From contig NZ_JAQQTG010000006.1 of the NCBI RefSeq assembly GCF_028561335.1, forward strand, positions 62,317-126,316: 64,000 bases of DNA, given 5' to 3'. The position numbers and the translations under genes are program-made. The stretch is from Aequorivita todarodis. Lineage in GTDB: Bacteria; Bacteroidota; Bacteroidia; Flavobacteriales; Flavobacteriaceae. Below are positions 1-64,000 of this stretch, piece by piece. The number at the start of each line of letters is the position of its first letter. Position 1 is the first letter of the stretch. The notes below the pieces were generated by a model. The model was given only the letters and a program-made list of their open reading frames with translations, was not told the DNA's origin and searched no databases.

Positions 1-309
1 TCGGTGGCAAACGAAGCGGTTTCAAGCAGTGGCAATTTCACTATTTTGGATTTTAATGTGGAGCAGCAATTCCTCAATGCCGACGTTTCAAAACTTCGGC
101 GTGTGGCCCAAAACACAAACGGGAAAGCCTTTTTTGCCACACAGGGCGATTTGCTTATCAATGCCTTGGTTGAAAATACTAACTTCCAAAACATCGAGAA
201 AAGCGAGCAAAAAGTGGTACCTTTGGTGGATTGGAAATATCTTCTCGCCCTTATCGTTCTCGCCCTCGCTGCGGAATGGTTTATCAGAAAATATAACGGA
301 CTTGTCTAA
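1..309 (+). CDS. C-terminal end of a membrane-anchored protein (partial; vWA-type candidate)
   Basis: The reading frame is open from the first base of the window, so the gene begins upstream and only about the last 102 residues are seen. The tail holds a soluble stretch followed by one hydrophobic segment (about residues 75-92, WKYLLALIVLALAAEWFI) and a short RKYNGLV end, which suggests a C-terminal membrane anchor. Flavobacterial proteins of this type next to prohibitin genes are often large vWA-domain membrane proteins; that is family recollection, and no vWA motif is visible in this fragment. The prohibitin gene starts 26 bases downstream on the same strand, so the two may be cotranscribed. 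Confidence 0.6.
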   Translation, partial: SVANEAVSSSGNFTILDFNVEQQFLNADVSKLRRVAQNTNGKAFFATQGDLLINALVENTNFQNIEKSEQKVVPLVDWKYLLALIVLALAAEWFIRKYNGLV

Positions 310-335
310 AAATTAATTCATAGAAAATATATAAA

Positions 336-1151
336 ATGGAAAAATTACCCAAACTCACAATACCCGTAATCGTAGGAATTATTTTACTCATTATTGTAGT
401 GGCAAAATCTTCAGTAACTATTGGTTCCGGACACGCCGGGGTTCTTTACCAAACTTTCGGCAACGGGGTGGTTACTGACGAACCACCTCTTGGCGAGGGT
501 TTTCACATTATCGCTCCTTGGAACAAGGTTTTTGTTTACGAAATTCGGCAACAGGAACTAAGCGAAAAAATGCAGGTACTGTCCTCAAACGGACTTGAAA
601 TTAAGCTTGATGCCTCTGCGTGGTACCAGCCTGTTCCCAAGGATGTAGCAAAACTGCATCAAGAAAAAGGGGAAGATTATTTGCAGCGTGTTATCCAGCC
701 CGCAATCCGTAGTGCCGCCCGTAGTGTTGTTGGTCGCTATACTCCAGAACAACTTTATTCTACCAAGCGGGATGCAATTCAGGAAGAAATTTTTGAGGAA
801 ACCAAAAAGATTTTGGACAAGCAATACGTACAATTAAACGAAATTTTAGTGCGCGATGTTACCCTGCCGCCAACAATTAAGGACGCTATTGAACGCAAGC
901 TTCGTCAAGAGCAGGAGTCTTTGGAATATGAATTCCGTTTGGAGAAAGCTACCAAAGAGGCACAAAAAGTTAGAATTGAAGCCCAAGGAAAAGCGGATGC
1001 AAATGCTATTTTAAGTGCTTCATTAACAGATAAAATCCTTCAGGACAAAGGAATTGACGCCACTTTAGAACTTGCAAAATCACCAAATGCCAAAGTTGTG
1101 GTGGTTGGTTCTGGCGATAGTGGATTGCCTTTGATTTTGGGGAATAACTAA
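336..1151 (+). CDS. Prohibitin family protein (SPFH/Band 7)
   Basis: A 271-residue protein with an N-terminal membrane anchor (about residues 8-25) followed by an SPFH/Band 7 domain (about 30-200) and a helical, charged region rich in Glu, Lys and Ala (about 190-235) typical of prohibitin coiled coils. Motifs seen are GHAGVLYQTFG near the start of the domain and EILVRDVTLPPTIKDAIERKL at its end, with the following KATKEAQKVRIEAQGKA segment. Prohibitins form ring-like membrane scaffolds that influence membrane proteases and respiratory complexes; the bacterial role is poorly defined. It is followed by a clear terminator and a convergent symporter gene. Confidence 0.9.
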   Translation: MEKLPKLTIPVIVGIILLIIVVAKSSVTIGSGHAGVLYQTFGNGVVTDEPPLGEGFHIIAPWNKVFVYEIRQQELSEKMQVLSSNGLEIKLDASAWYQPVPKDVAKLHQEKGEDYLQRVIQPAIRSAARSVVGRYTPEQLYSTKRDAIQEEIFEETKKILDKQYVQLNEILVRDVTLPPTIKDAIERKLRQEQESLEYEFRLEKATKEAQKVRIEAQGKADANAILSASLTDKILQDKGIDATLELAKSPNAKVVVVGSGDSGLPLILGNN

Positions 1152-1240
1152 ACCTGTTGATAGGTCGAGCGTGTCACATTGATTGGAATCGAAGATGCAG
1201 TCGAAACCTTCTATTATTTATTTCTACAATCTAATTCTAA

Positions 1241-1267
1241 AAACCTTTCTTTATGGAAGGTTTTTTT
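1241..1267. terminator. Bidirectional intrinsic terminator between convergent genes
   Basis: Stem AAACCTT (1241-1247) pairs with AAGGTTT (1257-1263) around a nine-base loop. A T-run follows on the plus strand and an A-run precedes it, which gives a T-run on the minus strand. It lies between the convergent ends of the prohibitin gene and the symporter gene and can serve both. Confidence 0.75.
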
Positions 1268-1276
1268 GTGATTTTA

Positions 1277-3004
1277 TCAATCTGTCTTTTGAAACGATTT
1301 AATAATCACCAACCCACAAATCACAGCCACAGCGGTTAAACCAAAGGCCAAAATGGTATTACTGTAAATAAAATTCCCAATGGCAAATAACGAGCAATAA
1401 ACGCCCACCACACCCGCGAAGAAACCAAGAATCTTCATACCAAAACCTTTGAACTTGGATTCTTTTCCGAAAATGAGACTGTTGAAACTGTTTAGTGTCT
1501 CCTCTTTTGAAGGTTTCGTTAAAAGGGTTACCAACACCCAGCCAATGGTGGTAATCACCACGCCCAGAACCAATTGCCAATGTCCGGCCATTTCAACCAT
1601 CGGATTTTCCATTTTTCCATTCACAAAAAAGAAAGCTGCGATTACAAAAGAAATAAGCATTGCCGCTATCTCGCTATACGGATTTATTCTGCTCCAAAAC
1701 CAGCGCAGGATAAAAAGTAGGCCAGTTCCTGCACCGATTGATAGCAATAAGTTGAAGCCGTCGCGCGCTTCTTCCAAAACGAGCGCCAATAGCCCTGCTA
1801 AAACCATCATTAATACGGTGGAAATTCTACCCACCGCAACTTGCTCCTTTCCAGTGGCCTCCTTCCGAAGAAAACGTACGTAGAAGTCATTGACTACATA
1901 CGAACTTCCCCAATTTAAGTGTGTGGAAATCGTGCTCATAAACGCTGCAATGAGCGACGTGATTACAATTCCCAAAAGCCCAGCCGGCAAAAAGGTAAGC
2001 ATGGCAGGGTAGGAAAGGTCGTTTTTCACAAAAGCGGGATTCAAATTGGGGAAAGCGGTTTGCAGGCTTTCGATATTCGGGTAAATGATTATCGATGCCA
2101 GCCCTATAATAATCCACGGCCACGGACGAATGGCATAATGCGCAAAATTAAAAAATAACGTCGCCCAAGTGGCGTGCTTTTCGTTTTTGGCAGCGAGCAT
2201 CCGCTGGGCAATATAGCCCCCGCCGCCAGGTTCGGCGCCGGGATACCACACGCTCCACCATTGTACTGCCAGCGGAATGATTAACAATGGAATCAACAAT
2301 TCGGGTTTTGAGAAATCTGGAAGCATTGCGGTTTTTGCTGCAACGGCAGGAGTGGAGAGCAGCTTTTCGATTCCTCCAATTTCTGGCATGTTAACAATGA
2401 AAATGGTCGCCCAAATACTTCCCACCATCGCAATGATAAATTGCACAAAATCCGTCAGCAATACGCCTTTCAAGCCTCCAAATGCCGAATAAATAACCAC
2501 CACGGGAGAAGCTATCAGCAAGACTTCGATGGAAGATAGACCAAACATTACATGACCAATCTTAATTGCGGCCAGGCAAACATTCGCCATAATCACGATG
2601 TTAAAGAAAACGCCTAGATAAATTGCCCGAAACCCTCTTAAAAATGCTGCGCTTTTTCCGCTATAGCGCAATTCATAAAACTCCAAATCTGTAGTAATAC
2701 CGCTTCTTCGCCATAGTTTGGCGTAGAAAAAAACGGTCAGCATTCCCGTTAAAAGAAAGCTCCACCAAATCCAGTTTCCAAAAACCCCGTCTTCCCGAAT
2801 AACGCCCGCCACAAAATTGGGCGTATCTGCCGCAAACGTAGTAGCCACCATACTTACGCCCAGCAGCCACCACGGCATATTTCTATCGGAGAGAAAAAAT
2901 GATTTGGAGTCTTTGCCCGATTTTTTGGCAACCAGCAGGCCGATTGCGATGAAAACGATAAAAAATGAAACTATAATTACCCAATCAAGTGTTTCTAAAT
3001 GCAT
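1277..3004 (-). CDS. Sodium:solute symporter family protein
   Basis: A 575-residue polytopic membrane protein with about 13-14 hydrophobic segments, the usual size for the SSS (SLC5-like) family. The N-terminal region carries the family-typical SFFLSDRNMPWWLLGVSMVATTFAADTP pattern (split here: DRNMPWW, then a small-residue helix with TTFAAD), and the central region has AFMSTISTHLNWGSSYVVNDFYVRF, typical of the Na+-binding helix 8 area. It would import an organic solute, such as a sugar or sialic acid-like compound, using the sodium gradient. The substrate cannot be told from sequence. It is monocistronic and convergent with the prohibitin gene. Confidence 0.9.
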   Translation of the reverse strand: MHLETLDWVIIVSFFIVFIAIGLLVAKKSGKDSKSFFLSDRNMPWWLLGVSMVATTFAADTPNFVAGVIREDGVFGNWIWWSFLLTGMLTVFFYAKLWRRSGITTDLEFYELRYSGKSAAFLRGFRAIYLGVFFNIVIMANVCLAAIKIGHVMFGLSSIEVLLIASPVVVIYSAFGGLKGVLLTDFVQFIIAMVGSIWATIFIVNMPEIGGIEKLLSTPAVAAKTAMLPDFSKPELLIPLLIIPLAVQWWSVWYPGAEPGGGGYIAQRMLAAKNEKHATWATLFFNFAHYAIRPWPWIIIGLASIIIYPNIESLQTAFPNLNPAFVKNDLSYPAMLTFLPAGLLGIVITSLIAAFMSTISTHLNWGSSYVVNDFYVRFLRKEATGKEQVAVGRISTVLMMVLAGLLALVLEEARDGFNLLLSIGAGTGLLFILRWFWSRINPYSEIAAMLISFVIAAFFFVNGKMENPMVEMAGHWQLVLGVVITTIGWVLVTLLTKPSKEETLNSFNSLIFGKESKFKGFGMKILGFFAGVVGVYCSLFAIGNFIYSNTILAFGLTAVAVICGLVIIKSFQKTD

Positions 3005-3121
3005 AAAAGGTCTCGGTTTTTCAGCAGTTTATAATTGCTTGCGTGAAAGTAAAGAAATTGCACCTAAAATTAATAAAGCGTTAAATTTTATATTCACAGT
3101 TTAATAAACAATCTTTTTGTT

Positions 3122-3129
3122 TAGATTTG
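3122..3129 (+). promoter_or_regulatory. Probable -7 promoter element of the his operon
   Basis: TAGATTTG fits the Bacteroidota -7 consensus TAnnTTTG exactly. A -33 TTG at the usual spacing is not present (TTT is found there). A transcript started about 6-8 bases downstream would begin only a few bases before the leader-peptide ATG at 3141, so the leader mRNA may be nearly leaderless. Start site position is inferred. Confidence 0.5.
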
Positions 3130-3140
3130 TCCTCACATTT

Positions 3141-3197
3141 ATGAACAATTCATTTTTACATCATCACCATATCTTTTTCCACGCGCTCGCGAGGTGA
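3141..3197 (+). CDS. hisL: Histidine operon leader peptide
   Basis: An 18-codon ORF, MNNSFLHHHHIFFHALAR, too short for usual gene finders. Four consecutive His codons (3159-3170) and a fifth at 3180 are the hallmark of a ribosome-mediated attenuation sensor: scarcity of charged His-tRNA stalls the ribosome on the His run and favours read-through of the downstream terminator. It lies 31 bases before a strong hairpin and about 90 bases before hisG. His leader peptides are classic in Enterobacteria; here the call rests on the His run, the hairpin and the operon context. No ribosome binding site is evident. Confidence 0.85.
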   Translation: MNNSFLHHHHIFFHALAR

Positions 3198-3228
3198 TAT
3201 GGCTATTGTGTAAATTCGACAATATTCG

Positions 3229-3261
3229 AAAACCCGTTTGAGCATTCAAACGGGTTTTTTT
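3229..3261 (+). terminator. his operon attenuator terminator
   Basis: A perfect 13-bp stem (3229-3241 with 3246-3258; core AACCCGTTTGA) closes a four-base loop, and T residues run to 3261. It lies between the His-rich leader ORF and hisG, the position of an attenuator. A weaker upstream stem, TATTGT (3204-3209) with ACAATA (3219-3224), could form part of an alternative fold, but I cannot assign a definite antiterminator by eye. Confidence 0.85.
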
Positions 3262-3286
3262 ATTTCCTAAACGCAACTAAAATTTT

Positions 3287-4144
3287 ATGAAAAAACTAAA
3301 AATAGCGGTACAAAAATCTGGGCGACTTCACGACGAATCGCTGGCATTGCTCAAGGATTGCGGCGTTTATATAGACAATGGCCGCGACCAGTTAAAGGCC
3401 TCGGCCACTAATTTCCCTTTGGAAATCTATTACTTGCGCAACGGCGATATTCCTCAGTATCTAAAGGATGGCGTGGTGGACTGTGCCATTATTGGTGAAA
3501 ATCTTTTGGTTGAAAAAGGCGAAGAGATTTCTATAGCCAGTCGTTTGGGGTTTTCAAAATGCAGGGTTTCCCTCGCGGTTCCCAAGACTTTTAGATATAA
3601 TTCCATAGAAGATTTCAAAGGAAAGCGAATTGCAACAAGCTACCCTGAAACCACCCGAAATTATTTGAAAGAAAAGGGAATTGAAGCCGAACTTCATATT
3701 ATTAACGGCAGCGTGGAGATTGCGCCCAACATTGGTCTGGCAGATGCCATTTGCGATATTGTGAGCAGCGGCAGCACCCTTTTCAAAAATAATTTAAAGG
3801 AAGTGGAAGTCATTTTAAAAAGCGAAGCCGTGCTTGCAGTTTCACCCACAATTTCCCAAGACGCCAACAAAATTCTCGACAAAATTTGTTTTAGGATACA
3901 GTCCGTTTTACAAGGCCGCGATTCGCGCTATGTATTGCTAAATGCGCCCAATGAAAAAATAGCGGAAATTATAAAAATCCTTCCCGGAATGAAGAGCCCA
4001 ACCCTGCTTCCCCTTGCTGAAGAGGGCTGGAGCAGCATCCATTCCGTAGTAAACCGCGATGCTTTTTGGGAAGTAATCGAGGAACTGAAAGCCGCCGGCG
4101 CCGAAGGAATATTGGTTTGCCCTATTGAAAAAATGATACTTTGA
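3287..4144 (+). CDS. hisG: ATP phosphoribosyltransferase (long form)
   Basis: First enzyme of histidine synthesis: joins ATP and PRPP to give phosphoribosyl-ATP. At 285 residues it is the long HisG form with a C-terminal ACT-like regulatory domain (about 215-285), which allows feedback inhibition by histidine without HisZ. The catalytic part shows KIAVQKSGRL at the N-terminus and the PRPP-binding signature DAICDIVSSGSTL (about 158-170). It starts 25 bases after the attenuator hairpin and is the first structural gene of the his operon. Confidence 0.96.
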   Translation: MKKLKIAVQKSGRLHDESLALLKDCGVYIDNGRDQLKASATNFPLEIYYLRNGDIPQYLKDGVVDCAIIGENLLVEKGEEISIASRLGFSKCRVSLAVPKTFRYNSIEDFKGKRIATSYPETTRNYLKEKGIEAELHIINGSVEIAPNIGLADAICDIVSSGSTLFKNNLKEVEVILKSEAVLAVSPTISQDANKILDKICFRIQSVLQGRDSRYVLLNAPNEKIAEIIKILPGMKSPTLLPLAEEGWSSIHSVVNRDAFWEVIEELKAAGAEGILVCPIEKMIL

Positions 4145-4274
4145 GCGATGAGCTATGAGTTATGAGTTGAATCTTGAAGAAAGAAAATTAAACATTAAAT
4201 CTGTAACCTAAGCGTAGTCGAAGTGTTAAATCTTGAATTTTGAATTTTGAATCTTGAATCTTGAATCTGAAGCA
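4145..4274. repeat. Low-complexity direct repeats between hisG and hisD
   Basis: The spacer holds short imperfect tandem units: GAGCTATGAGTTATGAG near 4150, and five or so copies of GAATTTTG/GAATCTTG between about 4230 and 4268, ending seven bases before the hisD ATG. At 4206-4225 a CCTAAGCGTAGTCGAAG string belongs to another short element seen elsewhere in the window. A similar GAATCTTGAAT string precedes aroC in the same orientation relative to that gene. Confidence 0.75.
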
Positions 4275-5573
4275 ATGAAAAAAATATACAATCCCAAGCC
4301 CGAAACCTGGAGCGAATTATTAAAACGCCCCACCCAAACCATTTCAGATATTGAAGCGACGGTAAACGACATTTTTTCTGAAATAAAATTGAAAGGCGAT
4401 AGCTCCGTGAAAAAATACACCCAACTTTTTGATGGTATATCATTGGAGGACCTGTCGGTTTCAGCGGAAGAAATATCCGCTGCGGAAAAAAATGTTTCCG
4501 AAGAATTGAAAGAAGCCATCAATCTCGCGAAAGCAAACATCGAAAAATTCCACCGTGCCCAAAAAACAGAACGAATAGCCGTCGAGACTACCGAAGGCGT
4601 AAGCTGTTGGCAGGAGAAAAGGGCTATCCAAAAAGTTGGACTCTACATTCCGGGCGGTTCGGCGCCGCTGTTTTCAACGGTTTTAATGCTGGCTATCCCA
4701 GCAAATATCGCAGGCTGTAGGGAAATTGTATTGTGTACACCTCCCGATAAAAAGGGCAAGATTAACCCAGCCATTCTCTATACGGCAAAACTTTGCGGAG
4801 TAACCAAAATTTTTAAAATCGGTGGCATCCAAGCTATTGGCGCTATGACCTTCGGCACCGCAAGCGTACCTTCAGTTTATAAATTATTCGGGCCGGGCAA
4901 TCAGTTTGTGACCGTTGCCAAACAAATTGCCACCAAACACGGCGTGGCAATAGATATGCCCGCGGGCCCTTCGGAATTGTTGGTGTTTGCCGATGATACC
5001 GCCAACGCTTCCTTTGTAGCTTCCGATTTGTTATCGCAGGCGGAGCACGGTGCTGATAGCCAGGTTGTTTTGGTAACTACTTCGGAAAAGCTGCTCATTT
5101 CCGTAGAAAAAGAAGTGGAAAAGCAGCTGGCGTCGCTTCCCCGCAAATTAATTGCTGAAAAAGCAATCGAAAATTCAAAACTTATTTTGGTGGAAAACAA
5201 TACCCAAGCCATCAACCTTATCAATGAATACGGCCCGGAACACTTTATTGTGGTTTCAAAGGAAGAAGATTTTTTCGTTGAAAACATCCAAAATGCAGGC
5301 TCGGTCTTTATTGGCAATTATACGCCCGAAAGCGCGGGCGATTACGCTTCCGGGACAAATCACACTTTACCAACCAATGGTTACGCAAAGCAGTACAGCG
5401 GTGTAAATCTTAACAGTTTTTTGAAGAGCATGACCTTTCAGAAAATTTCAGCAAAGGGAATCCAAAATATCGGCAAAGCGATAGAAATCTTGGCAGAAGC
5501 CGAAGGCTTACAGGCCCACAAAAATGCTGTGACTTTGCGGTTGGAGCGTTTAAAAAATAAAACCGATGAATAA
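4275..5573 (+). CDS. hisD: Histidinol dehydrogenase
   Basis: Last enzyme of the pathway: two successive NAD-dependent oxidations of L-histidinol to L-histidine, zinc dependent. 432 residues from the ATG at 4275; a TTG seven codons upstream lies in the low-complexity repeat and is an unlikely start. Motifs: GPGNQFVTVAK, IDMPAGPSELLV, the zinc-ligand region SQAEHGADSQ, and GDYASGTNHTLPT near the C-terminus. Its last eight bases overlap the start of hisC (ATGAATAA), which indicates translational coupling. Confidence 0.96.
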   Translation: MKKIYNPKPETWSELLKRPTQTISDIEATVNDIFSEIKLKGDSSVKKYTQLFDGISLEDLSVSAEEISAAEKNVSEELKEAINLAKANIEKFHRAQKTERIAVETTEGVSCWQEKRAIQKVGLYIPGGSAPLFSTVLMLAIPANIAGCREIVLCTPPDKKGKINPAILYTAKLCGVTKIFKIGGIQAIGAMTFGTASVPSVYKLFGPGNQFVTVAKQIATKHGVAIDMPAGPSELLVFADDTANASFVASDLLSQAEHGADSQVVLVTTSEKLLISVEKEVEKQLASLPRKLIAEKAIENSKLILVENNTQAINLINEYGPEHFIVVSKEEDFFVENIQNAGSVFIGNYTPESAGDYASGTNHTLPTNGYAKQYSGVNLNSFLKSMTFQKISAKGIQNIGKAIEILAEAEGLQAHKNAVTLRLERLKNKTDE

Positions 5574-6618
5574 AGATTTTAATATAAAGAGCCTTATCCG
5601 CCCAAACGTGGCGAAAATGCAGCCATACAGCTCGGCACGTGATGAATTCAAGGATTTTGATAGCGAAATGGTTTTTCTCGACGCCAATGAAAATCCATTC
5701 GAAACTGATGTAAACCGTTATCCCGACCCGCAACAGCGAAGGCTGAAAGAAATTTTTTCAAAACAAAAAAACATTCCTGCCAATCAAATTTTATTGGGAA
5801 ATGGCAGCGATGAAGTGCTCGATTTGATTTTCCGGGCCTTTTGCGAACCTGCCAAGGACAATATAATCACCTTGCCGCCAACCTATGGAATGTACGGGGT
5901 TTTGGCGAATTTGAACGATATTGAAAACAGGGAAGTGCTTCTGGACGATGAATTTCAGCTGGATTTGGACGAAATTTCAAGAACGATGGATACTCGTACA
6001 AAACTCTTGTTCATCTGCTCGCCCAACAATCCCACGGGAAATTTGATTTCTTCCGAAAAAATAACCCGCTTGCTCAACAATTTCAAGGGCTTGGTGGTTA
6101 TTGACGAAGCTTATATCGATTTTGCACCGCAGGAAAGTTGGATTTCAAAATTGAACGAGTTTTCAAATTTGATTGTCACGCAGACCTTGTCGAAAGCATA
6201 CGGCATGGCGGGAATCCGTTTGGGATTATGCTTTGCTTCCGCGGAAATCATTTCGGTTTTAAACAAAATCAAACCACCGTACAACGTCAACATACTCAGC
6301 CAACTTCGCGCAATGGACCATCTTCAAAATGTTCAAAATTTTAATGATAATGTGTCCTTGCTTAAAGCGGAAAAGGAGGTTTTGCTTAAAGCTTTGGTTG
6401 AAGTCAATTTTATCCAAAAAATATATCCCACCGATGCCAATTTTATCCTTTTAAAAGTGGACAATGCAAAAAAGCGCTACCTACAATTATTGGAAAAGGG
6501 CATTGTGGTTCGCAATAGAAGTTCGCAACCGCTTTGTGAAAATACGTTGCGGATAACCATTGGAACGCCTTCCGAAAACAAAAAATTAATAGCCACCCTA
6601 AAGGAATTGCAAAAATGA
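5566..6618 (+). CDS. hisC: Histidinol-phosphate aminotransferase
   Basis: PLP-dependent class I/II aminotransferase, 350 residues, converting imidazole-acetol phosphate and glutamate to histidinol phosphate. Seen: LDANENPFE near the N-terminus, [24 protein letters not shown], the VIDEAYIDF aspartate/tyrosine region, and the PLP-lysine motif [14 protein letters not shown]. It overlaps hisD by 8 bases and hisB by 4 bases (ATGA). Confidence 0.95.
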
Positions 6619-7751
6619 AAAAACGCGTATTGTTTATAGACCGCGACGGCACCATCATTAAAGAAACCGTGGACGAGCAGATTGACGCCTTTGATAAAAT
6701 GATTTTTTACCCAAAAGTGTTTACTTATCTCGGAAAAATCGCAAAGGAACTCGATTTCGAATTGGTGATGATAACCAATCAAGACGGTTTGGGGACGGAT
6801 GCTTTTCCCGAGGAAACGTTTTGGCCCGTGCATAATTTTATATTGAAAGCTTTTGAAAATGAAGGCGTTATTTTTAGTGAGGTTTTAATTGACCGCACAT
6901 TTCCGCACGAAAAAGCTGACACGCGCAAACCGGGGATTGGGCTGCTTAAAAAGTATTTTTCCGAAGAATATGACCTTCAAAATTCCTTTGTGATTGGCGA
7001 TAGGCTTACGGATATGGAATTGGCCAAAAATCTCGATGCCAAAGGAATTTTTATAAATGATGATACCAATTTGGGCACTTCCGAAATTTCATTAAAAGCT
7101 GAAGAGCTTCAAAAGTACATCGCTTTGGAAACCAACGATTGGCAGAAAATTTATGAGTTTTTAAAACTGAAGCAACGCGTTTCCGAAATCCATCGCAAAA
7201 CAAACGAAACCGATATTTCCATAAAACTGAATTTAGACGGCACGGGCAAAAGTGCGATAAACACGGGAATTGCCTTTTTTGACCATATGTTGGACCAATT
7301 GGCGCGCCACGGGCAAATGGATTTGGAAATCACCGTAAAAGGCGATTTGGAAGTGGATGAGCACCACACCATCGAGGACACCGCCATTGGCTTGGGTGAA
7401 GTTTTCCACCAAGCCCTCGGCGATAAATTGGGGATGGAGCGTTACGGCTTCTGTTTGCCAATGGACGACTGTTTGGCGCAGGTTGCCATTGACTTCGGTG
7501 GTAGAAATTGGCTGGTCTGGGATGCGGAATTTAAACGTGAAATGATAGGAAAAATGCCCTCGGAAATGTTTCAGCATTTCTTTAAAAGCTTTACCGATGG
7601 CGCCAAGGCAAATCTCAATATTAAAGCCGAAGGCAACAATGAACACCACAAAATTGAAGCAATTTTTAAGGCATTCGCAAAGGCAATAAAAATGGCGGTA
7701 AAGCGCGATGCGGAAAAAATGATTTTGCCATCAACTAAAGGTCTACTTTAA
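6615..7751 (+). CDS. hisB: Bifunctional histidinol-phosphatase / imidazoleglycerol-phosphate dehydratase
   Basis: 378 residues with two domains. The N-terminal HAD phosphatase (about 1-165) has the nucleophile motif FIDRDGT, TNQDG and the metal-binding [11 protein letters not shown]. The C-terminal dehydratase (about 190-378) has [11 protein letters not shown] and the manganese-binding DEHHTIED, with a second histidine-rich motif NEHHKIEA. The fused form catalyses steps six and eight of the pathway. It overlaps hisC by 4 bases and hisH by one base. Confidence 0.96.
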
Positions 7752-8344
7752 TGAAAATTGTAATAATTAATTATGGAGCGGGGAATATCCAAAGCATCAA
7801 ATTTGCTTTGAAACGCTTGGGCATGGAAGCAATTTTAAGTGATAACGAAGCTGAAATTCGAACTGCTGATAAAGTAATTTTCCCCGGCGTAGGCGAGGCG
7901 AGTAGTGCGATGCAAAAACTGAAATCGTCGGGTTTGGACAAAGTAATTCCCACTTTAAAACAGCCTGTTTTAGGGATTTGTTTGGGGATGCAGTTGCTCT
8001 GCAATTCCTCGAAAGAAGGAAATACCAAAGGCTTGGGAGTTTTTGATATGGATGTCATTAAATTTTCGAACAATGTGAAAGTGCCACAAATAGGGTGGAA
8101 CCAGATTTCCAATTTAAAATCCGGCTTGTTTGAGGGTATTTCAGAAAACGAGTTTATGTATTTGGTGCATAGCTATTATGCGCCTTTGTGTAAAGAAACT
8201 ATTGCAATTTCAGAATACGGGATTCAATACGCGTCGGCCTTACAAAAGGATAATTTTTACGGCGTACAATTTCATCCAGAAAAAAGCAGCACCGCAGGCG
8301 AACAAATACTTAAAAACTTTATAAATCTAAAACCTAACGTCTAA
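7751..8344 (+). CDS. hisH: Imidazole glycerol phosphate synthase, glutamine amidotransferase subunit
   Basis: 197-residue class I glutaminase that feeds ammonia to HisF. Catalytic Cys lies in GICLGMQLLC and the His/Glu pair in VQFHPEKS. The N-terminus INYGAGNIQSIKFAL is typical. Its start overlaps the hisB stop (TAATG). The last codons, encoding LKPNV, already belong to the tandem CTAACRTCTAA-like repeat that fills the gap to hisA, so the repeat appears to have reshaped the C-terminus. Confidence 0.95.
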   Translation: MKIVIINYGAGNIQSIKFALKRLGMEAILSDNEAEIRTADKVIFPGVGEASSAMQKLKSSGLDKVIPTLKQPVLGICLGMQLLCNSSKEGNTKGLGVFDMDVIKFSNNVKVPQIGWNQISNLKSGLFEGISENEFMYLVHSYYAPLCKETIAISEYGIQYASALQKDNFYGVQFHPEKSSTAGEQILKNFINLKPNV

Positions 8345-8381
8345 CATCTCACGTCTAACATCTAATATCTAACATCTAATA
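8324..8381. repeat. Tandem CTAACATCTAA-type repeats before hisA
   Basis: Roughly six imperfect copies of a TCTAACA/TCTAATA unit run from the last hisH codons to the base before the hisA ATG at 8382. The sequence has almost no G and should be unstructured in the mRNA. It is one of several different low-complexity spacers in this window placed immediately 5' of an operon-internal start codon. Confidence 0.75.
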
Positions 8382-9158
8382 ATGAGAATAATACCAGCAA
8401 TAGACATAATGGATGGCAAGTGCGTCCGTCTTTCAAAGGGCGATTACAGCACGAAAAAGATTTATAACGAAAATCCGCTTGAGGTCGCCAAACAATTCGA
8501 AGCACACGGAATAAAATATTTACACTTGGTAGATTTGGACGGCGCGAAAAGCAAGCATATCGTAAATCATAAGATTTTGGAAGCAATAGCTTCACAGACC
8601 TCTTTGATAATTGATTTTGGTGGCGGGTTAAAAACCGATGAAGATTTGCGGATTGCCTTTGAATGTGGCGCAAACCAAATCACTGGCGGCAGTATTGCGG
8701 TGAAAAACCTTGAAATTTTCAAATCTTGGTTGGACAAATTCGGGAGTGAAAAAATAATTCTGGGTGCCGATGCAAAGGATGAAAAAGTAGCAATCAGCGG
8801 ATGGACAGAGGATTCCGCTTTGGAATTGATTCCTTTTATACAGAAATATATTGAAGAAGGTATTAGATACGTAATTTGTACAGACATCAGCAAAGATGGG
8901 ATGTTGCAGGGTCCATCCTTTGATTTATATAAAAAAATACTCGACGAATGTCAGTCTGTTAAAGCGCTCCCGATAGCTATCGGGACGAAACCTAATGGAA
9001 ACGAAATGAAACTAATTGCCTCAGGTGGAATTTCAACATTTGATGAACTTCCAAAACTCGCTAAAATAGGCTGCGAAGGAGTAATAGTTGGTAAAGCGAT
9101 TTACGAAAACCGAATAAGTTTAAAACAACTCGAAAACTATATTTTAAATGCTTTGTAA
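8382..9158 (+). CDS. hisA: ProFAR isomerase (HisA) carrying an in-frame palindrome insertion
   Basis: TIM-barrel isomerase of histidine synthesis, acting between HisIE and HisF/HisH. Motifs: [42 protein letters not shown] and LIASGGIS. At 258 residues it is some 15 longer than the usual length of about 240. The excess lies between YKKILDECQ and MKLIASGG, where residues LPIAIGT are encoded by an 18-bp perfect palindrome (8968-8985). That loop precedes strand 7, away from the phosphate-binding face, so the enzyme is probably still active. hisF starts within its last 11 bases. Confidence 0.95.
8968..8985. repeat. 18-bp perfect palindrome inside hisA
   Basis: TCCCGATAG followed by its exact reverse complement CTATCGGGA. 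Read in the hisA frame it avoids the internal TAG and gives Leu-Pro-Ile-Ala-Ile-Gly. It sits inside the part of HisA that is longer than in other HisA proteins, which suggests it arrived as part of an insertion of roughly 45 bp. Confidence 0.85.
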
Positions 9159-9903
9159 ACGAATCATACCCTGTCTCGATATTAAAAACGGAAGAACGGT
9201 AAAAGGCATCAACTTCCTAAATTTGCGCGATGCCGGCGACCCTGTGGAACTGGCGAAATTCTATTCCGAAAACGGAGCGGACGAACTGGTTTTTCTGGAT
9301 ATTTCAGCAACCGAGGAGCGCAGAAAAACCTTGGCAGAATTGGTTTTAAAAGTCGCAGCGACCATTAATATCCCGTTTACCGTTGGCGGCGGAATTTCTT
9401 CCGTGGAAGATGTGGAAATACTATTGAATAACGGGGCTGATAAGATTTCAATAAATTCTTCGGCAGTAAAAAATCCGCAATTGATAAATGATTTGGCTTC
9501 AAAATTTGGTTCGCAGTGTATCGTGGTAGCCATTGATGCAAAACAGATTGACGGCCATTGGAAAGTGCATTTGGTAGGAGGGAAGGTCCCTACCGAACTC
9601 GATTTGTTTGCGTGGGCCAAGGAAGTGGAACAGCGCGGGGCGGGCGAGATTCTCTTTACCTCCATGGACCACGACGGCACCAAAAACGGTTTTGCGAACA
9701 AAGCTTTGGCTAAACTTTCAACCGAACTCAATATTCCGATAATTGCTTCGGGGGGTGCGGGAACAATCCAACATTTTTCAGATGCCTTTATTGAAGGGAA
9801 AGCCGATGCGGCCTTGGCTGCTAGTGTATTTCACTTTAAGGAAATAGCTGTGGATGATTTAAAAAAAGAATTGAAAATTCAGGGCGTACCTGTTAGACTT
9901 TAA
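9148..9903 (+). CDS. hisF: Imidazole glycerol phosphate synthase, cyclase subunit
   Basis: 251-residue TIM barrel that, with HisH, converts PRFAR and ammonia to imidazole glycerol phosphate and AICAR. The N-terminus [16 protein letters not shown] holds the catalytic Asp, TVGGGISS and IIASGGAGT are the phosphate-binding loops, and [11 protein letters not shown] carries the second catalytic Asp. It overlaps hisA by 11 bases and is followed four bases later by hisIE. Confidence 0.96.
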
Positions 9904-9907
9904 CGAT

Positions 9908-10513
9908 ATGAAAATAGATTTTAAAAAATACAACGATGGTCTTGTACCAGCGATAATTCAAGATGTTTTAACAAGCAAAGTGCTGATGCTGGGCTATATG
10001 AATGAGGAAGCGTTTCTGAAAACCAATCAATCAAAACAGGTTACTTTTTTCAGCAGAAGCAAACAACGGCTTTGGACCAAAGGAGAGGAGAGCGGGAATT
10101 TTCTTAATCTGGTTTCCATTGCGGTAGATTGCGATAACGATGCGCTGCTAATAAAAGTGAATCCCACGGGACCCGTTTGCCACAAAGGAACCGATACTTG
10201 TTGGGCAGAAGAAAATGTTTCTGACTTTGGATTTCTTACAAACTTGGAAAAAATCATTCAAAATAGAAGGGACAATCCTGAAAACGAGGCGTCTTATATT
10301 TCTTCCCTTTTTAAAAAAGGCATCAATAAAATTGCCCAAAAAGTAGGCGAGGAGGCCGTGGAAATGGTTATTGAGGCCAAGGACAACAACGACGACCTCT
10401 TTTTAAATGAAAGTGCAGACCTGCTTTTTCATTATGTGATTTTACTTCAGGCAAAGGGCTTTACGCTTTGGGATATAGATAAAATACTTCGGGAGCGCCA
10501 TAATTCGAAATAG
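9908..10513 (+). CDS. hisIE: Bifunctional phosphoribosyl-AMP cyclohydrolase / phosphoribosyl-ATP pyrophosphatase
   Basis: 201 residues. The N-terminal cyclohydrolase (about 1-105) carries VDCDNDALLIKVNPTGPVCH with the zinc and magnesium ligands and the following Cys in TDTCW. The C-terminal pyrophosphohydrolase (about 110-195) shows KVGEEAVEMVIEAKD and ESADLLFHYVILL, an all-helical MazG-like fold. It performs steps two and three of histidine synthesis and is the last gene of the his operon. Confidence 0.95.
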   Translation: MKIDFKKYNDGLVPAIIQDVLTSKVLMLGYMNEEAFLKTNQSKQVTFFSRSKQRLWTKGEESGNFLNLVSIAVDCDNDALLIKVNPTGPVCHKGTDTCWAEENVSDFGFLTNLEKIIQNRRDNPENEASYISSLFKKGINKIAQKVGEEAVEMVIEAKDNNDDLFLNESADLLFHYVILLQAKGFTLWDIDKILRERHNSK

Positions 10514-10558
10514 TTTTTATACTTTTTCCCTACCTTTAAAAACACAATTTGCTTCCCT

Positions 10559-11644
10559 ATGGCCGCCAAAAGAAGAAAAAAACCGCAACCCACCAAAATT
10601 CAACCGAAAAGAGCCCGAAATCTATCTCCGGGAACCGTTGCCTATACGGGAAAGAAAACCACCACGGTTACCGAACTGGACATCATAGATTACTCCAAGG
10701 AACACTACCAACGGTTTGAAACCAATAACATACAGGAGGCTTTTAATTATGAGGATTCCACAAATATTACGTGGATAAACGTGAACGGCTTGAGCAATAC
10801 CGATGACATTGTGACGCTAGGAACCCATTTTGAGCTCCATCCGCTTATACAGGAAGATATTGTAAGCACCTATCAACGCCCCAAGATTGATGAGTACGAG
10901 GAATACCTGTTTATCGTTTTTAAAATGTTGCATTACGATAATGAACAGTTGACAACCGAGCATATCAGTTTGGTGATGGGCAAGGATTACGTGCTTACTT
11001 TCCAGGAAGCTGAGGGGGACGTGTTTGGCGATTTAAGGGAACGGTTGGAGCACGGAAAGGGAAGGATTCGGGGGTTGGGCTCTGATTACCTAATGTTTGC
11101 CATTATGGATGCGGTGGTGGACAACTACTTCACCGTTATTGAATTTTTGAGCAATAAGGTAGAAATACTTGAGGATAAACTTTTTGATGACAAGGACGAT
11201 GAAAACATAACCGAGGAAATCCAAGAACTAAAAAAGGAAATCTTAAAAATCCGAAAGGCGGTCATTCCCTTGCGGGAGGTTATAAACCGTTTGGAAAAAA
11301 TAGACACCACCTTGATTGAGGAACGCACTAACAAATACATCCGCGATTTATACGACCATATTATTCAGGTAAACGAAAGTGTTGAAATTTACCGCGATAT
11401 GATCTGGGGCTTGATGGATATGTATATGACCACCATCAGCAACAAGATGAACGAGGTGATGAAGGTCTTGACAATTATGGCCTCCATTTTCATTCCGCTT
11501 ACCTTTATGGCGGGTATTTACGGGATGAATTTTGACCATATGCCCGAGCTTCATTTTCGGTATGGATATTACTACCTATGGGGCGCCATGATCCTGGTGT
11601 TCCTGGGCTTGCTGTGGTATTTCAAAAGGAAGAAGTGGTTGTAG
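10559..11644 (+). CDS. corA: Magnesium/cobalt transporter CorA
   Basis: 361 residues. A long cytoplasmic alpha/beta N-terminal domain is followed by a long helix rich in charged residues and two C-terminal membrane helices (about 295-320 and 335-355). The signature YGMNF lies between them, as required for the CorA pore loop. The stretch after it, DHMPELHFRYGYYY, is the periplasmic loop. The Lys/Arg-rich first 25 residues are longer than in E. coli CorA but usual for this branch. It transports Mg2+ and possibly Co2+ or Ni2+ as a pentamer. It begins 45 bases after hisIE. Confidence 0.95.
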   Translation: MAAKRRKKPQPTKIQPKRARNLSPGTVAYTGKKTTTVTELDIIDYSKEHYQRFETNNIQEAFNYEDSTNITWINVNGLSNTDDIVTLGTHFELHPLIQEDIVSTYQRPKIDEYEEYLFIVFKMLHYDNEQLTTEHISLVMGKDYVLTFQEAEGDVFGDLRERLEHGKGRIRGLGSDYLMFAIMDAVVDNYFTVIEFLSNKVEILEDKLFDDKDDENITEEIQELKKEILKIRKAVIPLREVINRLEKIDTTLIEERTNKYIRDLYDHIIQVNESVEIYRDMIWGLMDMYMTTISNKMNEVMKVLTIMASIFIPLTFMAGIYGMNFDHMPELHFRYGYYYLWGAMILVFLGLLWYFKRKKWL

Positions 11645-11905
11645 CCACAACCAATTATTTTATAACTTGTTTTTCCAACTAAACATTCGGGTAATGAAAA
11701 TAGTACCTTCGGACAATAATTGAGGTATTTCGGATAAGTTCAATCCTTTGATTCACCGTATTTCCGTATCTTAATACATAATTTAGGAGCGGTGTGGTCC
11801 ATTTTAAAAACCAAAATTAAGTGCGACCCAAAAACACCAACCAGAATTGGCATTCTCAAATATAAATTTCTTTAATAATCATACTACTCATAAAATCAAG
11901 AAACC

Positions 11906-12961
11906 ATGAAAGTAAAAAACATTAAGGCATACGGAACCGAGTCTGCCGTTGCCGATTTAAAACAAATGAACATCAACCGAAGGGAAGTAACATCCAAAGA
12001 TGTAGAAATAGATATTCTATTTTGTGGCGTCTGTCATTCCGATTTGCATTTTGCCCGCAACGATTGGGGCATGACGCAATACCCAGTGGTGCCCGGACAC
12101 GAAATTGTGGGCAGGGTAACCCAGGTGGGGGCTGGAGTGTCAAAGTATAAAGTAGGCGATTTGGTAGCTGTGGGCTGTTTGGTAGATTCCTGTAAAAGCT
12201 GTGACAATTGCAAAGCCGATTTGGAGCAATATTGCCCGGAATGGGTGGGAACTTATGGTGGCTATGACAAACATTTAGAGACCACCACGCATGGGGGCTA
12301 TTCCGAAAACATTGTTGTGGATGAAGAATTCGTGTTGCGGGTACCGGAAAATTTAGACCAGGCAGGGGTTGCACCTGTGCTCTGCGCAGGTATTACCACC
12401 TGGTCGCCACTGCGCCATTGGAATGTTGGCAAAGATAGTAGGGTAGCGGTAGTGGGCCTTGGCGGATTGGGCCATATGGCCATAAAACTGGCACATGCTC
12501 TTGGCGCACACGTAACCTTATTTTCAAGATCGGCCAATAAAACGGAAGATGCCAAAGCATTGGGAGCAGATGAGGTTATTATATCTACGGACGAAGCCCA
12601 AATGGAAAAGGCCGTGGGACGTTTTGACCTCATTATCGACACGGTTCCGTATGCACACGATTTAAATCCGTATGTAAGTACGTTAACTATTAGCGGCACC
12701 TTGGTAGTAGTCGGCTATTTAGGCCCTTTGGACCCAATGTTGGTTACGGTACCTTTGATTATGGGGCGCAAATCTGTGGCAGGCTCGCTAATTGGCGGAA
12801 TTGCAGAAACACAGGAGTTATTGGATTTCTGTGGAAAACACAATATTACCTCCGATATAGAGGTCATTAAAATACAGGATATCAATAATGCCTACGAACG
12901 TATGTTAAAGAGTGATGTTAAATACCGCTTTGTAATTGATATGAAATCGCTTAAGAAATAA
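11906..12961 (+). CDS. NAD(P)-dependent zinc alcohol dehydrogenase (CAD/YahK type)
   Basis: 351-residue medium-chain dehydrogenase. The catalytic zinc site is seen in CGVCHSDLHFARNDWG and GHEIVG, and the structural zinc site in CKSCDNCKADLEQYC. The nucleotide-binding fold has GLGGLGHMAIKLA, and the SRSANK end of the second strand favours NADP(H). The family (cinnamyl alcohol dehydrogenase-like, E. coli YahK and AdhC relatives) reduces a broad range of aldehydes. It stands alone, with a terminator 30 bases downstream. The 261-base gap upstream shows nothing beyond AT-rich possible promoter sequence. Confidence 0.93.
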   Translation: MKVKNIKAYGTESAVADLKQMNINRREVTSKDVEIDILFCGVCHSDLHFARNDWGMTQYPVVPGHEIVGRVTQVGAGVSKYKVGDLVAVGCLVDSCKSCDNCKADLEQYCPEWVGTYGGYDKHLETTTHGGYSENIVVDEEFVLRVPENLDQAGVAPVLCAGITTWSPLRHWNVGKDSRVAVVGLGGLGHMAIKLAHALGAHVTLFSRSANKTEDAKALGADEVIISTDEAQMEKAVGRFDLIIDTVPYAHDLNPYVSTLTISGTLVVVGYLGPLDPMLVTVPLIMGRKSVAGSLIGGIAETQELLDFCGKHNITSDIEVIKIQDINNAYERMLKSDVKYRFVIDMKSLKK

Positions 12962-12988
12962 TAAGCAGGCAATTTTCAGGAATTAAGG

Positions 12989-13022
12989 AATCATCTGTTG
13001 TTATGGCAGGTGATTTTTTTTT
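12989..13022 (+). terminator. Intrinsic terminator after the alcohol dehydrogenase
   Basis: Stem AATCATCTG (12989-12997) pairs with CAGGTGATT (13007-13015) with one G-U pair, followed by a run of about ten T. Confidence 0.85.
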
Positions 13023-13107
13023 TGAGTATGCAGCCGCAGATCTTAATTAACTTGAACTTGTTTAGACCTAAAATTGCAACCCGACATTTCCCTAATTTTT
13101 AAATGTG

Positions 13108-13183
13108 TTGTTCGAACCTTGTTCGAGTGTTGTTCAGGTTATGCTCGAAAAATGGGGCGTTTTTCCGAACAAGCTTCGAACAA
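13108..13183. repeat. Large inverted repeat in a gene-free region
   Basis: Left arm 13108-13125 (TTGTTCGAACCTTGTTCG) and right arm 13166-13183 (CGAACAAGCTTCGAACAA) are reverse complements with one mismatch. Within the 40-base loop a second pairing is possible (GAAAAA with TTTTTC around 13147-13165). Each arm is itself built of two TTGTTCGA-like units. The region 12962-13497 otherwise holds only the upstream terminator and two short ORFs I do not trust. Confidence 0.75.
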
Positions 13184-13497
13184 ATATGGTATCAGGCTCG
13201 AAGAACGGGGTTTTAATGGGCATTTTTTATGGCAATGTCACGTTCGCCGAACTGGCGGTTTATTTTTAAACAAATCTACATGTTGGTAAAGGGCTTGTTG
13301 GCATTTTGCTTTTTGGCGGTATTCCTATTTCAGGAATTCCTCACTCATTCCATAATCTCGTTCTTGGTTTTTCTACTTTTTAGAGGTCAGTTTTCGAGTT
13401 ACTGGAGTGATATTAAACCACAATTAATTACTATCTTTAATTTTATTAATAACTGCTGGAAAAAATTAAGCAAACTACTAACATAAGTATTATAGTC

Positions 13498-14625
13498 ATG
13501 AAAATCAACCCCTTTTTATTCGTTCTATCTCTGCTTCTAATAATGGCTTGTGGCTCTAAAAAAGAAGTAAACAGCAGCGAGCAACTTTATGGTACTACTT
13601 GGCAATTGGAATATATGTCTGGACCTCGTATCGCTTTTGACGGACTATTTCCGAATAAAAAACCAGAGATCACATTTAACAAAGCGACTTCCGAAGTTAC
13701 CGGAAATAATAGCTGTAACGGTTATTCCGCCAAATACACCTTGAACGGCAAATCCATTTCCTTTGGCGAACCGGGGCCGACAACCATGATGTACTGTGGC
13801 GAGGGCGAACCGCAATTTCTGAATATGATGAAAAAAATAAACGGCTACAGTTTTGATGCAGATGGAAAACTGAACTTAATGATAGGGGAGGTGCCAATGA
13901 TGCGTTTCAAAAAAGTAGAAAAATCTTCTGCCGATAATTTAGAAATGGCCAATGGGAAACCGGTCAATACCAAATCTTCTTATTTTATTGCAAGTGGCAC
14001 GGAACCCTTCTGGAGTTTGGAGTTTAATGCCGAATTTATAGTCTATAAAACACCTACCGATTCCCTTAAATTTCCTCATACAAATCCAATCATTGCCCAA
14101 GATGGTAATGTGAAACGTTATGATTTGGAGTCGGAATTTGGTAAAATGATCATCCAGATTTCGCAAACGGCATGTACCAATGCCATGTCCGGAAAAGTAT
14201 CGCCATATTCCGTGACTATTGAATTTAAAAAAGAAACCGATACAGATTTTCAGAAATTTGAAGGTTGCGGCCACTATATTACTGATTATCGTTTGCACGA
14301 CACTTGGGTACTTGAAACCTTAAATGGCAAAACAATAAGCAAAGACGACTTTGCAAAAGAGTTTCCTACTATGGAAATTAATACCGCTGAAAATAAATTT
14401 ATGGGTTTTGCAGGTTGCAACCGTATGAACGGAACCTTGTTTTTTGAGAAAGGCTTGCTTCGGTTTACCGAAATAGCCACAACGAAAATGATGTGCGAGC
14501 CATCCAACAAGGAAGCTGAATTTTTGAAGGCGTTGCAAAGCAGCACTACATATTCCATTGAAAATAACCGATTGACCCTGTCTAATCCCTTAGGTATTTT
14601 AACCGTATTTAAAAAAATTGACTAA
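13498..14625 (+). CDS. Double META-domain lipoprotein
   Basis: 375 residues with a lipoprotein signal (hydrophobic 5-17, lipobox LIMAC, Cys18). Two META/HslJ-like domains are visible: the first about 30-135 (GTTWQLEYM, NSCNGYSAKY) and the second about 262-374 (DTWVLETLNGK, FAGCNRMNG, TTKMMCEPSN). Between them (about 160-255) lies a COG3650-like domain starting at GTEPFWSLEF with two Cys (SQTACTNAMSG and FEGCGHY). META domains occur in outer-membrane or periplasmic stress proteins; no enzymatic role is known. It is probably expressed together with the following lipoprotein gene, 18 bases downstream. Confidence 0.85.
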   Translation: MKINPFLFVLSLLLIMACGSKKEVNSSEQLYGTTWQLEYMSGPRIAFDGLFPNKKPEITFNKATSEVTGNNSCNGYSAKYTLNGKSISFGEPGPTTMMYCGEGEPQFLNMMKKINGYSFDADGKLNLMIGEVPMMRFKKVEKSSADNLEMANGKPVNTKSSYFIASGTEPFWSLEFNAEFIVYKTPTDSLKFPHTNPIIAQDGNVKRYDLESEFGKMIIQISQTACTNAMSGKVSPYSVTIEFKKETDTDFQKFEGCGHYITDYRLHDTWVLETLNGKTISKDDFAKEFPTMEINTAENKFMGFAGCNRMNGTLFFEKGLLRFTEIATTKMMCEPSNKEAEFLKALQSSTTYSIENNRLTLSNPLGILTVFKKID

Positions 14626-14643
14626 CACTTAATCCCTAAACTT

Positions 14644-15099
14644 ATGAAACCTTCAAATTCAAACAATTCGCACATTATTTCAGCAAGTAAAAAATTAATA
14701 TTGCTGACATTTGTTACTCTGGCCTTCTTCAGCTGTAAAAACAAGGAAGAAAAACCCAATGAAGTTATCGTTGAAGAAGAAACAGTAGTAGAAGAAGCTA
14801 TGCCTTCTCTCGAAATAGGCTGTTATACCTACAATCAAAACGGCAATACGGTAAACTTGGAAATTACCAAGAATGATAATCCTGTAGAGGGTAATTTATC
14901 CTATGCTTTTGCCGAAAAGGACAAAAACACAGGAACCTTCACTGGTGAATTCAACGATCGCAAACTTATAGGAACCTATACTTTTCAATCTGAAGGGAAA
15001 GAAGGCAAGAGACAAGTTGCTTTTATGCTGAAAGACGGCCAATTGGTAGAAGGCTATGGCGAATTGAATGAAGACGGAACGCGACGTTTAAGGATGTGA
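14644..15099 (+). CDS. Lipoprotein, N-terminal part of a gene broken by frameshift
   Basis: The ORF gives 151 residues with a lipoprotein signal (LTFVTLAFFSC) and an acidic linker EVIVEEETVVEE. The soluble domain (VGNLSYAFAEKDKNTGTF-like strands) ends in LVEGYGELNEDGT and then the tail RRLRM. Around 15080-15090 another frame takes over with sequence of the same character (FKDVNSINYSST and onward, 15087-15146), suggesting the original protein continued. The downstream ORF at 15156-15461 appears to be its C-terminal part. The function of the family is not known to me. Confidence 0.6.
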   Translation: MKPSNSNNSHIISASKKLILLTFVTLAFFSCKNKEEKPNEVIVEEETVVEEAMPSLEIGCYTYNQNGNTVNLEITKNDNPVEGNLSYAFAEKDKNTGTFTGEFNDRKLIGTYTFQSEGKEGKRQVAFMLKDGQLVEGYGELNEDGTRRLRM

Positions 15100-15155
15100 A
15101 TTCCATCAATTATTCTTCAACTATGCCATTGTCCAAAACGGATTGTAACCAATGA

Positions 15156-15461
15156 AGAGCACAGTGTTTGTTTGAAAACGGAAAGTCCTATTCCGAATTA
15201 AAGCAAAGCTGTTTGGACATAGCTGACCTAAACATAAAATTGAATCCGTTAAAAGATGGTACAATGGCCAAAGGAGATGCGGCATACGTGCTGTTCAACG
15301 ATGACAGTACCGAGGCAGAGATTTTTCTTCCTAAGAAAAACAATGGTTTGGTATTGACCAAAACCAAGGAAGGCAATTGGACCAATAAAAACTATACCCT
15401 CATAAGTTGGAAAGGCTATGTACTTCAAGAAAATGGTACTGCAATTTTTGGAGGAGAATAA
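15156..15461 (+). pseudogene. Detached C-terminal part of the preceding lipoprotein gene
   Basis: An ORF of about 101 codons with no ATG, no signal peptide and no start before a TTG at 15168. Its frame is continuous upstream to 15072 except for an in-frame TGA at 15153-15155; that upstream stretch (KDVNSINY, then MPLSKTDC) directly extends the end of the preceding lipoprotein ORF in another frame. The simplest reading is one ancestral gene 14644-15461 with a frameshift near 15085 and a nonsense codon at 15153. The C-terminal part has strands such as AYVLFNDDSTEAEIFLP and GNWTNKNYTLISWKGYVL. It could instead be expressed from the TTG as a separate short protein. Confidence 0.55.
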
Positions 15462-15544
15462 TGGCTTAAAGTAAACCGAAAAAATTACAGCTGCCAGAAA
15501 CTTGTTATCTCTTGTACGTATCAATATGCCTAAATTTATTTCAG

Positions 15545-18484
15545 ATGGAGAAAGTAACCAAGCGAAAGAATATTATACGGTACCTGCTGATAGGAACGTT
15601 AGGGCTCATAGTTTTCCTTCTCTTGGCTATGTTTCTTATTCCCAGCATCTTTAATGATTTTATATCGCAAGAACTAAAAAAAGGAATCAACGAACAGTTA
15701 AAAACCGAATTGAAATTTAAGGAATCCGATATTTCGTTCTTCAAACATTTTCCCGCTTTGACCTTTTCATTTCAAGAGGTGCAACTGGCAGGTTCCGAGC
15801 CATTTTCAAACGAACCCTTACTTACCGCCAAGGAGCTCGGTTTTGGTTTAAAAATTTTTAAACTATTGTTTTCCAAAGAAATAGAAATTGATGAAACCTA
15901 TTTAACCGATTGTAGCATTATCCTAAAAAAAGATAGGTCAGGAAATAACAATTATGATGTTTACCATAGGGTTGACTCCGTAGCTACCGAAAACGATTCT
16001 ACTGCGCTGGGCCTAAATCTAAACCTTGACAAGCTAAAAATTAAAAATGCGAATGTCCTTTATCAAGACGAAAGCAGCGGTATAACAATCATCGCCAATA
16101 AACTTGATTACAGAGGCAAAGGAGGGATTGATGAGGGCGTATTGCAATTGGGTTCCAGATTGGAAATAGAAAGCATTGATGTAGTTTTTGACAACGTGGA
16201 ATATCTTAAGGGAAAAAAATTAAGGGCCAAATCCTTTACGATATTCGACACAAAAAACCTCTCTATTAAACTGGACGACAACACTATTTCCTTAAACTCG
16301 CTAAATGTCAATTTTAATGGAACATTAGACGTTTTTAAGGATGGCCTCGCGTATGATTTTATTGTTAAAACCAAGGACGGAACCATTGAAAACGTAATAA
16401 GTGCCCTTCCGCCAAGTTTTACCGAATGGTCCAAGAAAATAGACCTAAAAGGCGATATGGCCGCCACCGTTTCTCTTAAAGGATACTCAGGGGTAGTACC
16501 AGACACCTTAAAAACAGATCGTACTCAAGTGGAAGTGGATATCAGTAATGGCAGAATAGCAAATAAAGAGACCACTGATGCCATAGAAAATTTGTTCGTG
16601 AAATTTAAGGGCTCAAGGGAAGATGGCATGCTGGACTTTAATCTGGAAAATATAAAATTCAAGTTTAAAAATGAAGAGACTACGGGAAAATTAATCCTGA
16701 GGGGTAAAGAAGATTCCCTATATATTAAATCCAACATACTAACGGATATTGATTTAACAAGTCTTAACCGGACCTTGCAATTGCCCGGCTATGAATTTAA
16801 TGGTATTGTTGCATCAAACTGGTTTACAGAAGGTGTTTACCAGCCATCGGCTTCCAAATTTCCCAAAACCAATGGAAGCTTTAAATTAACCAACGGCTCT
16901 ATTTTGACCCCAGGACATCCGGAGCCAATAAAAAACATCGATCTGGACGCAGTTGTTCAAAATCAAGGAAACTCCTATTCAGAATCTTCCCTGAGGATCA
17001 ATGAACTAAGCTTTAGCTTTCTTGAAAACAATTTTACTGCGAAAGCATTTTTCAAAAATTTTGATTATCCCGAATATCAGATTAAAAGTGTTGGCACTAT
17101 AGACTTTACCACACTCCATCAAGTAATAGATTTGCCTTTCCTTATCTCAAACGGATCATTAACGGCCAACATGAGCTTACAGGGACAGGTTTCCAATCCT
17201 GAAAATGAAGCCTCAAAAAACAACGTGCCTACGCTTAGTTCCGGCACACTGGATATTAAAAATATTGAAATCAAGACCGATTTGTTACAATACCCTATGT
17301 TGGTGTCTGAAGGTAAGTTTATGTTCCTAAACGAAAAAATGGCAATCTCCAAGCTAACTATTCAACATGGTAGCTCAAACCTATTGATGAATGGTTTTTT
17401 TAAAAATTATTTGGATTATGCGCTCTTGTCCAAAGGGGTTTTACGCGGGGACATAAAATTGAAATCTTCCTATATTGATGTTACGGAATTTTTTCCGAAG
17501 GAAGGATCACAAGCCAACCAATCAAAATCTAAAAAAGATAATACAGTAACTGCCAAACCAGTCAATGAAGCTGTTACGGGCGTAATGTTGGTGCCGAATG
17601 ATCTGGATATGGTTTTTCAAGTAGAAGTGGATACCCTGCAATACAATAGCCTATTCATAACCTCGCTAACAGGTGTTTTGGGAATACAAAATGAAGGCTT
17701 GTTTTTGAAAAATAGCGATTTAAGGATGGTTGATGGCGCTGCCCATGTGGAGGGAATCTACCGACCAATAAATAGTCAAAAGGCATTTTTTTCGATGGAA
17801 CTGAAAGCCACCCATCTCGATATTGAAAAGGGCTACCAAACCATTGAGCTGTTTAAGGAATTGGTTCCCGCGGCAGCAAAGGCTTCAGGCCGGGTTTCTG
17901 TAGATTATAAAATATCCGGAACCTTGGATAATAAAATGTTGCCTGTTTTACCATCGCTTGAAGGCAATGGAACATTGACGGCAGAGGATGTTCAATTTGA
18001 AGGTTATAAGCTTTTGGGCAAGCTATCCAAAGAATCCGGTTTTGAGGCATTGAATGACGCAGCGGTTTCTAAAATTGCGATCAACTCTTCCATAGACAAC
18101 AATGTTTTAAATTTAGAGCAATTTAAATTTAAAGTGCGACCATTTCATCTAAAAACTGAAGGACAAACTACGCTGGACGGCAAACTTAATCTGAAAATAC
18201 GCATTGGGTTGCCACCCTTTGGTATTATTGGAATCCCGGTTGTTATCACTGGTTCAGGTGATGACATGCATTTCAAGCTTGGAAAAAAAGCACCAGATTT
18301 AAAAGAACTGGCAGATGATGAAAAAGGTTATTCCGATCAGGAAATAGCGCGTATGAAGATGCTAAAGGATTCCATTCGTGAAGGTATGACGCTGGACGAA
18401 ATAGATAAAATGCAGCGAAATATTGAAAATATAAATCTGGATTCCTTAAAAACCAAGAAGGTTGATACTTTAAGAACCCAATAA
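15545..18484 (+). CDS. AsmA-like family protein
   Basis: 979 residues from the ATG at 15545; an upstream ATG at 15512 adds 11 poorly supported residues. One N-terminal membrane helix (about residues 12-33) is followed by a very long beta-rich periplasmic region with repeated short strands. The C-terminal AsmA-like domain (about 760-930) has the pattern SGRVSVDYKISGTL and LPSLEGNGTLTAEDVQFEGY. AsmA/TamB-type proteins are thought to form lipid-conducting beta-grooves or to assist outer-membrane assembly. The C-terminal tail is charged and Met-rich. No terminator is obvious downstream. Confidence 0.85.
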   Translation: MEKVTKRKNIIRYLLIGTLGLIVFLLLAMFLIPSIFNDFISQELKKGINEQLKTELKFKESDISFFKHFPALTFSFQEVQLAGSEPFSNEPLLTAKELGFGLKIFKLLFSKEIEIDETYLTDCSIILKKDRSGNNNYDVYHRVDSVATENDSTALGLNLNLDKLKIKNANVLYQDESSGITIIANKLDYRGKGGIDEGVLQLGSRLEIESIDVVFDNVEYLKGKKLRAKSFTIFDTKNLSIKLDDNTISLNSLNVNFNGTLDVFKDGLAYDFIVKTKDGTIENVISALPPSFTEWSKKIDLKGDMAATVSLKGYSGVVPDTLKTDRTQVEVDISNGRIANKETTDAIENLFVKFKGSREDGMLDFNLENIKFKFKNEETTGKLILRGKEDSLYIKSNILTDIDLTSLNRTLQLPGYEFNGIVASNWFTEGVYQPSASKFPKTNGSFKLTNGSILTPGHPEPIKNIDLDAVVQNQGNSYSESSLRINELSFSFLENNFTAKAFFKNFDYPEYQIKSVGTIDFTTLHQVIDLPFLISNGSLTANMSLQGQVSNPENEASKNNVPTLSSGTLDIKNIEIKTDLLQYPMLVSEGKFMFLNEKMAISKLTIQHGSSNLLMNGFFKNYLDYALLSKGVLRGDIKLKSSYIDVTEFFPKEGSQANQSKSKKDNTVTAKPVNEAVTGVMLVPNDLDMVFQVEVDTLQYNSLFITSLTGVLGIQNEGLFLKNSDLRMVDGAAHVEGIYRPINSQKAFFSMELKATHLDIEKGYQTIELFKELVPAAAKASGRVSVDYKISGTLDNKMLPVLPSLEGNGTLTAEDVQFEGYKLLGKLSKESGFEALNDAAVSKIAINSSIDNNVLNLEQFKFKVRPFHLKTEGQTTLDGKLNLKIRIGLPPFGIIGIPVVITGSGDDMHFKLGKKAPDLKELADDEKGYSDQEIARMKMLKDSIREGMTLDEIDKMQRNIENINLDSLKTKKVDTLRTQ

Positions 18485-18838
18485 AAAAAATGTGGGCAAA
18501 CGTTCTTTTGAATTTAAAAGAAGAGCTTTTGAAGTACAGTCCTAAGTTCAAAATCCTTGGTAAAACAATAGGGGAACATTCTTAAAAAGCAGAATCTATC
18601 AACCAACCACAAATGTGCGCGGCAATTTTATAATTCGACAAGCTCGGCATTGGCGACACGGCTAATTATAGCAACATAGCACAATTAGCGATAGCATCAC
18701 AAAATAATATAAATGTTCTATAATTTATATTATGTAAAATAGATAATTTCACCACACACCTCAAAACAGCTGCTCACGTCCTTTTTACTTGTGATCCTCT
18801 CCTTTTTATAATAAACAAAATTTCGCAGATTTATAATC
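18485..18838. other. Gene-free region between convergent AsmA and TIR genes, with AT-rich hairpin
   Basis: No ORF of note. It holds a perfect 11-bp inverted repeat ATAATATAAAT (18704-18714) with ATTTATATTAT (18723-18733) and an eight-base loop, and a weaker GCTAATT/AATTAGC pair (18661-18687). Either could act as an end-of-transcript structure for the converging genes, though neither has a convincing T-run. A TTCGACAAGCTCGGC string near 18636 resembles other short dispersed sequences in the window. Confidence 0.5.
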
Positions 18839-20212
18839 CTAATCCTTTATGCAACGGCACGATGCAAAATCCGTAACGGGCATAGATCCGCGCAAAAGCG
18901 TTTCATCATCTATCCGAAATATATAGACTATGGCCTCGTTATCTTCATGCGGCTTTTTTCGGGTAATGCTCCAATAATAACCTATTCTATTGTAGTCATA
19001 AAAATAAAAGTTATCCGTGTTATAAATTCTTTTCCCGGCCAAGGCTCCCTTAAAATTTGTGGTACCTCCTTTCACAAGGGCTTTAAACGATTCCTTGCCA
19101 CTTTTTTCGCCAGTGTTCAGATCGCCCGCAGCACCGCCATAGGCGCGCGTCAATCTTTTCCAGTCAAAATCGTTTGGCAGTCTCCATCCGTCGCCCAATT
19201 TTTTACACGCTTCTATGGCGTCCCGAAAAGTATAAAGAGCCCCATTTTCCTTACAATTAAAGGGATCATTGCCGTAGCAAATGGCGTTAGCCGTTTTTAC
19301 ATCTACATTTTTTGCGGTCCATATCTGCCCTTCAATGGTAATGGTTTCGATACTTGGTTTAACGTCTTCATTAATTACTGTACTGCTGGTTGTCGCCTTC
19401 TCGTTGGTTTTGTCCTTTGTATTTCTTGTTGGATCCGTATCGGTGGCAGCGGTCCCTGTTGTTTGGATTTCGGGAGTATTTCCCTTTTCCGCTTGCAGTG
19501 AATCTGTTGGGACTTCAGCGGTTTTATTCTCAGAATTCTTATCAGCGTTATCTATTGAGGTAGAAAAAAATGCCACCAGCGATACTATAATCCCAATGCC
19601 CACGATAGCTCCAACTAATAGTGGCCAGCGGGTTTTTACCTTCTTTTTTGATTTCTGGGGATTTTGGATGTTTTGGGAAGCTATTGGGCTCTGTTTTTCA
19701 CTTTCAGACAAGGTTTTCCCGGGGCCTACGCTTGTAAATGTTTTGGGTCCAGGTGCTTCTGTCTTTCCCTTTTTTGCTTCGGGCGGGTTTTCCGTGGCAA
19801 CATCTGCCAATTTTAAAGCCACGGTATTATCTAAGTTCAGCGCTTTTATAAGTGTTTCAACGCCTATTTTATGGTCTTTTGAAAAATCGGCATACTGCAA
19901 CCTTCGCAGCCTGAAAGGAATGTCGCACTCTTCCAATAATACGGGAACAACCGTTTTTTGTTCTTCCAAAGCATAGGAAACTTCGTCCATTACATTGTGT
20001 GATTTTACCGAAGCGCAAGAAAGTATGACCAAAAGGGTCTGTGATGCTTCCAGCGCTTTTTCAATGGAACTGTCCCAGCGATTGCCAGGCTTTATGTCCA
20101 ATTGGTCCAACCAAATGTTTGCTCCGGCTTTCCGAAGGTTTTTGGCCAGATTGAGAACAAATTCTGAATCTGATCTGGAATAACTAAAAAAAATAGTGTT
20201 TGCTGAAGCCAT
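18839..20212 (-). CDS. TIR domain - transmembrane - FISUMP domain protein
   Basis: 457 residues in three parts. An N-terminal TIR domain (about 3-125) begins IFFSYSRSDSEFVLNLAKNL and has IWLDQLDIKPGNRWDSSIEKAL and LLVILSCASVKS; Glu77 in VMDEVSYAL lies where NAD-cleaving TIR domains keep their catalytic Glu. A charged linker leads to one membrane helix (about 196-216), then a Thr/Ser/Asp-rich spacer, then a C-terminal FISUMP (Fibrobacter succinogenes major paralogous) domain (about 291-456) starting IEGQIWTAKNVDV with GWRLPNDFDWKRL and ending ASCRCIKD. There is no signal peptide, so the TIR is probably cytoplasmic and the FISUMP domain outside. It is the last gene of a four-gene operon with caspase and TPR proteins. 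A role in signalling or abortive defence is inference. Confidence 0.85.
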   Translation of the reverse strand: MASANTIFFSYSRSDSEFVLNLAKNLRKAGANIWLDQLDIKPGNRWDSSIEKALEASQTLLVILSCASVKSHNVMDEVSYALEEQKTVVPVLLEECDIPFRLRRLQYADFSKDHKIGVETLIKALNLDNTVALKLADVATENPPEAKKGKTEAPGPKTFTSVGPGKTLSESEKQSPIASQNIQNPQKSKKKVKTRWPLLVGAIVGIGIIVSLVAFFSTSIDNADKNSENKTAEVPTDSLQAEKGNTPEIQTTGTAATDTDPTRNTKDKTNEKATTSSTVINEDVKPSIETITIEGQIWTAKNVDVKTANAICYGNDPFNCKENGALYTFRDAIEACKKLGDGWRLPNDFDWKRLTRAYGGAAGDLNTGEKSGKESFKALVKGGTTNFKGALAGKRIYNTDNFYFYDYNRIGYYWSITRKKPHEDNEAIVYIFRIDDETLLRGSMPVTDFASCRCIKD

Positions 20213-20262
20213 TTTATAAATTGTTTAATTGTTTCTTTTTTGGCGTTCGGGGCTTCGTTATT

Positions 20263-20487
20263 TTAGTCACATAGCATATAGGTTTTCTCGAATATTTCCC
20301 TATCACAGGCGTATTTTTCACCGTTCACGCCAATCATTAGCCAGTCGCCCGCCTTCCCTTTCATCGTTCCCTCCATTGTCTCGACTTCAAAGGGTTCGTC
20401 AATTTGGACACATTTTATGGCGATGGGTTTTTTCTTGGCCGTCCTAAAATCCAACTCGGGATTTTCATTTTGAAGAAATTTCAGCAT
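20263..20487 (-). CDS. Small PGDYG-like protein
   Basis: A 74-residue acidic soluble protein with no signal peptide or membrane helix. The central KKKPIAIKCVQIDEPFEVET followed by GKAGDWLMIGVNGEKYACDREIFEKTY resembles the PGDYG domain, a small conserved domain of unknown function in which a (P/K)xGD(Y/W) turn recurs. It lies 21 bases after the caspase gene stop and 50 bases before the TIR gene start, all on the minus strand, so it is likely cotranscribed. It could be a regulatory partner; nothing in the sequence proves a function. Confidence 0.65.
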   Translation of the reverse strand: MLKFLQNENPELDFRTAKKKPIAIKCVQIDEPFEVETMEGTMKGKAGDWLMIGVNGEKYACDREIFEKTYMLCD

Positions 20488-20508
20488 ACCGTTTATTTTT
20501 GAATCAAA

Positions 20509-22740
20509 TTACGATAAAAAATTAGTTCTTAGAAATTTAATAAACGGATCTTCGGGATTGTTGGTCTGCATTAAGCTCACGTAAGCATTGTAGGCATTGG
20601 AATGTATTGAAATCTTTTCGCGCAAGCCCGCCATTTTTGCCGCTCTTTTATAATTGTCCTTTGCGTTTTCAAATTCGCCTTTATAAAGAAATGCCTCGCC
20701 CAAAGTTGCAAGTTTCCAAAGACTCGGGAACGGATCCTTTGCCGTGGCTTCGTAGGCTTTGTCTGCATACGAGGCCATAGGACCCCGTTCTCCTTTCATC
20801 AAACTGAGAAAGGCCAGATTGATGGCGTGATAATATATTTGGGAATAATCATTTTTCGTTTCAGCAATTTTTAGGGCATCGCCGTAGTGTTTCAGTGCCA
20901 TTCGGAGGTCTTCCGCCGAAAATGTCTTTAAATATTGGCGCTTATACCTCCCTCCCATTATTCCCAATAAGTTCGAATTGTCCTTTGCCTCTGGGTGCCC
21001 ATTTAAAATTTTCATCGCCTCCACTTCCTTGCCCACACCTTCCAACGCATAAATCAGTTGTTCCAAACCCTTACCGTCAAGGGTTTTCAGCTTGGGAAGT
21101 AGCGATTTTATAACGGCATTGTATTCTCCCAATGCAATATTAACCTCCTCCGCATTCGAAAAAGTATTTAAAAACCCCTTGTTCGTCAAGGTTTTCAAAA
21201 GCAATTGGTAGCTATCGTCATTCGCATCGTCAATCTGGACTAGAGAAAAATGGTCTGCTTCTACAATCTCCTGAAATTCCTTCGGAAATGGGTCCAAGCT
21301 CGAAGATGTGGGAACGTATTTGTCTTTCGTGGCCGCAACGGTCTTAAAAGTGAAAGGATATCCGTTTTGAAACTTCCTGTCCCAATTATCCCTAAGCCTT
21401 TGCATATACGGACTTCGTTCTTTTAGTTCCTTTTCATCATTTCCGTAAGTGAAAAAGTTTTTTAGTTCAATTTCGGGCAGGCCGTTGCTCGGTGTTCCAA
21501 AGAAAAGTACGTGGCTGATTCTATCCAAATCTGCTGTTTCCAATTCCAATAGAGCCTGTTGCGCAACGATCCCTCCCAAATCGTGTGCAACAATGGCAAT
21601 GCGCTTGTATTTGGAAAACTTGTTTTTGATTGAAGTGAGCAAAAAATCTGAATTGCGCTTAATGTCACTGGCACAGGCCCAAATGTTCTTCCCCATTTCT
21701 GGCACTACATTGCCGCTGTACCCTAACGGAAACATATCCCAACCGTCCATTTCTTCATTGGCCATTAGCAATTTCGGTGCTTCGGAAAAGGTGTTTTCGG
21801 CATCTCCGGAAAAACCGTGCACAAAAAGAATCGCACTGTTGGAGTTCTCGGTTTCCCTAAATTTTGTAACCGGTTCTTTTTTAATGGTTTCAGCAGCCTC
21901 TGCTATAGTTTCAATTTCATCATCAGCACCATTTTTTTCTAACAATTTCGGAGCAAAACTCACCACAAAATCCTCAAATATCTGAAGGTTTGCATACGGA
22001 TTTTGGTCTGGATATATTTCGGGTACTTTCTTAAATAAGTATTGAACTACTTCAAAAATACGGACAAATGGGTCTTCGTCTTCACGTTTACTGTCTCCTC
22101 TTAAAACTTCAATCATACATTTGGTAAAAAGGCTGTTCTCCTCCCCTTCCAAAACAACGCTCAACTGTTCCGCTCGGCAGGCGGAAACGATGGTCATTCC
22201 GCGGCCATCATCTATGTTTTGCGCAAGGCCGTCCGCATTGGTATGTTTGGGCTGCGGTCCTGAAACGCCGGCGGTCATTCCCGCGGCGTGGCAACAGTCC
22301 AAGAAGAAGATCAATCTTCTGGATTTTAACTGTGAAAGCTTATATTTTATCTCTTCGGCTTTTATCCAAGTGGTTTTGTAATTATTTGGATCGTAATCAT
22401 ACGGGCAGAGGTGAAAATATTTTTGGTTTTCTGCCTCTGGTTTCTTCTTTGCCTCGTCCTTTATAAAGGTATTATCGCTATACATTCCGCCATGACCGGA
22501 ATAAAAGAGCAATACGGAAGCGTTTTCATCGGTGTTCTCAAGCAAATCGTCAAAGGCTTTGAGGATGCCTTTGCGCGTTGCTTTTTTGCCCGTAAGGAGT
22601 TTCAGGTTTGATTTATAATAACTGCCCGTTTCCTTATTGCCCAATATCTCGTATAAGGCTTTGGCATCGTTCACGGTCTCCGGTAAATCCTCACTGCCTA
22701 CCCCAATTAGTAGTGCATGGGCGTTCTTTAGCTTTGCCAT
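20509..22740 (-). CDS. Caspase-like protease fused to alpha/beta hydrolase and TPR/TRAFs-binding region
   Basis: 743 residues, no signal peptide. (1) Peptidase C14/caspase domain, about 5-265: catalytic His83 in YSGHGG and Cys150 in FFLDCCHAAGM. (2) Alpha/beta hydrolase domain, about 300-520: AILFVHGFSGDAENTF, then IAIVAHDLGGIVAQQAL where the nucleophile elbow has Asp387 instead of Ser, and a plausible catalytic His497 in EADHFSL. (3) Helical C-terminal region, about 530-743, with LGIMGGRYKRQYL and TPR-like helices, resembling the DUF4071/TRAFs-binding repeat region. Bacterial caspase-like proteins are often parts of conflict or cell-death systems. It is the second gene of the minus-strand operon, 38 bases after the TPR membrane protein. 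Confidence 0.88.
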   Translation of the reverse strand: MAKLKNAHALLIGVGSEDLPETVNDAKALYEILGNKETGSYYKSNLKLLTGKKATRKGILKAFDDLLENTDENASVLLFYSGHGGMYSDNTFIKDEAKKKPEAENQKYFHLCPYDYDPNNYKTTWIKAEEIKYKLSQLKSRRLIFFLDCCHAAGMTAGVSGPQPKHTNADGLAQNIDDGRGMTIVSACRAEQLSVVLEGEENSLFTKCMIEVLRGDSKREDEDPFVRIFEVVQYLFKKVPEIYPDQNPYANLQIFEDFVVSFAPKLLEKNGADDEIETIAEAAETIKKEPVTKFRETENSNSAILFVHGFSGDAENTFSEAPKLLMANEEMDGWDMFPLGYSGNVVPEMGKNIWACASDIKRNSDFLLTSIKNKFSKYKRIAIVAHDLGGIVAQQALLELETADLDRISHVLFFGTPSNGLPEIELKNFFTYGNDEKELKERSPYMQRLRDNWDRKFQNGYPFTFKTVAATKDKYVPTSSSLDPFPKEFQEIVEADHFSLVQIDDANDDSYQLLLKTLTNKGFLNTFSNAEEVNIALGEYNAVIKSLLPKLKTLDGKGLEQLIYALEGVGKEVEAMKILNGHPEAKDNSNLLGIMGGRYKRQYLKTFSAEDLRMALKHYGDALKIAETKNDYSQIYYHAINLAFLSLMKGERGPMASYADKAYEATAKDPFPSLWKLATLGEAFLYKGEFENAKDNYKRAAKMAGLREKISIHSNAYNAYVSLMQTNNPEDPFIKFLRTNFLS

Positions 22741-22778
22741 TTTCTTGTTTTACTTAAAGTTTGAAGGGATAAAAAAAA

Positions 22779-24752
22779 TTATTTCCAAAAATTCAGGATT
22801 TCTTCAAACTCTTTCGATTTCGTATAATCTTTGAATTGGGGGTCGTTCTTAAAAAATTTCCAATGATACAAGTGTCCACTGGCTGCGGCTTTCAACAAAT
22901 GTTTATATAGTTCAGGTTTATTATCGGTTGCGGCGTAATATTGGCCAAGGGCATAATCCACTTCCCCGAATTGGTAATCTGCACGTAAGTTTTCCAAAGC
23001 AAGAATGGCCTTTTCTGCTTCGGAAATAGTTCCGGTTTTAAAATTACTGATGGCCAATTTTGCCAAAACCTCAATATTATCGGGTTCTTTAAGGTGAATC
23101 TCTTTTAAAGCTTTCTTCGCCCGGGCATACGCTTCCTTGTAAAACAAAGCATTCGCAAGCATTTTTGGATCCAAAGTTTCTTCCTTGGAATTGATTATCA
23201 TATCGAAAAATTCATTGGCCTTTGGCCTGTCGCCCTTCAGCAAAAACTCTTTTCCCGCCTGTAGATAAAGTTCTTGAGCTTCCGCCGGGCTTGCCGTAAT
23301 TTCAATTTTTCTCATAAATTGGTCCAGCGCCTCCATTTTGTTTCCCCGAACATAGGCTATGGCCAATGGCCTGTTCAATAATTTGGCTTCATCTTCCTTC
23401 TGTGCCTTTTCAATATTTTGAATTGCGGTTTCATACTTGCCCAATTCAATATCGGCGAACGCTTTCACATAAATGCGCTGGACGCAATAGACACAATTTT
23501 GCAGGCTCATACTGTCCATATTGACGGTTTTATATATGGCCCCCACATCTTCCGGTCTGTTGACGAACTGTAGGGCAATAACCATTGCGGTTTTATTTGT
23601 TATTAAATCGAAAGGAGCTATTTCGTATTCCTTTAATATTGTTTTATAGGCTATTCGATTGTCGCCTTTTAAAAGAGCTTCATACATGTTCAGCAAATTC
23701 AGTTGCCGCTTGTTTGAGTAGGAATCTGGTTTTATAAGATTTAACAGGGAATCTGCCTTTTTAAATTCCTTTTGATTGTAATAATGGGCAACGCGAAGCA
23801 CTTTTGGCTCAAAATAGTTGGAATCTGCCGCTATGGCCTTATTAAGTAGTTCTATGTATTCTTTGTTGTCATTGCTGTTGCTGTACTTGGCCTCAAGCAG
23901 GTATTTATAGGCTTCATATTTGGGTGGTATTTCTTGGAGCATCAGCCCTTTTTTGTCTTCCGTTATAAAATATCCGGTGATGGATTCGTTAAGATCTTCG
24001 ATGCACTGCAGGGGGTTTTCCGTGGCACATTCCGATGGTTTAAAGGAGATGAGGGTTTTGTTGGTTTTTCCGTCGGTAATCATTCCCTGGAAAAGCATTT
24101 TTCCGTTTTGGAGATAAAAATTTCCCGAAATGATTTTGCTGGGTTTCAGATACTTCTTGACTATCGTGCTTTCGTCATCATCGGTGCTTTTTCCCTTTAG
24201 ACTGGTTTTATAGTCATCAATTAAATCTTGGGTGATTACCTGTGCCACCTGGTTTTCGGTAATTCCATGGATTATCCAGTCTGAAGCCATTTTGCTGACA
24301 ATGTCATATTTTGGATCGCCGGTATTGTTGCCAAATCTTAACACAGCAATTTTATCGCTTTTTACTATTTTCGGAAGGGTTTCATCATTTTCTTGGGAAA
24401 AATTTTTGTTGACAATCAAAAAGACGGCGATTACGCAAAGCGAAGTAATGATCCCCAAAAAAGAAAAGTACATTTTCTGGAATGCTGTTTTTTTCTTTTG
24501 GCCTTTTTCATCATCGTCAATTTCAGCCTTTTGCATAGGGACGATTTTAAATTTCCAAAGGGAAAAGATGTAAATCGGAAAGCAGAGAAGCAAGACAATG
24601 ATAAGAAAGGCAACAGACTTGTGCGGAAGCCCCAAAGGCTGCCACGTTACTGATAGTACCTGCAGGATCACCCAAGAAGATACCACATATATTGACAGCA
24701 TTTTAAAGACTTCCTTTTCGTGGCATTGCTTAAAAAAGGAATTAAGCTTCAT
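22779..24752 (-). CDS. Membrane-anchored TolB-N-like / TPR protein
   Basis: 657 residues. The N-terminus (about 1-70) has FFKQCHEKEVFKMLSIYVVSSWVILQV and two membrane helices (about 19-36 and 46-65), matching the FFxELKRRNVFRVA-type module found at the front of many class III adenylate cyclase and TPR regulators. A third helix lies at about 96-115. Next comes a domain (about 132-265) beginning KIAVLRFGNNTGDPKYDIVSKMASDWI, like the IAVLPFxNxTGD region of TolB-N-like proteins. The rest (about 265-657) is TPR-like helices. No cyclase, kinase or DNA-binding domain is present. It is the first gene of the operon with the caspase and TIR genes and is a candidate sensor or scaffold. Confidence 0.8.
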   Translation of the reverse strand: MKLNSFFKQCHEKEVFKMLSIYVVSSWVILQVLSVTWQPLGLPHKSVAFLIIVLLLCFPIYIFSLWKFKIVPMQKAEIDDDEKGQKKKTAFQKMYFSFLGIITSLCVIAVFLIVNKNFSQENDETLPKIVKSDKIAVLRFGNNTGDPKYDIVSKMASDWIIHGITENQVAQVITQDLIDDYKTSLKGKSTDDDESTIVKKYLKPSKIISGNFYLQNGKMLFQGMITDGKTNKTLISFKPSECATENPLQCIEDLNESITGYFITEDKKGLMLQEIPPKYEAYKYLLEAKYSNSNDNKEYIELLNKAIAADSNYFEPKVLRVAHYYNQKEFKKADSLLNLIKPDSYSNKRQLNLLNMYEALLKGDNRIAYKTILKEYEIAPFDLITNKTAMVIALQFVNRPEDVGAIYKTVNMDSMSLQNCVYCVQRIYVKAFADIELGKYETAIQNIEKAQKEDEAKLLNRPLAIAYVRGNKMEALDQFMRKIEITASPAEAQELYLQAGKEFLLKGDRPKANEFFDMIINSKEETLDPKMLANALFYKEAYARAKKALKEIHLKEPDNIEVLAKLAISNFKTGTISEAEKAILALENLRADYQFGEVDYALGQYYAATDNKPELYKHLLKAAASGHLYHWKFFKNDPQFKDYTKSKEFEEILNFWK

Positions 24753-24879
24753 AATATTCGGTTAGTATTGCTAAAATACTCAAATTCAGATAGTCTTGAA
24801 GAATTTATTTCAATTAAAATTTAACCAATACTTTCTAAATGCGTATCTTTAGTTATTGTTTAACCATAATCTTTCAATT

Positions 24880-24993
24880 ATGCCAACACCACCTAAAAAG
24901 AAGCCCGCTGCTCCAGCAAAACCCGCTAAACCAGCAGCGAAACCGAAACCAAAGGTAAAACCAAAACCAGGAGCGGATATTAATCCCGGTTAA
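24880..24993 (+). CDS. Tiny Lys/Pro/Ala-rich basic peptide
   Basis: A 37-codon ORF, MPTPPKKKPAAPAKPAKP continuing with AAKPKPKVKPKPG and ending ADINPG. It is composed almost entirely of Pro, Lys and Ala, like histone H1-type or DNA-binding tails, and has no Cys or aromatic residue. Support for a real gene: an ATG with a TATCTTTA element 36 bases upstream, strict use of Pro/Lys/Ala codons, and a good terminator 31 bases after its stop. It is divergent from the TPR/caspase/TIR operon. Function unknown. Confidence 0.55.
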   Translation: MPTPPKKKPAAPAKPAKPAAKPKPKVKPKPGADINPG

Positions 24994-25024
24994 TAAAGTT
25001 GCCACTCGCTAAATTAAAACATTT

Positions 25025-25051
25025 AAAAATCTCTCTTCGGAGGGATTTTTT
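25025..25051 (+). terminator. Intrinsic terminator after the Lys/Pro/Ala-rich ORF
   Basis: AAAAATCTCTC (25025-25035) pairs with GAGGGATTTTT (25040-25050) around a TTCG tetraloop with one mismatch or G-U pair, followed by T residues. The tetraloop makes it a stable hairpin. Confidence 0.8.
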
Positions 25052-25184
25052 AATTGAAAGGGCCGGTCTTTCCATTATAAACCTTTGCAATAAGCCAGCT
25101 ATATAGCGAGCCAACTGTATTATTAACATTTTCCTATACTTTAGAAACATGGTTTACACTTACTTTTGCCCAAAATCGTAATCA

Positions 25185-26144
25185 ATGATCGTCTGGGGAA
25201 TTTTTATTGCATTTATCATTTTATTCTTAGCGTTGGATCTGGGTGTTTTCAATCGCACACCACACGTAATCAAAACAAAGGAAGCTGCCATTTGGACCAG
25301 CATTTGGGTAACCATAGCGCTCGGGTTTTCGGGAGTTATTTATTGGCTATTCAAGAACGGACTTGTTGAAAACCCTACCGATTTGGCTCCAAATGTTGCA
25401 GTCCTTAAATATATTACGGGCTATTTAATAGAACTTTCCCTAAGTATTGACAATGTTTTTGTAATAGCCGTGATTTTTTCATCATTTGCCATTCCGCAGA
25501 AATACCAACACGAGGTTTTGTTTTGGGGAATCCTTGGAGCTATTGTTTTTAGGGCGTTAATGATATTTTTTGGCGTGGCCCTTATCAATAAGTTCGATTG
25601 GATTATTTATGTATTTGGAGCCTTTCTTTTGATAACTGCTTTTAGGATGTTGCTCCATAAAGAATCGGAGTTCGATCCAAAAAAATCAAAAATGTTTCGT
25701 TTTCTGAAGAAACTTTTCCCCATAAGCTATAAAATGGAAGGCGATAAGTTTTTTATAAAACGAATGGGCGTTCGTGCCGCTACCCCACTTTTTGTCGCCT
25801 TAATAATAATTGAGTTAACGGACATCCTCTTTGCGTTGGACAGTATTCCTGCAATCCTTGCAATTACTTCGGATCCGTTTATTGTCTTTAGTTCAAACAT
25901 ACTCGCCATTTTAGGACTTCGCTCTATGTATTTTTTAATATCGAGGATGCTTACCAAATTTAGATATATCAACTACAGTTTAGTGGTTATACTTGCTTTT
26001 GTAGGCGTAAAAATGATCCTCTCCCATACTGTTGAAATTCCCGAATGGCTATCGCTCGGCGTTATTGGCTTTTCGCTTGCGGCCGGAATTATAGCCTCCT
26101 TGCTTATCCCCGACCCTAACCCACAACCGGCAGAAGAAGATTAA
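25185..26144 (+). CDS. TerC family integral membrane protein
   Basis: 319 residues with eight or nine membrane helices. The two TerC hallmarks are present: ELSLSIDNVFVIAVIFSSFAIP (about 85-106) and FALDSIPAILAITSDPFIVFSSN (about 212-234), whose acidic residues lie in the membrane and probably bind a cation. Relatives (TerC, Alx, MeeY-type) have been linked to manganese export and to metalation of secreted proteins. Start taken at the ATG that begins MIVWGIFIAF. Monocistronic by appearance. Confidence 0.92.
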   Translation: MIVWGIFIAFIILFLALDLGVFNRTPHVIKTKEAAIWTSIWVTIALGFSGVIYWLFKNGLVENPTDLAPNVAVLKYITGYLIELSLSIDNVFVIAVIFSSFAIPQKYQHEVLFWGILGAIVFRALMIFFGVALINKFDWIIYVFGAFLLITAFRMLLHKESEFDPKKSKMFRFLKKLFPISYKMEGDKFFIKRMGVRAATPLFVALIIIELTDILFALDSIPAILAITSDPFIVFSSNILAILGLRSMYFLISRMLTKFRYINYSLVVILAFVGVKMILSHTVEIPEWLSLGVIGFSLAAGIIASLLIPDPNPQPAEED

Positions 26145-26225
26145 TTTCACAAAATCCTACTAAAAGTTTGGAATGGGTTTTTGGCTATCGTATCTTTAAA
26201 ATTGCTAATTAAAATCAACAAAAGC

Positions 26226-26528
26226 ATGAACATAAACTTTGAGTACCACGAGGTGGCAGCGAGCCCGAGATTAGAAGCATTTTTGGCTGAAAAACTTAAC
26301 AAACTTGAAAATAAATATGACTCAATAGTAGGTGCAGATGTCTATTTTAAAAAGGAAAATAGCTCTAATCCAGAAAAAGGTAAAATCTGCAGTGTACGCT
26401 TAAGTATGCCCGGCGCCACCATTTTTGCAGAAACCTCCACCGCCTCATTTGAAGCCTCAGTGGCCAAGGTAATCACAGAACTTCGCTCACAACTTCAAAA
26501 ACGCAAGGAAAAATTGAAAGCACACTAA
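26226..26528 (+). CDS. hpf: Ribosome hibernation promoting factor, short form
   Basis: 100 residues from the ATG at 26226; the frame is open a further 15 codons upstream but that stretch lacks support. MNINFEYHEVAASPRLEAFLAEKLNKLENKY and VRLSMPGATIFAE are characteristic of the HPF/RaiA beta-alpha-beta-beta-beta-alpha fold, and the basic tail QLQKRKEKLKAH fits RNA binding. It lacks the long C-terminal dimerisation domain of long HPF. It silences ribosomes in slow growth or starvation. The next gene starts four bases after the stop, so the two are probably cotranscribed. Confidence 0.85.
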   Translation: MNINFEYHEVAASPRLEAFLAEKLNKLENKYDSIVGADVYFKKENSSNPEKGKICSVRLSMPGATIFAETSTASFEASVAKVITELRSQLQKRKEKLKAH

Positions 26529-26532
26529 TTTT

Positions 26533-27006
26533 ATGAAAAATATGGGAGTTATAGCACGAAACGACAAACAACTTACACTTATATACAGTAGTAATACACG
26601 CGTTGGAACGCATACGTTAAGCTATCTTACGGGAATTGATAAAAAATATCTGGCAATAGATCTGGCAAAAACCAAAGTATCTGACACCCAATGGGCCGAG
26701 ATCGCGGATGCACTCGGAGTTAAAATTGGCGATTTGGTGGATAAAAGGCAGTTGGAAATTGACGATGAGAGCACGGCTAATTTTGGCTCAAACGATTGGC
26801 TGAAAATTATTCAGAAAAACGACTCCGTAATTTCACGACCTATTGCAATAAAGGGCAGGCATACCAAACAAATTGACAATCCTCCGGAAATCCTGGAATT
26901 TTTTGAAGTGGATTCCGCCGGGCTGGAACAAAGCCCTTCCAACGGGGCTGACCCCGACATTGAGAGAACCACGGAAAACGAAAACTTTATTGAAAAGGAC
27001 GAATAA
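26533..27006 (+). CDS. ArsC/Spx-like thioredoxin-fold protein without cysteine
   Basis: 157 residues. The fold follows arsenate reductase (ArsC-like) proteins: LTLIYSSNTRVGTHTLSYL at the start where ArsC has its CX5R-type loop, then KTKVSDTQWAEIADALG, GDLVDKRQ, NDWLKIIQKNDSVISRPIAIKG with the conserved RPI-type Pro loop. The whole protein contains no cysteine, so it cannot be an arsenate reductase of the usual mechanism. The acidic tail after residue 125 is unlike ArsC. It probably serves as a structural or regulatory relative. Its stop codon abuts the stop of the next, convergent gene. Confidence 0.7.
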   Translation: MKNMGVIARNDKQLTLIYSSNTRVGTHTLSYLTGIDKKYLAIDLAKTKVSDTQWAEIADALGVKIGDLVDKRQLEIDDESTANFGSNDWLKIIQKNDSVISRPIAIKGRHTKQIDNPPEILEFFEVDSAGLEQSPSNGADPDIERTTENENFIEKDE

Positions 27007-27384
27007 CTATTCGTTCTTCTCGTTCTCTTCTACGCTTCCCAGCGGCTGAATTTCCGGTTTAATCTTCTTATATACTTGTAGCTGTTCGCGGGTAAGAATA
27101 TCTTGCATGTCGTCCGTTTCAAGTTGCTGGAGCTGATAAAGCAGATCCAGTTTTTCCTTTCCGGAAAATTCAGCCTCAATTTTATGTTTTCGGATCAAAA
27201 ATTCCTCAACCTTTTGCTGGAACAGTAGCTGCTCTTCTCCGGTTAAAGCAAGTTCGGGAATATAGCGATTGGTAATTTTGATGGCTTCCTTTTTTGCTTC
27301 GGGATTGGATTTTTGAAGAAATGGATCCTGGGGAAAAGCCGAAAAACCGATAAAGAGTATTAAAATTGAAATTAATTTTTTCAT
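27007..27384 (-). CDS. Secreted hypothetical protein
   Basis: 125 residues with a signal peptide (about 1-18, ISILILFIGFSAFPQ) and a helical, charged mature part containing ALTGEEQLLFQQKVEEFLIRKHKIE and TREQLQVYKKIKPE. The pattern of helices with LTxEQ turns is reminiscent of small periplasmic Spy/LTXXQ-like proteins, but the motif is not exact. Its stop is directly adjacent to that of the convergent ArsC-like gene, with no intergenic base. No function is assigned. Confidence 0.7.
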   Translation of the reverse strand: MKKLISILILFIGFSAFPQDPFLQKSNPEAKKEAIKITNRYIPELALTGEEQLLFQQKVEEFLIRKHKIEAEFSGKEKLDLLYQLQQLETDDMQDILTREQLQVYKKIKPEIQPLGSVEENEKNE

Positions 27385-27512
27385 AGCTTTCAGATTTAAA
27401 AATTCTATTGAAATTACTCAATAAATTAGCTGAGGCCATTACTTTTAACTCACTTTAACGGGCATATTTTATGGAATTAACAATGTTGTAAGAAAGCGAT
27501 TGGCGTGTTTTG

Positions 27513-27764
27513 TTATACAGCGATCTTTTGCTCTATTAGCGAAATGGCATCGTTTACATTTCGAAGTTTTTCCATATCGTCGTTTTTGAACTCAATATTG
27601 AAAACATCCTCAATATCTAAAATAATATCTACAAGATGGGCAGAATTTATGTTCAGCTCACGGGTTAAATCACTCTCGCGGTTTATTTCTTTTGCTGAAA
27701 CATCTTGTGGCAAATAGGTTTTAATAATTGGTTCAAGAAGTGCGAAAATTTCTTCCGAAGTCAT
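27513..27764 (-). CDS. Acyl carrier protein of the type III PKS cluster
   Basis: 83 residues with the four-helix ACP pattern. The phosphopantetheine attachment Ser is Ser41 in LNINSAHLVDIILDIED; the usual DSL is replaced by NSA. Starts six bases after the KS gene stop. It is last in the minus-strand cluster and presumably carries the growing acyl chain for the cluster's KS, dehydratase and reductase, before transfer to the type III PKS. It is distinct from a housekeeping AcpP. Confidence 0.88.
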   Translation of the reverse strand: MTSEEIFALLEPIIKTYLPQDVSAKEINRESDLTRELNINSAHLVDIILDIEDVFNIEFKNDDMEKLRNVNDAISLIEQKIAV

Positions 27765-27769
27765 GCGTT

Positions 27770-29041
27770 CTAAATTTTTTTAAAGATAGCACATGCGTTC
27801 ACATCACCAAAACCAAAACTCGCCTTGGCTATGGTTTGTAACGAAGATTTAAGTAGTTTCATCGAAATTTTTTCAGAAGCAATCAAAGTCGTTATTTTCG
27901 GGTGCAGATTTTCACAATTTACGTTGGGAAAAACAAAGCCTTGATGAAGTTGAAGCACTGCTGAAACAATTTCAATGCTTCCACTGGCCGCCAAACAGTG
28001 GCCCACCATTCCTTTCAAGGAATTGATGTAGGGAAAGTCCTCCCCTTTTCGGGCCAGCGCGATGCTCCAGTTCTCAATCTCATCCGGGTCTTTGATGGTT
28101 GCGGTTAAATGTCCGTTTATATAATCAATTTCGGAAGCGTCTATCTTTGAGTCTTTTAATGCGCTCTTTATACATTTTTGGATGGCCAAGCTGTTTGGGG
28201 CGGTCATACTGCCTCCGCCTCTTTGTCCACCGTTGTTTATGGCTCCGCCCAGTATTTCCGCATAGATTGTTGCTCCGCGTTTTTGGGCACTTTCCAAGGA
28301 TTCCAATAAGTAGGCTCCTGCCCCACTGCCCGGTACAAAACCACTGGCATCAGCACTCATGGGGCCCGCAACCTTTTCTGGGGAATCATTGTATTTATAG
28401 GTTGTTACCTTCATTGCATCAAAACCGCCCCAAATGTAGGGCCCAGAATCGCTAGTGCTGCCGCAGAGCATATAGGTGGCTTTCCCGTTGGCAATTTGGT
28501 CGTACCCCATCAAAAGTGCTTCAGTGCCCGTGGCACAGGCCGAAGAATTGGCGGTAATCATATTTCCGGCGCCAATAAGTCCGCCAAGATAGGCACTCAC
28601 GCCGCTTGTCATGGTCTGTGCCACGGAATTGCTTCCCAAACGGCGCACATTTTTATCGTCGATTCTATAAATGGCTTCGCGAAATTTTTCAACGCCGCTG
28701 GTACCGCTCCCGAAGATTATCCCTAAATCCCAAAGCGGTTCCCCATCATTTTTTGCAGGTTCCAATTTTGCATCTTTCAAGGCATCCATACCGGCAATTA
28801 TACCATATAAAATACCGCTGCTATTGAAATTGCGAAGTTGCAGCTCTGAAAGATATTCGCGTTTTTTTTCTTCGGAAATAACGGGCATCGCGCCCAACTG
28901 GCATGAAAAATTCAGATTGCGCAATTCTGGGAAGAAACGGATTCCAGAAACCCCGTTTTTAATGGATTCCGTAAACTTGGGAATGCCCACACCATTTGGC
29001 GAAACCACTCCCAATCCCGTTATGACGACTCTATTTTTCAT
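27770..29041 (-). CDS. Beta-ketoacyl-ACP synthase (KAS II-like)
   Basis: 423 residues, thiolase fold. Catalytic triad Cys169 in NSSACATGTEAL, His311 in INGHLTATIKDPDE and His348 in MVGHCLAASG: the C-H-H arrangement of elongating KAS I/II. NGHLTAT replaces the usual NAHGTST, an unusual feature of this branch that keeps the His. It would elongate the acyl-ACP chain in the dedicated fatty-acid module of the type III PKS cluster. Preceded by a low-complexity repeat and followed by the ACP gene. Confidence 0.92.
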   Translation of the reverse strand: MKNRVVITGLGVVSPNGVGIPKFTESIKNGVSGIRFFPELRNLNFSCQLGAMPVISEEKKREYLSELQLRNFNSSGILYGIIAGMDALKDAKLEPAKNDGEPLWDLGIIFGSGTSGVEKFREAIYRIDDKNVRRLGSNSVAQTMTSGVSAYLGGLIGAGNMITANSSACATGTEALLMGYDQIANGKATYMLCGSTSDSGPYIWGGFDAMKVTTYKYNDSPEKVAGPMSADASGFVPGSGAGAYLLESLESAQKRGATIYAEILGGAINNGGQRGGGSMTAPNSLAIQKCIKSALKDSKIDASEIDYINGHLTATIKDPDEIENWSIALARKGEDFPYINSLKGMVGHCLAASGSIEIVSAVLQLHQGFVFPNVNCENLHPKITTLIASEKISMKLLKSSLQTIAKASFGFGDVNACAIFKKI

Positions 29042-29094
29042 TTAAAAGTTTAAAAGTTTATAAGTTTAAAAGTTTATGGGTTTAAAAGTTTAGG
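29042..29094. repeat. Low-complexity GTTTAAAA-type repeats before the KS gene
   Basis: Five or six imperfect copies of a TTTAAAAG/TTTATAAG unit directly upstream of the KS start codon on the minus strand, filling the gap to the dehydratase gene. Same placement as the low-complexity spacers before hisD, hisA and aroC but with a different unit. Confidence 0.75.
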
Positions 29095-29129
29095 CTCAGT
29101 GACTGTTTTGTATTGGTTGTTGCCTCTTT

Positions 29130-29615
29130 TCAATTTCCGTCCACGGTTTCCCCTTTGGGGTTTAAGGGGCCTGTCATCCCGCTGATAATACCGCTGGCTA
29201 CAATTTCATTGTTTGCATTCAGCATTTTCACTTCACATTTCAACTTGTTAAACCTGAAATATTTTTTTTCTGAAAACACCGTAACCTTTTCACCCGGAAA
29301 TACAGGAAGGTAAAAGTCAATTTCTGTACTGCTCAAGGCAAATGTTGGGTTTGACGAACTTTTCTCTTTGCCCAAAAGATAAATCCCAAGGCATACCAGC
29401 CCAAGCTGCGCCATACATTCCGTTAAAATTACACCCGGAGTAACAGGATTGTTTTTGAAATGCCCTTTGTAAAAAAACGCGTTTTTTTGAAAAGTATAGG
29501 TGCCAGAAATATTTTCCCCCGAAACGGCAAGCACTTCATCCACAAACAAAAAAGGTTCGGAATACGGTAACTGTGCTATGATTTCTGTACGCTTCAAATT
29601 ATATTTTAATATCAT
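29130..29615 (-). CDS. 3-hydroxyacyl-ACP dehydratase, FabZ-like
   Basis: 161 residues from the ATG at 29615, which overlaps the SDR gene stop by four bases (ATGA); the longer frame from 29663 adds 16 residues lying within the SDR gene. The hot-dog motif FFYKGHFKNNPVTPGVILTECMAQLG carries His52 and Glu66, the FabZ catalytic pair. It would dehydrate 3-hydroxyacyl-ACP in the cluster's fatty acid cycle. Confidence 0.85.
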   Translation of the reverse strand: MILKYNLKRTEIIAQLPYSEPFLFVDEVLAVSGENISGTYTFQKNAFFYKGHFKNNPVTPGVILTECMAQLGLVCLGIYLLGKEKSSSNPTFALSSTEIDFYLPVFPGEKVTVFSEKKYFRFNKLKCEVKMLNANNEIVASGIISGMTGPLNPKGETVDGN

Positions 29616-30385
29616 CTTAAACTCTCGCCGCCATCCACTTTCACAATGGTGCCGTTTATCCAATCAGCTTCTTTTTTACAGAGCAAGGACACAACATTTG
29701 CCACGTCTTCTGCTGTGGTTAACCTATTGAAGGGATTTCTCATTTTAGCCATTTCTGTTAATTTATCACTGCCCGGAATTGCCAGGAACGAAGGCGTTTC
29801 CGTGGTTCCAGCCTGAATGCAGTTGGTTGTAATTCCCAATGGGGCAAACTCTACGGCCATACTGCGCATTAAGGCTTCCAATACCGCCTTTGCCGCAGAA
29901 ACTGCCGCATAGCCAGGCCAGACTTTTGAGTTTCCTTCGCTCGTAAAAGCAATACTCCGCGCGTTATTTGCGACTATTTCCTTTTGAATTAAAGCCCGGA
30001 CCCACTCGTACCAACTAAGGGCCATAGCGTGGATGGTTATCTCGAAATCCTGCTTTGAAAGGGCTTCATTTTTGTCGCCGTGCATTTTTTTCAAACTTCC
30101 CTTGGCAATGCTGTGCAGAAGTATTTTCACACTGTGCTTGGGCAGTTCGTTAAGTATTTCATTGCCAACATCTCCGTCCAAAGCATCTTTGTTAAATGTT
30201 TTTACAGAAACTCCAAAAGACTTCATTATCTCTACTTCTTTCCCAAACGCTGCCAAATTACTCTTTCGGTCCCGGTGCACAATGCAAATATTCAAGCCGT
30301 CGGACGCAAGCTTTTTTGCGCAGGCCAAGCCGAGTCCGCTACTTCCGCCTAGGATTATTGCCCATTTATTTTTGAATTCTTCCAT
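29612..30385 (-). CDS. SDR reductase, FabL/FabI-like enoyl-ACP reductase candidate
   Basis: 257-residue Rossmann SDR. The cofactor loop is ILGGSSGLGLA. The active site is Tyr159 and Lys166 in GYAAVSAAKAVLEALMRSMAVEFAPLGI: a Y-x6-K spacing typical of enoyl-ACP reductases FabI and FabL and not the Y-x3-K of ketoreductases. The LLHSIAKGS segment also matches the FabI/FabL HSIA region. It therefore probably reduces enoyl-ACP in this pathway. It starts two bases after the type III PKS gene and overlaps the dehydratase. Confidence 0.82.
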   Translation of the reverse strand: MEEFKNKWAIILGGSSGLGLACAKKLASDGLNICIVHRDRKSNLAAFGKEVEIMKSFGVSVKTFNKDALDGDVGNEILNELPKHSVKILLHSIAKGSLKKMHGDKNEALSKQDFEITIHAMALSWYEWVRALIQKEIVANNARSIAFTSEGNSKVWPGYAAVSAAKAVLEALMRSMAVEFAPLGITTNCIQAGTTETPSFLAIPGSDKLTEMAKMRNPFNRLTTAEDVANVVSLLCKKEADWINGTIVKVDGGESLR

Positions 30386-30387
30386 AA

Positions 30388-31440
30388 TTAAAATTTCAAT
30401 AACACCCGCTGTGCCGAAAAACCTGGCCCAAAGCTAAGCATGAGCCCCAGATCACCGCTTGCAGGTTTTTTGTCCATAAACCGCTCCAAAACATATAGCA
30501 CAGTTGCGCTGCTCATATTGCCGTACAATTTAAGCACTTCTTTGGTATCTTCAATGTTTTTGCCCAAACTGCCGAACAGATCCTCGACGGTTTCCAAAAT
30601 CTTTCGACCTCCGGGATGAAATATAAGGTGGTCTATATCCGTAATTTCAAGATTGTTTTTTTTCAGAAAGGGATGGACAATGGCCGGAAAGTGCCTTGCT
30701 ATTTTTTCGGGCACACTTTTGTCGAGAATCATTTGAAGTCCGGTATTTATGAGCTTAAAGCCCATCATATCAGTAGCATCGTAAAAATGGTACATTTCTT
30801 CAGCGAGTATTTCGGGGCCATCATCCGCATCATTTGCAGACAGCAACACACAAGCTGCACCATCGCCAAAGATTGCTGCGCTTACTATATTCACCATTGA
30901 AAAATCCTCCAGTTGAAAAGTCGCCGTGGGTGCTTCCAGGGCAATAACGGCCGCACGTTTTCCGGGATTTGCCTTTAAAAAATTATTCGCATAAATAATT
31001 CCTGAAATGCCTGCGGCACAACCCATTTCGGTCACGGGAAGACGCACGATGTCTTGCTTCATTTTCAAATCATTTATCAAATAGGCATCTACCGAAGGAA
31101 TCATAATTCCCGTGCAACTAACGGTGATTATAAAATCTACGTCAGTAGCCTCCCAGCTTGCCTTATCCAGTGCTTTTTGGAGGCATTGTTCGCCAAGCTT
31201 CCTTATTTCACGGATGTAAATATCATTGCGTTCCCCAAAACTTGTATTTGCAAAAACTTCAACGGGGTCCATAATGGAATAGCGCTTGTCCACTCCGGCG
31301 CCTTCAAATATTTTTATCACTTTCCGCTGAAAACGGCTGTCCTGCCCTTTCATCCATTCTTTTACAAATGGAATTACTTCCGCAGTCTCTCTACTGTGTG
31401 CAGGAAGTTGCTTGGCTACTGTGGTTATTTTAATACTCAT
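30388..31440 (-). CDS. Type III polyketide synthase
   Basis: 350 residues, chalcone/stilbene synthase superfamily. Catalytic triad Cys141 in EMGCAAGISG, His275 in LIFHPGGRKILE and Asn308 in LYGNMSSATVL; C-terminal loop SFGPGFSAQRVLL. Such enzymes condense an acyl starter with malonyl-CoA units to give alkylresorcinols or alkylpyrones, and neighbours in this operon supply a starter and tailoring. It overlaps the methyltransferase by four bases (ATGA). Confidence 0.93.
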   Translation of the reverse strand: MSIKITTVAKQLPAHSRETAEVIPFVKEWMKGQDSRFQRKVIKIFEGAGVDKRYSIMDPVEVFANTSFGERNDIYIREIRKLGEQCLQKALDKASWEATDVDFIITVSCTGIMIPSVDAYLINDLKMKQDIVRLPVTEMGCAAGISGIIYANNFLKANPGKRAAVIALEAPTATFQLEDFSMVNIVSAAIFGDGAACVLLSANDADDGPEILAEEMYHFYDATDMMGFKLINTGLQMILDKSVPEKIARHFPAIVHPFLKKNNLEITDIDHLIFHPGGRKILETVEDLFGSLGKNIEDTKEVLKLYGNMSSATVLYVLERFMDKKPASGDLGLMLSFGPGFSAQRVLLKF

Positions 31441-32156
31441 AGTTTTTTCTTAAGAATCCATTGGTACCGGAATGCCCATCGCCAATGGATTTCACTTTGT
31501 TGATTTGGGATTTTTTTGGAAATATTTTCCAGTTCATTTTTTTTGAAACCTCTTGCGATGGAAACCAATCCGTCGTGTTTCGCCGTATTTGTTTTCAAAA
31601 ATAGCTTGCTGACTATCCTAAACAGGCTAAAAGCTTGTTTGCTTCGGTGCAAGTCATTTACTATCAGGCCTATATTTGTTTTCTTTAATAAGGTATTCAA
31701 TAAATTTTCAATTTCTTCATTGCTGAAATGGTGCAAAAACAATGTGCACAATGCAATATCGCAATTTGGGATTGATTCTTCATTCAAAAAAACGTCAACT
31801 TTTTCAAAAGAAATATTTGGATGATTATTACTTTGTCTTTTGGCAACCTTTAAAATGTTTTCGTTGAAATCCAATCCAATACATTTAAAATCAAAATTGT
31901 TTCTATTGCCAAAATCACTGCACATTCTGAGGAATTCCCCGTCGCCACAACCAATATCCAAAAGTGTAATGCTCTTATTTTTTGGGTGATTTTTCAATAA
32001 TTTCTGCAATCCATCTATTGTGATATTATTGCCGCCCAACCATTTGTTTACGGTTTTTAGGTCTTTGAGAAGATTTTTCATTTCTTCCCCCTGAAAATCC
32101 AGGTCGTCCATTATCTCTACTTGTTCAGACCTATATGTATCGCTGAATGTTATCAT
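31437..32156 (-). CDS. Class I SAM-dependent methyltransferase
   Basis: 239 residues. SAM-binding motif I is LLDIGCGDGEFLR (about 71-83), with ILKVAKRQS acidic motif region GLDFNEN and LCTLFLHHFSNEE downstream. Overlaps both the FAD oxidoreductase upstream and the type III PKS downstream by four bases. In related phenolic-lipid clusters such methyltransferases act on the polyketide phenol or pyrone hydroxyl; the exact position here is not deducible. Confidence 0.88.
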   Translation of the reverse strand: MITFSDTYRSEQVEIMDDLDFQGEEMKNLLKDLKTVNKWLGGNNITIDGLQKLLKNHPKNKSITLLDIGCGDGEFLRMCSDFGNRNNFDFKCIGLDFNENILKVAKRQSNNHPNISFEKVDVFLNEESIPNCDIALCTLFLHHFSNEEIENLLNTLLKKTNIGLIVNDLHRSKQAFSLFRIVSKLFLKTNTAKHDGLVSIARGFKKNELENISKKIPNQQSEIHWRWAFRYQWILKKKL

Positions 32157-33274
32157 TTCATTGGGCTTCCGTGTGTTCTTTCAATTAGTTTGGGCAATAC
32201 TGAGGGAACAATCTTCGCTATTGAAAACCCTACTTTTGAAGCGAATGGGTTCAACAGGATTTGTTGGATAAACCTTCCCGTTTTTAGTCTTTCCGCAAAT
32301 TCGCCCCTCCAATGGGCTGCGTATGTTTCTTCCAATTTTATTCTGTCAAAACTGCTTTTTTGGAATGCCTCAAAAAACATTTCTGAAAAAATCTGGGCAC
32401 TCCGTATCGCCATTGCCATGCCATTGCCGCAAAGCGGATGGATGAGCCCCGCGCTGTCGCCCAACATAAAGATATGGTTTTCCACAGGTTCTTTTTGATG
32501 AAAAGAAATCTGGCTGATGGTCAAAGGTTTTTTGAAAATCGGTTTTGCTTCATTAAAAAAATGATTCAAATAAGGGTTTTTTGAAAGTTCCTTTTTCTGA
32601 AAAGCATCAATGGCGCCCTGTTTTTTAAAGGATTTGAAGGTTGCTAAATAACAGGCGTTTACGGCATTGGTCTCGGTTTTGCTCAAGCCGCAATATCCTC
32701 CGTTAAAGTTGTGCAACGCTACGGTATCATCGGGAAACCCATATTCGTAATGCGCTTTAACGGCAAGCCAGGGCGCGTTCTTCTTCATAAACCTTCGATT
32801 CAAAAAGGAGTCCAAATTAGATCTTTTTCCGAAGGCGCCTATCACAAAATCTGCATACAATACATCTTTTCTTTGCGTTGTAACCGAAAAGTGATTTTCT
32901 TCAAAAGTTACTTTTTCAACGGTATCAAAAATAATTTCAGCCTTATGCCTTAATAATTCAAAAAACAGATTGTCAAAGGCATACCGACTTATTCCAAACC
33001 CTCCGAGCGATAAACTGGCTTTAAGGGGAAATCCTTTTACATCGGTAATCTCAAATTTTGATATTTTTTTGGCTCCTACTGAAAACGGATCCACTCCCAA
33101 GGAATTTAGGTACGGCAACACTTCGTTGCTCACGTACTCACCACAAACTTTATGATGCGGATACTCGTTTTTTTCGATCAAACAAACTTTACAGTTATTG
33201 TTGGCAAGACGCAAAGCGGCGGTAAGGCCTGCCAACCCACCCCCTATTATTATTATATCCCTTTTATTTGCCAT
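32153..33274 (-). CDS. FAD-dependent oxidoreductase (geranylgeranyl-reductase/hydroxylase type)
   Basis: 373 residues. FAD-binding GxGxxG in IIIGGGLAGLTAALRLA, then KVCLIEKNEYPHHKVCGEYVS and the late FAD motif HIFMLGDSAGLIHPLCGNGMAMAIRSA. This family includes aromatic hydroxylases and prenyl reductases; in a type III PKS operon a hydroxylase forming a hydroquinone is plausible. First gene of the minus-strand cluster. No transporter or regulator is linked to it. Confidence 0.88.
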   Translation of the reverse strand: MANKRDIIIIGGGLAGLTAALRLANNNCKVCLIEKNEYPHHKVCGEYVSNEVLPYLNSLGVDPFSVGAKKISKFEITDVKGFPLKASLSLGGFGISRYAFDNLFFELLRHKAEIIFDTVEKVTFEENHFSVTTQRKDVLYADFVIGAFGKRSNLDSFLNRRFMKKNAPWLAVKAHYEYGFPDDTVALHNFNGGYCGLSKTETNAVNACYLATFKSFKKQGAIDAFQKKELSKNPYLNHFFNEAKPIFKKPLTISQISFHQKEPVENHIFMLGDSAGLIHPLCGNGMAMAIRSAQIFSEMFFEAFQKSSFDRIKLEETYAAHWRGEFAERLKTGRFIQQILLNPFASKVGFSIAKIVPSVLPKLIERTHGSPMK

Positions 33275-33290
33275 TGTTTGCCTTAAAGCT

Positions 33291-33328
33291 AAAAAAAATC
33301 CCGACCAAAAAAAGAGGTGCGGGATTTT
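33291..33328 (-). terminator. Intrinsic terminator downstream of the OmpA-like gene
   Basis: Reading the minus strand, AAAATCCCG (33328-33320) pairs with CGGGATTTT (33303-33295), around a 16-base loop, followed by a T-run (complement of 33291-33298). It lies about 80 bases past the OmpA-like stop and ahead of the FAD oxidoreductase gene, so it separates the two units. Confidence 0.75.
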
Positions 33329-33409
33329 AAATAACTTGAAAATTTTCAGAAAAAATACCTGATTAATAGTTTTGGCCTAAGTTTAAAGTCCATCAAATAT
33401 TTTGATTCT

Positions 33410-34117
33410 CTATTCGCCGGCTTGTTGTTTTGCTTCTTTCTTCATTTTTTCATTTGGAATGATAGCAAGGTTTACACGACGGTTTTTAGCACGGCCTTCA
33501 GCGGTTGAATTATCTGCGATTGGAGCCGTTTCACCGTACCAATTGGTCGTAAACCTGCCGGGGCTTAAACCTTTGTTCTGCACAAAATAATTAGTAACGG
33601 ACTCAGCTCTGTTCTTTGAAAGTGTCATATTCATTTCATCGGCACCAACGCTATCGGTATGGCCCACGACAAGAACATCAGTGTCTGGATATTCTTTCAG
33701 CACATTTGCCAGTTTATCTAAAGTAGCCTGCGAGGCTGCGTTGATGTTGTATTTGCCGGTATCAAAATACACCCCGCTATTTTCATCAAAAGTAATCACG
33801 ATTCCGTCATCCACTCTTTCTACTTGGGCTCCGGGAATTTCTTGCTCAATTTTTTGGGCTTGCTTGTCCATTTTGTTTCCAATAAGAACTCCAGCTCCAC
33901 CCCCAACTACACCTCCAATGACTGCACCAAGGGCTCCGTTGCCGCCTTTGCCAACGTTATTTCCGATAATGGCACCCAAAATGGCACCACTCGTAGCGCC
34001 AATTACGGCACCTTTTTGTTTATTGTTGGCGTTTTTGGTGGCTTCACAGCTTCCAAGGCTCATAACAAGTGTAAAAGCTAAAGCTACTAATGCTATTTGT
34101 TTAAAATATGTCTTCAT
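33410..34117 (-). CDS. OmpA family lipoprotein with glycine zipper
   Basis: 235 residues: lipoprotein signal (LVMSLGSCEA, lipid Cys about 28), a glycine-zipper segment (about 37-85, GAVIGATSGAILGAIIGNNVGKGGNGALG and so on) and a C-terminal OmpA/peptidoglycan-binding domain (about 105-222) with VVGHTDSVGADEMNMTLSKNRAESV and AKNRRVNLAI. It tethers the outer membrane to peptidoglycan. It lies two bases after a lipocalin-like lipoprotein gene and is likely cotranscribed. The Gln/Lys tail is unremarkable. Confidence 0.92.
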   Translation of the reverse strand: MKTYFKQIALVALAFTLVMSLGSCEATKNANNKQKGAVIGATSGAILGAIIGNNVGKGGNGALGAVIGGVVGGGAGVLIGNKMDKQAQKIEQEIPGAQVERVDDGIVITFDENSGVYFDTGKYNINAASQATLDKLANVLKEYPDTDVLVVGHTDSVGADEMNMTLSKNRAESVTNYFVQNKGLSPGRFTTNWYGETAPIADNSTAEGRAKNRRVNLAIIPNEKMKKEAKQQAGE

Positions 34118-34119
34118 AA

Positions 34120-34602
34120 TTATTGTTCGTTTATTTTAGAAAAGTTCATGTTTATTTTAAAAGGTTTGCCATCCAAACTCACGGTTTGTTCCCAGCGCAT
34201 TGAGTTCTCGTTAAGCTGGGCAAGATGCAATCTGAATCCGATTTTATCTTCAGACCTTCCCTTGGCATCCGTTGGTTTTAGCATAAAATCATATAGTCCG
34301 GACGCGGGATCGATTTCTATGATGGTAAAGATGAAATTTCGTTCACCGGTCGGACAGTCTGGGTTGTCAATGGTGTAATTTCCTGTATTGTTATTAGGAA
34401 TAAATCGCCATGTACTGCCTTCAAAACACTCTACGGAAGTTTCGTTGAATAAGGTAACATTAAAAGTTCCGGAAGAATCGTAGGTAATATTGTCCAAAGT
34501 CCAATATCCCTTAATGACTTTTCTTGATTCCTGAACGGTTTTCGGGGTTCCGCAAGAAAAAGCGGTGGCCGCAATAAGGGCCAAAATGAGGATTTTTTTC
34601 AT
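34120..34602 (-). CDS. Lipocalin-like lipoprotein
   Basis: 160 residues, signal with lipobox (AATAFSCGTP, Cys17). Mature part begins with a VIKGYWTLDNITYDSSG strand and shows an eight-or-so strand pattern with two Cys (VECFEG, NPDCPTG), resembling the lipocalin-like lipoproteins of flavobacteria. Ligand unknown. Upstream of the OmpA-like gene in the same operon. Confidence 0.82.
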   Translation of the reverse strand: MKKILILALIAATAFSCGTPKTVQESRKVIKGYWTLDNITYDSSGTFNVTLFNETSVECFEGSTWRFIPNNNTGNYTIDNPDCPTGERNFIFTIIEIDPASGLYDFMLKPTDAKGRSEDKIGFRLHLAQLNENSMRWEQTVSLDGKPFKINMNFSKINEQ

Positions 34603-34644
34603 AAATGATAGTTTGTGTTTAAAAAATAGGTTATGTTAATTTTT

Positions 34645-34806
34645 TTACCTTCTGAATAATCTTGAAAGTAGGGATAGCACTAAAAGCACTATAAAGATGT
34701 AAAAGATAATTTTTGCGATATCAGCTGCACCTTCTGCGATGCCGCCAAATCCAAAAACTGCTGCAATCAATGCAATTACTAGAAAAATAATAATCCAGCG
34801 TACCAT
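34645..34806 (-). CDS. DUF1328 family small membrane protein
   Basis: 53-residue protein on the minus strand, too short for most length cut-offs: [20 protein letters not shown], then [12 protein letters not shown] and a second hydrophobic helix ending SRLFRR. The GFGGIAxGAAxIAK signature between two membrane helices identifies the DUF1328 (YtjA) family, often linked to envelope or general stress. Upstream on the minus strand, TACTTTAG lies close to the start and may be the -7 element. Confidence 0.88.
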
Positions 34807-34903
34807 AATGTTGGGTTTTAATGATTAGTATTTCACTAAAGTAAACAACAATTTTAACACTTGGATTTCCTTTATCTAAAGTTTAACAGCGAATGTTAAA
34901 TTA

Positions 34904-36913
34904 TTAGTAAGACATCAATTCCAATAAGTTTTTTTTGAATTTATCCTTAGGAAGATAGGCAGATTCCAAATTTGCGGCAAAAGGAATAGGCGTTTCCAAG
35001 CTCGCCACACGCTTAACGGGAGCGTCCAAATGCTCAAAACAATTTTCGGTGATCAAAGCCGAAATATCTGAAGCAATACCGCCAAACATTGAATCTTCCT
35101 GCAGGATGATAGCCTTGCCGGTCTTCTTCACTGATTTATAAATAGCTTCGGTGTCCAAAGGAACCAGTGTTCTTAAATCTATAAGGTCTGCTTTGATTTC
35201 CGGATTTTGTTCCAATGTTTCCAAAGCCCAATGTACGCCAGCTCCGTAGGTTATAATTGTATTGTCCTTTCCTTCTTTTAAAAGAGATGCTTTTCCCAAA
35301 GGCAGTGTGTAATAATCCGTTGGCACATCTTGGCGAATACTTCTATACAATGCCTTGTGTTCAAAAAACATCACAGGATTGGGGTCTTCAATACTTGTAG
35401 CCAGCAGCCCTTTTGCGTCATACGGAAATGCGGGATATACAACTTTTAATCCGGGCGTGTGGGTGAACCAAGCTTCGTTAGTTTGGCTGTGGAAAGGCCC
35501 CGCTCCCACTCCTGCGCCACAGGGCATGCGCACAACCACATCTGCTTTTTCGTTCCAGCGGTAATGGCTCTTCGCGAGATAATTTATGATTGGGTTAAAG
35601 CCCGAAGTTACAAAATCGGCAAACTGCATTTCCACCACCGCTTTGTAACCATTAATGGAAAGTCCCATTGCCGCAGAAACAATTGCAGATTCACAAATAG
35701 GTGTATTTCGAACGCGGTCTTTCCCAAATTGCTCCACAAAACCTTCGGTAATTTTAAAAACGCCCCCGTATTCCGCCACGTCCTGGCCCATTATTACAAG
35801 ATTGTCGTGGCGCTCCATGGATTGTTTTAATCCTTGGGAAATGGCATCAATCAAACGAATATTTTCTTTTTCTGAATTTTCCTTAACTTCTTGATATTTA
35901 AAAGGTTTGTAAACATCATTTAATTCATTGGCTTCAGTAGATTCTATCTTTGGTTCCGCAAAGGCAATGTCCAGATTTTCATCTATTTCGTGCTTAAATT
36001 CCTCTTTAAACTCTTGGATTTTTTCTTCGGAAAGAATTCCTTCCCCAAGCAAATAGTTTTCATAATTCAAAAGCGGGTCGCGCAAGCCCCACTCGTCAAT
36101 TAAATCGGTCGGAACATATTTGGTACCGCTCGCCTCTTCATGACCGCGCATTCGGAAGGTTTTGAATTCCAAAAGAATCGGACGCGGATTGGTCCGCATA
36201 CTTTCTACCAAGTCCTTTAATTTTGTGTAAACCTCCAAAATATTGTTTCCTTCAATTATATGGGCTTCCATTCCGTAGCCTATTCCGCGGTCTGCAATAT
36301 GCTCGCAATTGTATTGCTCGTTTGTAGGCGTGGAAAGACCATATCCATTATTTTCAACACAAAACAAAACCGGAAGCTGCCAAACGGAGGCCACGTTCAA
36401 GGCCTCGTGGATATCCCCTTCGCTGGTTCCTCCTTCGCCTGTAAACACGGCGCATACTTTATTGTTTCCCTTCAACTTATTAGCCAGTGCAATTCCATCG
36501 GCAACGCCAAACTGTGGCCCCAAATGTGAAATCATCCCCACAATGTGGAATTCCTGTGTTCCAAAGTGAAAACTTCTATCACGGCCCTTCGTAAAACCGT
36601 TCGCTTTTCCCTGCCATTGCGAAAACAATCTGTGCAACGGAATGTCGCGCATTGTGAAAACCGCGAGGTTTCTGTGCATTGGCAAAATATATTCGTCTTT
36701 GTCCAACACCGCCGTGATTCCCACGGAAATCGCTTCCTGCCCTATGCCGCTGAACCATTTTGAAACCTTCCCCTGTCGAAGCAAAATCAGCATTTTTTCT
36801 TCTATCAGCCTCGGCTTCAACATGCCGCGGTATAATTTTAATAAGGTAGCGTCATCGAGGTCTTTTCGGTTATAGTCGAAGAAAATTTGGGTGGAAGTTT
36901 CTGGTTTCATCAT
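34904..36913 (-). CDS. 2-oxoisovalerate (branched-chain 2-oxoacid) dehydrogenase E1, fused alpha and beta
   Basis: 669 residues. E1 alpha part about 1-335, with the ThDP motif GEGGTSEGDIHEALNVA through VENNGYGLS, and RMRGHEEASG in its later part. E1 beta part about 350-669, with GQDVAEYGGVF and MPCGAGVGAGPFHSQ, and LIDLRTLVPLDTEAI. Fusion of alpha and beta into one chain is usual in Bacteroidota. The enzyme oxidatively decarboxylates branched-chain 2-oxoacids, with E2 and E3 elsewhere, giving branched acyl-CoA primers for iso-fatty acids. Monocistronic. First codons MMKPET: either Met could start. Confidence 0.93.
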   Translation of the reverse strand: MMKPETSTQIFFDYNRKDLDDATLLKLYRGMLKPRLIEEKMLILLRQGKVSKWFSGIGQEAISVGITAVLDKDEYILPMHRNLAVFTMRDIPLHRLFSQWQGKANGFTKGRDRSFHFGTQEFHIVGMISHLGPQFGVADGIALANKLKGNNKVCAVFTGEGGTSEGDIHEALNVASVWQLPVLFCVENNGYGLSTPTNEQYNCEHIADRGIGYGMEAHIIEGNNILEVYTKLKDLVESMRTNPRPILLEFKTFRMRGHEEASGTKYVPTDLIDEWGLRDPLLNYENYLLGEGILSEEKIQEFKEEFKHEIDENLDIAFAEPKIESTEANELNDVYKPFKYQEVKENSEKENIRLIDAISQGLKQSMERHDNLVIMGQDVAEYGGVFKITEGFVEQFGKDRVRNTPICESAIVSAAMGLSINGYKAVVEMQFADFVTSGFNPIINYLAKSHYRWNEKADVVVRMPCGAGVGAGPFHSQTNEAWFTHTPGLKVVYPAFPYDAKGLLATSIEDPNPVMFFEHKALYRSIRQDVPTDYYTLPLGKASLLKEGKDNTIITYGAGVHWALETLEQNPEIKADLIDLRTLVPLDTEAIYKSVKKTGKAIILQEDSMFGGIASDISALITENCFEHLDAPVKRVASLETPIPFAANLESAYLPKDKFKKNLLELMSY

Positions 36914-37006
36914 AAAAAATTTGCAGTATCAAAAGTAGAAAAAAACCCATTGTAACAAGGATTATTAAAGAGAATATTTAGCTGCGGAAAAACTTTTACA
37001 TTTTGG

Positions 37007-37014
37007 TATCTTTG
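37007..37014 (+). promoter_or_regulatory. -7 promoter element of the 2OG oxygenase gene
   Basis: TATCTTTG matches TAnnTTTG exactly, 20 bases before the ATG at 37035. No TTG at the ideal -33 position. Confidence 0.5.
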
Positions 37015-37034
37015 TAGCCTAAATTTTAAATGCT

Positions 37035-37985
37035 ATGAATAATATACCCAGCGTAGATTTGGCAGACTTCCTTTCCGAAGACCCAAAAAGGAAACAGAAA
37101 TTTGTGGACCAAATTGGCTCCGCTTATGAAGATATTGGCTTTGTTTCGCTTAAGAACCATTTCCTCAGTGATAATTTGGTAGATGAACTTTATAAGGAAG
37201 TGAAGAGTTTTTTCGCGCTTCCGCTCGAAGTAAAGAAAAAATATGAAATTGAAGGCCTCGGTGGGCAGCGCGGGTATATTTCCTTCGGAAAAGAACACGC
37301 AAAGGGCAAAAAGGAAGGCGATTTAAAGGAGTTCTGGCATTTTGGGCAGGAACCGACTGATGACGCAAACCTTTCTGAAGAATATCCAAAAAACGTGCAA
37401 GTAAAGGAATTGCCGGATTTCAACCATACGGGCATGGAAGCATACCGAATGCTGGAAAAAACAGGAATATATGTTCTTCGTGCTTTAGCGCTTTATATTG
37501 GATTGGATGAATTTTATTTTGACCATTGGGCCACAAACGGAAACAGCATACTTCGCCCAATCCACTACCCTCCTATCACCGAAGAGCCAAAAGGCGCCGT
37601 GCGTGCGGGAGCCCATGGCGATATCAATTTGATTACCTTGTTGATGGGCGCCTCCGCAGGCGGACTCCAGGTATTGCGCAAAGACGGCGAATGGATTGAT
37701 GCCATCCCCAACGAGGACGAGTTGGTTATAAACGTAGGCGATATGCTGGAAAGGCACACCAATAACAAATTGCGCTCAACCATTCATCGCGTTGTAAACC
37801 CACCGCGCGAAGAATGGGACCAACCACGCTATTCCATCCCTTTCTTTATGCATCCGCGCAGCGATATGAAATTGAATTGTTTGCCAGAATGTATTGACGA
37901 AGAACACCCAAAAGCCTACGAAGATATTACCGCGGGCGAATTTCTGCACCAACGTTTGGTAGAGATTGGATTGATAAAAAAGTAA
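37035..37985 (+). CDS. 2-oxoglutarate/Fe(II) oxygenase, isopenicillin N synthase-like
   Basis: 316 residues with the N-terminal non-haem dioxygenase domain (about 1-120) and the double-stranded beta-helix core. Iron ligands are HGDINLITLL (H-x-D) and the distal His in LRSTIHRVVNPP; 2OG-binding Arg lies in RYSIPFFMHP. Plant- and fungal-type oxidases of this family act on many small molecules; the substrate is unknown. Terminal GEFLHQRL is typical. A low-complexity spacer and a SUI1 gene follow. Confidence 0.9.
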   Translation: MNNIPSVDLADFLSEDPKRKQKFVDQIGSAYEDIGFVSLKNHFLSDNLVDELYKEVKSFFALPLEVKKKYEIEGLGGQRGYISFGKEHAKGKKEGDLKEFWHFGQEPTDDANLSEEYPKNVQVKELPDFNHTGMEAYRMLEKTGIYVLRALALYIGLDEFYFDHWATNGNSILRPIHYPPITEEPKGAVRAGAHGDINLITLLMGASAGGLQVLRKDGEWIDAIPNEDELVINVGDMLERHTNNKLRSTIHRVVNPPREEWDQPRYSIPFFMHPRSDMKLNCLPECIDEEHPKAYEDITAGEFLHQRLVEIGLIKK

Positions 37986-38009
37986 ACAGTCGCAGTGGCA
38001 GTTTGCAGT
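37986..38009. repeat. 24-bp direct repeat, copy 1
   Basis: Exact copy of the sequence at 38369-38392, beginning ACAGTCGCAGTGGCAG. It lies immediately after the dioxygenase stop and upstream of the SUI1 gene. The two copies flank the SUI1 gene, 383 bases apart. A TGAAACCTGAAACCTGAAAC-like low-complexity string follows at about 38013-38028. Confidence 0.9.
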
Positions 38010-38029
38010 TGAACCTGAAACCTGAAACA

Positions 38030-38359
38030 TTGAATTCTTTAGAAGACCAATTAAAAAACCTATTTCCGGACCACGAGCCAAATGATATTCCTGAAGCAGA
38101 GGAAGAATCTACTATTTGGATGCAAGAGGACCCGTTGCTTTGCAAATATGAAAAGCGAAAAGGAAAACCAATAACAATAATAGAAGGTTATACGGGTGCT
38201 GATTCAGATTTTAAAACACTTGCAAAGGAATTGAAACAGTTGTTGAGCGTGGGCGGCAGTTTTAAAAATGAACAGATTATTATCCAAGGCGATTATCGCG
38301 ATAAGATTATGGAGTTTTTAAAAGACAAAGGATTTAAGGTGAAACGAGTGGGCGGGTGA
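38030..38359 (+). CDS. SUI1/eIF1-like translation factor (YciH type)
   Basis: 109 residues from a TTG at 38030. The conserved core LLCKYEKRKGKPITIIEGYTG, LSVGGSFKNEQIIIQGD and FLKDKGFKVKRVGG identifies the SUI1 domain, a relative of eukaryotic eIF1 that may act in start-codon fidelity. No ATG is in a suitable place: other TTG codons at 38003 and 38012 lie within the upstream repeat, so the repeat may have replaced the original start region. Confidence 0.85.
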   Translation: MNSLEDQLKNLFPDHEPNDIPEAEEESTIWMQEDPLLCKYEKRKGKPITIIEGYTGADSDFKTLAKELKQLLSVGGSFKNEQIIIQGDYRDKIMEFLKDKGFKVKRVGG

Positions 38360-38368
38360 AAAAAGTTT

Positions 38369-38392
38369 ACAGTCGCAGTGGCAGTTTGCAGT
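38369..38392. repeat. 24-bp direct repeat, copy 2
   Basis: Exact second copy of 37986-38009, located nine bases after the SUI1 stop. Both copies have the same orientation. A related but shorter CAGTCGC string with an inverse GCGACTG partner occurs at about 43418-43459. Confidence 0.9.
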
Positions 38393-38470
38393 ACCCACCT
38401 TTTCTATACCTTCTAACATTTTAATCCTCTTACGCATGCAGGCTCATAAACCTTTAAAAATTTAAACAAA

Positions 38471-39352
38471 TTGAAATCCCAAACCATACAACCCAGCGAA
38501 CTCATTTTAACACCCGAAGGCAAAATCTACCATTTAGACCTTGCCCCTTCCCAATTGGCGCCCACGGTTATTACAGTTGGCGATCCGGGCCGCGTTGAAA
38601 TGGTTTCAAAATATTTTGACACTATTGAAACCACCGCCCAGCATCGCGAATTTAAAACCCACACGGGCGTCTATAAAGGAAAACGCATCAGTGTGATTTC
38701 CACGGGAATTGGTCCGGACAATATCGACATTGTCTTTAATGAACTCGACGCTTTGGTGAATATAGATTTTGAAAAACGTCAAGTCAACAAAAAGCTCACT
38801 TCACTTGATATTATAAGAATTGGCACTTCCGGAGGGCTAACGCCCGAAATTGAAGTAGATAGTTTTGTGGTGAGTGCTTTGGGAATAGGTTTGGACAACG
38901 TGATGCACTATTACGATAAAACCGATAAAATCTTCAATCGCGATTTCGCGCAATCTTTTATAGACCACACACAATGGAATCCAGACAATTCGGTTCCCTA
39001 TGCTGTGGAAGCCGATAAAGGATTGTTGAAAAAACTCACCTCTGGCAAAACAATTCAGGGAATAACTATTACCAATGTTGGTTTTTACGGACCCCAGGGC
39101 CGGGTACTTCGAGCAAAACTGAAGGATGAAAACCTTAACGAAAAACTGACCTCCTTCCGATATAAAAGAAAAAAAATCACCAATCTGGAAATGGAAACCG
39201 CCACAATGTACGGAATGGCGAAACTTTTGGGCCATCGCGCTGTTTCAATGAACGCTATCGTAGCCAATCGCGCCACGGGAAGTTTTAGTGAAAATGCCTC
39301 AAAAACCATCGATGCCCTTATTCAATATACTTTGGAAAAAATTGCGGAATGA
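38471..39352 (+). CDS. Nucleoside phosphorylase (uridine/purine phosphorylase family)
   Basis: 293 residues, initiated at TTG 38471 as no ATG is near. Family motifs VITVGDPGRVEMV, HREFKTHTGVYKG, VISTGIGPDNIDI and RIGTSGGL hold the phosphate-binding residues; NLEMETATMYG is the nucleoside-binding Glu-Met-Glu motif. Cleaves nucleosides with phosphate to base and ribose 1-phosphate. The next gene overlaps its last four bases (ATGA). Confidence 0.9.
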   Translation: MKSQTIQPSELILTPEGKIYHLDLAPSQLAPTVITVGDPGRVEMVSKYFDTIETTAQHREFKTHTGVYKGKRISVISTGIGPDNIDIVFNELDALVNIDFEKRQVNKKLTSLDIIRIGTSGGLTPEIEVDSFVVSALGIGLDNVMHYYDKTDKIFNRDFAQSFIDHTQWNPDNSVPYAVEADKGLLKKLTSGKTIQGITITNVGFYGPQGRVLRAKLKDENLNEKLTSFRYKRKKITNLEMETATMYGMAKLLGHRAVSMNAIVANRATGSFSENASKTIDALIQYTLEKIAE

Positions 39353-40215
39353 AAAATTTTTTAATCGGCGGCGTGCCGGAACACTTTAACCTACCTTGGT
39401 ATATTGCCCTTCGCGATAAGGAATTTCAAAAACGAGGAATCAACCTACGGTGGAAGGATTACCCCGGCGGCACCGGGGAAATGGCGCAAGCCTTGCGTGA
39501 AAAGGAAATAGATATGGCCGTTATCCTTACCGAGGGCATTGTGCGCGACATAATCAATGGAAACCCTTGCAAGATTGTGCAGGTTTTTGTGAAATCCCCG
39601 TTGCTTTGGGGAATTCACGTTGCCAATACTTCCGAATACAAAAAAGTGAGCGATTTACGAGGAACCGATGCGGCCATTAGCCGCTATGGCTCGGGCTCGC
39701 ACTTAATGGCTTTCGTAAATGCGGAAAATCATAACTGGAATTTAAAGAATGATTTAAAATTTAAGGTGATCCAGGATTTGGATGGTGCCTTGGAAGGGCT
39801 GCCAAAGGGAGACGGCGACTATTTTATGTGGGAAAAATTTATGACCAAACCCTATGTGGACAGCGGTATTTTCCGATTGGTCGGTGAGTCCCCGACCCCA
39901 TGGCCAAGTTTTGTAATAGCCGTTCGGAATGATGTTTTGGAGAAAGATGGCGAAAGCATAAAAGCTATCTTGGAAGTTATAAACGCTGTAACCGAGAATT
40001 TTAAGACCCTGCCAAACATTGATGAAATGATTGCCAAACGCTACGGCCAAAAAATCGAGGACGTGCGGGAATGGCTATCGTTAACCGAATGGAGCGACCG
40101 CCAATTGACTTCGAAAGAGCTGGAAAATATTCAGCAAAAACTGTTGGAATTGGATCTGATTGATGCTAAAATTCAGAAAGACAACATCTTACAAAATTTC
40201 AAAAAAAATTCTTAA
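39349..40215 (+). CDS. PBP2-fold substrate-binding protein, cytoplasmic type
   Basis: 288 residues, resembling NMT1/SsuA-like (Ca3427-like) type 2 periplasmic binding proteins: FLIGGVPEHFNLPWYIALRDKEF, DMAVILTEGIV and AAISRYGSGSHLMAFV. There is no signal peptide or lipobox, and no ABC permease or ATPase gene nearby, so it is probably not a transporter component. Coupled by a four-base overlap to the nucleoside phosphorylase. It may bind a pyrimidine-like metabolite; this is inferred only from the neighbour. Confidence 0.8.
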   Translation: MKNFLIGGVPEHFNLPWYIALRDKEFQKRGINLRWKDYPGGTGEMAQALREKEIDMAVILTEGIVRDIINGNPCKIVQVFVKSPLLWGIHVANTSEYKKVSDLRGTDAAISRYGSGSHLMAFVNAENHNWNLKNDLKFKVIQDLDGALEGLPKGDGDYFMWEKFMTKPYVDSGIFRLVGESPTPWPSFVIAVRNDVLEKDGESIKAILEVINAVTENFKTLPNIDEMIAKRYGQKIEDVREWLSLTEWSDRQLTSKELENIQQKLLELDLIDAKIQKDNILQNFKKNS

Positions 40216-40270
40216 AATTTACGCAACCCAAAAGTAGAAGCTGCATCTTATTGGTATAAAACCAAGTATT

Positions 40271-40378
40271 ATGACTACTTTTTTAATCGTTTTGGGGGCG
40301 TTGTTAGTCACAAACTTCTTGCTATTGCAATTTAGCTGTAACGATACAACCGATCCTGAAGTACCCGAAGAAGAATAG
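40271..40378 (+). CDS. Small single-helix membrane protein
   Basis: 35 residues. MTTFLIVLGALLVTNFLLLQ is one hydrophobic helix, followed by FSCNDTTDPEVPEEE; the Cys after FS is lipobox-like (LQFSC), so it may also be a tiny lipoprotein with an acidic tail. Starts 55 bases after the preceding gene. No homologue recognised. Confidence 0.5.
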   Translation: MTTFLIVLGALLVTNFLLLQFSCNDTTDPEVPEEE

Positions 40379-40517
40379 AAAATTTCTCCCCGTTTCTATT
40401 CTTATTATTTATTTCTTATTGTTTATTGAGATTATCCCTATTTCGGGATTTTGAGTATTTCTTCCAAAATGTTTGCCCAGCGTAATCGAATCAAACTTAT
40501 CGAGCGAAGTCGAAATA

Positions 40518-41183
40518 TCACCAATTGATTGGAGTCTCTCCCTTTTCCTTCAAAAATTCATTTGCCTTACTGAAGTGTTTGTTGCCAAACCAATAGCCTC
40601 TATTCGCGGCCAATGGCGAGGGATGTCCGGTGGTCAGCACCAGATGTTTTGAAGAATCAACCTTCGCTCCCTTCTTTTTTGCGGGTCCGCCCCAAAGCAT
40701 AAAAACCAGACCTTCCCTTTCCGTTGAAAGTTTTTCGATTACGGCGTCCGTAAATTTTTCCCATCCCTTATTTTGATGGCTTCCCGCTTGGTGCGCTCGA
40801 ACCGTCAACGTGGCATTTAAAAGCAAAACCCCTTGATCTGCCCAGCGTTCCAAATTTCCGTTGTTTGGAATGGCCGTACCCACATCGGTCCGTATCTCTT
40901 CAAATATATTTTTAAGCGAAGGCGGCATAGCTACTTCTTTGCCTACCGAAAAACATAGACCGTGGGCTTGCCCCGGTCCGTGATATGGGTCCTGCCCTAT
41001 TATCACAACTTTCACTTCATCAAAAGGGGTGTGGTTGAAGGCCGAAAAAATCTGCTTTCCCGGCGGAAAACACTTGGCGGACGCGTACTCATTCTTTACA
41101 AATTCAACTAAATTATTGAAATAGGGTTTTTCAAATTCATCTTTTAAAATGGCCTTCCAACCCGGCTCCATTGTTACCTCCAT
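40518..41183 (-). CDS. ung: Uracil-DNA glycosylase, family 1
   Basis: 221 residues. Catalytic GQDPYHGPGQAHGLCFS motif (water-activating Asp) and the TGHPSPLAANRGYWFGNKHFSKAN leucine-loop motif with the second catalytic His. Removes uracil from DNA in base excision repair. Start is either the ATG at 41183 or the one four codons in (MEPGW). It is divergent from mutS2, with 39 bases between. Confidence 0.96.
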   Translation of the reverse strand: MEVTMEPGWKAILKDEFEKPYFNNLVEFVKNEYASAKCFPPGKQIFSAFNHTPFDEVKVVIIGQDPYHGPGQAHGLCFSVGKEVAMPPSLKNIFEEIRTDVGTAIPNNGNLERWADQGVLLLNATLTVRAHQAGSHQNKGWEKFTDAVIEKLSTEREGLVFMLWGGPAKKKGAKVDSSKHLVLTTGHPSPLAANRGYWFGNKHFSKANEFLKEKGETPINW

Positions 41184-41189
41184 TATTGT

Positions 41190-41197
41190 TACTTTTG
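41190..41197 (+). promoter_or_regulatory. -7 promoter element of mutS2
   Basis: TACTTTTG fits TAnnTTTG, 25 bases before the mutS2 ATG. A TTG at 41171-41173 is 16 bases upstream, a little short of the usual 19. It overlaps the 5' end of the ung transcript region. Confidence 0.5.
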
Positions 41198-41222
41198 TAG
41201 GATTGCTGAAAAAGTAAAATTA

Positions 41223-43397
41223 ATGGAAATAAAACGGAAAGCCCGTATTGACAGTAAAACTTTAGAGGATTTAGAATTTCCTGCCGTGCTTCGGCAAGTT
41301 GCTGAATTCTGTGTTACAGAGCCCGGCCGCGAAAGGGTTTTGGCGATAACGCCTTATCAGGATTTTGGTGAAATTGAGCCGGAATTGAAACGCGTAAAAG
41401 AATTCACAGCCTCTTTCGAAGGTGATAATAGAATACCCAACCACGGGTTCGATCCAATTTTTCGAGAGCTGCGTTTGCTTGAAATTGAAAACAGCAGTCT
41501 GGAAATTTCGGGTTTCCGAAAAATTCTATCCATTTCTGAAACCACGCGGATTCTTCTGAAATTCTTTAAAAAATTTGAAGAGTTTTATATTCATTTGAAT
41601 TCCTTTTCAGAAGAAGTAAATTATACTTCGATCATTTCCGAAGAAATCAACAAACGCGTTGACAAATACGGCGAAATAAAGGACGAAGCTTCCACGGAAC
41701 TTGGCGCCATTCGCAGGAGATTGAACGTGGTAAAGGGAAAAATTAATTCCTCTTTCACAAAAGCCATTTCACAATACGCACAGAGTGATTATTTGGATGA
41801 AATTCGCGAGTCGGTGGTAGAGAACCGTCGTGTGCTGGCCGTAAAGGCAATGCACCGCAAAAAGGTGAAAGGCGCCGTGTTGGGCAGTTCAAAAACGGGA
41901 AGCATTGTTTATATTGAACCGCAGGAAACGCTGGAATACGCCAACGAGCTCAACAATCTTTTATACGAGGAAGACGAGGAAATAAAGCGCATTTTAAAGG
42001 CAATGACGGAATTTGTACGGCCGCATGCATCGCTTTTGGCGAGCTATCAGGAATACTTGATTGCGATGGACGTGCTCTATGCCAAGGCGAAATATGCGTT
42101 GAAAATAAACGGCGTGTTGCCGATTATCGTTTCCGACAAAAAGATTTCTTTAATAAAGGCCTATCACCCGTTGTTGCTGGTTTCAAATAACAAACGGAAA
42201 GAAAAAACATTTCCGCAGAGCATTGAATTGGTTCCCGATAAAAGAATTATTGTAATCTCTGGGCCAAACGCCGGCGGGAAAAGTATCACACTAAAAACCG
42301 TTGGGCTTTTGCAGGTTATGCTTCAAAGTGGGCTGTTGATATCTGCCGAACCGCAAAGCGAAATGTGTTTTTTCAAACGAGTTTTGACCGATATTGGCGA
42401 TAACCAATCCATCGAAAACCATCTGAGCACCTATAGTTATCGACTAAAAAAGATGAACCAATTCCTGAAAAAGTGCGATAAAAAAACACTTTTTCTGATT
42501 GATGAATTTGGCACGGGCAGCGACCCGGAACTCGGCGGGGCTTTGGCGGAAACGTTTTTGGAGGTTTTTTACGAGCGCGAAGCTTTCGGGATTATCACAA
42601 CGCATTACACCAATTTAAAACTTTTGGCAAATGAACTGCCACACGCCATCAATGCCAATATGCAGTTCGACAATAAATCGCTGGAACCTTTGTATCAGCT
42701 GCATTTGGGCGAAGCAGGAAGCAGTTATACGTTTGAGGTTGCGCAAAAAAACGGCATTCCCTATAATTTGATAAATAAAGCGAAAAAGAAGATTGAACGC
42801 GGTAAAGTGCGATTTGACAAGACCATTGCCAATCTTCAAAAAGAGCGGAGCAATCTTCGGAAAACTTCAGAATCGTTAAAAACCGAAGAACAAAAGGCAC
42901 GGATTGAAAGCAAGCAATTGGAAGAGGTAAACGCACGGGTTCAGGAAAAACTGGAAAGTTATCAGGAATTGTTTGATGCCAATCAAAAACTCATCAGTCT
43001 GGGAAAAAAGGTTGATGTACTTTCAGAAAAATATTTTAACAATAAACAGAAAAAACAGTTGGTTGACGAGTTGATGAAACTTGTGATGATTGAAAACAGC
43101 AAACGTAAAAAGCTGGCGCCCAAAGTCAAGAAAGCCGTAAAAGCCAAGGAAAAGAAAGTGATACAGGAAGTTGAAAAAAAGGTGGAAGTAATCCGGGAAC
43201 GCAAAAAAGAGGAAAAGGAAAAAGCAAAAAAGCTGCCACCGCCAAAACCGAAAGTTACCCTAAAAATTGGCGACAGAGTACGAATGATTGACGGTCGCGC
43301 CATCGGCACGATTGACACCATTGAAAAAAACAAGGCAATCGTTAATTATGGAATGTTTACGACCAATGTGAGTTTGGAAGAACTTGAAAAAGTCTGA
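41223..43397 (+). CDS. MutS2-type ATPase lacking the Smr domain
   Basis: 724 residues. MutS core and ATPase: Walker A GPNAGGKSITLKTVGLL, Walker B LFLIDEFGTGSDPELGGALAE, and the ITTHYTNLK switch. A long coiled coil (about 515-660, Lys/Glu rich) follows. The C-terminus ends KIGDRVRMIDGRAIGTIDTIEKNKAIVNYG, a small beta module, with no C-terminal Smr nuclease domain as in Bacillus MutS2. It is likely a recombination- or ribosome-linked MutS2 relative and not MutS1, as there is no mismatch-recognition domain. The DCC-family gene follows after a structured spacer. Confidence 0.9.
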   Translation: MEIKRKARIDSKTLEDLEFPAVLRQVAEFCVTEPGRERVLAITPYQDFGEIEPELKRVKEFTASFEGDNRIPNHGFDPIFRELRLLEIENSSLEISGFRKILSISETTRILLKFFKKFEEFYIHLNSFSEEVNYTSIISEEINKRVDKYGEIKDEASTELGAIRRRLNVVKGKINSSFTKAISQYAQSDYLDEIRESVVENRRVLAVKAMHRKKVKGAVLGSSKTGSIVYIEPQETLEYANELNNLLYEEDEEIKRILKAMTEFVRPHASLLASYQEYLIAMDVLYAKAKYALKINGVLPIIVSDKKISLIKAYHPLLLVSNNKRKEKTFPQSIELVPDKRIIVISGPNAGGKSITLKTVGLLQVMLQSGLLISAEPQSEMCFFKRVLTDIGDNQSIENHLSTYSYRLKKMNQFLKKCDKKTLFLIDEFGTGSDPELGGALAETFLEVFYEREAFGIITTHYTNLKLLANELPHAINANMQFDNKSLEPLYQLHLGEAGSSYTFEVAQKNGIPYNLINKAKKKIERGKVRFDKTIANLQKERSNLRKTSESLKTEEQKARIESKQLEEVNARVQEKLESYQELFDANQKLISLGKKVDVLSEKYFNNKQKKQLVDELMKLVMIENSKRKKLAPKVKKAVKAKEKKVIQEVEKKVEVIRERKKEEKEKAKKLPPPKPKVTLKIGDRVRMIDGRAIGTIDTIEKNKAIVNYGMFTTNVSLEELEKV

Positions 43398-43417
43398 AAA
43401 AAAGTTTTCAGTTTTCA

Positions 43418-43460
43418 GTCGCGGTTTTCAATGAAACTGCTAACTGAGACTGCGACTGAA
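43418..43460. repeat. CAGTCGC/GCGACTG inverted pair between mutS2 and the DCC gene
   Basis: The spacer contains CAGTCGCGGTTTTC and, further on, GAGACTGCGACTGAATAC: CAGTCGC and GCGACTG are reverse complements around about 28 bases. The text resembles the 24-bp repeats at 37986 and 38369 (AGTCGCAGTGGC) and ends ten bases before the next start codon. Confidence 0.55.
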
Positions 43461-43468
43461 TACTATTT

Positions 43469-43873
43469 ATGAAAAGTAAAGACCACAAAATAATCCTCTT
43501 CGACGGCGTTTGCAATCTCTGCAACGGCGCGGTTACCTATATCATCAAACGCGATAAAAGAAATATTTTCAAATTTGCGGCGCTTCAAAGCGATATTGGG
43601 AAAGAGCTGATTTCAAAATATAACATAGATACTTCCAAAGTAGATTCCATCATACTTATTGATGGCGAAAAGCATTACGAAAAATCTTCAGCGGCGCTTC
43701 ATATTGCCAAACAACTGTCGGGCGCTTATCCCCTACTTTTTGGGTTTATGGCTGTGCCAAAATTCATCAGAAATGCAGTGTACGACTATATCGCCAAAAA
43801 CCGCTACAAATGGTTCGGCAAAAGGGAAAGTTGTATGATTCCGACTGCTGAGTTGCAATCTAAATTCTTATAG
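43469..43873 (+). CDS. DCC1-like thiol-disulfide oxidoreductase family protein
   Basis: 134 residues. The N-terminal LFDGVCNLCNGAVTYII contains the CxxC motif that, as DGxCxLC, defines the DCC family of thioredoxin-fold proteins. C-terminal part carries KWFGKRESCMIPT. Substrate unknown. Same strand as mutS2, with a 71-base spacer. Confidence 0.88.
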   Translation: MKSKDHKIILFDGVCNLCNGAVTYIIKRDKRNIFKFAALQSDIGKELISKYNIDTSKVDSIILIDGEKHYEKSSAALHIAKQLSGAYPLLFGFMAVPKFIRNAVYDYIAKNRYKWFGKRESCMIPTAELQSKFL

Positions 43874-43982
43874 TTTGGCCAAATAATTTCGATTATTTTC
43901 CGATTTCATTCTTCGCAACGCAAAACAACTGATTTTGTTGATTGCACTTACACAATTGTATAAAGTGCTCTTTGTTAATATT

Positions 43983-44007
43983 TTAACCGTTAACCGTTCA
44001 TTAACCG
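43983..44007 (+). promoter_or_regulatory. TTAACCG direct repeats upstream of the T9SS gene
   Basis: Three copies of TTAACCG at 43983-43989, 43990-43996 and 44001-44007; the last two are separated by four bases, giving the 11-bp periodicity usual for OmpR/PhoB-type regulators. The array ends 12 bases before a TATCTTTT -7 element (44020-44027). A related pair precedes the histidine kinase operon. Confidence 0.6.
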
Positions 44008-44061
44008 AAGCGAGCGGCCTATCTTTTTATTTTAGCCCCTGAATCAAAAAAACTATTCACA

Positions 44062-47058
44062 ATGAAAAATTTATTACTAATAATTTTCCTTGCATTCTCC
44101 GCAGTGGGTCTTGCACAAAATTGTACGGTTGCAGCCACTGTGCCTTACAGCGAAGATTTTAGCGCGGGAGCTCCCGCTTGCTGGACGTATGAGAATACGG
44201 ACAACGCAAATCCTGTTTGGGCTTACAACAATAGCATTGACCTGACCGGAAACGGAACCAACGATCCTTTTGTGGGGTTGGTTCCGCAAAACGCTGCCCA
44301 ACGCGAAAAGGACGATTGGGCATTTACCCGAAAAATCCAAATGGAAGCGGGCACGGAATATCAAATTTCGATTGATTATAATTCCTTAGGTCTCGGAAAC
44401 GCGGTAGCCGATGAGAATTTTGAACTGGTGATTACCGACGCTCCCAACTCAACGGCAACTTTTAGCGAGATTATTGGTACCTACAACAATATTTTGCAAC
44501 AAGGTACTTTTCCCGGAAACGGCAGCGGTAACGACATCAAAACAAACGCTTACAATGCCTTGGAAAGTTTCACCCCGACCACTTCTGGGGAATATTACGT
44601 AGCCATCCACGCAATTGGTGCTTCAGGGACTGATTCGGGTGTTTTCTTGGTGTTCAAAACTTCTGTGGAAGAAGCGCCGATTGATTGTACTACAGCTGCA
44701 ATTGTACCTTATTTAGAAGATTTCAGCAACGGCGATCCTGCTTGTTGGGCCTATGAAAATACAGACGGAATTGCACCGGAATGGACCTATTTGGATGCCA
44801 TAGATTTAGATGGCGATGGAACTGATGATCCTTTCTACGGATTGATCCCCCAAGCCGTGCAATTTACAGAAAAGGATGATTGGGCTTTTTCAAAGAAAAT
44901 ACAAATGGAGGCCGGAACCCAATATTATGTTTCAGCACTTTACAATGCGCTTAATTTAGGAAATGCCACTGCTTTTGAAAGTTTTGAATTGGTAATTACC
45001 GATGCCCAAAACGCAACAGCAACTTTCAGTGAAGTATTGGGAACTTATACCGATATTGCCCAACAAGGCGTTTTCCCAGGGCAGAACAACGGAAATGATG
45101 TAAAATCACAAGCATATCGTTCGGAAGAACCTTTTATGCCAAATGTTTCGGGCGAATATTATGTTGCCATTCACGCCACTGGCGCTACCGGCAATGAGGC
45201 CGGAGGATTCGCGCTTTTTGAAGTTACCGTAAACACAGACCCAATAGTGCCCATCTGTACCGCCGCAACTGTGCCTTATACAGAAGACATGAGCAATGGG
45301 ACCCCAGAATGTTGGGAGTATGAAAACACAGACAACACACTTCCTATGTGGGCTTACAACGATCAAACCGATATTACCGGTGATGGTAACAACGATCCTT
45401 TACTAAATATAATAGCTCCAAATGCAGGAACTCCTTCAAAGGACGACTGGGCTTTTACAAGAAAAATAGCATTGATTGCCGGAACCGAATATCTTATTGA
45501 AACGGATTACAACGCCCTAAACTTAGGAAACGGTACAGCCTCGGAAAATTTTGAATTGGTAATTACCGACGAACCAAATTCGTCTGCAGCATTCCAGACT
45601 ATTTTGGGCACTTACAATGATATTCTACAACAAGGTACTTTTCCTGGCCAAAATGACGGAAACGACTTAAAAACCCAAGCATACACCGCTTCAGAAACAT
45701 TTACCCCCACAACCTCAGGAGAGTATTACGTAGCTGTTCACGCTATGGGCGGTACGGTTGCGGGCGGCTTTTTGTTGTTTGATATGAACGTATCCGTAAA
45801 CATCATTCCTTCCGATGGGGAACTTATTGTCCTGCCCAATGCTACATTCTCAGGTGTAAATTCAAACGGATCGGCCGCTGCGGGCTATAATGATCTAGAG
45901 AATATTATGTGGGTTGAGGCAGATGGCTTCACCAACATTGGCGGCATCAACCCCGGAAATGGAACAGGTGGCGACGTGGAAATGTCTAACGACGGCAACA
46001 AAATCGTTGGGCCCTATTTGAATCCTGCGAGCAATGCCAAGGAAATGTCAATCTATGATGTTCCTTCGCAAACCTGGACACCCCTTGGCGGCATTGGTGG
46101 CCAAATTGGCGATCAAATAAGCTCTGCCTGGGGCATTTCGCCCGATGGCAGCACGGTAGTTGGTTTAGGCTGGCTGCCCGGCACCGGTGCCCACGCTATC
46201 TACTGGACGGAATCATCTGGAATTGTAGATTTAGGCTCGACGGTAACCGATAGAAGTACCCGTGCCGATGCCGCCAGTGAAGATGGTTCGGTGATGGTGG
46301 GCTGGCAGGACAGCGAGTTCGGGTTCCGGCAGGCTGCCGTCTGGACCAACGGGGTGCAGCAGCTCCTCTACCTCCCTACCGGAGAACGGGCCGCGGCCGC
46401 CGGTGTAATTTCTGATGATGCCGTTTGGGTAGGTGGCGAAGGTAGTTCGGCCAACAGCTTTCAGGCATATCGTTGGAGTGAAGCTACCGGAATTGAAAAC
46501 ATAGGCCCCCCATTGCAACCCGGCTGGCGAGGTGCCACTACCGGAATGTCTGGGGACGGAAGTGTAATTGTGGGCTTTTATCGACCACAGGGTCCTGCCC
46601 TTTTCGGTAGCGGGTTTATTTGGACCGAAGCCCTTGGAGTTACAGATCTGAACACCTATGCCAACTCATTGGGAATAGACACCCAAGGAATTATTATGTC
46701 GCTGCCTTTGAATATTTCGGCAGATGGAACCACCATCGTCGGTGCCGGTAGAGATAGCAACTACCAGCGGGTTGGATTTATCCTTAAACTGGAGCCAACC
46801 ATTTTGGCCGTGGAAAACAATGCAACCACACAAGAATACACCCTCTATCCAAACCCTGTGCGCGATGTGCTTCACATTAAATCGCCAGCTTCCTTTGAGC
46901 GCATTATGCTTTTCAACATAAATGGCCAGCTAATCCTGAATGAAGCCGCAAACAGCACAAATAAAGAATTAAACGTTTCGGCACTTTCCAGCGGTATATA
47001 TCTCGTAAAAGTAGTTGGAAACAACACTGTGGAAACTTTTAAAATTGTTAAACAATAA
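44062..47058 (+). CDS. Secreted T9SS protein with three large repeats and HAF-like region
   Basis: 998 residues. Signal peptide about 1-18 (LLIIFLAFSAVGLAQ). Three homologous repeats of about 190 residues (about 20-207, 208-397, 398-580), each beginning CTxAATVPYxEDF with CWxYENTD, DPF and KDDWAF motifs and ending SGEYYVAIHA. A second part (about 582-905) has repeats like ISPDGSTVVGLGW and EDGSVMVGWQD, as in HAF-type extracellular propellers. The C-terminus (about 920-998), YTLYPNPVRDVLHI to YLVKVVGNNTVETFKIVKQ, is a type A sorting domain for T9SS export and anchoring. Inside the propeller part, 46290-46400 is markedly GC-rich. Ligand unknown. Confidence 0.9.
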   Translation: MKNLLLIIFLAFSAVGLAQNCTVAATVPYSEDFSAGAPACWTYENTDNANPVWAYNNSIDLTGNGTNDPFVGLVPQNAAQREKDDWAFTRKIQMEAGTEYQISIDYNSLGLGNAVADENFELVITDAPNSTATFSEIIGTYNNILQQGTFPGNGSGNDIKTNAYNALESFTPTTSGEYYVAIHAIGASGTDSGVFLVFKTSVEEAPIDCTTAAIVPYLEDFSNGDPACWAYENTDGIAPEWTYLDAIDLDGDGTDDPFYGLIPQAVQFTEKDDWAFSKKIQMEAGTQYYVSALYNALNLGNATAFESFELVITDAQNATATFSEVLGTYTDIAQQGVFPGQNNGNDVKSQAYRSEEPFMPNVSGEYYVAIHATGATGNEAGGFALFEVTVNTDPIVPICTAATVPYTEDMSNGTPECWEYENTDNTLPMWAYNDQTDITGDGNNDPLLNIIAPNAGTPSKDDWAFTRKIALIAGTEYLIETDYNALNLGNGTASENFELVITDEPNSSAAFQTILGTYNDILQQGTFPGQNDGNDLKTQAYTASETFTPTTSGEYYVAVHAMGGTVAGGFLLFDMNVSVNIIPSDGELIVLPNATFSGVNSNGSAAAGYNDLENIMWVEADGFTNIGGINPGNGTGGDVEMSNDGNKIVGPYLNPASNAKEMSIYDVPSQTWTPLGGIGGQIGDQISSAWGISPDGSTVVGLGWLPGTGAHAIYWTESSGIVDLGSTVTDRSTRADAASEDGSVMVGWQDSEFGFRQAAVWTNGVQQLLYLPTGERAAAAGVISDDAVWVGGEGSSANSFQAYRWSEATGIENIGPPLQPGWRGATTGMSGDGSVIVGFYRPQGPALFGSGFIWTEALGVTDLNTYANSLGIDTQGIIMSLPLNISADGTTIVGAGRDSNYQRVGFILKLEPTILAVENNATTQEYTLYPNPVRDVLHIKSPASFERIMLFNINGQLILNEAANSTNKELNVSALSSGIYLVKVVGNNTVETFKIVKQ
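46290..46400. other. GC-rich tract inside the T9SS gene
   Basis: From 46321 to 46400, 58 of 80 bases are G or C, far above the surrounding gene, and codons turn to CTC, CAG, GCC, CGG and GGG. The reading frame and the repeat pattern continue through it, so it is not an insertion that breaks the gene. It looks like a short stretch copied from a GC-rich homologue. Confidence 0.75.
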
Positions 47059-47088
47059 CCGTGAAATAGCGACAATGCTTCACATATT

Positions 47089-47126
47089 AAAGCCTCTTTT
47101 CGTATTTTGAAAAGAGGCTTTTTTTG
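47089..47126 (+). terminator. Intrinsic terminator after the first T9SS gene
   Basis: AAAGCCTCTTTTC (47089-47101) pairs perfectly with GAAAAGAGGCTTT (47109-47121) around a seven-base loop, followed by T residues. Confidence 0.9.
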
Positions 47127-47166
47127 GACTTTTCTGAGAAGACTAAATTGAATACCGTTTTTTAGG

Positions 47167-47184
47167 TTAGCGATAAGTTAACGG
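47167..47184 (+). promoter_or_regulatory. TTAGCGA-N4-TTAACGG operator-like repeat before the kinase operon
   Basis: Two seven-base half-sites, TTAGCGA (47167-47173) and TTAACGG (47178-47184), are separated by four bases. This matches the spacing and sequence of the repeat before the upstream T9SS gene. It ends 15 bases before TACCTTTT (47200-47207), the likely -7 element. Autoregulation by the encoded response regulator is inferred. Confidence 0.55.
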
Positions 47185-47230
47185 TTTCAAAAATTGCCTT
47201 ACCTTTTAGGCTAAACAATATTTTTACCCT

Positions 47231-48592
47231 ATGCAATTGAAGTTTAACGTTTTAGTGGCTTTTTCTGTCCTTACCTTGGTTGCCCTAATCGGCATTCAGG
47301 GCTATCTTATTTACAATACCTATGAACTTAAGAAGAAAACCTATACCATCGACGCCCGAAATGCCATTGCCAAAGTCTATAACAGTGCCACGGTAGATTC
47401 CATTATGTGGCTGTATCGCACCGACTTTCTTCAAAACCTGCAGGCCTTTGAAAAAGGCAATATCAAAGAACAGGATTTAATTGTAAAACTGCAGCAAAAA
47501 ACCTCGGAAATCAATCCAGTTTTTGTGCAACTCTTTAATGAGGGTCTGGCAAAGGAAAAGGAAAAGTATGATGTAAAAATCAAAAAGGTACTTACCTCCG
47601 TGGCCCTTACGGATTCCCTGGGAAACACCAATCAGATTTACAACGCCGCCAAGCAGGATACCATAATGCTCTTGGGAGAGAATTTTCAGAACCAAGACGG
47701 GCTTCTTATAAACAACAGCACTTGGCAGGATGATCAGACCCCTTTTAAACTCAATTTCCAGTCCAGCATTTTTATGAATATTTCAGATTGGGACGCCATT
47801 ATGCTGCGGGAACTATCGGGCCTACTGATTTTGTCCAGCTTGTTATTCCTCTTTGTGGTAAGCTTGTTTTACTACTCCATACGAAATTTGATGAAGCAGA
47901 AGCGTGTGGCCAAGATTAAGACCGACTTCATCAACAACATCACTCACGAACTTAAAACGCCCCTCTCTACCCTATCAATCGCCACCAAAACCCTTACCAG
48001 TGAGCACACAAAAGGAAACACGGAAATGGTGGACGGCGCGATACAGGTTATAGATAGACAGAACACAAGGCTTCAAAAATTGATAGACCAGGTTTTGCAA
48101 AGCAGCTTGGGGTATCAGCAAATCCATCTTTCAAAAGGAACTTTTAATGGAAGTGTTTTTATAAATGAATTATTGGACGATTATTTGCTTTCAATAAATT
48201 CTTCGGAAATAAAGGTTCAAAGAAACATTGACAGCACCGGAATTGCGCTTGAAGCCGATAAATTCTATTTGAGTACGGCCATAATAAATCTGCTGAACAA
48301 CGCCATAAAATACGGCGGCACCGAATTGACGGTAAGCTATGGAATTGACAAAACCGATTCCACCCATTACATCAGCATAAAGGATAACGGAATTGGCATT
48401 TCCCCAAAATACCAACGCTTCATTTTTGAAAAATTTTATCGGGTAAGCGAGAAAGACACCCATAACTACAAAGGTTTGGGGCTGGGTCTGTATTATACAA
48501 AGCAAATTATAAAAGCCCACGGCGGAAGCATTTCAGTAGAAAGCGAAGCCAATAAAGGTTCCCTATTCACCATTAAAATTCCAATAATATGA
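47231..48592 (+). CDS. Sensor histidine kinase
   Basis: 453 residues. Membrane helices at about 6-28 and 195-216 bracket a sensor domain of about 165 residues with no recognised fold. No HAMP is evident. The dimerisation domain has His239 in INNITHELKTPLSTLS, followed by the N-box LLNNAIKYG, G1 IKDNGIGISP, F and G2 GLGLGLYYTKQI and KGSLFTIKIP. It phosphorylates the response regulator encoded next, with which it overlaps by four bases (ATGA). Confidence 0.93.
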   Translation: MQLKFNVLVAFSVLTLVALIGIQGYLIYNTYELKKKTYTIDARNAIAKVYNSATVDSIMWLYRTDFLQNLQAFEKGNIKEQDLIVKLQQKTSEINPVFVQLFNEGLAKEKEKYDVKIKKVLTSVALTDSLGNTNQIYNAAKQDTIMLLGENFQNQDGLLINNSTWQDDQTPFKLNFQSSIFMNISDWDAIMLRELSGLLILSSLLFLFVVSLFYYSIRNLMKQKRVAKIKTDFINNITHELKTPLSTLSIATKTLTSEHTKGNTEMVDGAIQVIDRQNTRLQKLIDQVLQSSLGYQQIHLSKGTFNGSVFINELLDDYLLSINSSEIKVQRNIDSTGIALEADKFYLSTAIINLLNNAIKYGGTELTVSYGIDKTDSTHYISIKDNGIGISPKYQRFIFEKFYRVSEKDTHNYKGLGLGLYYTKQIIKAHGGSISVESEANKGSLFTIKIPII

Positions 48593-49287
48593 AGAACATA
48601 CTCTTAGCAGAAGATGATTTGGATTTTGGAACCATGCTGAAACAATATTTAGAGCTCAATAAATTCTCGGTTTCATGGGCGAAGGATGGCAATGAAGGTT
48701 TTGAAATTTTTAAAAATGACGATTTTGACATCTGTATTCTCGATGTTATGATGCCAATTATGGACGGTTTTTCATTGGCGGAAAAAATAATCGAAGTGAA
48801 TCCGGAAATCCCGTTTCTATTCCTTACAGCCCGCAAAACCAAGGAAGACAGAATAAAAGGATTGAAGCTTGGTGCAGATGATTATGTGGTAAAACCTTTT
48901 GAGGCGGAGGAATTGATCCTTCGCATCAAAAATATTATGAACCGTACGGAACAACAACGAACCGTTCGCGCCGAACTTCCTCAAAATGAAATCATTTCCA
49001 TTGGAAAATACACGTTCGACGCTACAAACCTGGAATTGAAAATTAACGACAAAACCCAGAAAATCACCGAAAAAGAAGCCCGTTTGCTCTTTTATCTCTA
49101 TTCAAACAGAAACCAATTGATTAAGCGTGACGATATTCTTCTGCACGTGTGGCACAAAACCGATTTTTTCTCGGGAAGAAGTATGGACGTATTCATTACC
49201 CGCGTTCGCAAAAGGCTTCAGGACGACCCCAACATTAGTATTGACAGTGTTCGCGGAATAGGTCTGGAATTCAATATCAAAAATTAA
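48589..49287 (+). CDS. OmpR/PhoB-family response regulator
   Basis: 232 residues. Receiver domain about 1-118 with acidic pocket EDD (8-10), phosphoacceptor Asp52 in ILDVMMP and Lys in DYVVKPF. Winged-helix DNA-binding domain about 130-230: KEARLLFYLYSNRNQLIKRDDILLHVW, SMDVFITRVRKRL and SVRGIGLEF. Partner of the preceding kinase. Such regulators bind seven-base direct repeats at 11-bp spacing, as found upstream of this operon. A second T9SS gene follows 23 bases after the stop. Confidence 0.95.
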   Translation: MKNILLAEDDLDFGTMLKQYLELNKFSVSWAKDGNEGFEIFKNDDFDICILDVMMPIMDGFSLAEKIIEVNPEIPFLFLTARKTKEDRIKGLKLGADDYVVKPFEAEELILRIKNIMNRTEQQRTVRAELPQNEIISIGKYTFDATNLELKINDKTQKITEKEARLLFYLYSNRNQLIKRDDILLHVWHKTDFFSGRSMDVFITRVRKRLQDDPNISIDSVRGIGLEFNIKN

Positions 49288-49310
49288 ATCCAATTATTAA
49301 CTAAAACAAA

Positions 49311-52193
49311 ATGAAAATGAAAACTATTACAAAAACGATTCTTTTGTTGCCGATATTTTTCTTCGGAATGTTTATGACAGCACAGGAATATTTTGGAACA
49401 ACCACTTTTGGCGACGGCTCCATTGACTTTGCCTATCGTTCGGCCATGGACAGCCAAGGCAATGTGTATGCGTCTGGTATTTACTCGGGAACCATTACCA
49501 TTGGCAACTCCATAACTTGGGCGGGCGGAAATGCAGATGGTTTTTTGGCGAAATATGACAACGACGGAAACCCCGTTTGGGTAAAAGGCTTTGGAGGTGG
49601 TTTTGACGACGTAGCCGTGGATGTAGCCGTAGATGCAAATGACAATCTGTATATTACCGGATATTTTCAAGGTGCGGGCTCACAGGCCTTTGATGCCGAC
49701 CCGGGACCGGGAGTATATTTATTGGAACAATTATCGCCCTTTTTGAGCCGTGATTGCTTCATCATAAAACTGGATAGCAATGGCGATTTCGTTTGGGCAA
49801 AACAAGTAAGTAACCCGGCGGGCGCAAACGTAAACGAGGATTCCAAATCCATAGAAGTTGACAGTGCCGGAAATGTATATATTGGCGGAAGCTTTGTATA
49901 TGCCGATTTTGACCCGGATCCAAATACTTCTTTTGAATTATTTTCAACCAATGGCGGTGCATCGCCTGATGGATTTTTGTTGAAATTGGATACCGATGGA
50001 AATTTTGTTTGGGTAAAGACCTTTGGTTCCACCGGAATTGTGGATGTAGTTGATATGGAATTTGATGCCAACGAAGACATCCTTATCGGCGGAAGATTCC
50101 GAAATACGGTTGATTTGGATCCAAATGCTGGAACTTCAACATTTACTTCAAACGGCGGTGATGATCTTTTTATGGCAAAACTTTCTTCAGATGGCGATTA
50201 TATCTGGGGCCAGGCCTTTGGTGGCACAGGTTTGGACGTCTTTAAATCGATTCACGACCTGCCTTCCGGAGTTTATGTGGAAGGAATGTTCTCCGGCACG
50301 GTCGATTTAGACCCGACGACCGGCACCAACACCCAAGTTTCCAACGGCCCTTGGGATGCTTTTTTGAGCAAATTTGATACTGACGGAAATTATGCCTTCA
50401 GTTACGTATTGGGCGGGGAAACCACAGATTTTGAGCATTTTTACGATCTAACCGAAGGCTTCAACGGAAATCTTTTCGCTACGGGCTCCTTCAACGGTAC
50501 AACTGATTTTGACAATAGCGCTGCAGAAGCCCTAACCACTTCAAACGGAAAAAGCGACAATTTTCTATTGGAAATGACCCCTGCCGGGGAATACGTAAAC
50601 CATTGGACCATTGGCGGCGATAATACCGAGGATGTGCCGCAGGTGTATTTCAACAATAGCAACCAGATTTTAACTATGGGTTCCTTCCGAAGCTCCTCGG
50701 TTGATTTTAACCCTTTTGCCGGAGAGGATATTATAAACGTGGTAGGTTTTTATGACGGATATTTTTCACGCTACAATCTTTACAACAACGGAAACGACAA
50801 TTGCAGTAGTGCCATAGCCGTAACCTGTGGCGATACAATTACTGGTGAAACCATTAACGATACCGATTCTGGAGGAAACCCTGCGAATGATGAATTTTAT
50901 TCGTTCACGGGCAACGGCACTTCACAATTTGTAACCCTTTCCCTTTGTGCGGGTACCGATTTTGATACCGTAATCCGGGTTTTTGAGGATTGCACCCTTG
51001 CCAATGAAATAGCGATGAACGACGATAGTTGCGGGATTCAATCAGAACTTACCTTTCTTTCCGACGGCACTTCTACCTATTATATTATGGTTGAAGGTTT
51101 TGGCTCCAACAACGGCAACTTTACCTTGGCGGTAAGCTGCGAGGATCTTGCCGTAAACGACGAATGCGAAAATGCCTTGCCAATAGCTTGTGGCGAAACC
51201 GTTACAGGAACAACTGCCAATGCAACTTTTGATGCTTCTGCCCCAGCCTGTGGCGGCGTTGATATTACCGGGCCTGGCGTTTGGTATGAATTTGCCGACA
51301 ACAGCGGTCTGGTTACAGATTACACCATTTCACTTTGCAACGGAACTGATTACGACAGTAAATTGACTGTTTATTCGGGTGCTTGCGGAGCGTTGGTTTG
51401 CGAAACCGCTAACGATGATGCTTGCGGACTTCAATCTGAAGTTTCTTTCCAAAGCGATGGAAATACTACTTACTACATTTTGGTCCACGGTTTCTTGAAT
51501 GCTACCGGAAACTTTACATTGAATGTAGATTGTACGCCAGTGCCTCCACCGAATGATATGATTGCCAACGCCATTGATGTGGACCAAATTGGTTTTCCTT
51601 ACACAGATCCTGCAGTTGCAACGCCTGCAGCGACCACTGAAAATGGAAATCCAAACAATTGCGATCTTACAGGAGCTAATGGCGTTTGGTATAAATTCAC
51701 AACAAACGTTGACGGAAATGCAGACGCAACCATTGTTACCCCAGCGGGTGCAAGCTCAGTAACTTTTTATACCGCTGCTGACGAAAATGCTACGGAAACC
51801 GATTTGACTTTGGTGGACCAAAATTCAAACCAATGTGCCCCGGGCACTTCATCCTCAATATTCACATTGGCTAACCAGACTTATTACGTTTTTGTAATGA
51901 ACACTGGCGGAATAACCGATATACTTATCAATGCCACCGTACTTGGTGTTGAAGACAATACGCTGGATGGCTTTAGCTTTTATCCAAACCCAACTAGCGA
52001 TGTAGTTAACTTAAAAGCTTCTTCAATTATAGAAAATGCTGCGATTTACAACATTTTGGGTCAAAGTGTAATTGAAATGGACAACAACTCAAACACCATG
52101 GAATTAAATGTTTCAAACCTGGCTGCCGGAACTTATATTCTAAAAGTTTCCGTAAACGGCGAAGTTGGAACCTATAAAGTGATTAAGGACTAA
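49311..52193 (+). CDS. Secreted T9SS protein with beta-propeller and PPC-like domains
   Basis: 960 residues. Signal peptide about 1-24. First part (about 25-485) is a series of SBBP-like propeller blades with repeats such as DSQGNVYASGIY, FLAKYDNDGNPVWVKGFG and DSAGNVYIGGSF. Then two or three PPC-like domains (about 495-870) with NDNCSSAIAVTCGDT, NDECENALPIACGET and paired Cys residues. The C-terminus (about 885-960), FSFYPNPTSDVVNL to YILKVSVNGEVGTYKVIKD, is a type A sorting domain. It lies 23 bases after the response regulator and is probably in its operon. Confidence 0.9.
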   Translation: MKMKTITKTILLLPIFFFGMFMTAQEYFGTTTFGDGSIDFAYRSAMDSQGNVYASGIYSGTITIGNSITWAGGNADGFLAKYDNDGNPVWVKGFGGGFDDVAVDVAVDANDNLYITGYFQGAGSQAFDADPGPGVYLLEQLSPFLSRDCFIIKLDSNGDFVWAKQVSNPAGANVNEDSKSIEVDSAGNVYIGGSFVYADFDPDPNTSFELFSTNGGASPDGFLLKLDTDGNFVWVKTFGSTGIVDVVDMEFDANEDILIGGRFRNTVDLDPNAGTSTFTSNGGDDLFMAKLSSDGDYIWGQAFGGTGLDVFKSIHDLPSGVYVEGMFSGTVDLDPTTGTNTQVSNGPWDAFLSKFDTDGNYAFSYVLGGETTDFEHFYDLTEGFNGNLFATGSFNGTTDFDNSAAEALTTSNGKSDNFLLEMTPAGEYVNHWTIGGDNTEDVPQVYFNNSNQILTMGSFRSSSVDFNPFAGEDIINVVGFYDGYFSRYNLYNNGNDNCSSAIAVTCGDTITGETINDTDSGGNPANDEFYSFTGNGTSQFVTLSLCAGTDFDTVIRVFEDCTLANEIAMNDDSCGIQSELTFLSDGTSTYYIMVEGFGSNNGNFTLAVSCEDLAVNDECENALPIACGETVTGTTANATFDASAPACGGVDITGPGVWYEFADNSGLVTDYTISLCNGTDYDSKLTVYSGACGALVCETANDDACGLQSEVSFQSDGNTTYYILVHGFLNATGNFTLNVDCTPVPPPNDMIANAIDVDQIGFPYTDPAVATPAATTENGNPNNCDLTGANGVWYKFTTNVDGNADATIVTPAGASSVTFYTAADENATETDLTLVDQNSNQCAPGTSSSIFTLANQTYYVFVMNTGGITDILINATVLGVEDNTLDGFSFYPNPTSDVVNLKASSIIENAAIYNILGQSVIEMDNNSNTMELNVSNLAAGTYILKVSVNGEVGTYKVIKD

Positions 52194-52220
52194 TTTTCAT
52201 AATTAGATTTAGTTGATAAG

Positions 52221-52253
52221 GCAGGCCTGTATTTTTAAGGCCTGCTTTTTTTA
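52221..52253 (+). terminator. Intrinsic terminator after the second T9SS gene
   Basis: GCAGGCCT (52221-52228) pairs with AGGCCTGC (52238-52245) around a nine-base loop, followed by seven T. It ends the kinase/regulator/T9SS unit; on the minus strand the T-run is missing. Confidence 0.85.
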
Positions 52254-53045
52254 ATTGATAACCTGGCCACCATTCAAACCCCCAGGAGATTCAGCCGAAG
52301 GAGCGTTCCATATAAAATCACCGTAACTGTTTCCAGTACCCTTGAGTTGTAAGGAAAGTCCTGCAGGATCAGATCCATTTTCGAAAACTCCAATATCGGT
52401 AGATGTAATTCCATTTGCAGAACCAGCAGTTGCTGTAAAAGTTCCTTCATAACTGAGAAATTGAATTACTATTCCGTTTTTAACGATTGCTATTCCGTCT
52501 GGTCCATTTTGAAAGGGCCCAGCAGTTGAAAAAGAATATGTTCCAATTCCATTGGATTGATCCGGAATTATCCCATTTAATGCTATTGTTCTATAATTGG
52601 TACCCGTAGCACCACTATATAATTCAAGTGAATAAAGAGATAAATCTGTTCCTGCTGGCCCCGCAATCTCGATAAACTCCCCAACATCTATTCCTGCATT
52701 ATCATAATGAAATTCATTGATCCAGATTTCTGGAGAAGGAATCGTTACGCAGTAAATATCATTCCAGACTCCTCCATCCCATATTTGTAGACAACTTTGT
52801 CCATTCCCATTGTTCATGACAAAAACTAATAGTCCCGCGTCGGATATATTGGGAATTATTGCATTACGTGCAGGAATGTTCGGAACCCGAGGGGGCATGA
52901 AACCTTTGTAGGTATTGCCGCCATCAGAAGTGCTGCTAACTTCAAGCATTGATGCGGTTGATGGTGTAGTTGTGCCAATCCCCACTTGGCAATAAGAAAC
53001 TTTTGCAATGGCTGCAATAACGAAGATTAAAAGTGAATTTTTCAT
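52251..53045 (-). CDS. Secreted protein with lamin-tail-like domain
   Basis: 264 residues. Signal peptide about 1-19 ending SYCQ, followed by VGIGTTTPSTASMLEVSSTSDGG and GFMPPRVPN, a module common in flavobacterial surface proteins (ending in a CLQIWDGGVWND-type unit). From about 108 the sequence WINEFHYDNAGIDVGEFIEIAG resembles the start of a lamin-tail domain, with a beta-rich end (LSLYSLELYSG, FLSYEGTFTATAGSANG). No T9SS sorting signal. Possible cell-surface or nucleic-acid-binding role; unknown. Confidence 0.75.
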   Translation of the reverse strand: MKNSLLIFVIAAIAKVSYCQVGIGTTTPSTASMLEVSSTSDGGNTYKGFMPPRVPNIPARNAIIPNISDAGLLVFVMNNGNGQSCLQIWDGGVWNDIYCVTIPSPEIWINEFHYDNAGIDVGEFIEIAGPAGTDLSLYSLELYSGATGTNYRTIALNGIIPDQSNGIGTYSFSTAGPFQNGPDGIAIVKNGIVIQFLSYEGTFTATAGSANGITSTDIGVFENGSDPAGLSLQLKGTGNSYGDFIWNAPSAESPGGLNGGQVIN

Positions 53046-53241
53046 AACTATGTGTTTTACATAGCTAAGAAGGAAACGGTTCAGAAATATAGATTGGGTC
53101 TATGTTTCTGGGGAGAATTATAAATTTAATAAAAACTTTTTTTCCTACAAAATATTTAAAATGATAAATTAAGGGAAACAAAAGTGGCCTCCAAAGAAAA
53201 AATGAAGGTTAAAATGATTTATTCAAGAAATTGAATACTCG

Positions 53242-54687
53242 TTATGAATCCAGATCAAAAGTTTCCGAAGGATTCTCGTGGGGTACATAATTCAGCATGT
53301 CCTCCCCTTTTGCGATTATGGTACAAACCGTGGCGTCGCCGGTAACGTTCACGACCGTGCGGAACATATCCAAAATACGATCTACGGGAAAAATAATAGC
53401 AATCCAGGCTGGGTTCAACCCAACCGATTCCAAAACGATGATAAGCATGACCAAGCCCGCACTTGGCACCGCAGCGGAACCAATTGATGCCAATGTTGCG
53501 GTAAGTACAATGGTTAGTTGTTGCCCTAAAGTTAAATCAATCATATGCAATTGGGCAAGAAAGACCACGGCAACAGCTTGGTACAGACAGGTTCCGTCCA
53601 TATTTACGGTGGCGCCGATGGGCAGGACGAAACTGGTTATTTTTTTATCCACCCCCAGATTTTCCTCTACACATTCCATAGTTACGGGCAGGGTGGCCGC
53701 ACTGCTTGAGGTGGAAAATGCCAAGGTCTGTGCGGGAGCCATCGCTTTAAAAAAGCCTTTGTAGGGAATTTTCTTTACAAAAAGTTTCATCAGTAATGGA
53801 TAGACTATAAAAATCATCAACATAAGGCCCAAAAACACGGTAAGCGAGTACCAACTTAGCCCCTTAAATATTTCATACACTTTCCCTATATCGTCGCCTG
53901 CCATTTTGCTCACAACCCCTGCCAATAGTGCAAATACGAAGAAGGGAGCGGCCTGCATCACCAAATCGACCATTTTTAGGAAAACCTCCATGGCACTGTC
54001 CATAAAATCGGTCACGGGCTTTGACTTTTCATTCGGAATCAACAGCAGACAGACGCCGAAAAATATTCCGAAGAAAATAATCTGCAGCATCAATCCATTG
54101 TCCGTCAAGGAAAAGAAAAAGTTTTCGGGCACTATATCCACTAAAGGTTGAAGGGGGGTGCTTTCTTTGGTCTTTTGGGCGGTTTCCATTTTTTCGGCCA
54201 CCGAGGCATCTTTTAGCTCCCCTCTTGAAAGGTCTGTTATTTTCTGGGCTCTTTCAAAGAATGCCGGATCCTGCAGATAATTGATGCCGTCCTTTACCTC
54301 GTGGCCTTCCGAAGCCGACCAGATTTCATAGCTTATACGATTATCGATCCTGCTTTGTTCGTCAATCAGTTTTCCGGGTTTAATGACGTTTACCAATAGT
54401 AATCCCATAGTAACCGCAAAAAGAGTGGTAATCAGGTAGGCCAAAAGCGTCTTCCCTCCCATTCTACCCAGACTTGTGGGATCGCCAATATTTGCCACTC
54501 CACTGATAATGGAAACCAAAACCAAAGGCACGGCAATCAATTTCAACAAATTGATGAAAATTTTCCCGAAGGGTGCTATCCAGTCTATCGTAAATTCACT
54601 CCACCCCAACTGGCTGCTGAGCAAGGCCCAAATGATCCCTAAAATAAGTCCGATGATTATTTTCCAGTGAAGTGCGAGTTTTTTCAT
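53242..54687 (-). CDS. Dicarboxylate/amino acid:cation symporter
   Basis: 481 residues, DAACS (GltP/DctA-like) family. Conserved segments: FINLLKLIAVPLVLVSIISGVAN, AFSTSSSAATLPVTMECVEENLGV (Ser-rich hairpin), LPIGATVNMDGTCLYQAVAVVFLAQ, and the last VDRILDMFRTVVNVTGDATVCTII with substrate-coordinating Asp and Asn. A soluble insertion of about 85 residues lies between helices (about 115-195), Lys/Glu rich. It takes up dicarboxylates or acidic amino acids with Na+ or H+. Monocistronic, upstream of and near aroC on the same strand. Confidence 0.93.
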   Translation of the reverse strand: MKKLALHWKIIIGLILGIIWALLSSQLGWSEFTIDWIAPFGKIFINLLKLIAVPLVLVSIISGVANIGDPTSLGRMGGKTLLAYLITTLFAVTMGLLLVNVIKPGKLIDEQSRIDNRISYEIWSASEGHEVKDGINYLQDPAFFERAQKITDLSRGELKDASVAEKMETAQKTKESTPLQPLVDIVPENFFFSLTDNGLMLQIIFFGIFFGVCLLLIPNEKSKPVTDFMDSAMEVFLKMVDLVMQAAPFFVFALLAGVVSKMAGDDIGKVYEIFKGLSWYSLTVFLGLMLMIFIVYPLLMKLFVKKIPYKGFFKAMAPAQTLAFSTSSSAATLPVTMECVEENLGVDKKITSFVLPIGATVNMDGTCLYQAVAVVFLAQLHMIDLTLGQQLTIVLTATLASIGSAAVPSAGLVMLIIVLESVGLNPAWIAIIFPVDRILDMFRTVVNVTGDATVCTIIAKGEDMLNYVPHENPSETFDLDS

Positions 54688-54743
54688 AGCTATTCCCCGC
54701 GCAGACGGGGATCTTTTTAGTTAATATTTATTTTATTCAAAAG

Positions 54744-55808
54744 TCAAAGTTTCGAAATTTTATTCAACAGCCAAAAATCGGCAAGGACCAATGCTGCCAT
54801 TGCCTCCACAATTGGCACGGCCCGCGGCACAACGCAGGGGTCGTGACGGCCTTTGCCTTCTGCCGTGGCTTTGTTTCCTTTGCTATCTATAGTTTCCTGT
54901 TTTTGCATAATGGTAGCTACGGGTTTAAAAGCCACTTTAAAATAGATGTCTTCCCCATTGCTGATTCCACCCTGAATTCCCCCGCTGTGGTTTGTTTTTG
55001 TACTGCCGTCCTCGTTAAATGAATCATTGTGGACACTGCCTTTCATTGCTGTTCCTGCGAAACCGCTTCCGTATTCAAAACCTTTTACGGCGTTTATGGA
55101 AAGCATTGCCTTGCCAAGCTCGGCGTGCAGTTTGTCGAAAACCGGTTCTCCCAAACCGACGGGCACATTTTGGATAACACCGCTAACGGTTCCACCAACG
55201 GTATCGCCTTCTTTTCGAATGGATTTTATGTAATTTTCCATTTTGGAAGCCATTGCGGCATCGGGACATCGCACCGGATTTTTTTCGATTTCTGAAAAAT
55301 CTACTTCGGAATAAGGTTTTGTAAGTTCCATTTCGCCTACGGAAGAAACGTATGCCTTGATTTTGATGCCTTTCAACAACTGTTTTGCGATTGCTCCCGC
55401 CACAACCCTGCAAGCAGTTTCGCGCGCCGAGGAACGGCCGCCGCCGCGATAGTCGCGGATTCCGTATTTTTTATCATAGGTAAAATCGGCATGCGACGGG
55501 CGGTAAACGTCTTTTATATGGCTGTAATCCTTGCTTTTTTGGTCGGTATTTTCAATGAGGAAACCGATGGGCGTGCCAGTGGTTTTACCTTCAAAAATTC
55601 CTGAGAGAAACTTTACCGCGTCCTCTTCCTTCCGTTGGGTAACGATTGCGGACTGGCCGGGTTTGCGGCGTTGCATTTCAGTATTAATCGCTTCAAAATC
55701 GAGGGAAAGTCCGGCGGGGCAACCGTCTATAATTCCGCCAATGGCCGCTCCGTGCGATTCGCCAAAGGTGGTGAGTTTAAAAATCTTTCCGAAGGAATTG
55801 CCCGCCAT
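54744..55808 (-). CDS. aroC: Chorismate synthase
   Basis: 354 residues. Final step of the shikimate pathway: removal of phosphate from EPSP with FMN as catalyst. Signatures [19 protein letters not shown] near the N-terminus, [33 protein letters not shown] and the [18 protein letters not shown] motif near the C-terminus. The start codon follows a low-complexity spacer on its 5' side; the symporter gene lies downstream on the same strand. Confidence 0.96.
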
Positions 55809-55844
55809 AGGTTGGTTTTCAACAAATGTAAACTTTCGGGTTTA

Positions 55845-55915
55845 ATTATTCAAGATTCACGGTTTAAAATTCAGGATTCTCGATTTTGCGTTCAAAATTC
55901 TGCGAATGCCAATTG
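55845..55915. repeat. Low-complexity GAATTTTGAA/GAATCTTGAAT repeats before aroC
   Basis: Read in the aroC direction, several units such as GAATTTTGAA, GAATCCTGAATTTT and GAATCTTGAAT occur just upstream of the aroC start. They belong to the same family as the repeats at 4228-4268 before hisD and have the same orientation relative to the downstream gene. Confidence 0.7.
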
Positions 55916-55977
55916 AAATGGACGAAGACGTAAGGGAGCCTAGACGAAAACGAATCAAGGCTGGAAAAATTTCGCAA

Positions 55978-57321
55978 TCAATAAACCTGCATCCCTATTT
56001 GAAGTGGTTCAGAATTGGGCTCTAGTGGCTTATTCATAAAATCATCGAGGTGTTTATCAATCTTTAATCCTTCCTTCTCTATTGTATCCATTCTTTTTTC
56101 AGTTTTTTCGATCCATTTTATTACTTGGGCACCTCCAAATAAATGGCTGGTCGGCAAAGGCTCTCCCATCTTTTTTAGTATCATTCCAACGGGGCAGTTT
56201 ACTTTATCCTGAAGTTTTATGAAATTGGCCAATAAGTTTGCATAAGGTGTTATCAGGGAGCCCACGCCTCCTCTTGGTTGCATCCATCCCACTAAATAAA
56301 GGCCCTTGTAGGTATCGTACATACTAAAACCGTAAACTTTTACATGTGCTTTTTCAACCCTACAGAGTTCTTTTGGAAGAAAGGGGAAAGCTGTCTTAAA
56401 GCCGGTTGCGTAAACAATGGTGTCAACATTCTCCCTACTGCCATCTTCAAATTCTACTTGATTTCCTAAAAATCTTTTTACGGCACCTTTAATTATGGTC
56501 CTTCCATGCTTCACGTGCATAAGGGTTTCGGTATTCACCGTAGGATGCCTGTCGAAAACCTTCGATTCTGGTTTGGGCAGTCCGTATTCCTTATGGCTCC
56601 CAATGGTAAGCTTAAGCATCATTTTTATTAAACTTTCCCTGAGCCAATCGGGTATTGGCGGCACTTTTAATGATGCCAATGGCTTGCCCATAAACGTTTT
56701 TGGAAAGATCCAGATACCACGGCGGACACTCAAAAAGTTTTTGGAACTTACCCGGGCTGATTCCGAAGCAATATCGAAGGCCGAATTGCCCGCGCCAATT
56801 ACCAGAACCCTCTTGTTTATTAATTGATCGGACGACTTGTAATCTTTGGAATGAAAAGTCTCACCCGTGAAATCACCATCATACTTTGGGAAATTTTTGC
56901 TCCAATGGTGGCCATTGCAAACTATTACTCCTTTGAAGGTTTTGGCTGTTTTATCTGAAAAGGTTACTTCCCATAAATTTTCGGTTATAGGATTAATGCG
57001 TATTACTTTAGTGTTGAATTGAATGGACTCAGTTAACCTGTAATGCGAGGCATAGCTTTGATAATACGCCAGCATTTGCCCACTACTCGGAAAATCGGGA
57101 TAATCCCCGGGCATTTTAAAATCGGGATATTCCATTACACTTCTGGCAGAGAGAATATGTGCCGATTTGTAGGTGCCGTGGTACCAGTTGCCACCTACAT
57201 CATCATCTGCATCTACTTGGTGATATGGAATTCCAGCCGCTTTGAACGATTTTGCAACCGCTAAACCAACGGGCCCTGCGCCAATTATTAAATGATGTGT
57301 ATTTAAGCGCTCACTTTTCAT
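55978..57321 (-). CDS. Flavin-containing monooxygenase
   Basis: 447 residues. First FAD motif IIGAGPVGLAVAKSF, a second nucleotide motif VLVIGAGNSAFDIA for NADPH, and the FMO identification motif about FTGETFHSKDYKS (FxGxxxHSxxY). ATGFKTAFPFLP is the typical late motif. Enzymes of this class oxygenate nucleophilic N or S atoms, or act as Baeyer-Villiger oxygenases; substrate unknown. A 175-base gap with a terminator separates it from the next gene upstream on the minus strand. Confidence 0.9.
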   Translation of the reverse strand: MKSERLNTHHLIIGAGPVGLAVAKSFKAAGIPYHQVDADDDVGGNWYHGTYKSAHILSARSVMEYPDFKMPGDYPDFPSSGQMLAYYQSYASHYRLTESIQFNTKVIRINPITENLWEVTFSDKTAKTFKGVIVCNGHHWSKNFPKYDGDFTGETFHSKDYKSSDQLINKRVLVIGAGNSAFDIASESARVSSKNFLSVRRGIWIFPKTFMGKPLASLKVPPIPDWLRESLIKMMLKLTIGSHKEYGLPKPESKVFDRHPTVNTETLMHVKHGRTIIKGAVKRFLGNQVEFEDGSRENVDTIVYATGFKTAFPFLPKELCRVEKAHVKVYGFSMYDTYKGLYLVGWMQPRGGVGSLITPYANLLANFIKLQDKVNCPVGMILKKMGEPLPTSHLFGGAQVIKWIEKTEKRMDTIEKEGLKIDKHLDDFMNKPLEPNSEPLQIGMQVY

Positions 57322-57442
57322 AGTTTAAGTATCGTATGTAGCTATTATAATGGATATAATAAACATTTTGGAATTGCAATTATTTGGTTTGTAAAATACA
57401 AAGGTTTTTTCAATGCCTTTGGATTTGATATTTTTTTATATG

Positions 57443-57474
57443 AAAAAGAGGATAATCAAAAAACGATTATCCTC
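57443..57474 (-). terminator. Intrinsic terminator after the GlcG-like gene
   Basis: On the minus strand GAGGATAATC (57474-57465) pairs perfectly with GATTATCCTC (57457-57448), followed by TTTTT (complement of 57443-57447). It lies about 20 bases past the stop of the GlcG-like gene. Confidence 0.85.
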
Positions 57475-57496
57475 TGAGGAAATAAAATACTATTTA

Positions 57497-57895
57497 TTAA
57501 ATTGCTTTTGAACCGGCTTCGGCAACTGCATGGTCATTTTCAACGGAGCTTCCGCTTACGCCAATGGCTCCTATTATTTCGCCTTTTGCGTTTTTAATTG
57601 GAATACCTCCTGGGAAAGTAATCAAACCTCCGTTGGAATGCTCAATGTTGTACAGGGAACCGCCGGGTTGCGATAATTCACCAACAATTCCAGTGTTCAT
57701 ATCGAAATAACGGGCTGTTTTTGCTTTTTTAATTGAAATGTCCAGCGAGCCCAACCAAGCGTCGTCCATACGGCCAAATGCTACCAGATTTGCCCCTGCA
57801 TCCACAATGGCGATGTTCATTTTAGTATCTATGGCCTTGGCTTTTTCCTTTGCCGTTGCAAGTGCTTTTTCTGCTTGTGCTAATGTAATATTCAT
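57497..57895 (-). CDS. GlcG/HbpS family haem-binding-like protein
   Basis: 132 residues. Conserved signature [35 protein letters not shown] and [22 protein letters not shown] identifies the GlcG/HbpS family (CO-dehydrogenase-like fold), members of which bind haem or are associated with glycolate or diol metabolism. No signal peptide. It ends in ...EAGSKAI. It has its own terminator, and an AraC gene lies on its 5' side, both on the minus strand. Confidence 0.88.
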
Positions 57896-58026
57896 AATTT
57901 TCTGTGTTTAATTTGTTATTATTTCTGATGCAAATGTACCGCGGAAGTCCTCTTCTTGAATTACCAAAACAGGTCAATAGTTTATGAAAAAAGGTCAATT
58001 TTTGAAATTGGTTGATTATAGATTAA

Positions 58027-58869
58027 TCACAATGAGGAACTCCCGCTCGGGCTAAAACCAAACTTATTTTTAAAGGCAATGCTAAAATTCGAAAGGTTAT
58101 TGTACCCGAATTCCAGATACAACTCAGAGGGTTTACAAATCCCTTCTTCCAAAAGCCTTTTCGCTTTTTGGAGCCGTTTGTCCTGAAACCATTTCCCCGG
58201 AGAGGTTTTGTATTCCTTTATAAAATTTCTTTTGAACGTTGACAAACTCATGTTGCATAAAAACGCGACCTCGGCCAATCGCAGGTTGGAGTGAACCTTA
58301 CTTTCAACTACTTTTTTAAAAGTGGAACCTTCACTGCTTATTAAGGAATATAAATACTGCTCGAATCTTCTTCCGTATTTCTGAATGAGGTAGAGCATCA
58401 ATTCCTCAAACTTTACGGAAAGAAGGTTCTCCATAAAAATTGGCGGAGCATCGCTAATTGTGGATAATGAATTTAGATACGAGGTAATGTACGCATCATT
58501 TCCTATTATGAAATACGGCACTTCGCTCTTTGCAATGCCTTTGTTCGCTGTGTGTTTCGCTAAAAATTCAAGGAGTCTTTTTTCTGAAAAAAAGAAGAGC
58601 TTACAGTAGTAAATGGCTTCTGTGTCCAGTAGTTCCGTCCAAAGCCAATTTCCTTTTTTCAGAAGCAAGGATTGGTCCTTGTTTACCGCAACCGATGTTC
58701 CCGCAAAGTGAACTTGCTTCTTCCCAACCTGCAAAAAACTGAACATATTCATCCCCAAATTGACCTTGCTCTTTACCACATTATGCGTCATTTTAAAATC
58801 ATAGACGAAAAGATCCGGTCTTTTTTGTTTGTTGTCAAGGTAAATTTCGGGTATGTTTTCTATGGGCAT
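58027..58869 (-). CDS. AraC family transcriptional regulator
   Basis: 280 residues. The N-terminal region (about 1-165) is a sensing domain of unknown ligand. The C-terminal AraC DNA-binding domain (about 175-280) contains two helix-turn-helix units: LRLAEVAFLCNMSLSTFKRNFIKEYKTSPGKWFQDKRL and CKPSELYLEFGYNNLSNFSIAFKNKFGFSPSG. It lies directly upstream of the GlcG-like gene on the same strand with a 131-base gap, so it may control that gene and the FMO. Confidence 0.92.
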   Translation of the reverse strand: MPIENIPEIYLDNKQKRPDLFVYDFKMTHNVVKSKVNLGMNMFSFLQVGKKQVHFAGTSVAVNKDQSLLLKKGNWLWTELLDTEAIYYCKLFFFSEKRLLEFLAKHTANKGIAKSEVPYFIIGNDAYITSYLNSLSTISDAPPIFMENLLSVKFEELMLYLIQKYGRRFEQYLYSLISSEGSTFKKVVESKVHSNLRLAEVAFLCNMSLSTFKRNFIKEYKTSPGKWFQDKRLQKAKRLLEEGICKPSELYLEFGYNNLSNFSIAFKNKFGFSPSGSSSL

Positions 58870-58974
58870 TCCGGTGGTTTTCGAGTTACTGGCTACTTGT
58901 AAATATACAAAACCAGGTTAACTTAAGTTTACGTGATACGTGAAGCGTAGCGATTGGGGTTCTAACAGTTGAAA

Positions 58975-61893
58975 TCACAAGAGCGCATTTTTAAGAATCG
59001 TAACCGGATGCAAAGCTTTCCGTCCCGTTCCGTCCAAAATTTGATGCCGGCAACTCGTGCCATTGGCCGAAATAAGGGTGTCTTCGGTAGCTTTTCGCAC
59101 GACGGGAAATAGCTTCAACTCCCCTATTTTCATACTCACGTCGTAATGCTCCTTTTCATACCCAAAACTGCCAGCCATCCCGCAGCAGCCCGAAGGAATA
59201 ATAGTGGGTTTGTAATTTTTGGGAAGGTTTAATATGTCGAAAGTTACTTTTTGATTGCTCAGTGATTTTTGATGGCAGTGAGCGTGGATTTTAATTTGTT
59301 TTTCTTCGGAAGTGAACTGTGCCGCGGAAATGGTTCCGTTTTGAATTTCGGCAGCCAAAAATTCCTCAATCAAAAATGTGTTTTTTGAAATGGTTTTTGC
59401 CGATTCTTTATCGTCCGCCAAACGCAGGTATTCATCGCGAAAGGACAGGATTGCCGAAGGTTCGATGCCAATAAGCGGAACATTTTCTGAAACTTTTTGT
59501 TTTAAAAATGCAATGTTTTTATTCGCTTCCAATTTCGCTTCTTCCAAAAAACCTTTGGACAGCAGGGCGCGACCGCTATCCAAAGAGTCAATTACATCTA
59601 CATCATAGCCCAAACCGGTTAAAAGTAAAAACGAATCCACGGCAATTTCGGCATCCAAATAATTGCTGAATTCATCTATAAATAGTATTAATTTTTTATT
59701 GTTATTATTTATTGTAACATATTCATTTTTAATTGTTTGAAATTCCTTACTGAAATTTCTAATTGAAATCTTCGGAAGGGATCTATTTTGATGGACGCCG
59801 CCTATATTTTTTATAATTTTTGAAGTGAAGCCATTCGCAAAAAACCAATTGGAAAGCTTGGGAAATTTGGAAGCCATCTTATTCAGTTTTGTACTTTTTC
59901 CGAAGAGTTTATTCGAAAGACTTACCCCGTTCGCTTTGTTGTACTGATATAAAAATTCCGCTTTTGCCGTGCTGATATCCACATTGCTGGGGCATTCGCT
60001 GGCACAGGCCTTGCAGCTAAGACAGAGGTCAAAAACTTCCTTTAATTCTTTGGAATTGAATTTGTTGACCGACTCATTATTTGTCAAAACTTCCCGCAAC
60101 GCATTGGCACGGGCGCGGGTGGTATCTTTTTCGTTTTTTGTGGCGTGATAGCTGGGACACATGGCTCCCGCCGAATCTGCGTTTTTTCGGCAATCGCCAC
60201 TGCCGTTGCAGCTTTCGGCCAATCGGAGTATGCCTTGGTAATCACCAAAATCCATCAGCGTTTCAACCTTTGGCTCCTCTCGGCCCGGTGCGTACCGAAG
60301 CGATTCGTCCATTTTATAAGCATTTACGATCTTTCCCGGATTGAAAATGTTTTGAGGGTCAAAAGCCGATTTGATCCGCTTTAAAAGTTCGTAGTTTTTT
60401 TCGCCAATCATCAACGGTATAAACTCGGCCCGCACGATGCCATCGCCGTGTTCGCCGCTAAAAGAGCCTTTGTATTTTTTGCAGAGGATGGCCACGTCTG
60501 TCGTGATTTTTCGGAAATAATCCACCCCTTCCTCTTCCTTTAAATTCAAAATTGGCCGCAGGTGGAGCTCGCCCGCGCCGGCGTGTGCATAATAAACGGC
60601 CTGTTGCCCGTATTTTTTCATCAAAGCCGAAAATTCTGAAATATAACTGGGCAAATCTTCCAAGGCCACGGCCGTGTCTTCAATACAGGCAACGGCCTTG
60701 CGGTCGCCGACCATATTTCCAAGCAACCCGAGGCCGGCCTTGCGCAGTTCGAGTGCCATTTCAATTTCCGCTCCGCGCAGGATTGGGCTGTGGTAACTGT
60801 GTTTGGAAAGCGCGAGCGATTTTTGCAACGCCGCTATCTGCTCCTGTAGGTTTTCTTCGGATTCGCTCTTCAATTCCAAAAGCAGGATTGCCTTTGGATT
60901 GGCCTTTACAAAAAAACGGTAGGGCTCGTAGGTCTTGCTTTTTTTAGTGCAGTCCAGAATTACGTCGTCCATCATTTCGCAGGTATGCAGGTTGTGCTGC
61001 ATTGCCACAATCACATCGTTTAAGCAAGCTTCGAGCGTTTCATAATGTGTTGCAATCATTGCAGTATATTTCGGTGGCAACAGGTCAAGTTGAAGTGTTA
61101 TTTCTGTAGTGAAAGCAAGGGTTCCCTCGCTTCCGCAGAGCAATTTGCAGAGATTGATTTCATCATTAAAATTACCAAAAACGGAAGTATTGAGCAGGCT
61201 GTCAACCGCGTAGCCCGTGTTTCTTCGGTGGATTTCGGGTTTTGGGAATTCCCGCCAAATTTCTTGCCGGGTCGCTTCCGAACGCAATTCATTGTAAAGA
61301 GTTTTATAGATTTTTCCTTCCAGGGAATTTAGCTCGGTTTTCTTCAAAAAATCTTCTTTTGAAAGCGGTTCAAAAACCACTTCCTCGCCATTGGAAAGAA
61401 TGGTTTTCAGTTTTAAAACCTTGTCGCGCGTTACGCCGTATTGAATGGAGGTGGTCCCACTACTGTTGTTGCCCACCATTCCGCCAATCATACAGCGGTT
61501 GCTGGTGGAAGTGTTGGGACCAAAAAAAAGTCCAAACCGCTTTAAACGTTGGTTCAATTCATCGCGAATTACGCCCGGCTGGAGCGTAACCGTTCGGTTT
61601 TCCTTATCCACCGCAAGGATTTTGGTGAAATGTTTTGAAACGTCCACCACAATTCCCTCGCCCACACATTGCCCTGCAAGGGAAGTGCCGGCGGTCCTGG
61701 GTATGAGTGAAGTATTATGTTCTTCCGCAAAGGCCACCAGCTGCTTGATTGCCCGAGCGTTTTTGGGATAAGCCACCGCCAGTGGAATTTTTCGGTACAC
61801 CGAGGCATCCGTGGCATATAATGCTGTCTGGAGGGAATCGGTGAAAATTTCCCCATTGAATATTTTCTGAAAAACTTGAATTTGCTCTTTCAT
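58975..61893 (-). CDS. FAD- and Fe-S-binding oxidoreductase (D-lactate dehydrogenase/YdiJ type)
   Basis: 972 residues. N-terminal FAD-binding PCMH domain (about 30-260) with RTAGTSLAGQCVGEGIVVDVSKHF and MIGGMVGNNSSGTTSIQYG; FAD-linked oxidase C-terminal domain to about 550 (YYAHAGAGELHLRPILN, GEHGDGIVRAEF, IFNPGKIVN). 4Fe-4S sites: CNGSGDCRKN with CPSYHAT and CLSCKACASECPSNVD (about 655-670). The C-terminus shows a HAHCHQKSL and PSGCCGMAGSFGYEKEHYDVS cysteine-rich domain as in GlpC/GlcF. It oxidises a 2-hydroxy acid such as D-lactate and feeds electrons to the respiratory chain; substrate is inferred from the family. Confidence 0.9.
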   Translation of the reverse strand: MKEQIQVFQKIFNGEIFTDSLQTALYATDASVYRKIPLAVAYPKNARAIKQLVAFAEEHNTSLIPRTAGTSLAGQCVGEGIVVDVSKHFTKILAVDKENRTVTLQPGVIRDELNQRLKRFGLFFGPNTSTSNRCMIGGMVGNNSSGTTSIQYGVTRDKVLKLKTILSNGEEVVFEPLSKEDFLKKTELNSLEGKIYKTLYNELRSEATRQEIWREFPKPEIHRRNTGYAVDSLLNTSVFGNFNDEINLCKLLCGSEGTLAFTTEITLQLDLLPPKYTAMIATHYETLEACLNDVIVAMQHNLHTCEMMDDVILDCTKKSKTYEPYRFFVKANPKAILLLELKSESEENLQEQIAALQKSLALSKHSYHSPILRGAEIEMALELRKAGLGLLGNMVGDRKAVACIEDTAVALEDLPSYISEFSALMKKYGQQAVYYAHAGAGELHLRPILNLKEEEGVDYFRKITTDVAILCKKYKGSFSGEHGDGIVRAEFIPLMIGEKNYELLKRIKSAFDPQNIFNPGKIVNAYKMDESLRYAPGREEPKVETLMDFGDYQGILRLAESCNGSGDCRKNADSAGAMCPSYHATKNEKDTTRARANALREVLTNNESVNKFNSKELKEVFDLCLSCKACASECPSNVDISTAKAEFLYQYNKANGVSLSNKLFGKSTKLNKMASKFPKLSNWFFANGFTSKIIKNIGGVHQNRSLPKISIRNFSKEFQTIKNEYVTINNNNKKLILFIDEFSNYLDAEIAVDSFLLLTGLGYDVDVIDSLDSGRALLSKGFLEEAKLEANKNIAFLKQKVSENVPLIGIEPSAILSFRDEYLRLADDKESAKTISKNTFLIEEFLAAEIQNGTISAAQFTSEEKQIKIHAHCHQKSLSNQKVTFDILNLPKNYKPTIIPSGCCGMAGSFGYEKEHYDVSMKIGELKLFPVVRKATEDTLISANGTSCRHQILDGTGRKALHPVTILKNALL

Positions 61894-62026
61894 TGCCTTA
61901 CTGTAAATGTAAAAAACTTCCTTAACAAAACTTTGTAAAATTTGATGTATGGATTAGCATCGCCTTAACGATTGGCACGCTATAATACCACTACATTTAC
62001 TGCGTTTATAACTAAAATCAAGAATT

Positions 62027-62527
62027 ATGAAAAATGCAGCTTTTTTAATCATTGCAATTACTCTTTTGGGGTTTCAGGCCAAGGCGCAGGAAATCTCCAA
62101 AAACGCAATTGGGATTCGCCTTAGTGAAAGCAACGGATTTGGCCCCGAGGTTAACTACCAGCGCGCACTTGGCGATAGCAACAGGCTGGAATTAGGACTG
62201 GCTTGGCACAGCGAACGCTATTGGGACGACGTAAAATTTACCGGAATCTACCAATGGGTCTGGAATATTGACGGAGGTTTCAACTGGTATGCCGGGCCCG
62301 GTTTGGGCGCTGGGATTGAAAGCTATGACCGGTATTATGATGACGATTATTCATACTACAGAAACAAGGATTCGGAAGCATTTGCGTTTTTTACGGGCGA
62401 CGTGGGTTTAGAATACAGCTTTGATTTCCCGCTGCTGGTTTCCTTCGACTTTAGACCGCAAGTGAATTTGAATTATCGCGATGACGTTAATTTTGATGTG
62501 GGAATAAGTGCCCGTTATCAATTCTAA
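62027..62527 (+). CDS. Outer-membrane beta-barrel-like protein
   Basis: 166 residues. Signal peptide about 1-20 (LIIAITLLGFQAKAQ). The mature part alternates hydrophobic and polar residues in strands rich in Tyr and Trp (YQWVWNIDGGFNWYAGPGLGAGIESY) and ends with ISARYQF, a terminal Phe fitting a beta-barrel assembly signal. Similar to small eight-stranded barrel proteins of unknown role. Followed by a terminator pair. Confidence 0.8.
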   Translation: MKNAAFLIIAITLLGFQAKAQEISKNAIGIRLSESNGFGPEVNYQRALGDSNRLELGLAWHSERYWDDVKFTGIYQWVWNIDGGFNWYAGPGLGAGIESYDRYYDDDYSYYRNKDSEAFAFFTGDVGLEYSFDFPLLVSFDFRPQVNLNYRDDVNFDVGISARYQF

Positions 62528-62552
62528 GGAAATATAGATTTTATTTTGAAAG

Positions 62553-62610
62553 AAATGCCCCACATATAAAAGGGGCATTTCCCCTTTTAAAAAACAGGAA
62601 AAATCCTGTT
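62553..62610 (+). terminator. Two tandem hairpins after the outer-membrane protein gene
   Basis: AAATGCCCC (62553-62561) pairs with GGGGCATTT (62572-62580); a second hairpin AACAGGA (62593-62599) with TCCTGTT (62604-62610) follows. T-runs are short, so termination strength is uncertain. Confidence 0.65.
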
Positions 62611-62660
62611 TCATAGGTGCGTTTTTTATTGCAATTTTATAGAATTCAATAAGATACCCT

Positions 62661-64000
62661 ATGGAAAAGCATTATGTAGATATACATTGCCATCCCTCGT
62701 TAAAACCTTTCAGCAAAAGTTTCAAATATCAGCCTATAAAACAAAATGCGCTGGATCCGAATCGGAAAAACTCCATTTGGCACTACAGTCCGCCAAATTT
62801 TCTTGAAAAGTTTATCAACCGCTTGGTAACCCTTACAAAGTTCACACAAACCGATCTTACCGCTCTGGCAAAAGCTAAGACCAAAGTTGTGGTTGTTTCG
62901 CTCTATCCTTTTGAAAAGCATTTTTTCGGAAAAGAAATAATGGGAATTAAAGGGGTTACCGACGTTTTGGTAAACTTTGCGGCAAGCATCAGTCAATCGC
63001 GGATGGATTACATACGCAGCAATAAGGATTATTTTGTGGATTTGATGGATGAATACCAGTATTATCAACAGCTCCACAATCAGGTTGAAAACATTGATGG
63101 AAAAATATACACCTACCGTTTGGTGCGAAGTTTTCAGGATATCAAAAATAATTTCGCCCAGGAATCAGATTCCAAAAAGATTATAAATATTATACTTACC
63201 ATTGAAGGCGGACACAGCTTCAATACGGGTATTGAGATGAATAAGGATATGGCCAGCCGCACCGAAGTTATCGAAAACATAAAGGCCATTAAAAATTGGG
63301 AACATCGCCCGTTGTTCATCACGCTCGCCCATCATTTTTACAATGAACTTTGCGGCCATGCGCGCAGCATTTCCATAGGAATGCTGAAGAAAAATCAAGA
63401 TCGTGGCTTAAATACGGGCCTTACCGACCTTGGCATTGAAGCCATAGATTTGCTATTGGACAATACTGAAGGAAAACGGATCCCGATTGATGTGAAGCAT
63501 TTGAGCACGGCCTCGCGAAAAGCTTATTACCATTTGCTCGACACGAAATACGCCTCGGAAAATATTCCGGTAATTGCCAGTCACGGCGCGTGTAACGGAA
63601 AGCACTCGATTGTGCAGTGGAACAAGACCGATATTATAGAGCACGAGGATTGGTTTTGCGATATCGACATCAATTTTTATGATGAGGAATTCATCCGCAT
63701 TGCCCGCAGTAACGGTATTTTCGGCATCCAGTTGGACGAACGCCGCATTGGCAGCAGCACGGCCATTTCAGAAAGTAAAATATTCTTTCCGAACAAAAGG
63801 AAACAGTTGCGAAAAAAAGCCTTGTTGGTTTGGAGGCAAGTGCAGCATATTGCAGAGGTTTTGGACCGGGATGGCTTATTTTGTTGGGGAATACAGAGTA
63901 TAGGCAGTGACTTTGACGGAATCGTAAATCCAATAAATGGGCTCTGGACCGCGGAAAATATGAAGGATTTAGCCGAAGAAATGCTAAACCACGCACAGGA
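62661..64000 (+). CDS. Membrane dipeptidase-like (peptidase M19) metallohydrolase, partial
   Basis: The frame opens at ATG 62661 and runs past the window end, so the C-terminus is missing. The N-terminal YVDIHCHPSL gives the HxH metal motif, ILTIEGGHSF a region with the next acidic ligand, then DVKHLSTASRKAYYHLL, VIASHGACNG and the IGSDFDGIVNPI motif, as expected of the M19/amidohydrolase-like renal dipeptidase fold. The length and long N-terminal part are unlike bacterial dipeptidase proper, so the substrate is not certain. Starts 134 bases after the outer-membrane gene. Confidence 0.75.
   Translation, partial: MEKHYVDIHCHPSLKPFSKSFKYQPIKQNALDPNRKNSIWHYSPPNFLEKFINRLVTLTKFTQTDLTALAKAKTKVVVVSLYPFEKHFFGKEIMGIKGVTDVLVNFAASISQSRMDYIRSNKDYFVDLMDEYQYYQQLHNQVENIDGKIYTYRLVRSFQDIKNNFAQESDSKKIINIILTIEGGHSFNTGIEMNKDMASRTEVIENIKAIKNWEHRPLFITLAHHFYNELCGHARSISIGMLKKNQDRGLNTGLTDLGIEAIDLLLDNTEGKRIPIDVKHLSTASRKAYYHLLDTKYASENIPVIASHGACNGKHSIVQWNKTDIIEHEDWFCDIDINFYDEEFIRIARSNGIFGIQLDERRIGSSTAISESKIFFPNKRKQLRKKALLVWRQVQHIAEVLDRDGLFCWGIQSIGSDFDGIVNPINGLWTAENMKDLAEEMLNHAQ

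Follow-up and report, generated by a model that had tools for sequence, protein, structure and literature searches.

A tentative two-module, membrane-linked conflict locus of Aequorivita joining a caspase-hydrolase protein and a membrane TIR protein

Introduction

Caspases and TIRs are among the best-known death enzymes common to animals and bacteria; to our knowledge, the activators and substrates of bacterial caspases are largely open. A 64,000-nt stretch of DNA from Aequorivita (Flavobacteriaceae), here called the window, carries genes for both enzymes side by side, which raises the question of whether they form one death pathway, two coupled modules or mere neighbours. The locus is read here, tentatively and with slightly less than an even chance of being right, as a two-module, membrane-linked conflict/cell-death operon. 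The genetic link between the caspase and a short repeat peptide rich in Lys provides a concrete candidate substrate, and the linkage of the PGDYG family to TIR genes, in one bacterial phylum and in phages of another, gives that family a testable role.

Organization of the locus

The ORF list bears out the four consecutive minus-strand genes described in an earlier note on this DNA; they are real, and 38, 21 and 50 nt separate them. They are conserved, and encode a 657-aa membrane protein (TPRM), a 743-aa caspase protein (CASP), a 74-aa protein (small74) and a 457-aa TIR protein. The earlier note had missed a fifth, divergent gene on the plus strand, which encodes a 37-aa peptide.

TPRM (22779..24752, minus strand) is a three-TM protein with an alpha/beta domain and a TPR array. 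Its structural model (pLDDT 85) opens with three long helices, followed by the alpha/beta domain over residues 134-270 and by TPR-type helices over 279-655, and its structural matches in the PDB, among the 50 listed, were TPR or other helical-repeat proteins. Of the earlier label 'TolB-N-like/TPR membrane protein', the TPRs stand, being the Pfam matches obtained; the TolB-N part came from a strand/helix pattern alone, and Pfam gave no TolB match. The C-terminal part is predicted to be periplasmic from the helix count and Lys-rich loops. Ordinary paralogues with a similar N-terminal build exist within the genus Aequorivita.

CASP (20509..22740, minus strand) matches the Pfam families Peptidase_C14 (8-241, 7.8e-19), DUF676 alpha/beta-hydrolase (304-429, 4.7e-5) and TPR-S (540-645, 3e-13), and no TM was found in it. 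Asp387 stands at the nucleophile place of the hydrolase. The His/Cys dyad noted earlier was recovered as His83 and Cys149/Cys150, invariant in 24 of 24 relatives. Of 397 family genomes sampled, 33 have full-length relatives, and 30 of these 33 also have the TPR membrane protein (overlap counted by hand); this co-occurrence is more than chance. Among 53 loci whose sequence reaches far enough upstream, an automatic count places TPRM upstream of the caspase in 51 (12 of 12 in Aequorivita, 39 of 41 elsewhere), the two misses being an overlapping TPRM (L189) and a locus without TPRM (L130). Regarding the 39 non-Aequorivita pairs, 21 have an extra gene of 166-208 aa between the two, with one TM by hydropathy in 19 of the 21 products; the copies scanned gave no Pfam, NCBIfam or PADLOC match, and the gene is absent from the window.

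The divergent peptide gene (24880..24993, plus strand) starts 127 nt from the TPRM gene start; its Lys/Pro/Ala-rich product ends in KPGADINPG. Divergent repeat/KPG peptides adjoin 58 of 63 TPR genes versus 19 of 668 control genes, and a composition test yielded 41 peptides near TPR genes and 6 elsewhere in 1.015 Mb. An exact tandem repeat is present in 35 of the 58 peptides (with K-x-G within the unit in 32), while 23 have no exact repeat of at least 7 aa; repeat units without K-x-G were seen in three peptides (one in L160, two in L165). K-x-G is present in 56 of the 58 and occurs 248 times in all, compared with a mean of 100 (maximum 122) after shuffling. The repeat copies of L128 and L173 differ at synonymous sites only. 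According to part of a published account (PMC5756287), C14 proteases except animal caspases favour Lys/Arg at P1. The peptide is plausibly a caspase substrate or decoy, its processing being a guess; alternatively, it could bind TPRM, RNA or DNA rather than the caspase, which is equally a guess.

The TIR protein (18839..20212, minus strand) has the architecture proposed earlier, with TIR_2 (7-121, 5.7e-29), a single hydrophobic TM (198-216) and Fib_succ_major/FISUMP (293-456, 1.2e-15), from Pfam and hydrophobicity. In the predicted topology the TIR is cytoplasmic and the FISUMP domain periplasmic. Glu77, already singled out in the earlier note, is conserved in 90% or more of 41 relatives, and the catalytic centres of both TIR and caspase thus appear intact from sequence. 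FISUMP is found in only 1 of the 41 TIR proteins, so the ectodomain varies; in the two pairs measured, its evolution was also the faster, with dN/dS of 0.33 and 0.14 compared with 0.06 and 0.06 for the TIR domain. The TIR domain of the window shares 73-75% identity with its counterparts in loci from Algibacter, Leeuwenhoekiella and Croceivirga, where the caspases are 50-54% identical, but is 41-45% identical to those of five of six congeners, whose caspases are 77-80% identical. Such discordant identities suggest exchange in the effector slot.

The small74 protein (20263..20487, minus strand) was rightly called PGDYG-like: it scores 27.0 bits against PGDYG (PF14083), exactly the curated cut-off of 27.0, matches phrog_419 (2.5e-14) and has the conserved GD[WY] and IF..TY motifs of the family. 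Its model is small and beta-rich, with weak SH3-type matches. PGDYG is a widespread phage family, present in hundreds of phages, and the libraries searched give no function for it. With the phage-187 protein as query, 50 viral loci were obtained; in 25 of them, PGDYG adjoins TIR and SLATT genes, in temperate staphylococcal and streptococcal phages. A TIR lies beside PGDYG in 26 of the 50 and none lies more than 1.5 kb away, 18 of these 26 neighbours coming from a single Staphylococcus phage's close relatives or near kin (L240-L258); the adjacency was Pfam-confirmed in four phages. The bacterial PGDYG profile, in contrast, gave 18 viral loci, none of them with a TIR nearby.

Distribution and modularity

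The TPRM-caspase pair occurs in 18 of 28 Aequorivita genomes. The earlier note would have counted it against a shared system if relatives had the genes mostly apart; at family level they are together, small74 and/or a same-strand membrane TIR following the pair in 39 of 40 readable non-Aequorivita loci (both in 23), with caspase-small74 gaps of mostly 2-26 nt. The layout is conserved across many flavobacterial genera, but within the genus the halves are apart in 10 of the 28 genomes: six have the pair without PGDYG or TIR, and without a close TIR relative, three have PGDYG-TIR without the pair (one with a caspase stump) and one has PGDYG alone. A further possible split case, G007, ends at the caspase. 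The locus is therefore two detachable halves rather than one obligate unit, and since the halves are apart in 10 of 28 congeners, a single caspase and TIR death pathway is not required. Purifying selection on the separated modules was measured, with dN/dS of 0.04 and 0.08 for lone caspases (two comparisons), 0.06-0.18 for orphan TIRs (three comparisons) and 0.065 for orphan small74 (one comparison).

At L112 small74 is kept alone, and in 11 of the 40 other-genus loci it is without a same-strand TIR, so PGDYG has a role beyond the TIR of the locus; in 5 of the 40 a TIR follows the caspase without small74, which means that PGDYG does not serve every TIR as an antidote.

A mobile defence island was considered for Aequorivita and rejected: the site is a stable chromosomal position between housekeeping genes, beside TerC in 17 of the 18 genomes with the caspase. 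In some other genera, by comparison, nSTAND, SLATT or patatin genes are neighbours, and in three loci Pfam placed small74 beside nSTAND1, TIR and SLATT, beside a patatin phospholipase or beside a second caspase, all neighbours typical of conflict systems. No caspase was found on viral contigs; together with the stable site, this is unlike many mobile defence systems. The conflict or programmed-death system proposed in the earlier note thus gains from the conserved layout and these neighbours, and loses from the separability of the halves and the stable Aequorivita site.

Comparison with known systems and alternative readings

According to the part of the published account drawn on here (PMC12847820), the TIR product of type IV Thoeris, N7-cADPR, activates a caspase-like protease. 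A similar cascade, in which a cyclic ADP-ribose signal made by the TIR upon infection binds the caspase protein via TPR-S and leads to killing, the other genes being accessory, is an unlikely reading of the present locus. It shares with that account (PMC12847820) a TIR gene and a caspase-like protease gene in one operon, and the catalytic residues of both enzymes are conserved. Also in its favour, a different lineage within the phylum has a hydrolase-TPR-S protein beside a TIR-like gene (L223; TIR match only 21.6 bits). Unlike the system as described there, however, the TIR of this locus is anchored in the membrane and has a domain predicted to be periplasmic, the caspase protein has hydrolase and TPR-S domains rather than a demonstrated nucleotide pocket, and further genes encode TPRM, the PGDYG protein and the Lys-rich peptide. 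The two enzymes are, moreover, kept separately in several genomes. Obligate TIR-caspase pairing, our own criterion in this comparison and what a signal-receptor cascade would lead one to expect, was not what was found: six congeners have the caspase and no close TIR relative, and three, as well as G065, a TIR without a full-length caspase relative, all with intact frames. Curated models for Thoeris TIR proteins of types I-III matched weakly (ThsB_TIR 19.4 bits and ThcB4 26 bits, below cut-offs of 21.2 and 220), though the PADLOC-DB release used dates from 2023 and may not hold type IV.

An equally improbable reading is envelope-stress or developmental regulation without antiviral function, in which a TPR sensor would control a regulatory protease with the Lys-rich peptide as the product it processes, and the TIR part would be separate cargo. 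The TerC-adjacent site in 17 of 18 caspase-bearing congeners, the ordinary paralogues with TPRM-like N-termini and the viral contigs without a caspase would agree with this reading, but presence is patchy (18 of 28 congeners, 33 of 397 family genomes), different TIR types occupy one place and the nSTAND1, SLATT, patatin and second-caspase adjacency resembles conflict biology.

That a caspase system and a PGDYG-TIR system are unrelated, share a favoured insertion site and do nothing jointly is very unlikely. The halves are lost independently in Aequorivita, another genus has PGDYG-TIR without the pair at the same TerC site (G065, L221), and phages have PGDYG with TIR but without a caspase, all of which would allow it, but the order caspase-small74-TIR and the few-nt gaps persist across many genera, with both downstream parts in 23 of 40 loci, and such spacing is not expected from chance neighbourhood.

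The locus also resembles the EACC1-caspase and VMAP/MoxR ternary conflict systems (Kaur et al. 2020, PMC7159879), of which the portion consulted describes membrane-linked caspases, pairing with an alpha/beta-hydrolase, effectors that vary and, in some cases, a gene for a dedicated small peptide that is cut by a protease. Unlike the systems in that portion, caspase and hydrolase are fused here, and the peptide is a Lys-rich repeat type instead of FxSxx, RXD or acidic types. The four proteins of the locus gave no Pfam match to MoxR, vWA or FtsH, and the EACC1-associated caspase model NF047832 scored 71.6 bits against a cut-off of 140. An EACC1-caspase system would also have a one-TM EACC1 protein encoded upstream of the caspase; in other genera the 166-208-aa gene stands at that place, mostly with one TM, but the copies scanned matched no model in Pfam, NCBIfam or PADLOC, and the window lacks the gene.

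Proposed working of the locus

In the two-module reading, module A would comprise TPRM, the cytosolic caspase-hydrolase-TPR-S protein and the divergent Lys-rich peptide, joined in roughly half of the pairs from other genera by another small membrane protein; module B would comprise the PGDYG protein and a TIR of the inner membrane whose predicted periplasmic domain is exchangeable. We infer the topology, trigger, substrate relation, PGDYG inhibition and outcome, as well as the antiphage role and biochemistry, from an anatomy and modularity that were observed. TPRM, through its periplasmic part, the TIR ectodomain or both would sense an envelope event, and the complex would cluster. The caspase, held near the membrane, would cut at lysines, and the multi-lysine peptide, as its dedicated substrate or decoy, would set a threshold or free a signal. 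In parallel, the TIR would consume NAD+ under restraint by the PGDYG protein, and the infected or damaged cell would die or arrest. The 'one operon' may be mere neighbourhood, because the modules are separable.

A more specific proposal, a death pathway with a membrane-sensed caspase controlled by its own multi-lysine repeat peptide and coupled to an interchangeable TIR receptor with a domesticated phage PGDYG antidote or trigger, seems rather doubtful. If it were true, PGDYG would be a partner of TIR enzymes in bacteria and temperate phages. Restraint of the TIR by PGDYG, as proposed in the two-module reading, has a published parallel: part of an account (PMC11984713) describes Nip of the SpbK/YonE/Nip set, a phage protein for which two SH3-like domains are predicted and which binds the TIR domain of a NADase and inhibits the enzyme. 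The likeness lies in a TIR NADase and an SH3-like phage protein, the SH3-type call for small74 being weak; Nip, as described there, is a 279-aa phage-encoded counter-defence protein, whereas small74 has 74 aa and lies in a bacterial operon.

The TIR protein of module B also resembles, in plan only, a familiar class of receptors, with a domain outside, one TM and a TIR inside. Animal Toll-like receptors have an LRR domain outside, one TM and a TIR inside; here, unlike in these, the TIR is N-terminal, so that the order is reversed, and the outside part is FISUMP or another beta-rich domain.

Organization and domain content of the operon

The four minus-strand genes encode, in order, a membrane TPR protein (TPRM, 22779-24752), a caspase–alpha/beta-hydrolase–TPR-S protein (20509-22740), a PGDYG-family protein of 74 residues (small74, 20263-20487) and a TIR protein (18839-20212). 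ORF reading reproduced the layout given in the earlier note, with gaps of exactly 38, 21 and 50 nt. Pfam assigned TPRs to the first gene, Peptidase_C14, a DUF676 hydrolase and TPR-S to the second, PGDYG to the third (27.0 bits against a cut-off of 27.0) and TIR_2 and Fib_succ_major (FISUMP) to the last. In a simple hydropathy scan three transmembrane segments were found in TPRM, one in the TIR protein (198-216) and none in the caspase or small74 proteins of the window. In the TPRM model (pLDDT 85), three long helices at the N-terminus are followed by an alpha/beta domain and an array of TPR-type helices. The membrane topology is a predicted one, and the system may sense an envelope event, with death as the presumed outcome and a putative antiviral purpose. 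The titles and abstract openings of the openly accessible literature searched contained no matching description of the gene set, no use of the word PGDYG and no FISUMP together with TIR.

At the place of the hydrolase nucleophile, residue 387 of the caspase protein, all six outgroup copies examined have Ser, 17 Aequorivita have Asp and the congener G002 has Gly; the acid Asp473 and His497 are invariant in the copies compared. The substitutions at the nucleophile point to either a switch of chemistry or a loss of enzymatic activity in the genus, while the caspase dyad stayed.

Distribution within Aequorivita

Full-length caspase was present in 18 of 28 Aequorivita genomes, always with a TPRM gene upstream (18/18), and the pair adjoined the same TerC gene in 17 of these, being located elsewhere in G002. 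Downstream of the pair, small74 and TIR were found in nine genomes (with two TIRs in G027), small74 only in two and neither in six; in the remaining genome, G007, the contig ends at the caspase. Among the ten caspase-less genomes, which carry distant TPRM paralogues only or none, the same site held small74 and TIR in three (G020, G008 and G026), small74 alone in one (G021) and neither in five, including G017, whose contig stops just beyond TerC; the site in the tenth, G019, was unread. Whole-genome searches agreed with this reading (small74 in 15/28 genomes, a close TIR relative at E below 1e-20 in 12/28). In G020 the final 23 caspase residues remain beside small74 (E 3e-5), which shows that a deletion removed the pair from this genome. 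The dN/dS values were 0.06, 0.14 and 0.18 for orphan TIR (three comparisons), 0.065 for orphan small74 (one comparison) and 0.04 and 0.08 for lone caspase (two comparisons), with 4 of 17 comparisons saturated or failed. Given separate occurrence and low dN/dS, the two halves of the operon, TPRM with caspase and small74 with TIR, appear to be useful each on its own.

In MAG G013 the TerC gene adjoining the locus (L031:3869-4829) is divided between two overlapping frames, which may reflect a sequencing error or a broken gene. Proteins of ~585-595 aa, paired side by side, occur at the locus L064 and at matching places in other Aequorivita; these ordinary paralogues share the N-terminal plan of TPRM and are about 25% identical to its first ~325 residues.

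Distribution in the family and phylum

A scan of GTDB genomes yielded at least 78 loci, and a profile cut of 850 left 12 Aequorivita and 43 other caspases among the matches listed. Among these matches TPRM lay upstream of the caspase in 12/12 Aequorivita and in 39 of the 41 others with enough sequence, the exceptions being L189 (overlapping TPRM) and L130 (without TPRM). Among the same matches, downstream sequence could be read at 40 loci of other genera, where small74 was present in 34 and a same-strand TIR in 28. The two occurred together in 23, TIR lacked small74 in 5, small74 lacked TIR in 11, and one locus had neither. Of 397 family genomes, sampled evenly, 33 contained the caspase, 40 TPRM and 30 both (overlap counted by hand). 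The 395 phylum genomes gave matches in 16 at E <= 1e-20, full-length in the same family only (2/395, including the window).

Of the 39 non-Aequorivita pairs among the matches listed, 21 have an extra gene of 166-208 aa between TPRM and caspase (e.g., L136:7461-7991), which is absent from Aequorivita. Hydropathy gave one transmembrane segment in 19 of the 21, two in one and none in one; the copies scanned had no match in Pfam, PADLOC or NCBIfam. Seven loci (L171, L172, L174-L176, L181 and L186) carry shorter caspases (457-469 aa) with longer TPRM proteins (about 690-699 aa); these pairs resemble an older or reduced version. In a different family within the phylum (L223, L225) hydrolase-TPR-S proteins without a caspase are followed by a conserved 'FV[IL]MPFG' gene, and a weak TIR-like gene lies upstream in L223.

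A divergent lysine-rich peptide gene

A short ORF missed in the earlier note (24880-24993, plus strand) recurs upstream of TPRM on the opposite strand. A composition test (ATG start, at least 25 aa, more than 50% K/P/G/A) found 41 such ORFs divergent from TPRM at 60-300 nt, with 0.04 expected, and 6 elsewhere in 1.015 Mb; a repeat/KPG test found the peptide at 58 of 63 TPRM genes (13 of the 63 from Aequorivita) against 19 of 668 other genes, both tests having been devised after examples were seen. The peptide starts 100-138 nt from TPRM in 52/58 cases and has 36-151 aa (one of 296). Exact repeats with units of 7-15 aa (e.g., KPGVSINPKK, SIKPTGKPG, EGPGLTSK) occur in 35/58 peptides, with K-x-G inside 32 of the 35 units; the other 23 have no exact repeat of that size, among them those of Aequorivita, in which one C-terminal unit looks to be left (KPGADINPG in the window). 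Of the 58 peptides, 56 contain K-x-G, and its occurrences total 248 against 100 in shuffles (maximum 122). The six repeat copies at L128 and the fourteen at L173 are identical as protein and differ at synonymous sites; it is therefore the protein that is selected in these two loci. The motif KPGxxIxP was absent from the eight TPRM-less loci scanned, including orphan PGDYG-TIR loci, and thus goes with the caspase module. A passage of PMC5756287 describes Lys or Arg as preferred at P1 by characterised C14 proteases other than animal caspases. On account of this preference and its tie to the caspase module, the peptide may be the substrate or a decoy of the caspase.

The variable TIR position

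A transmembrane segment follows the TIR domain in 40/40 relatives scanned, and the outside part is FISUMP in 1/41, the window only. In relatives it is often another beta-rich domain to which Pfam gave no name and which we read as SH3-like; at L051 such an end is borne by a separate downstream gene. The ectodomain evolves faster than the TIR domain in both pairs measured. The window TIR is 73-75% identical to those of Algibacter, Leeuwenhoekiella and Croceivirga and farther from five of six congener TIRs (41-45%), whereas the caspase is closer to congeners than to other genera; this mismatch may stem either from exchange or from an ancestral tandem pair that was lost differentially.

Where no TIR directly follows small74, Pfam identified nSTAND1, TIR and SLATT genes next at L145, a patatin gene at L154 and a caspase with a CHAT/hydrolase/TPR-S protein at L151; by eye only, the downstream genes of L153, L163, L167, L173 and L189 are similar to these. 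A peptidoglycan-binding gene is present at L144, and no gene of these types comes next at L141 and L159.

PGDYG genes in phages

Small74 matches phrog_419 (2.5e-14) and 469 of 50,697 phage records. Its model (pLDDT 90) had 6 matches at E <= 0.001 among predicted viral proteins, several of which are named PGDYG; no solved structure was matched at this threshold. The lowest phage E-values among the matches listed belonged to Staphylococcus phages 187, X2 and WIS42 and Streptococcus phages Javan616 and Javan282, where the PGDYG gene is convergent with two genes, which in the four scanned with Pfam (187, WIS42, Javan616, Javan282) are ThsB_TIR and DUF4231/SLATT. With the phage-187 protein as query, 50 viral loci had TIR within 1.5 kb in 26 (18 of these, L240-L258, being 72-100% identical to the query), SLATT in 26 and both in 25; with the bacterial PGDYG profile as query, none of the 18 viral loci had a TIR or SLATT within 1.5 kb. 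The 68 viral loci together span 658 kb, and no TIR was found beyond 1.5 kb in any of them. Eight loci at 60-73% identity still show the pairing, and others within that range lack it. Since PGDYG and TIR adjoin in viruses and form a pair in bacteria, a functional link between them is plausible, not proven, with PGDYG as a putative regulator of the TIR, be it inhibitor, activator or decoy. Inhibition of the TIR NADase SpbK by the phage protein Nip, which has predicted SH3-like domains, as described in an excerpt of PMC11984713, would be a parallel for the inhibitor.

The PGDYG-TIR-SLATT cassette adjoins an integrase or repressor gene in temperate Staphylococcus and Streptococcus phages (L237, L231, L227, L239, L240-L274) and is possibly a prophage-carried defence unit. 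On the viral contig L290 (3567-4360) a Tad2-like (Thoeris anti-defence) gene identified by Pfam overlaps the start of the PGDYG gene, and on another viral contig (L289:2405-2902) a related gene is found close to the PGDYG gene. In Flavobacterium phage 11b, phiARI0746 and phiEf11 (L228, L233, L236) the PGDYG gene is part of the head module, between a minor head gene (Mu-F-type in 11b and phiARI0746) and a protease or scaffold gene.
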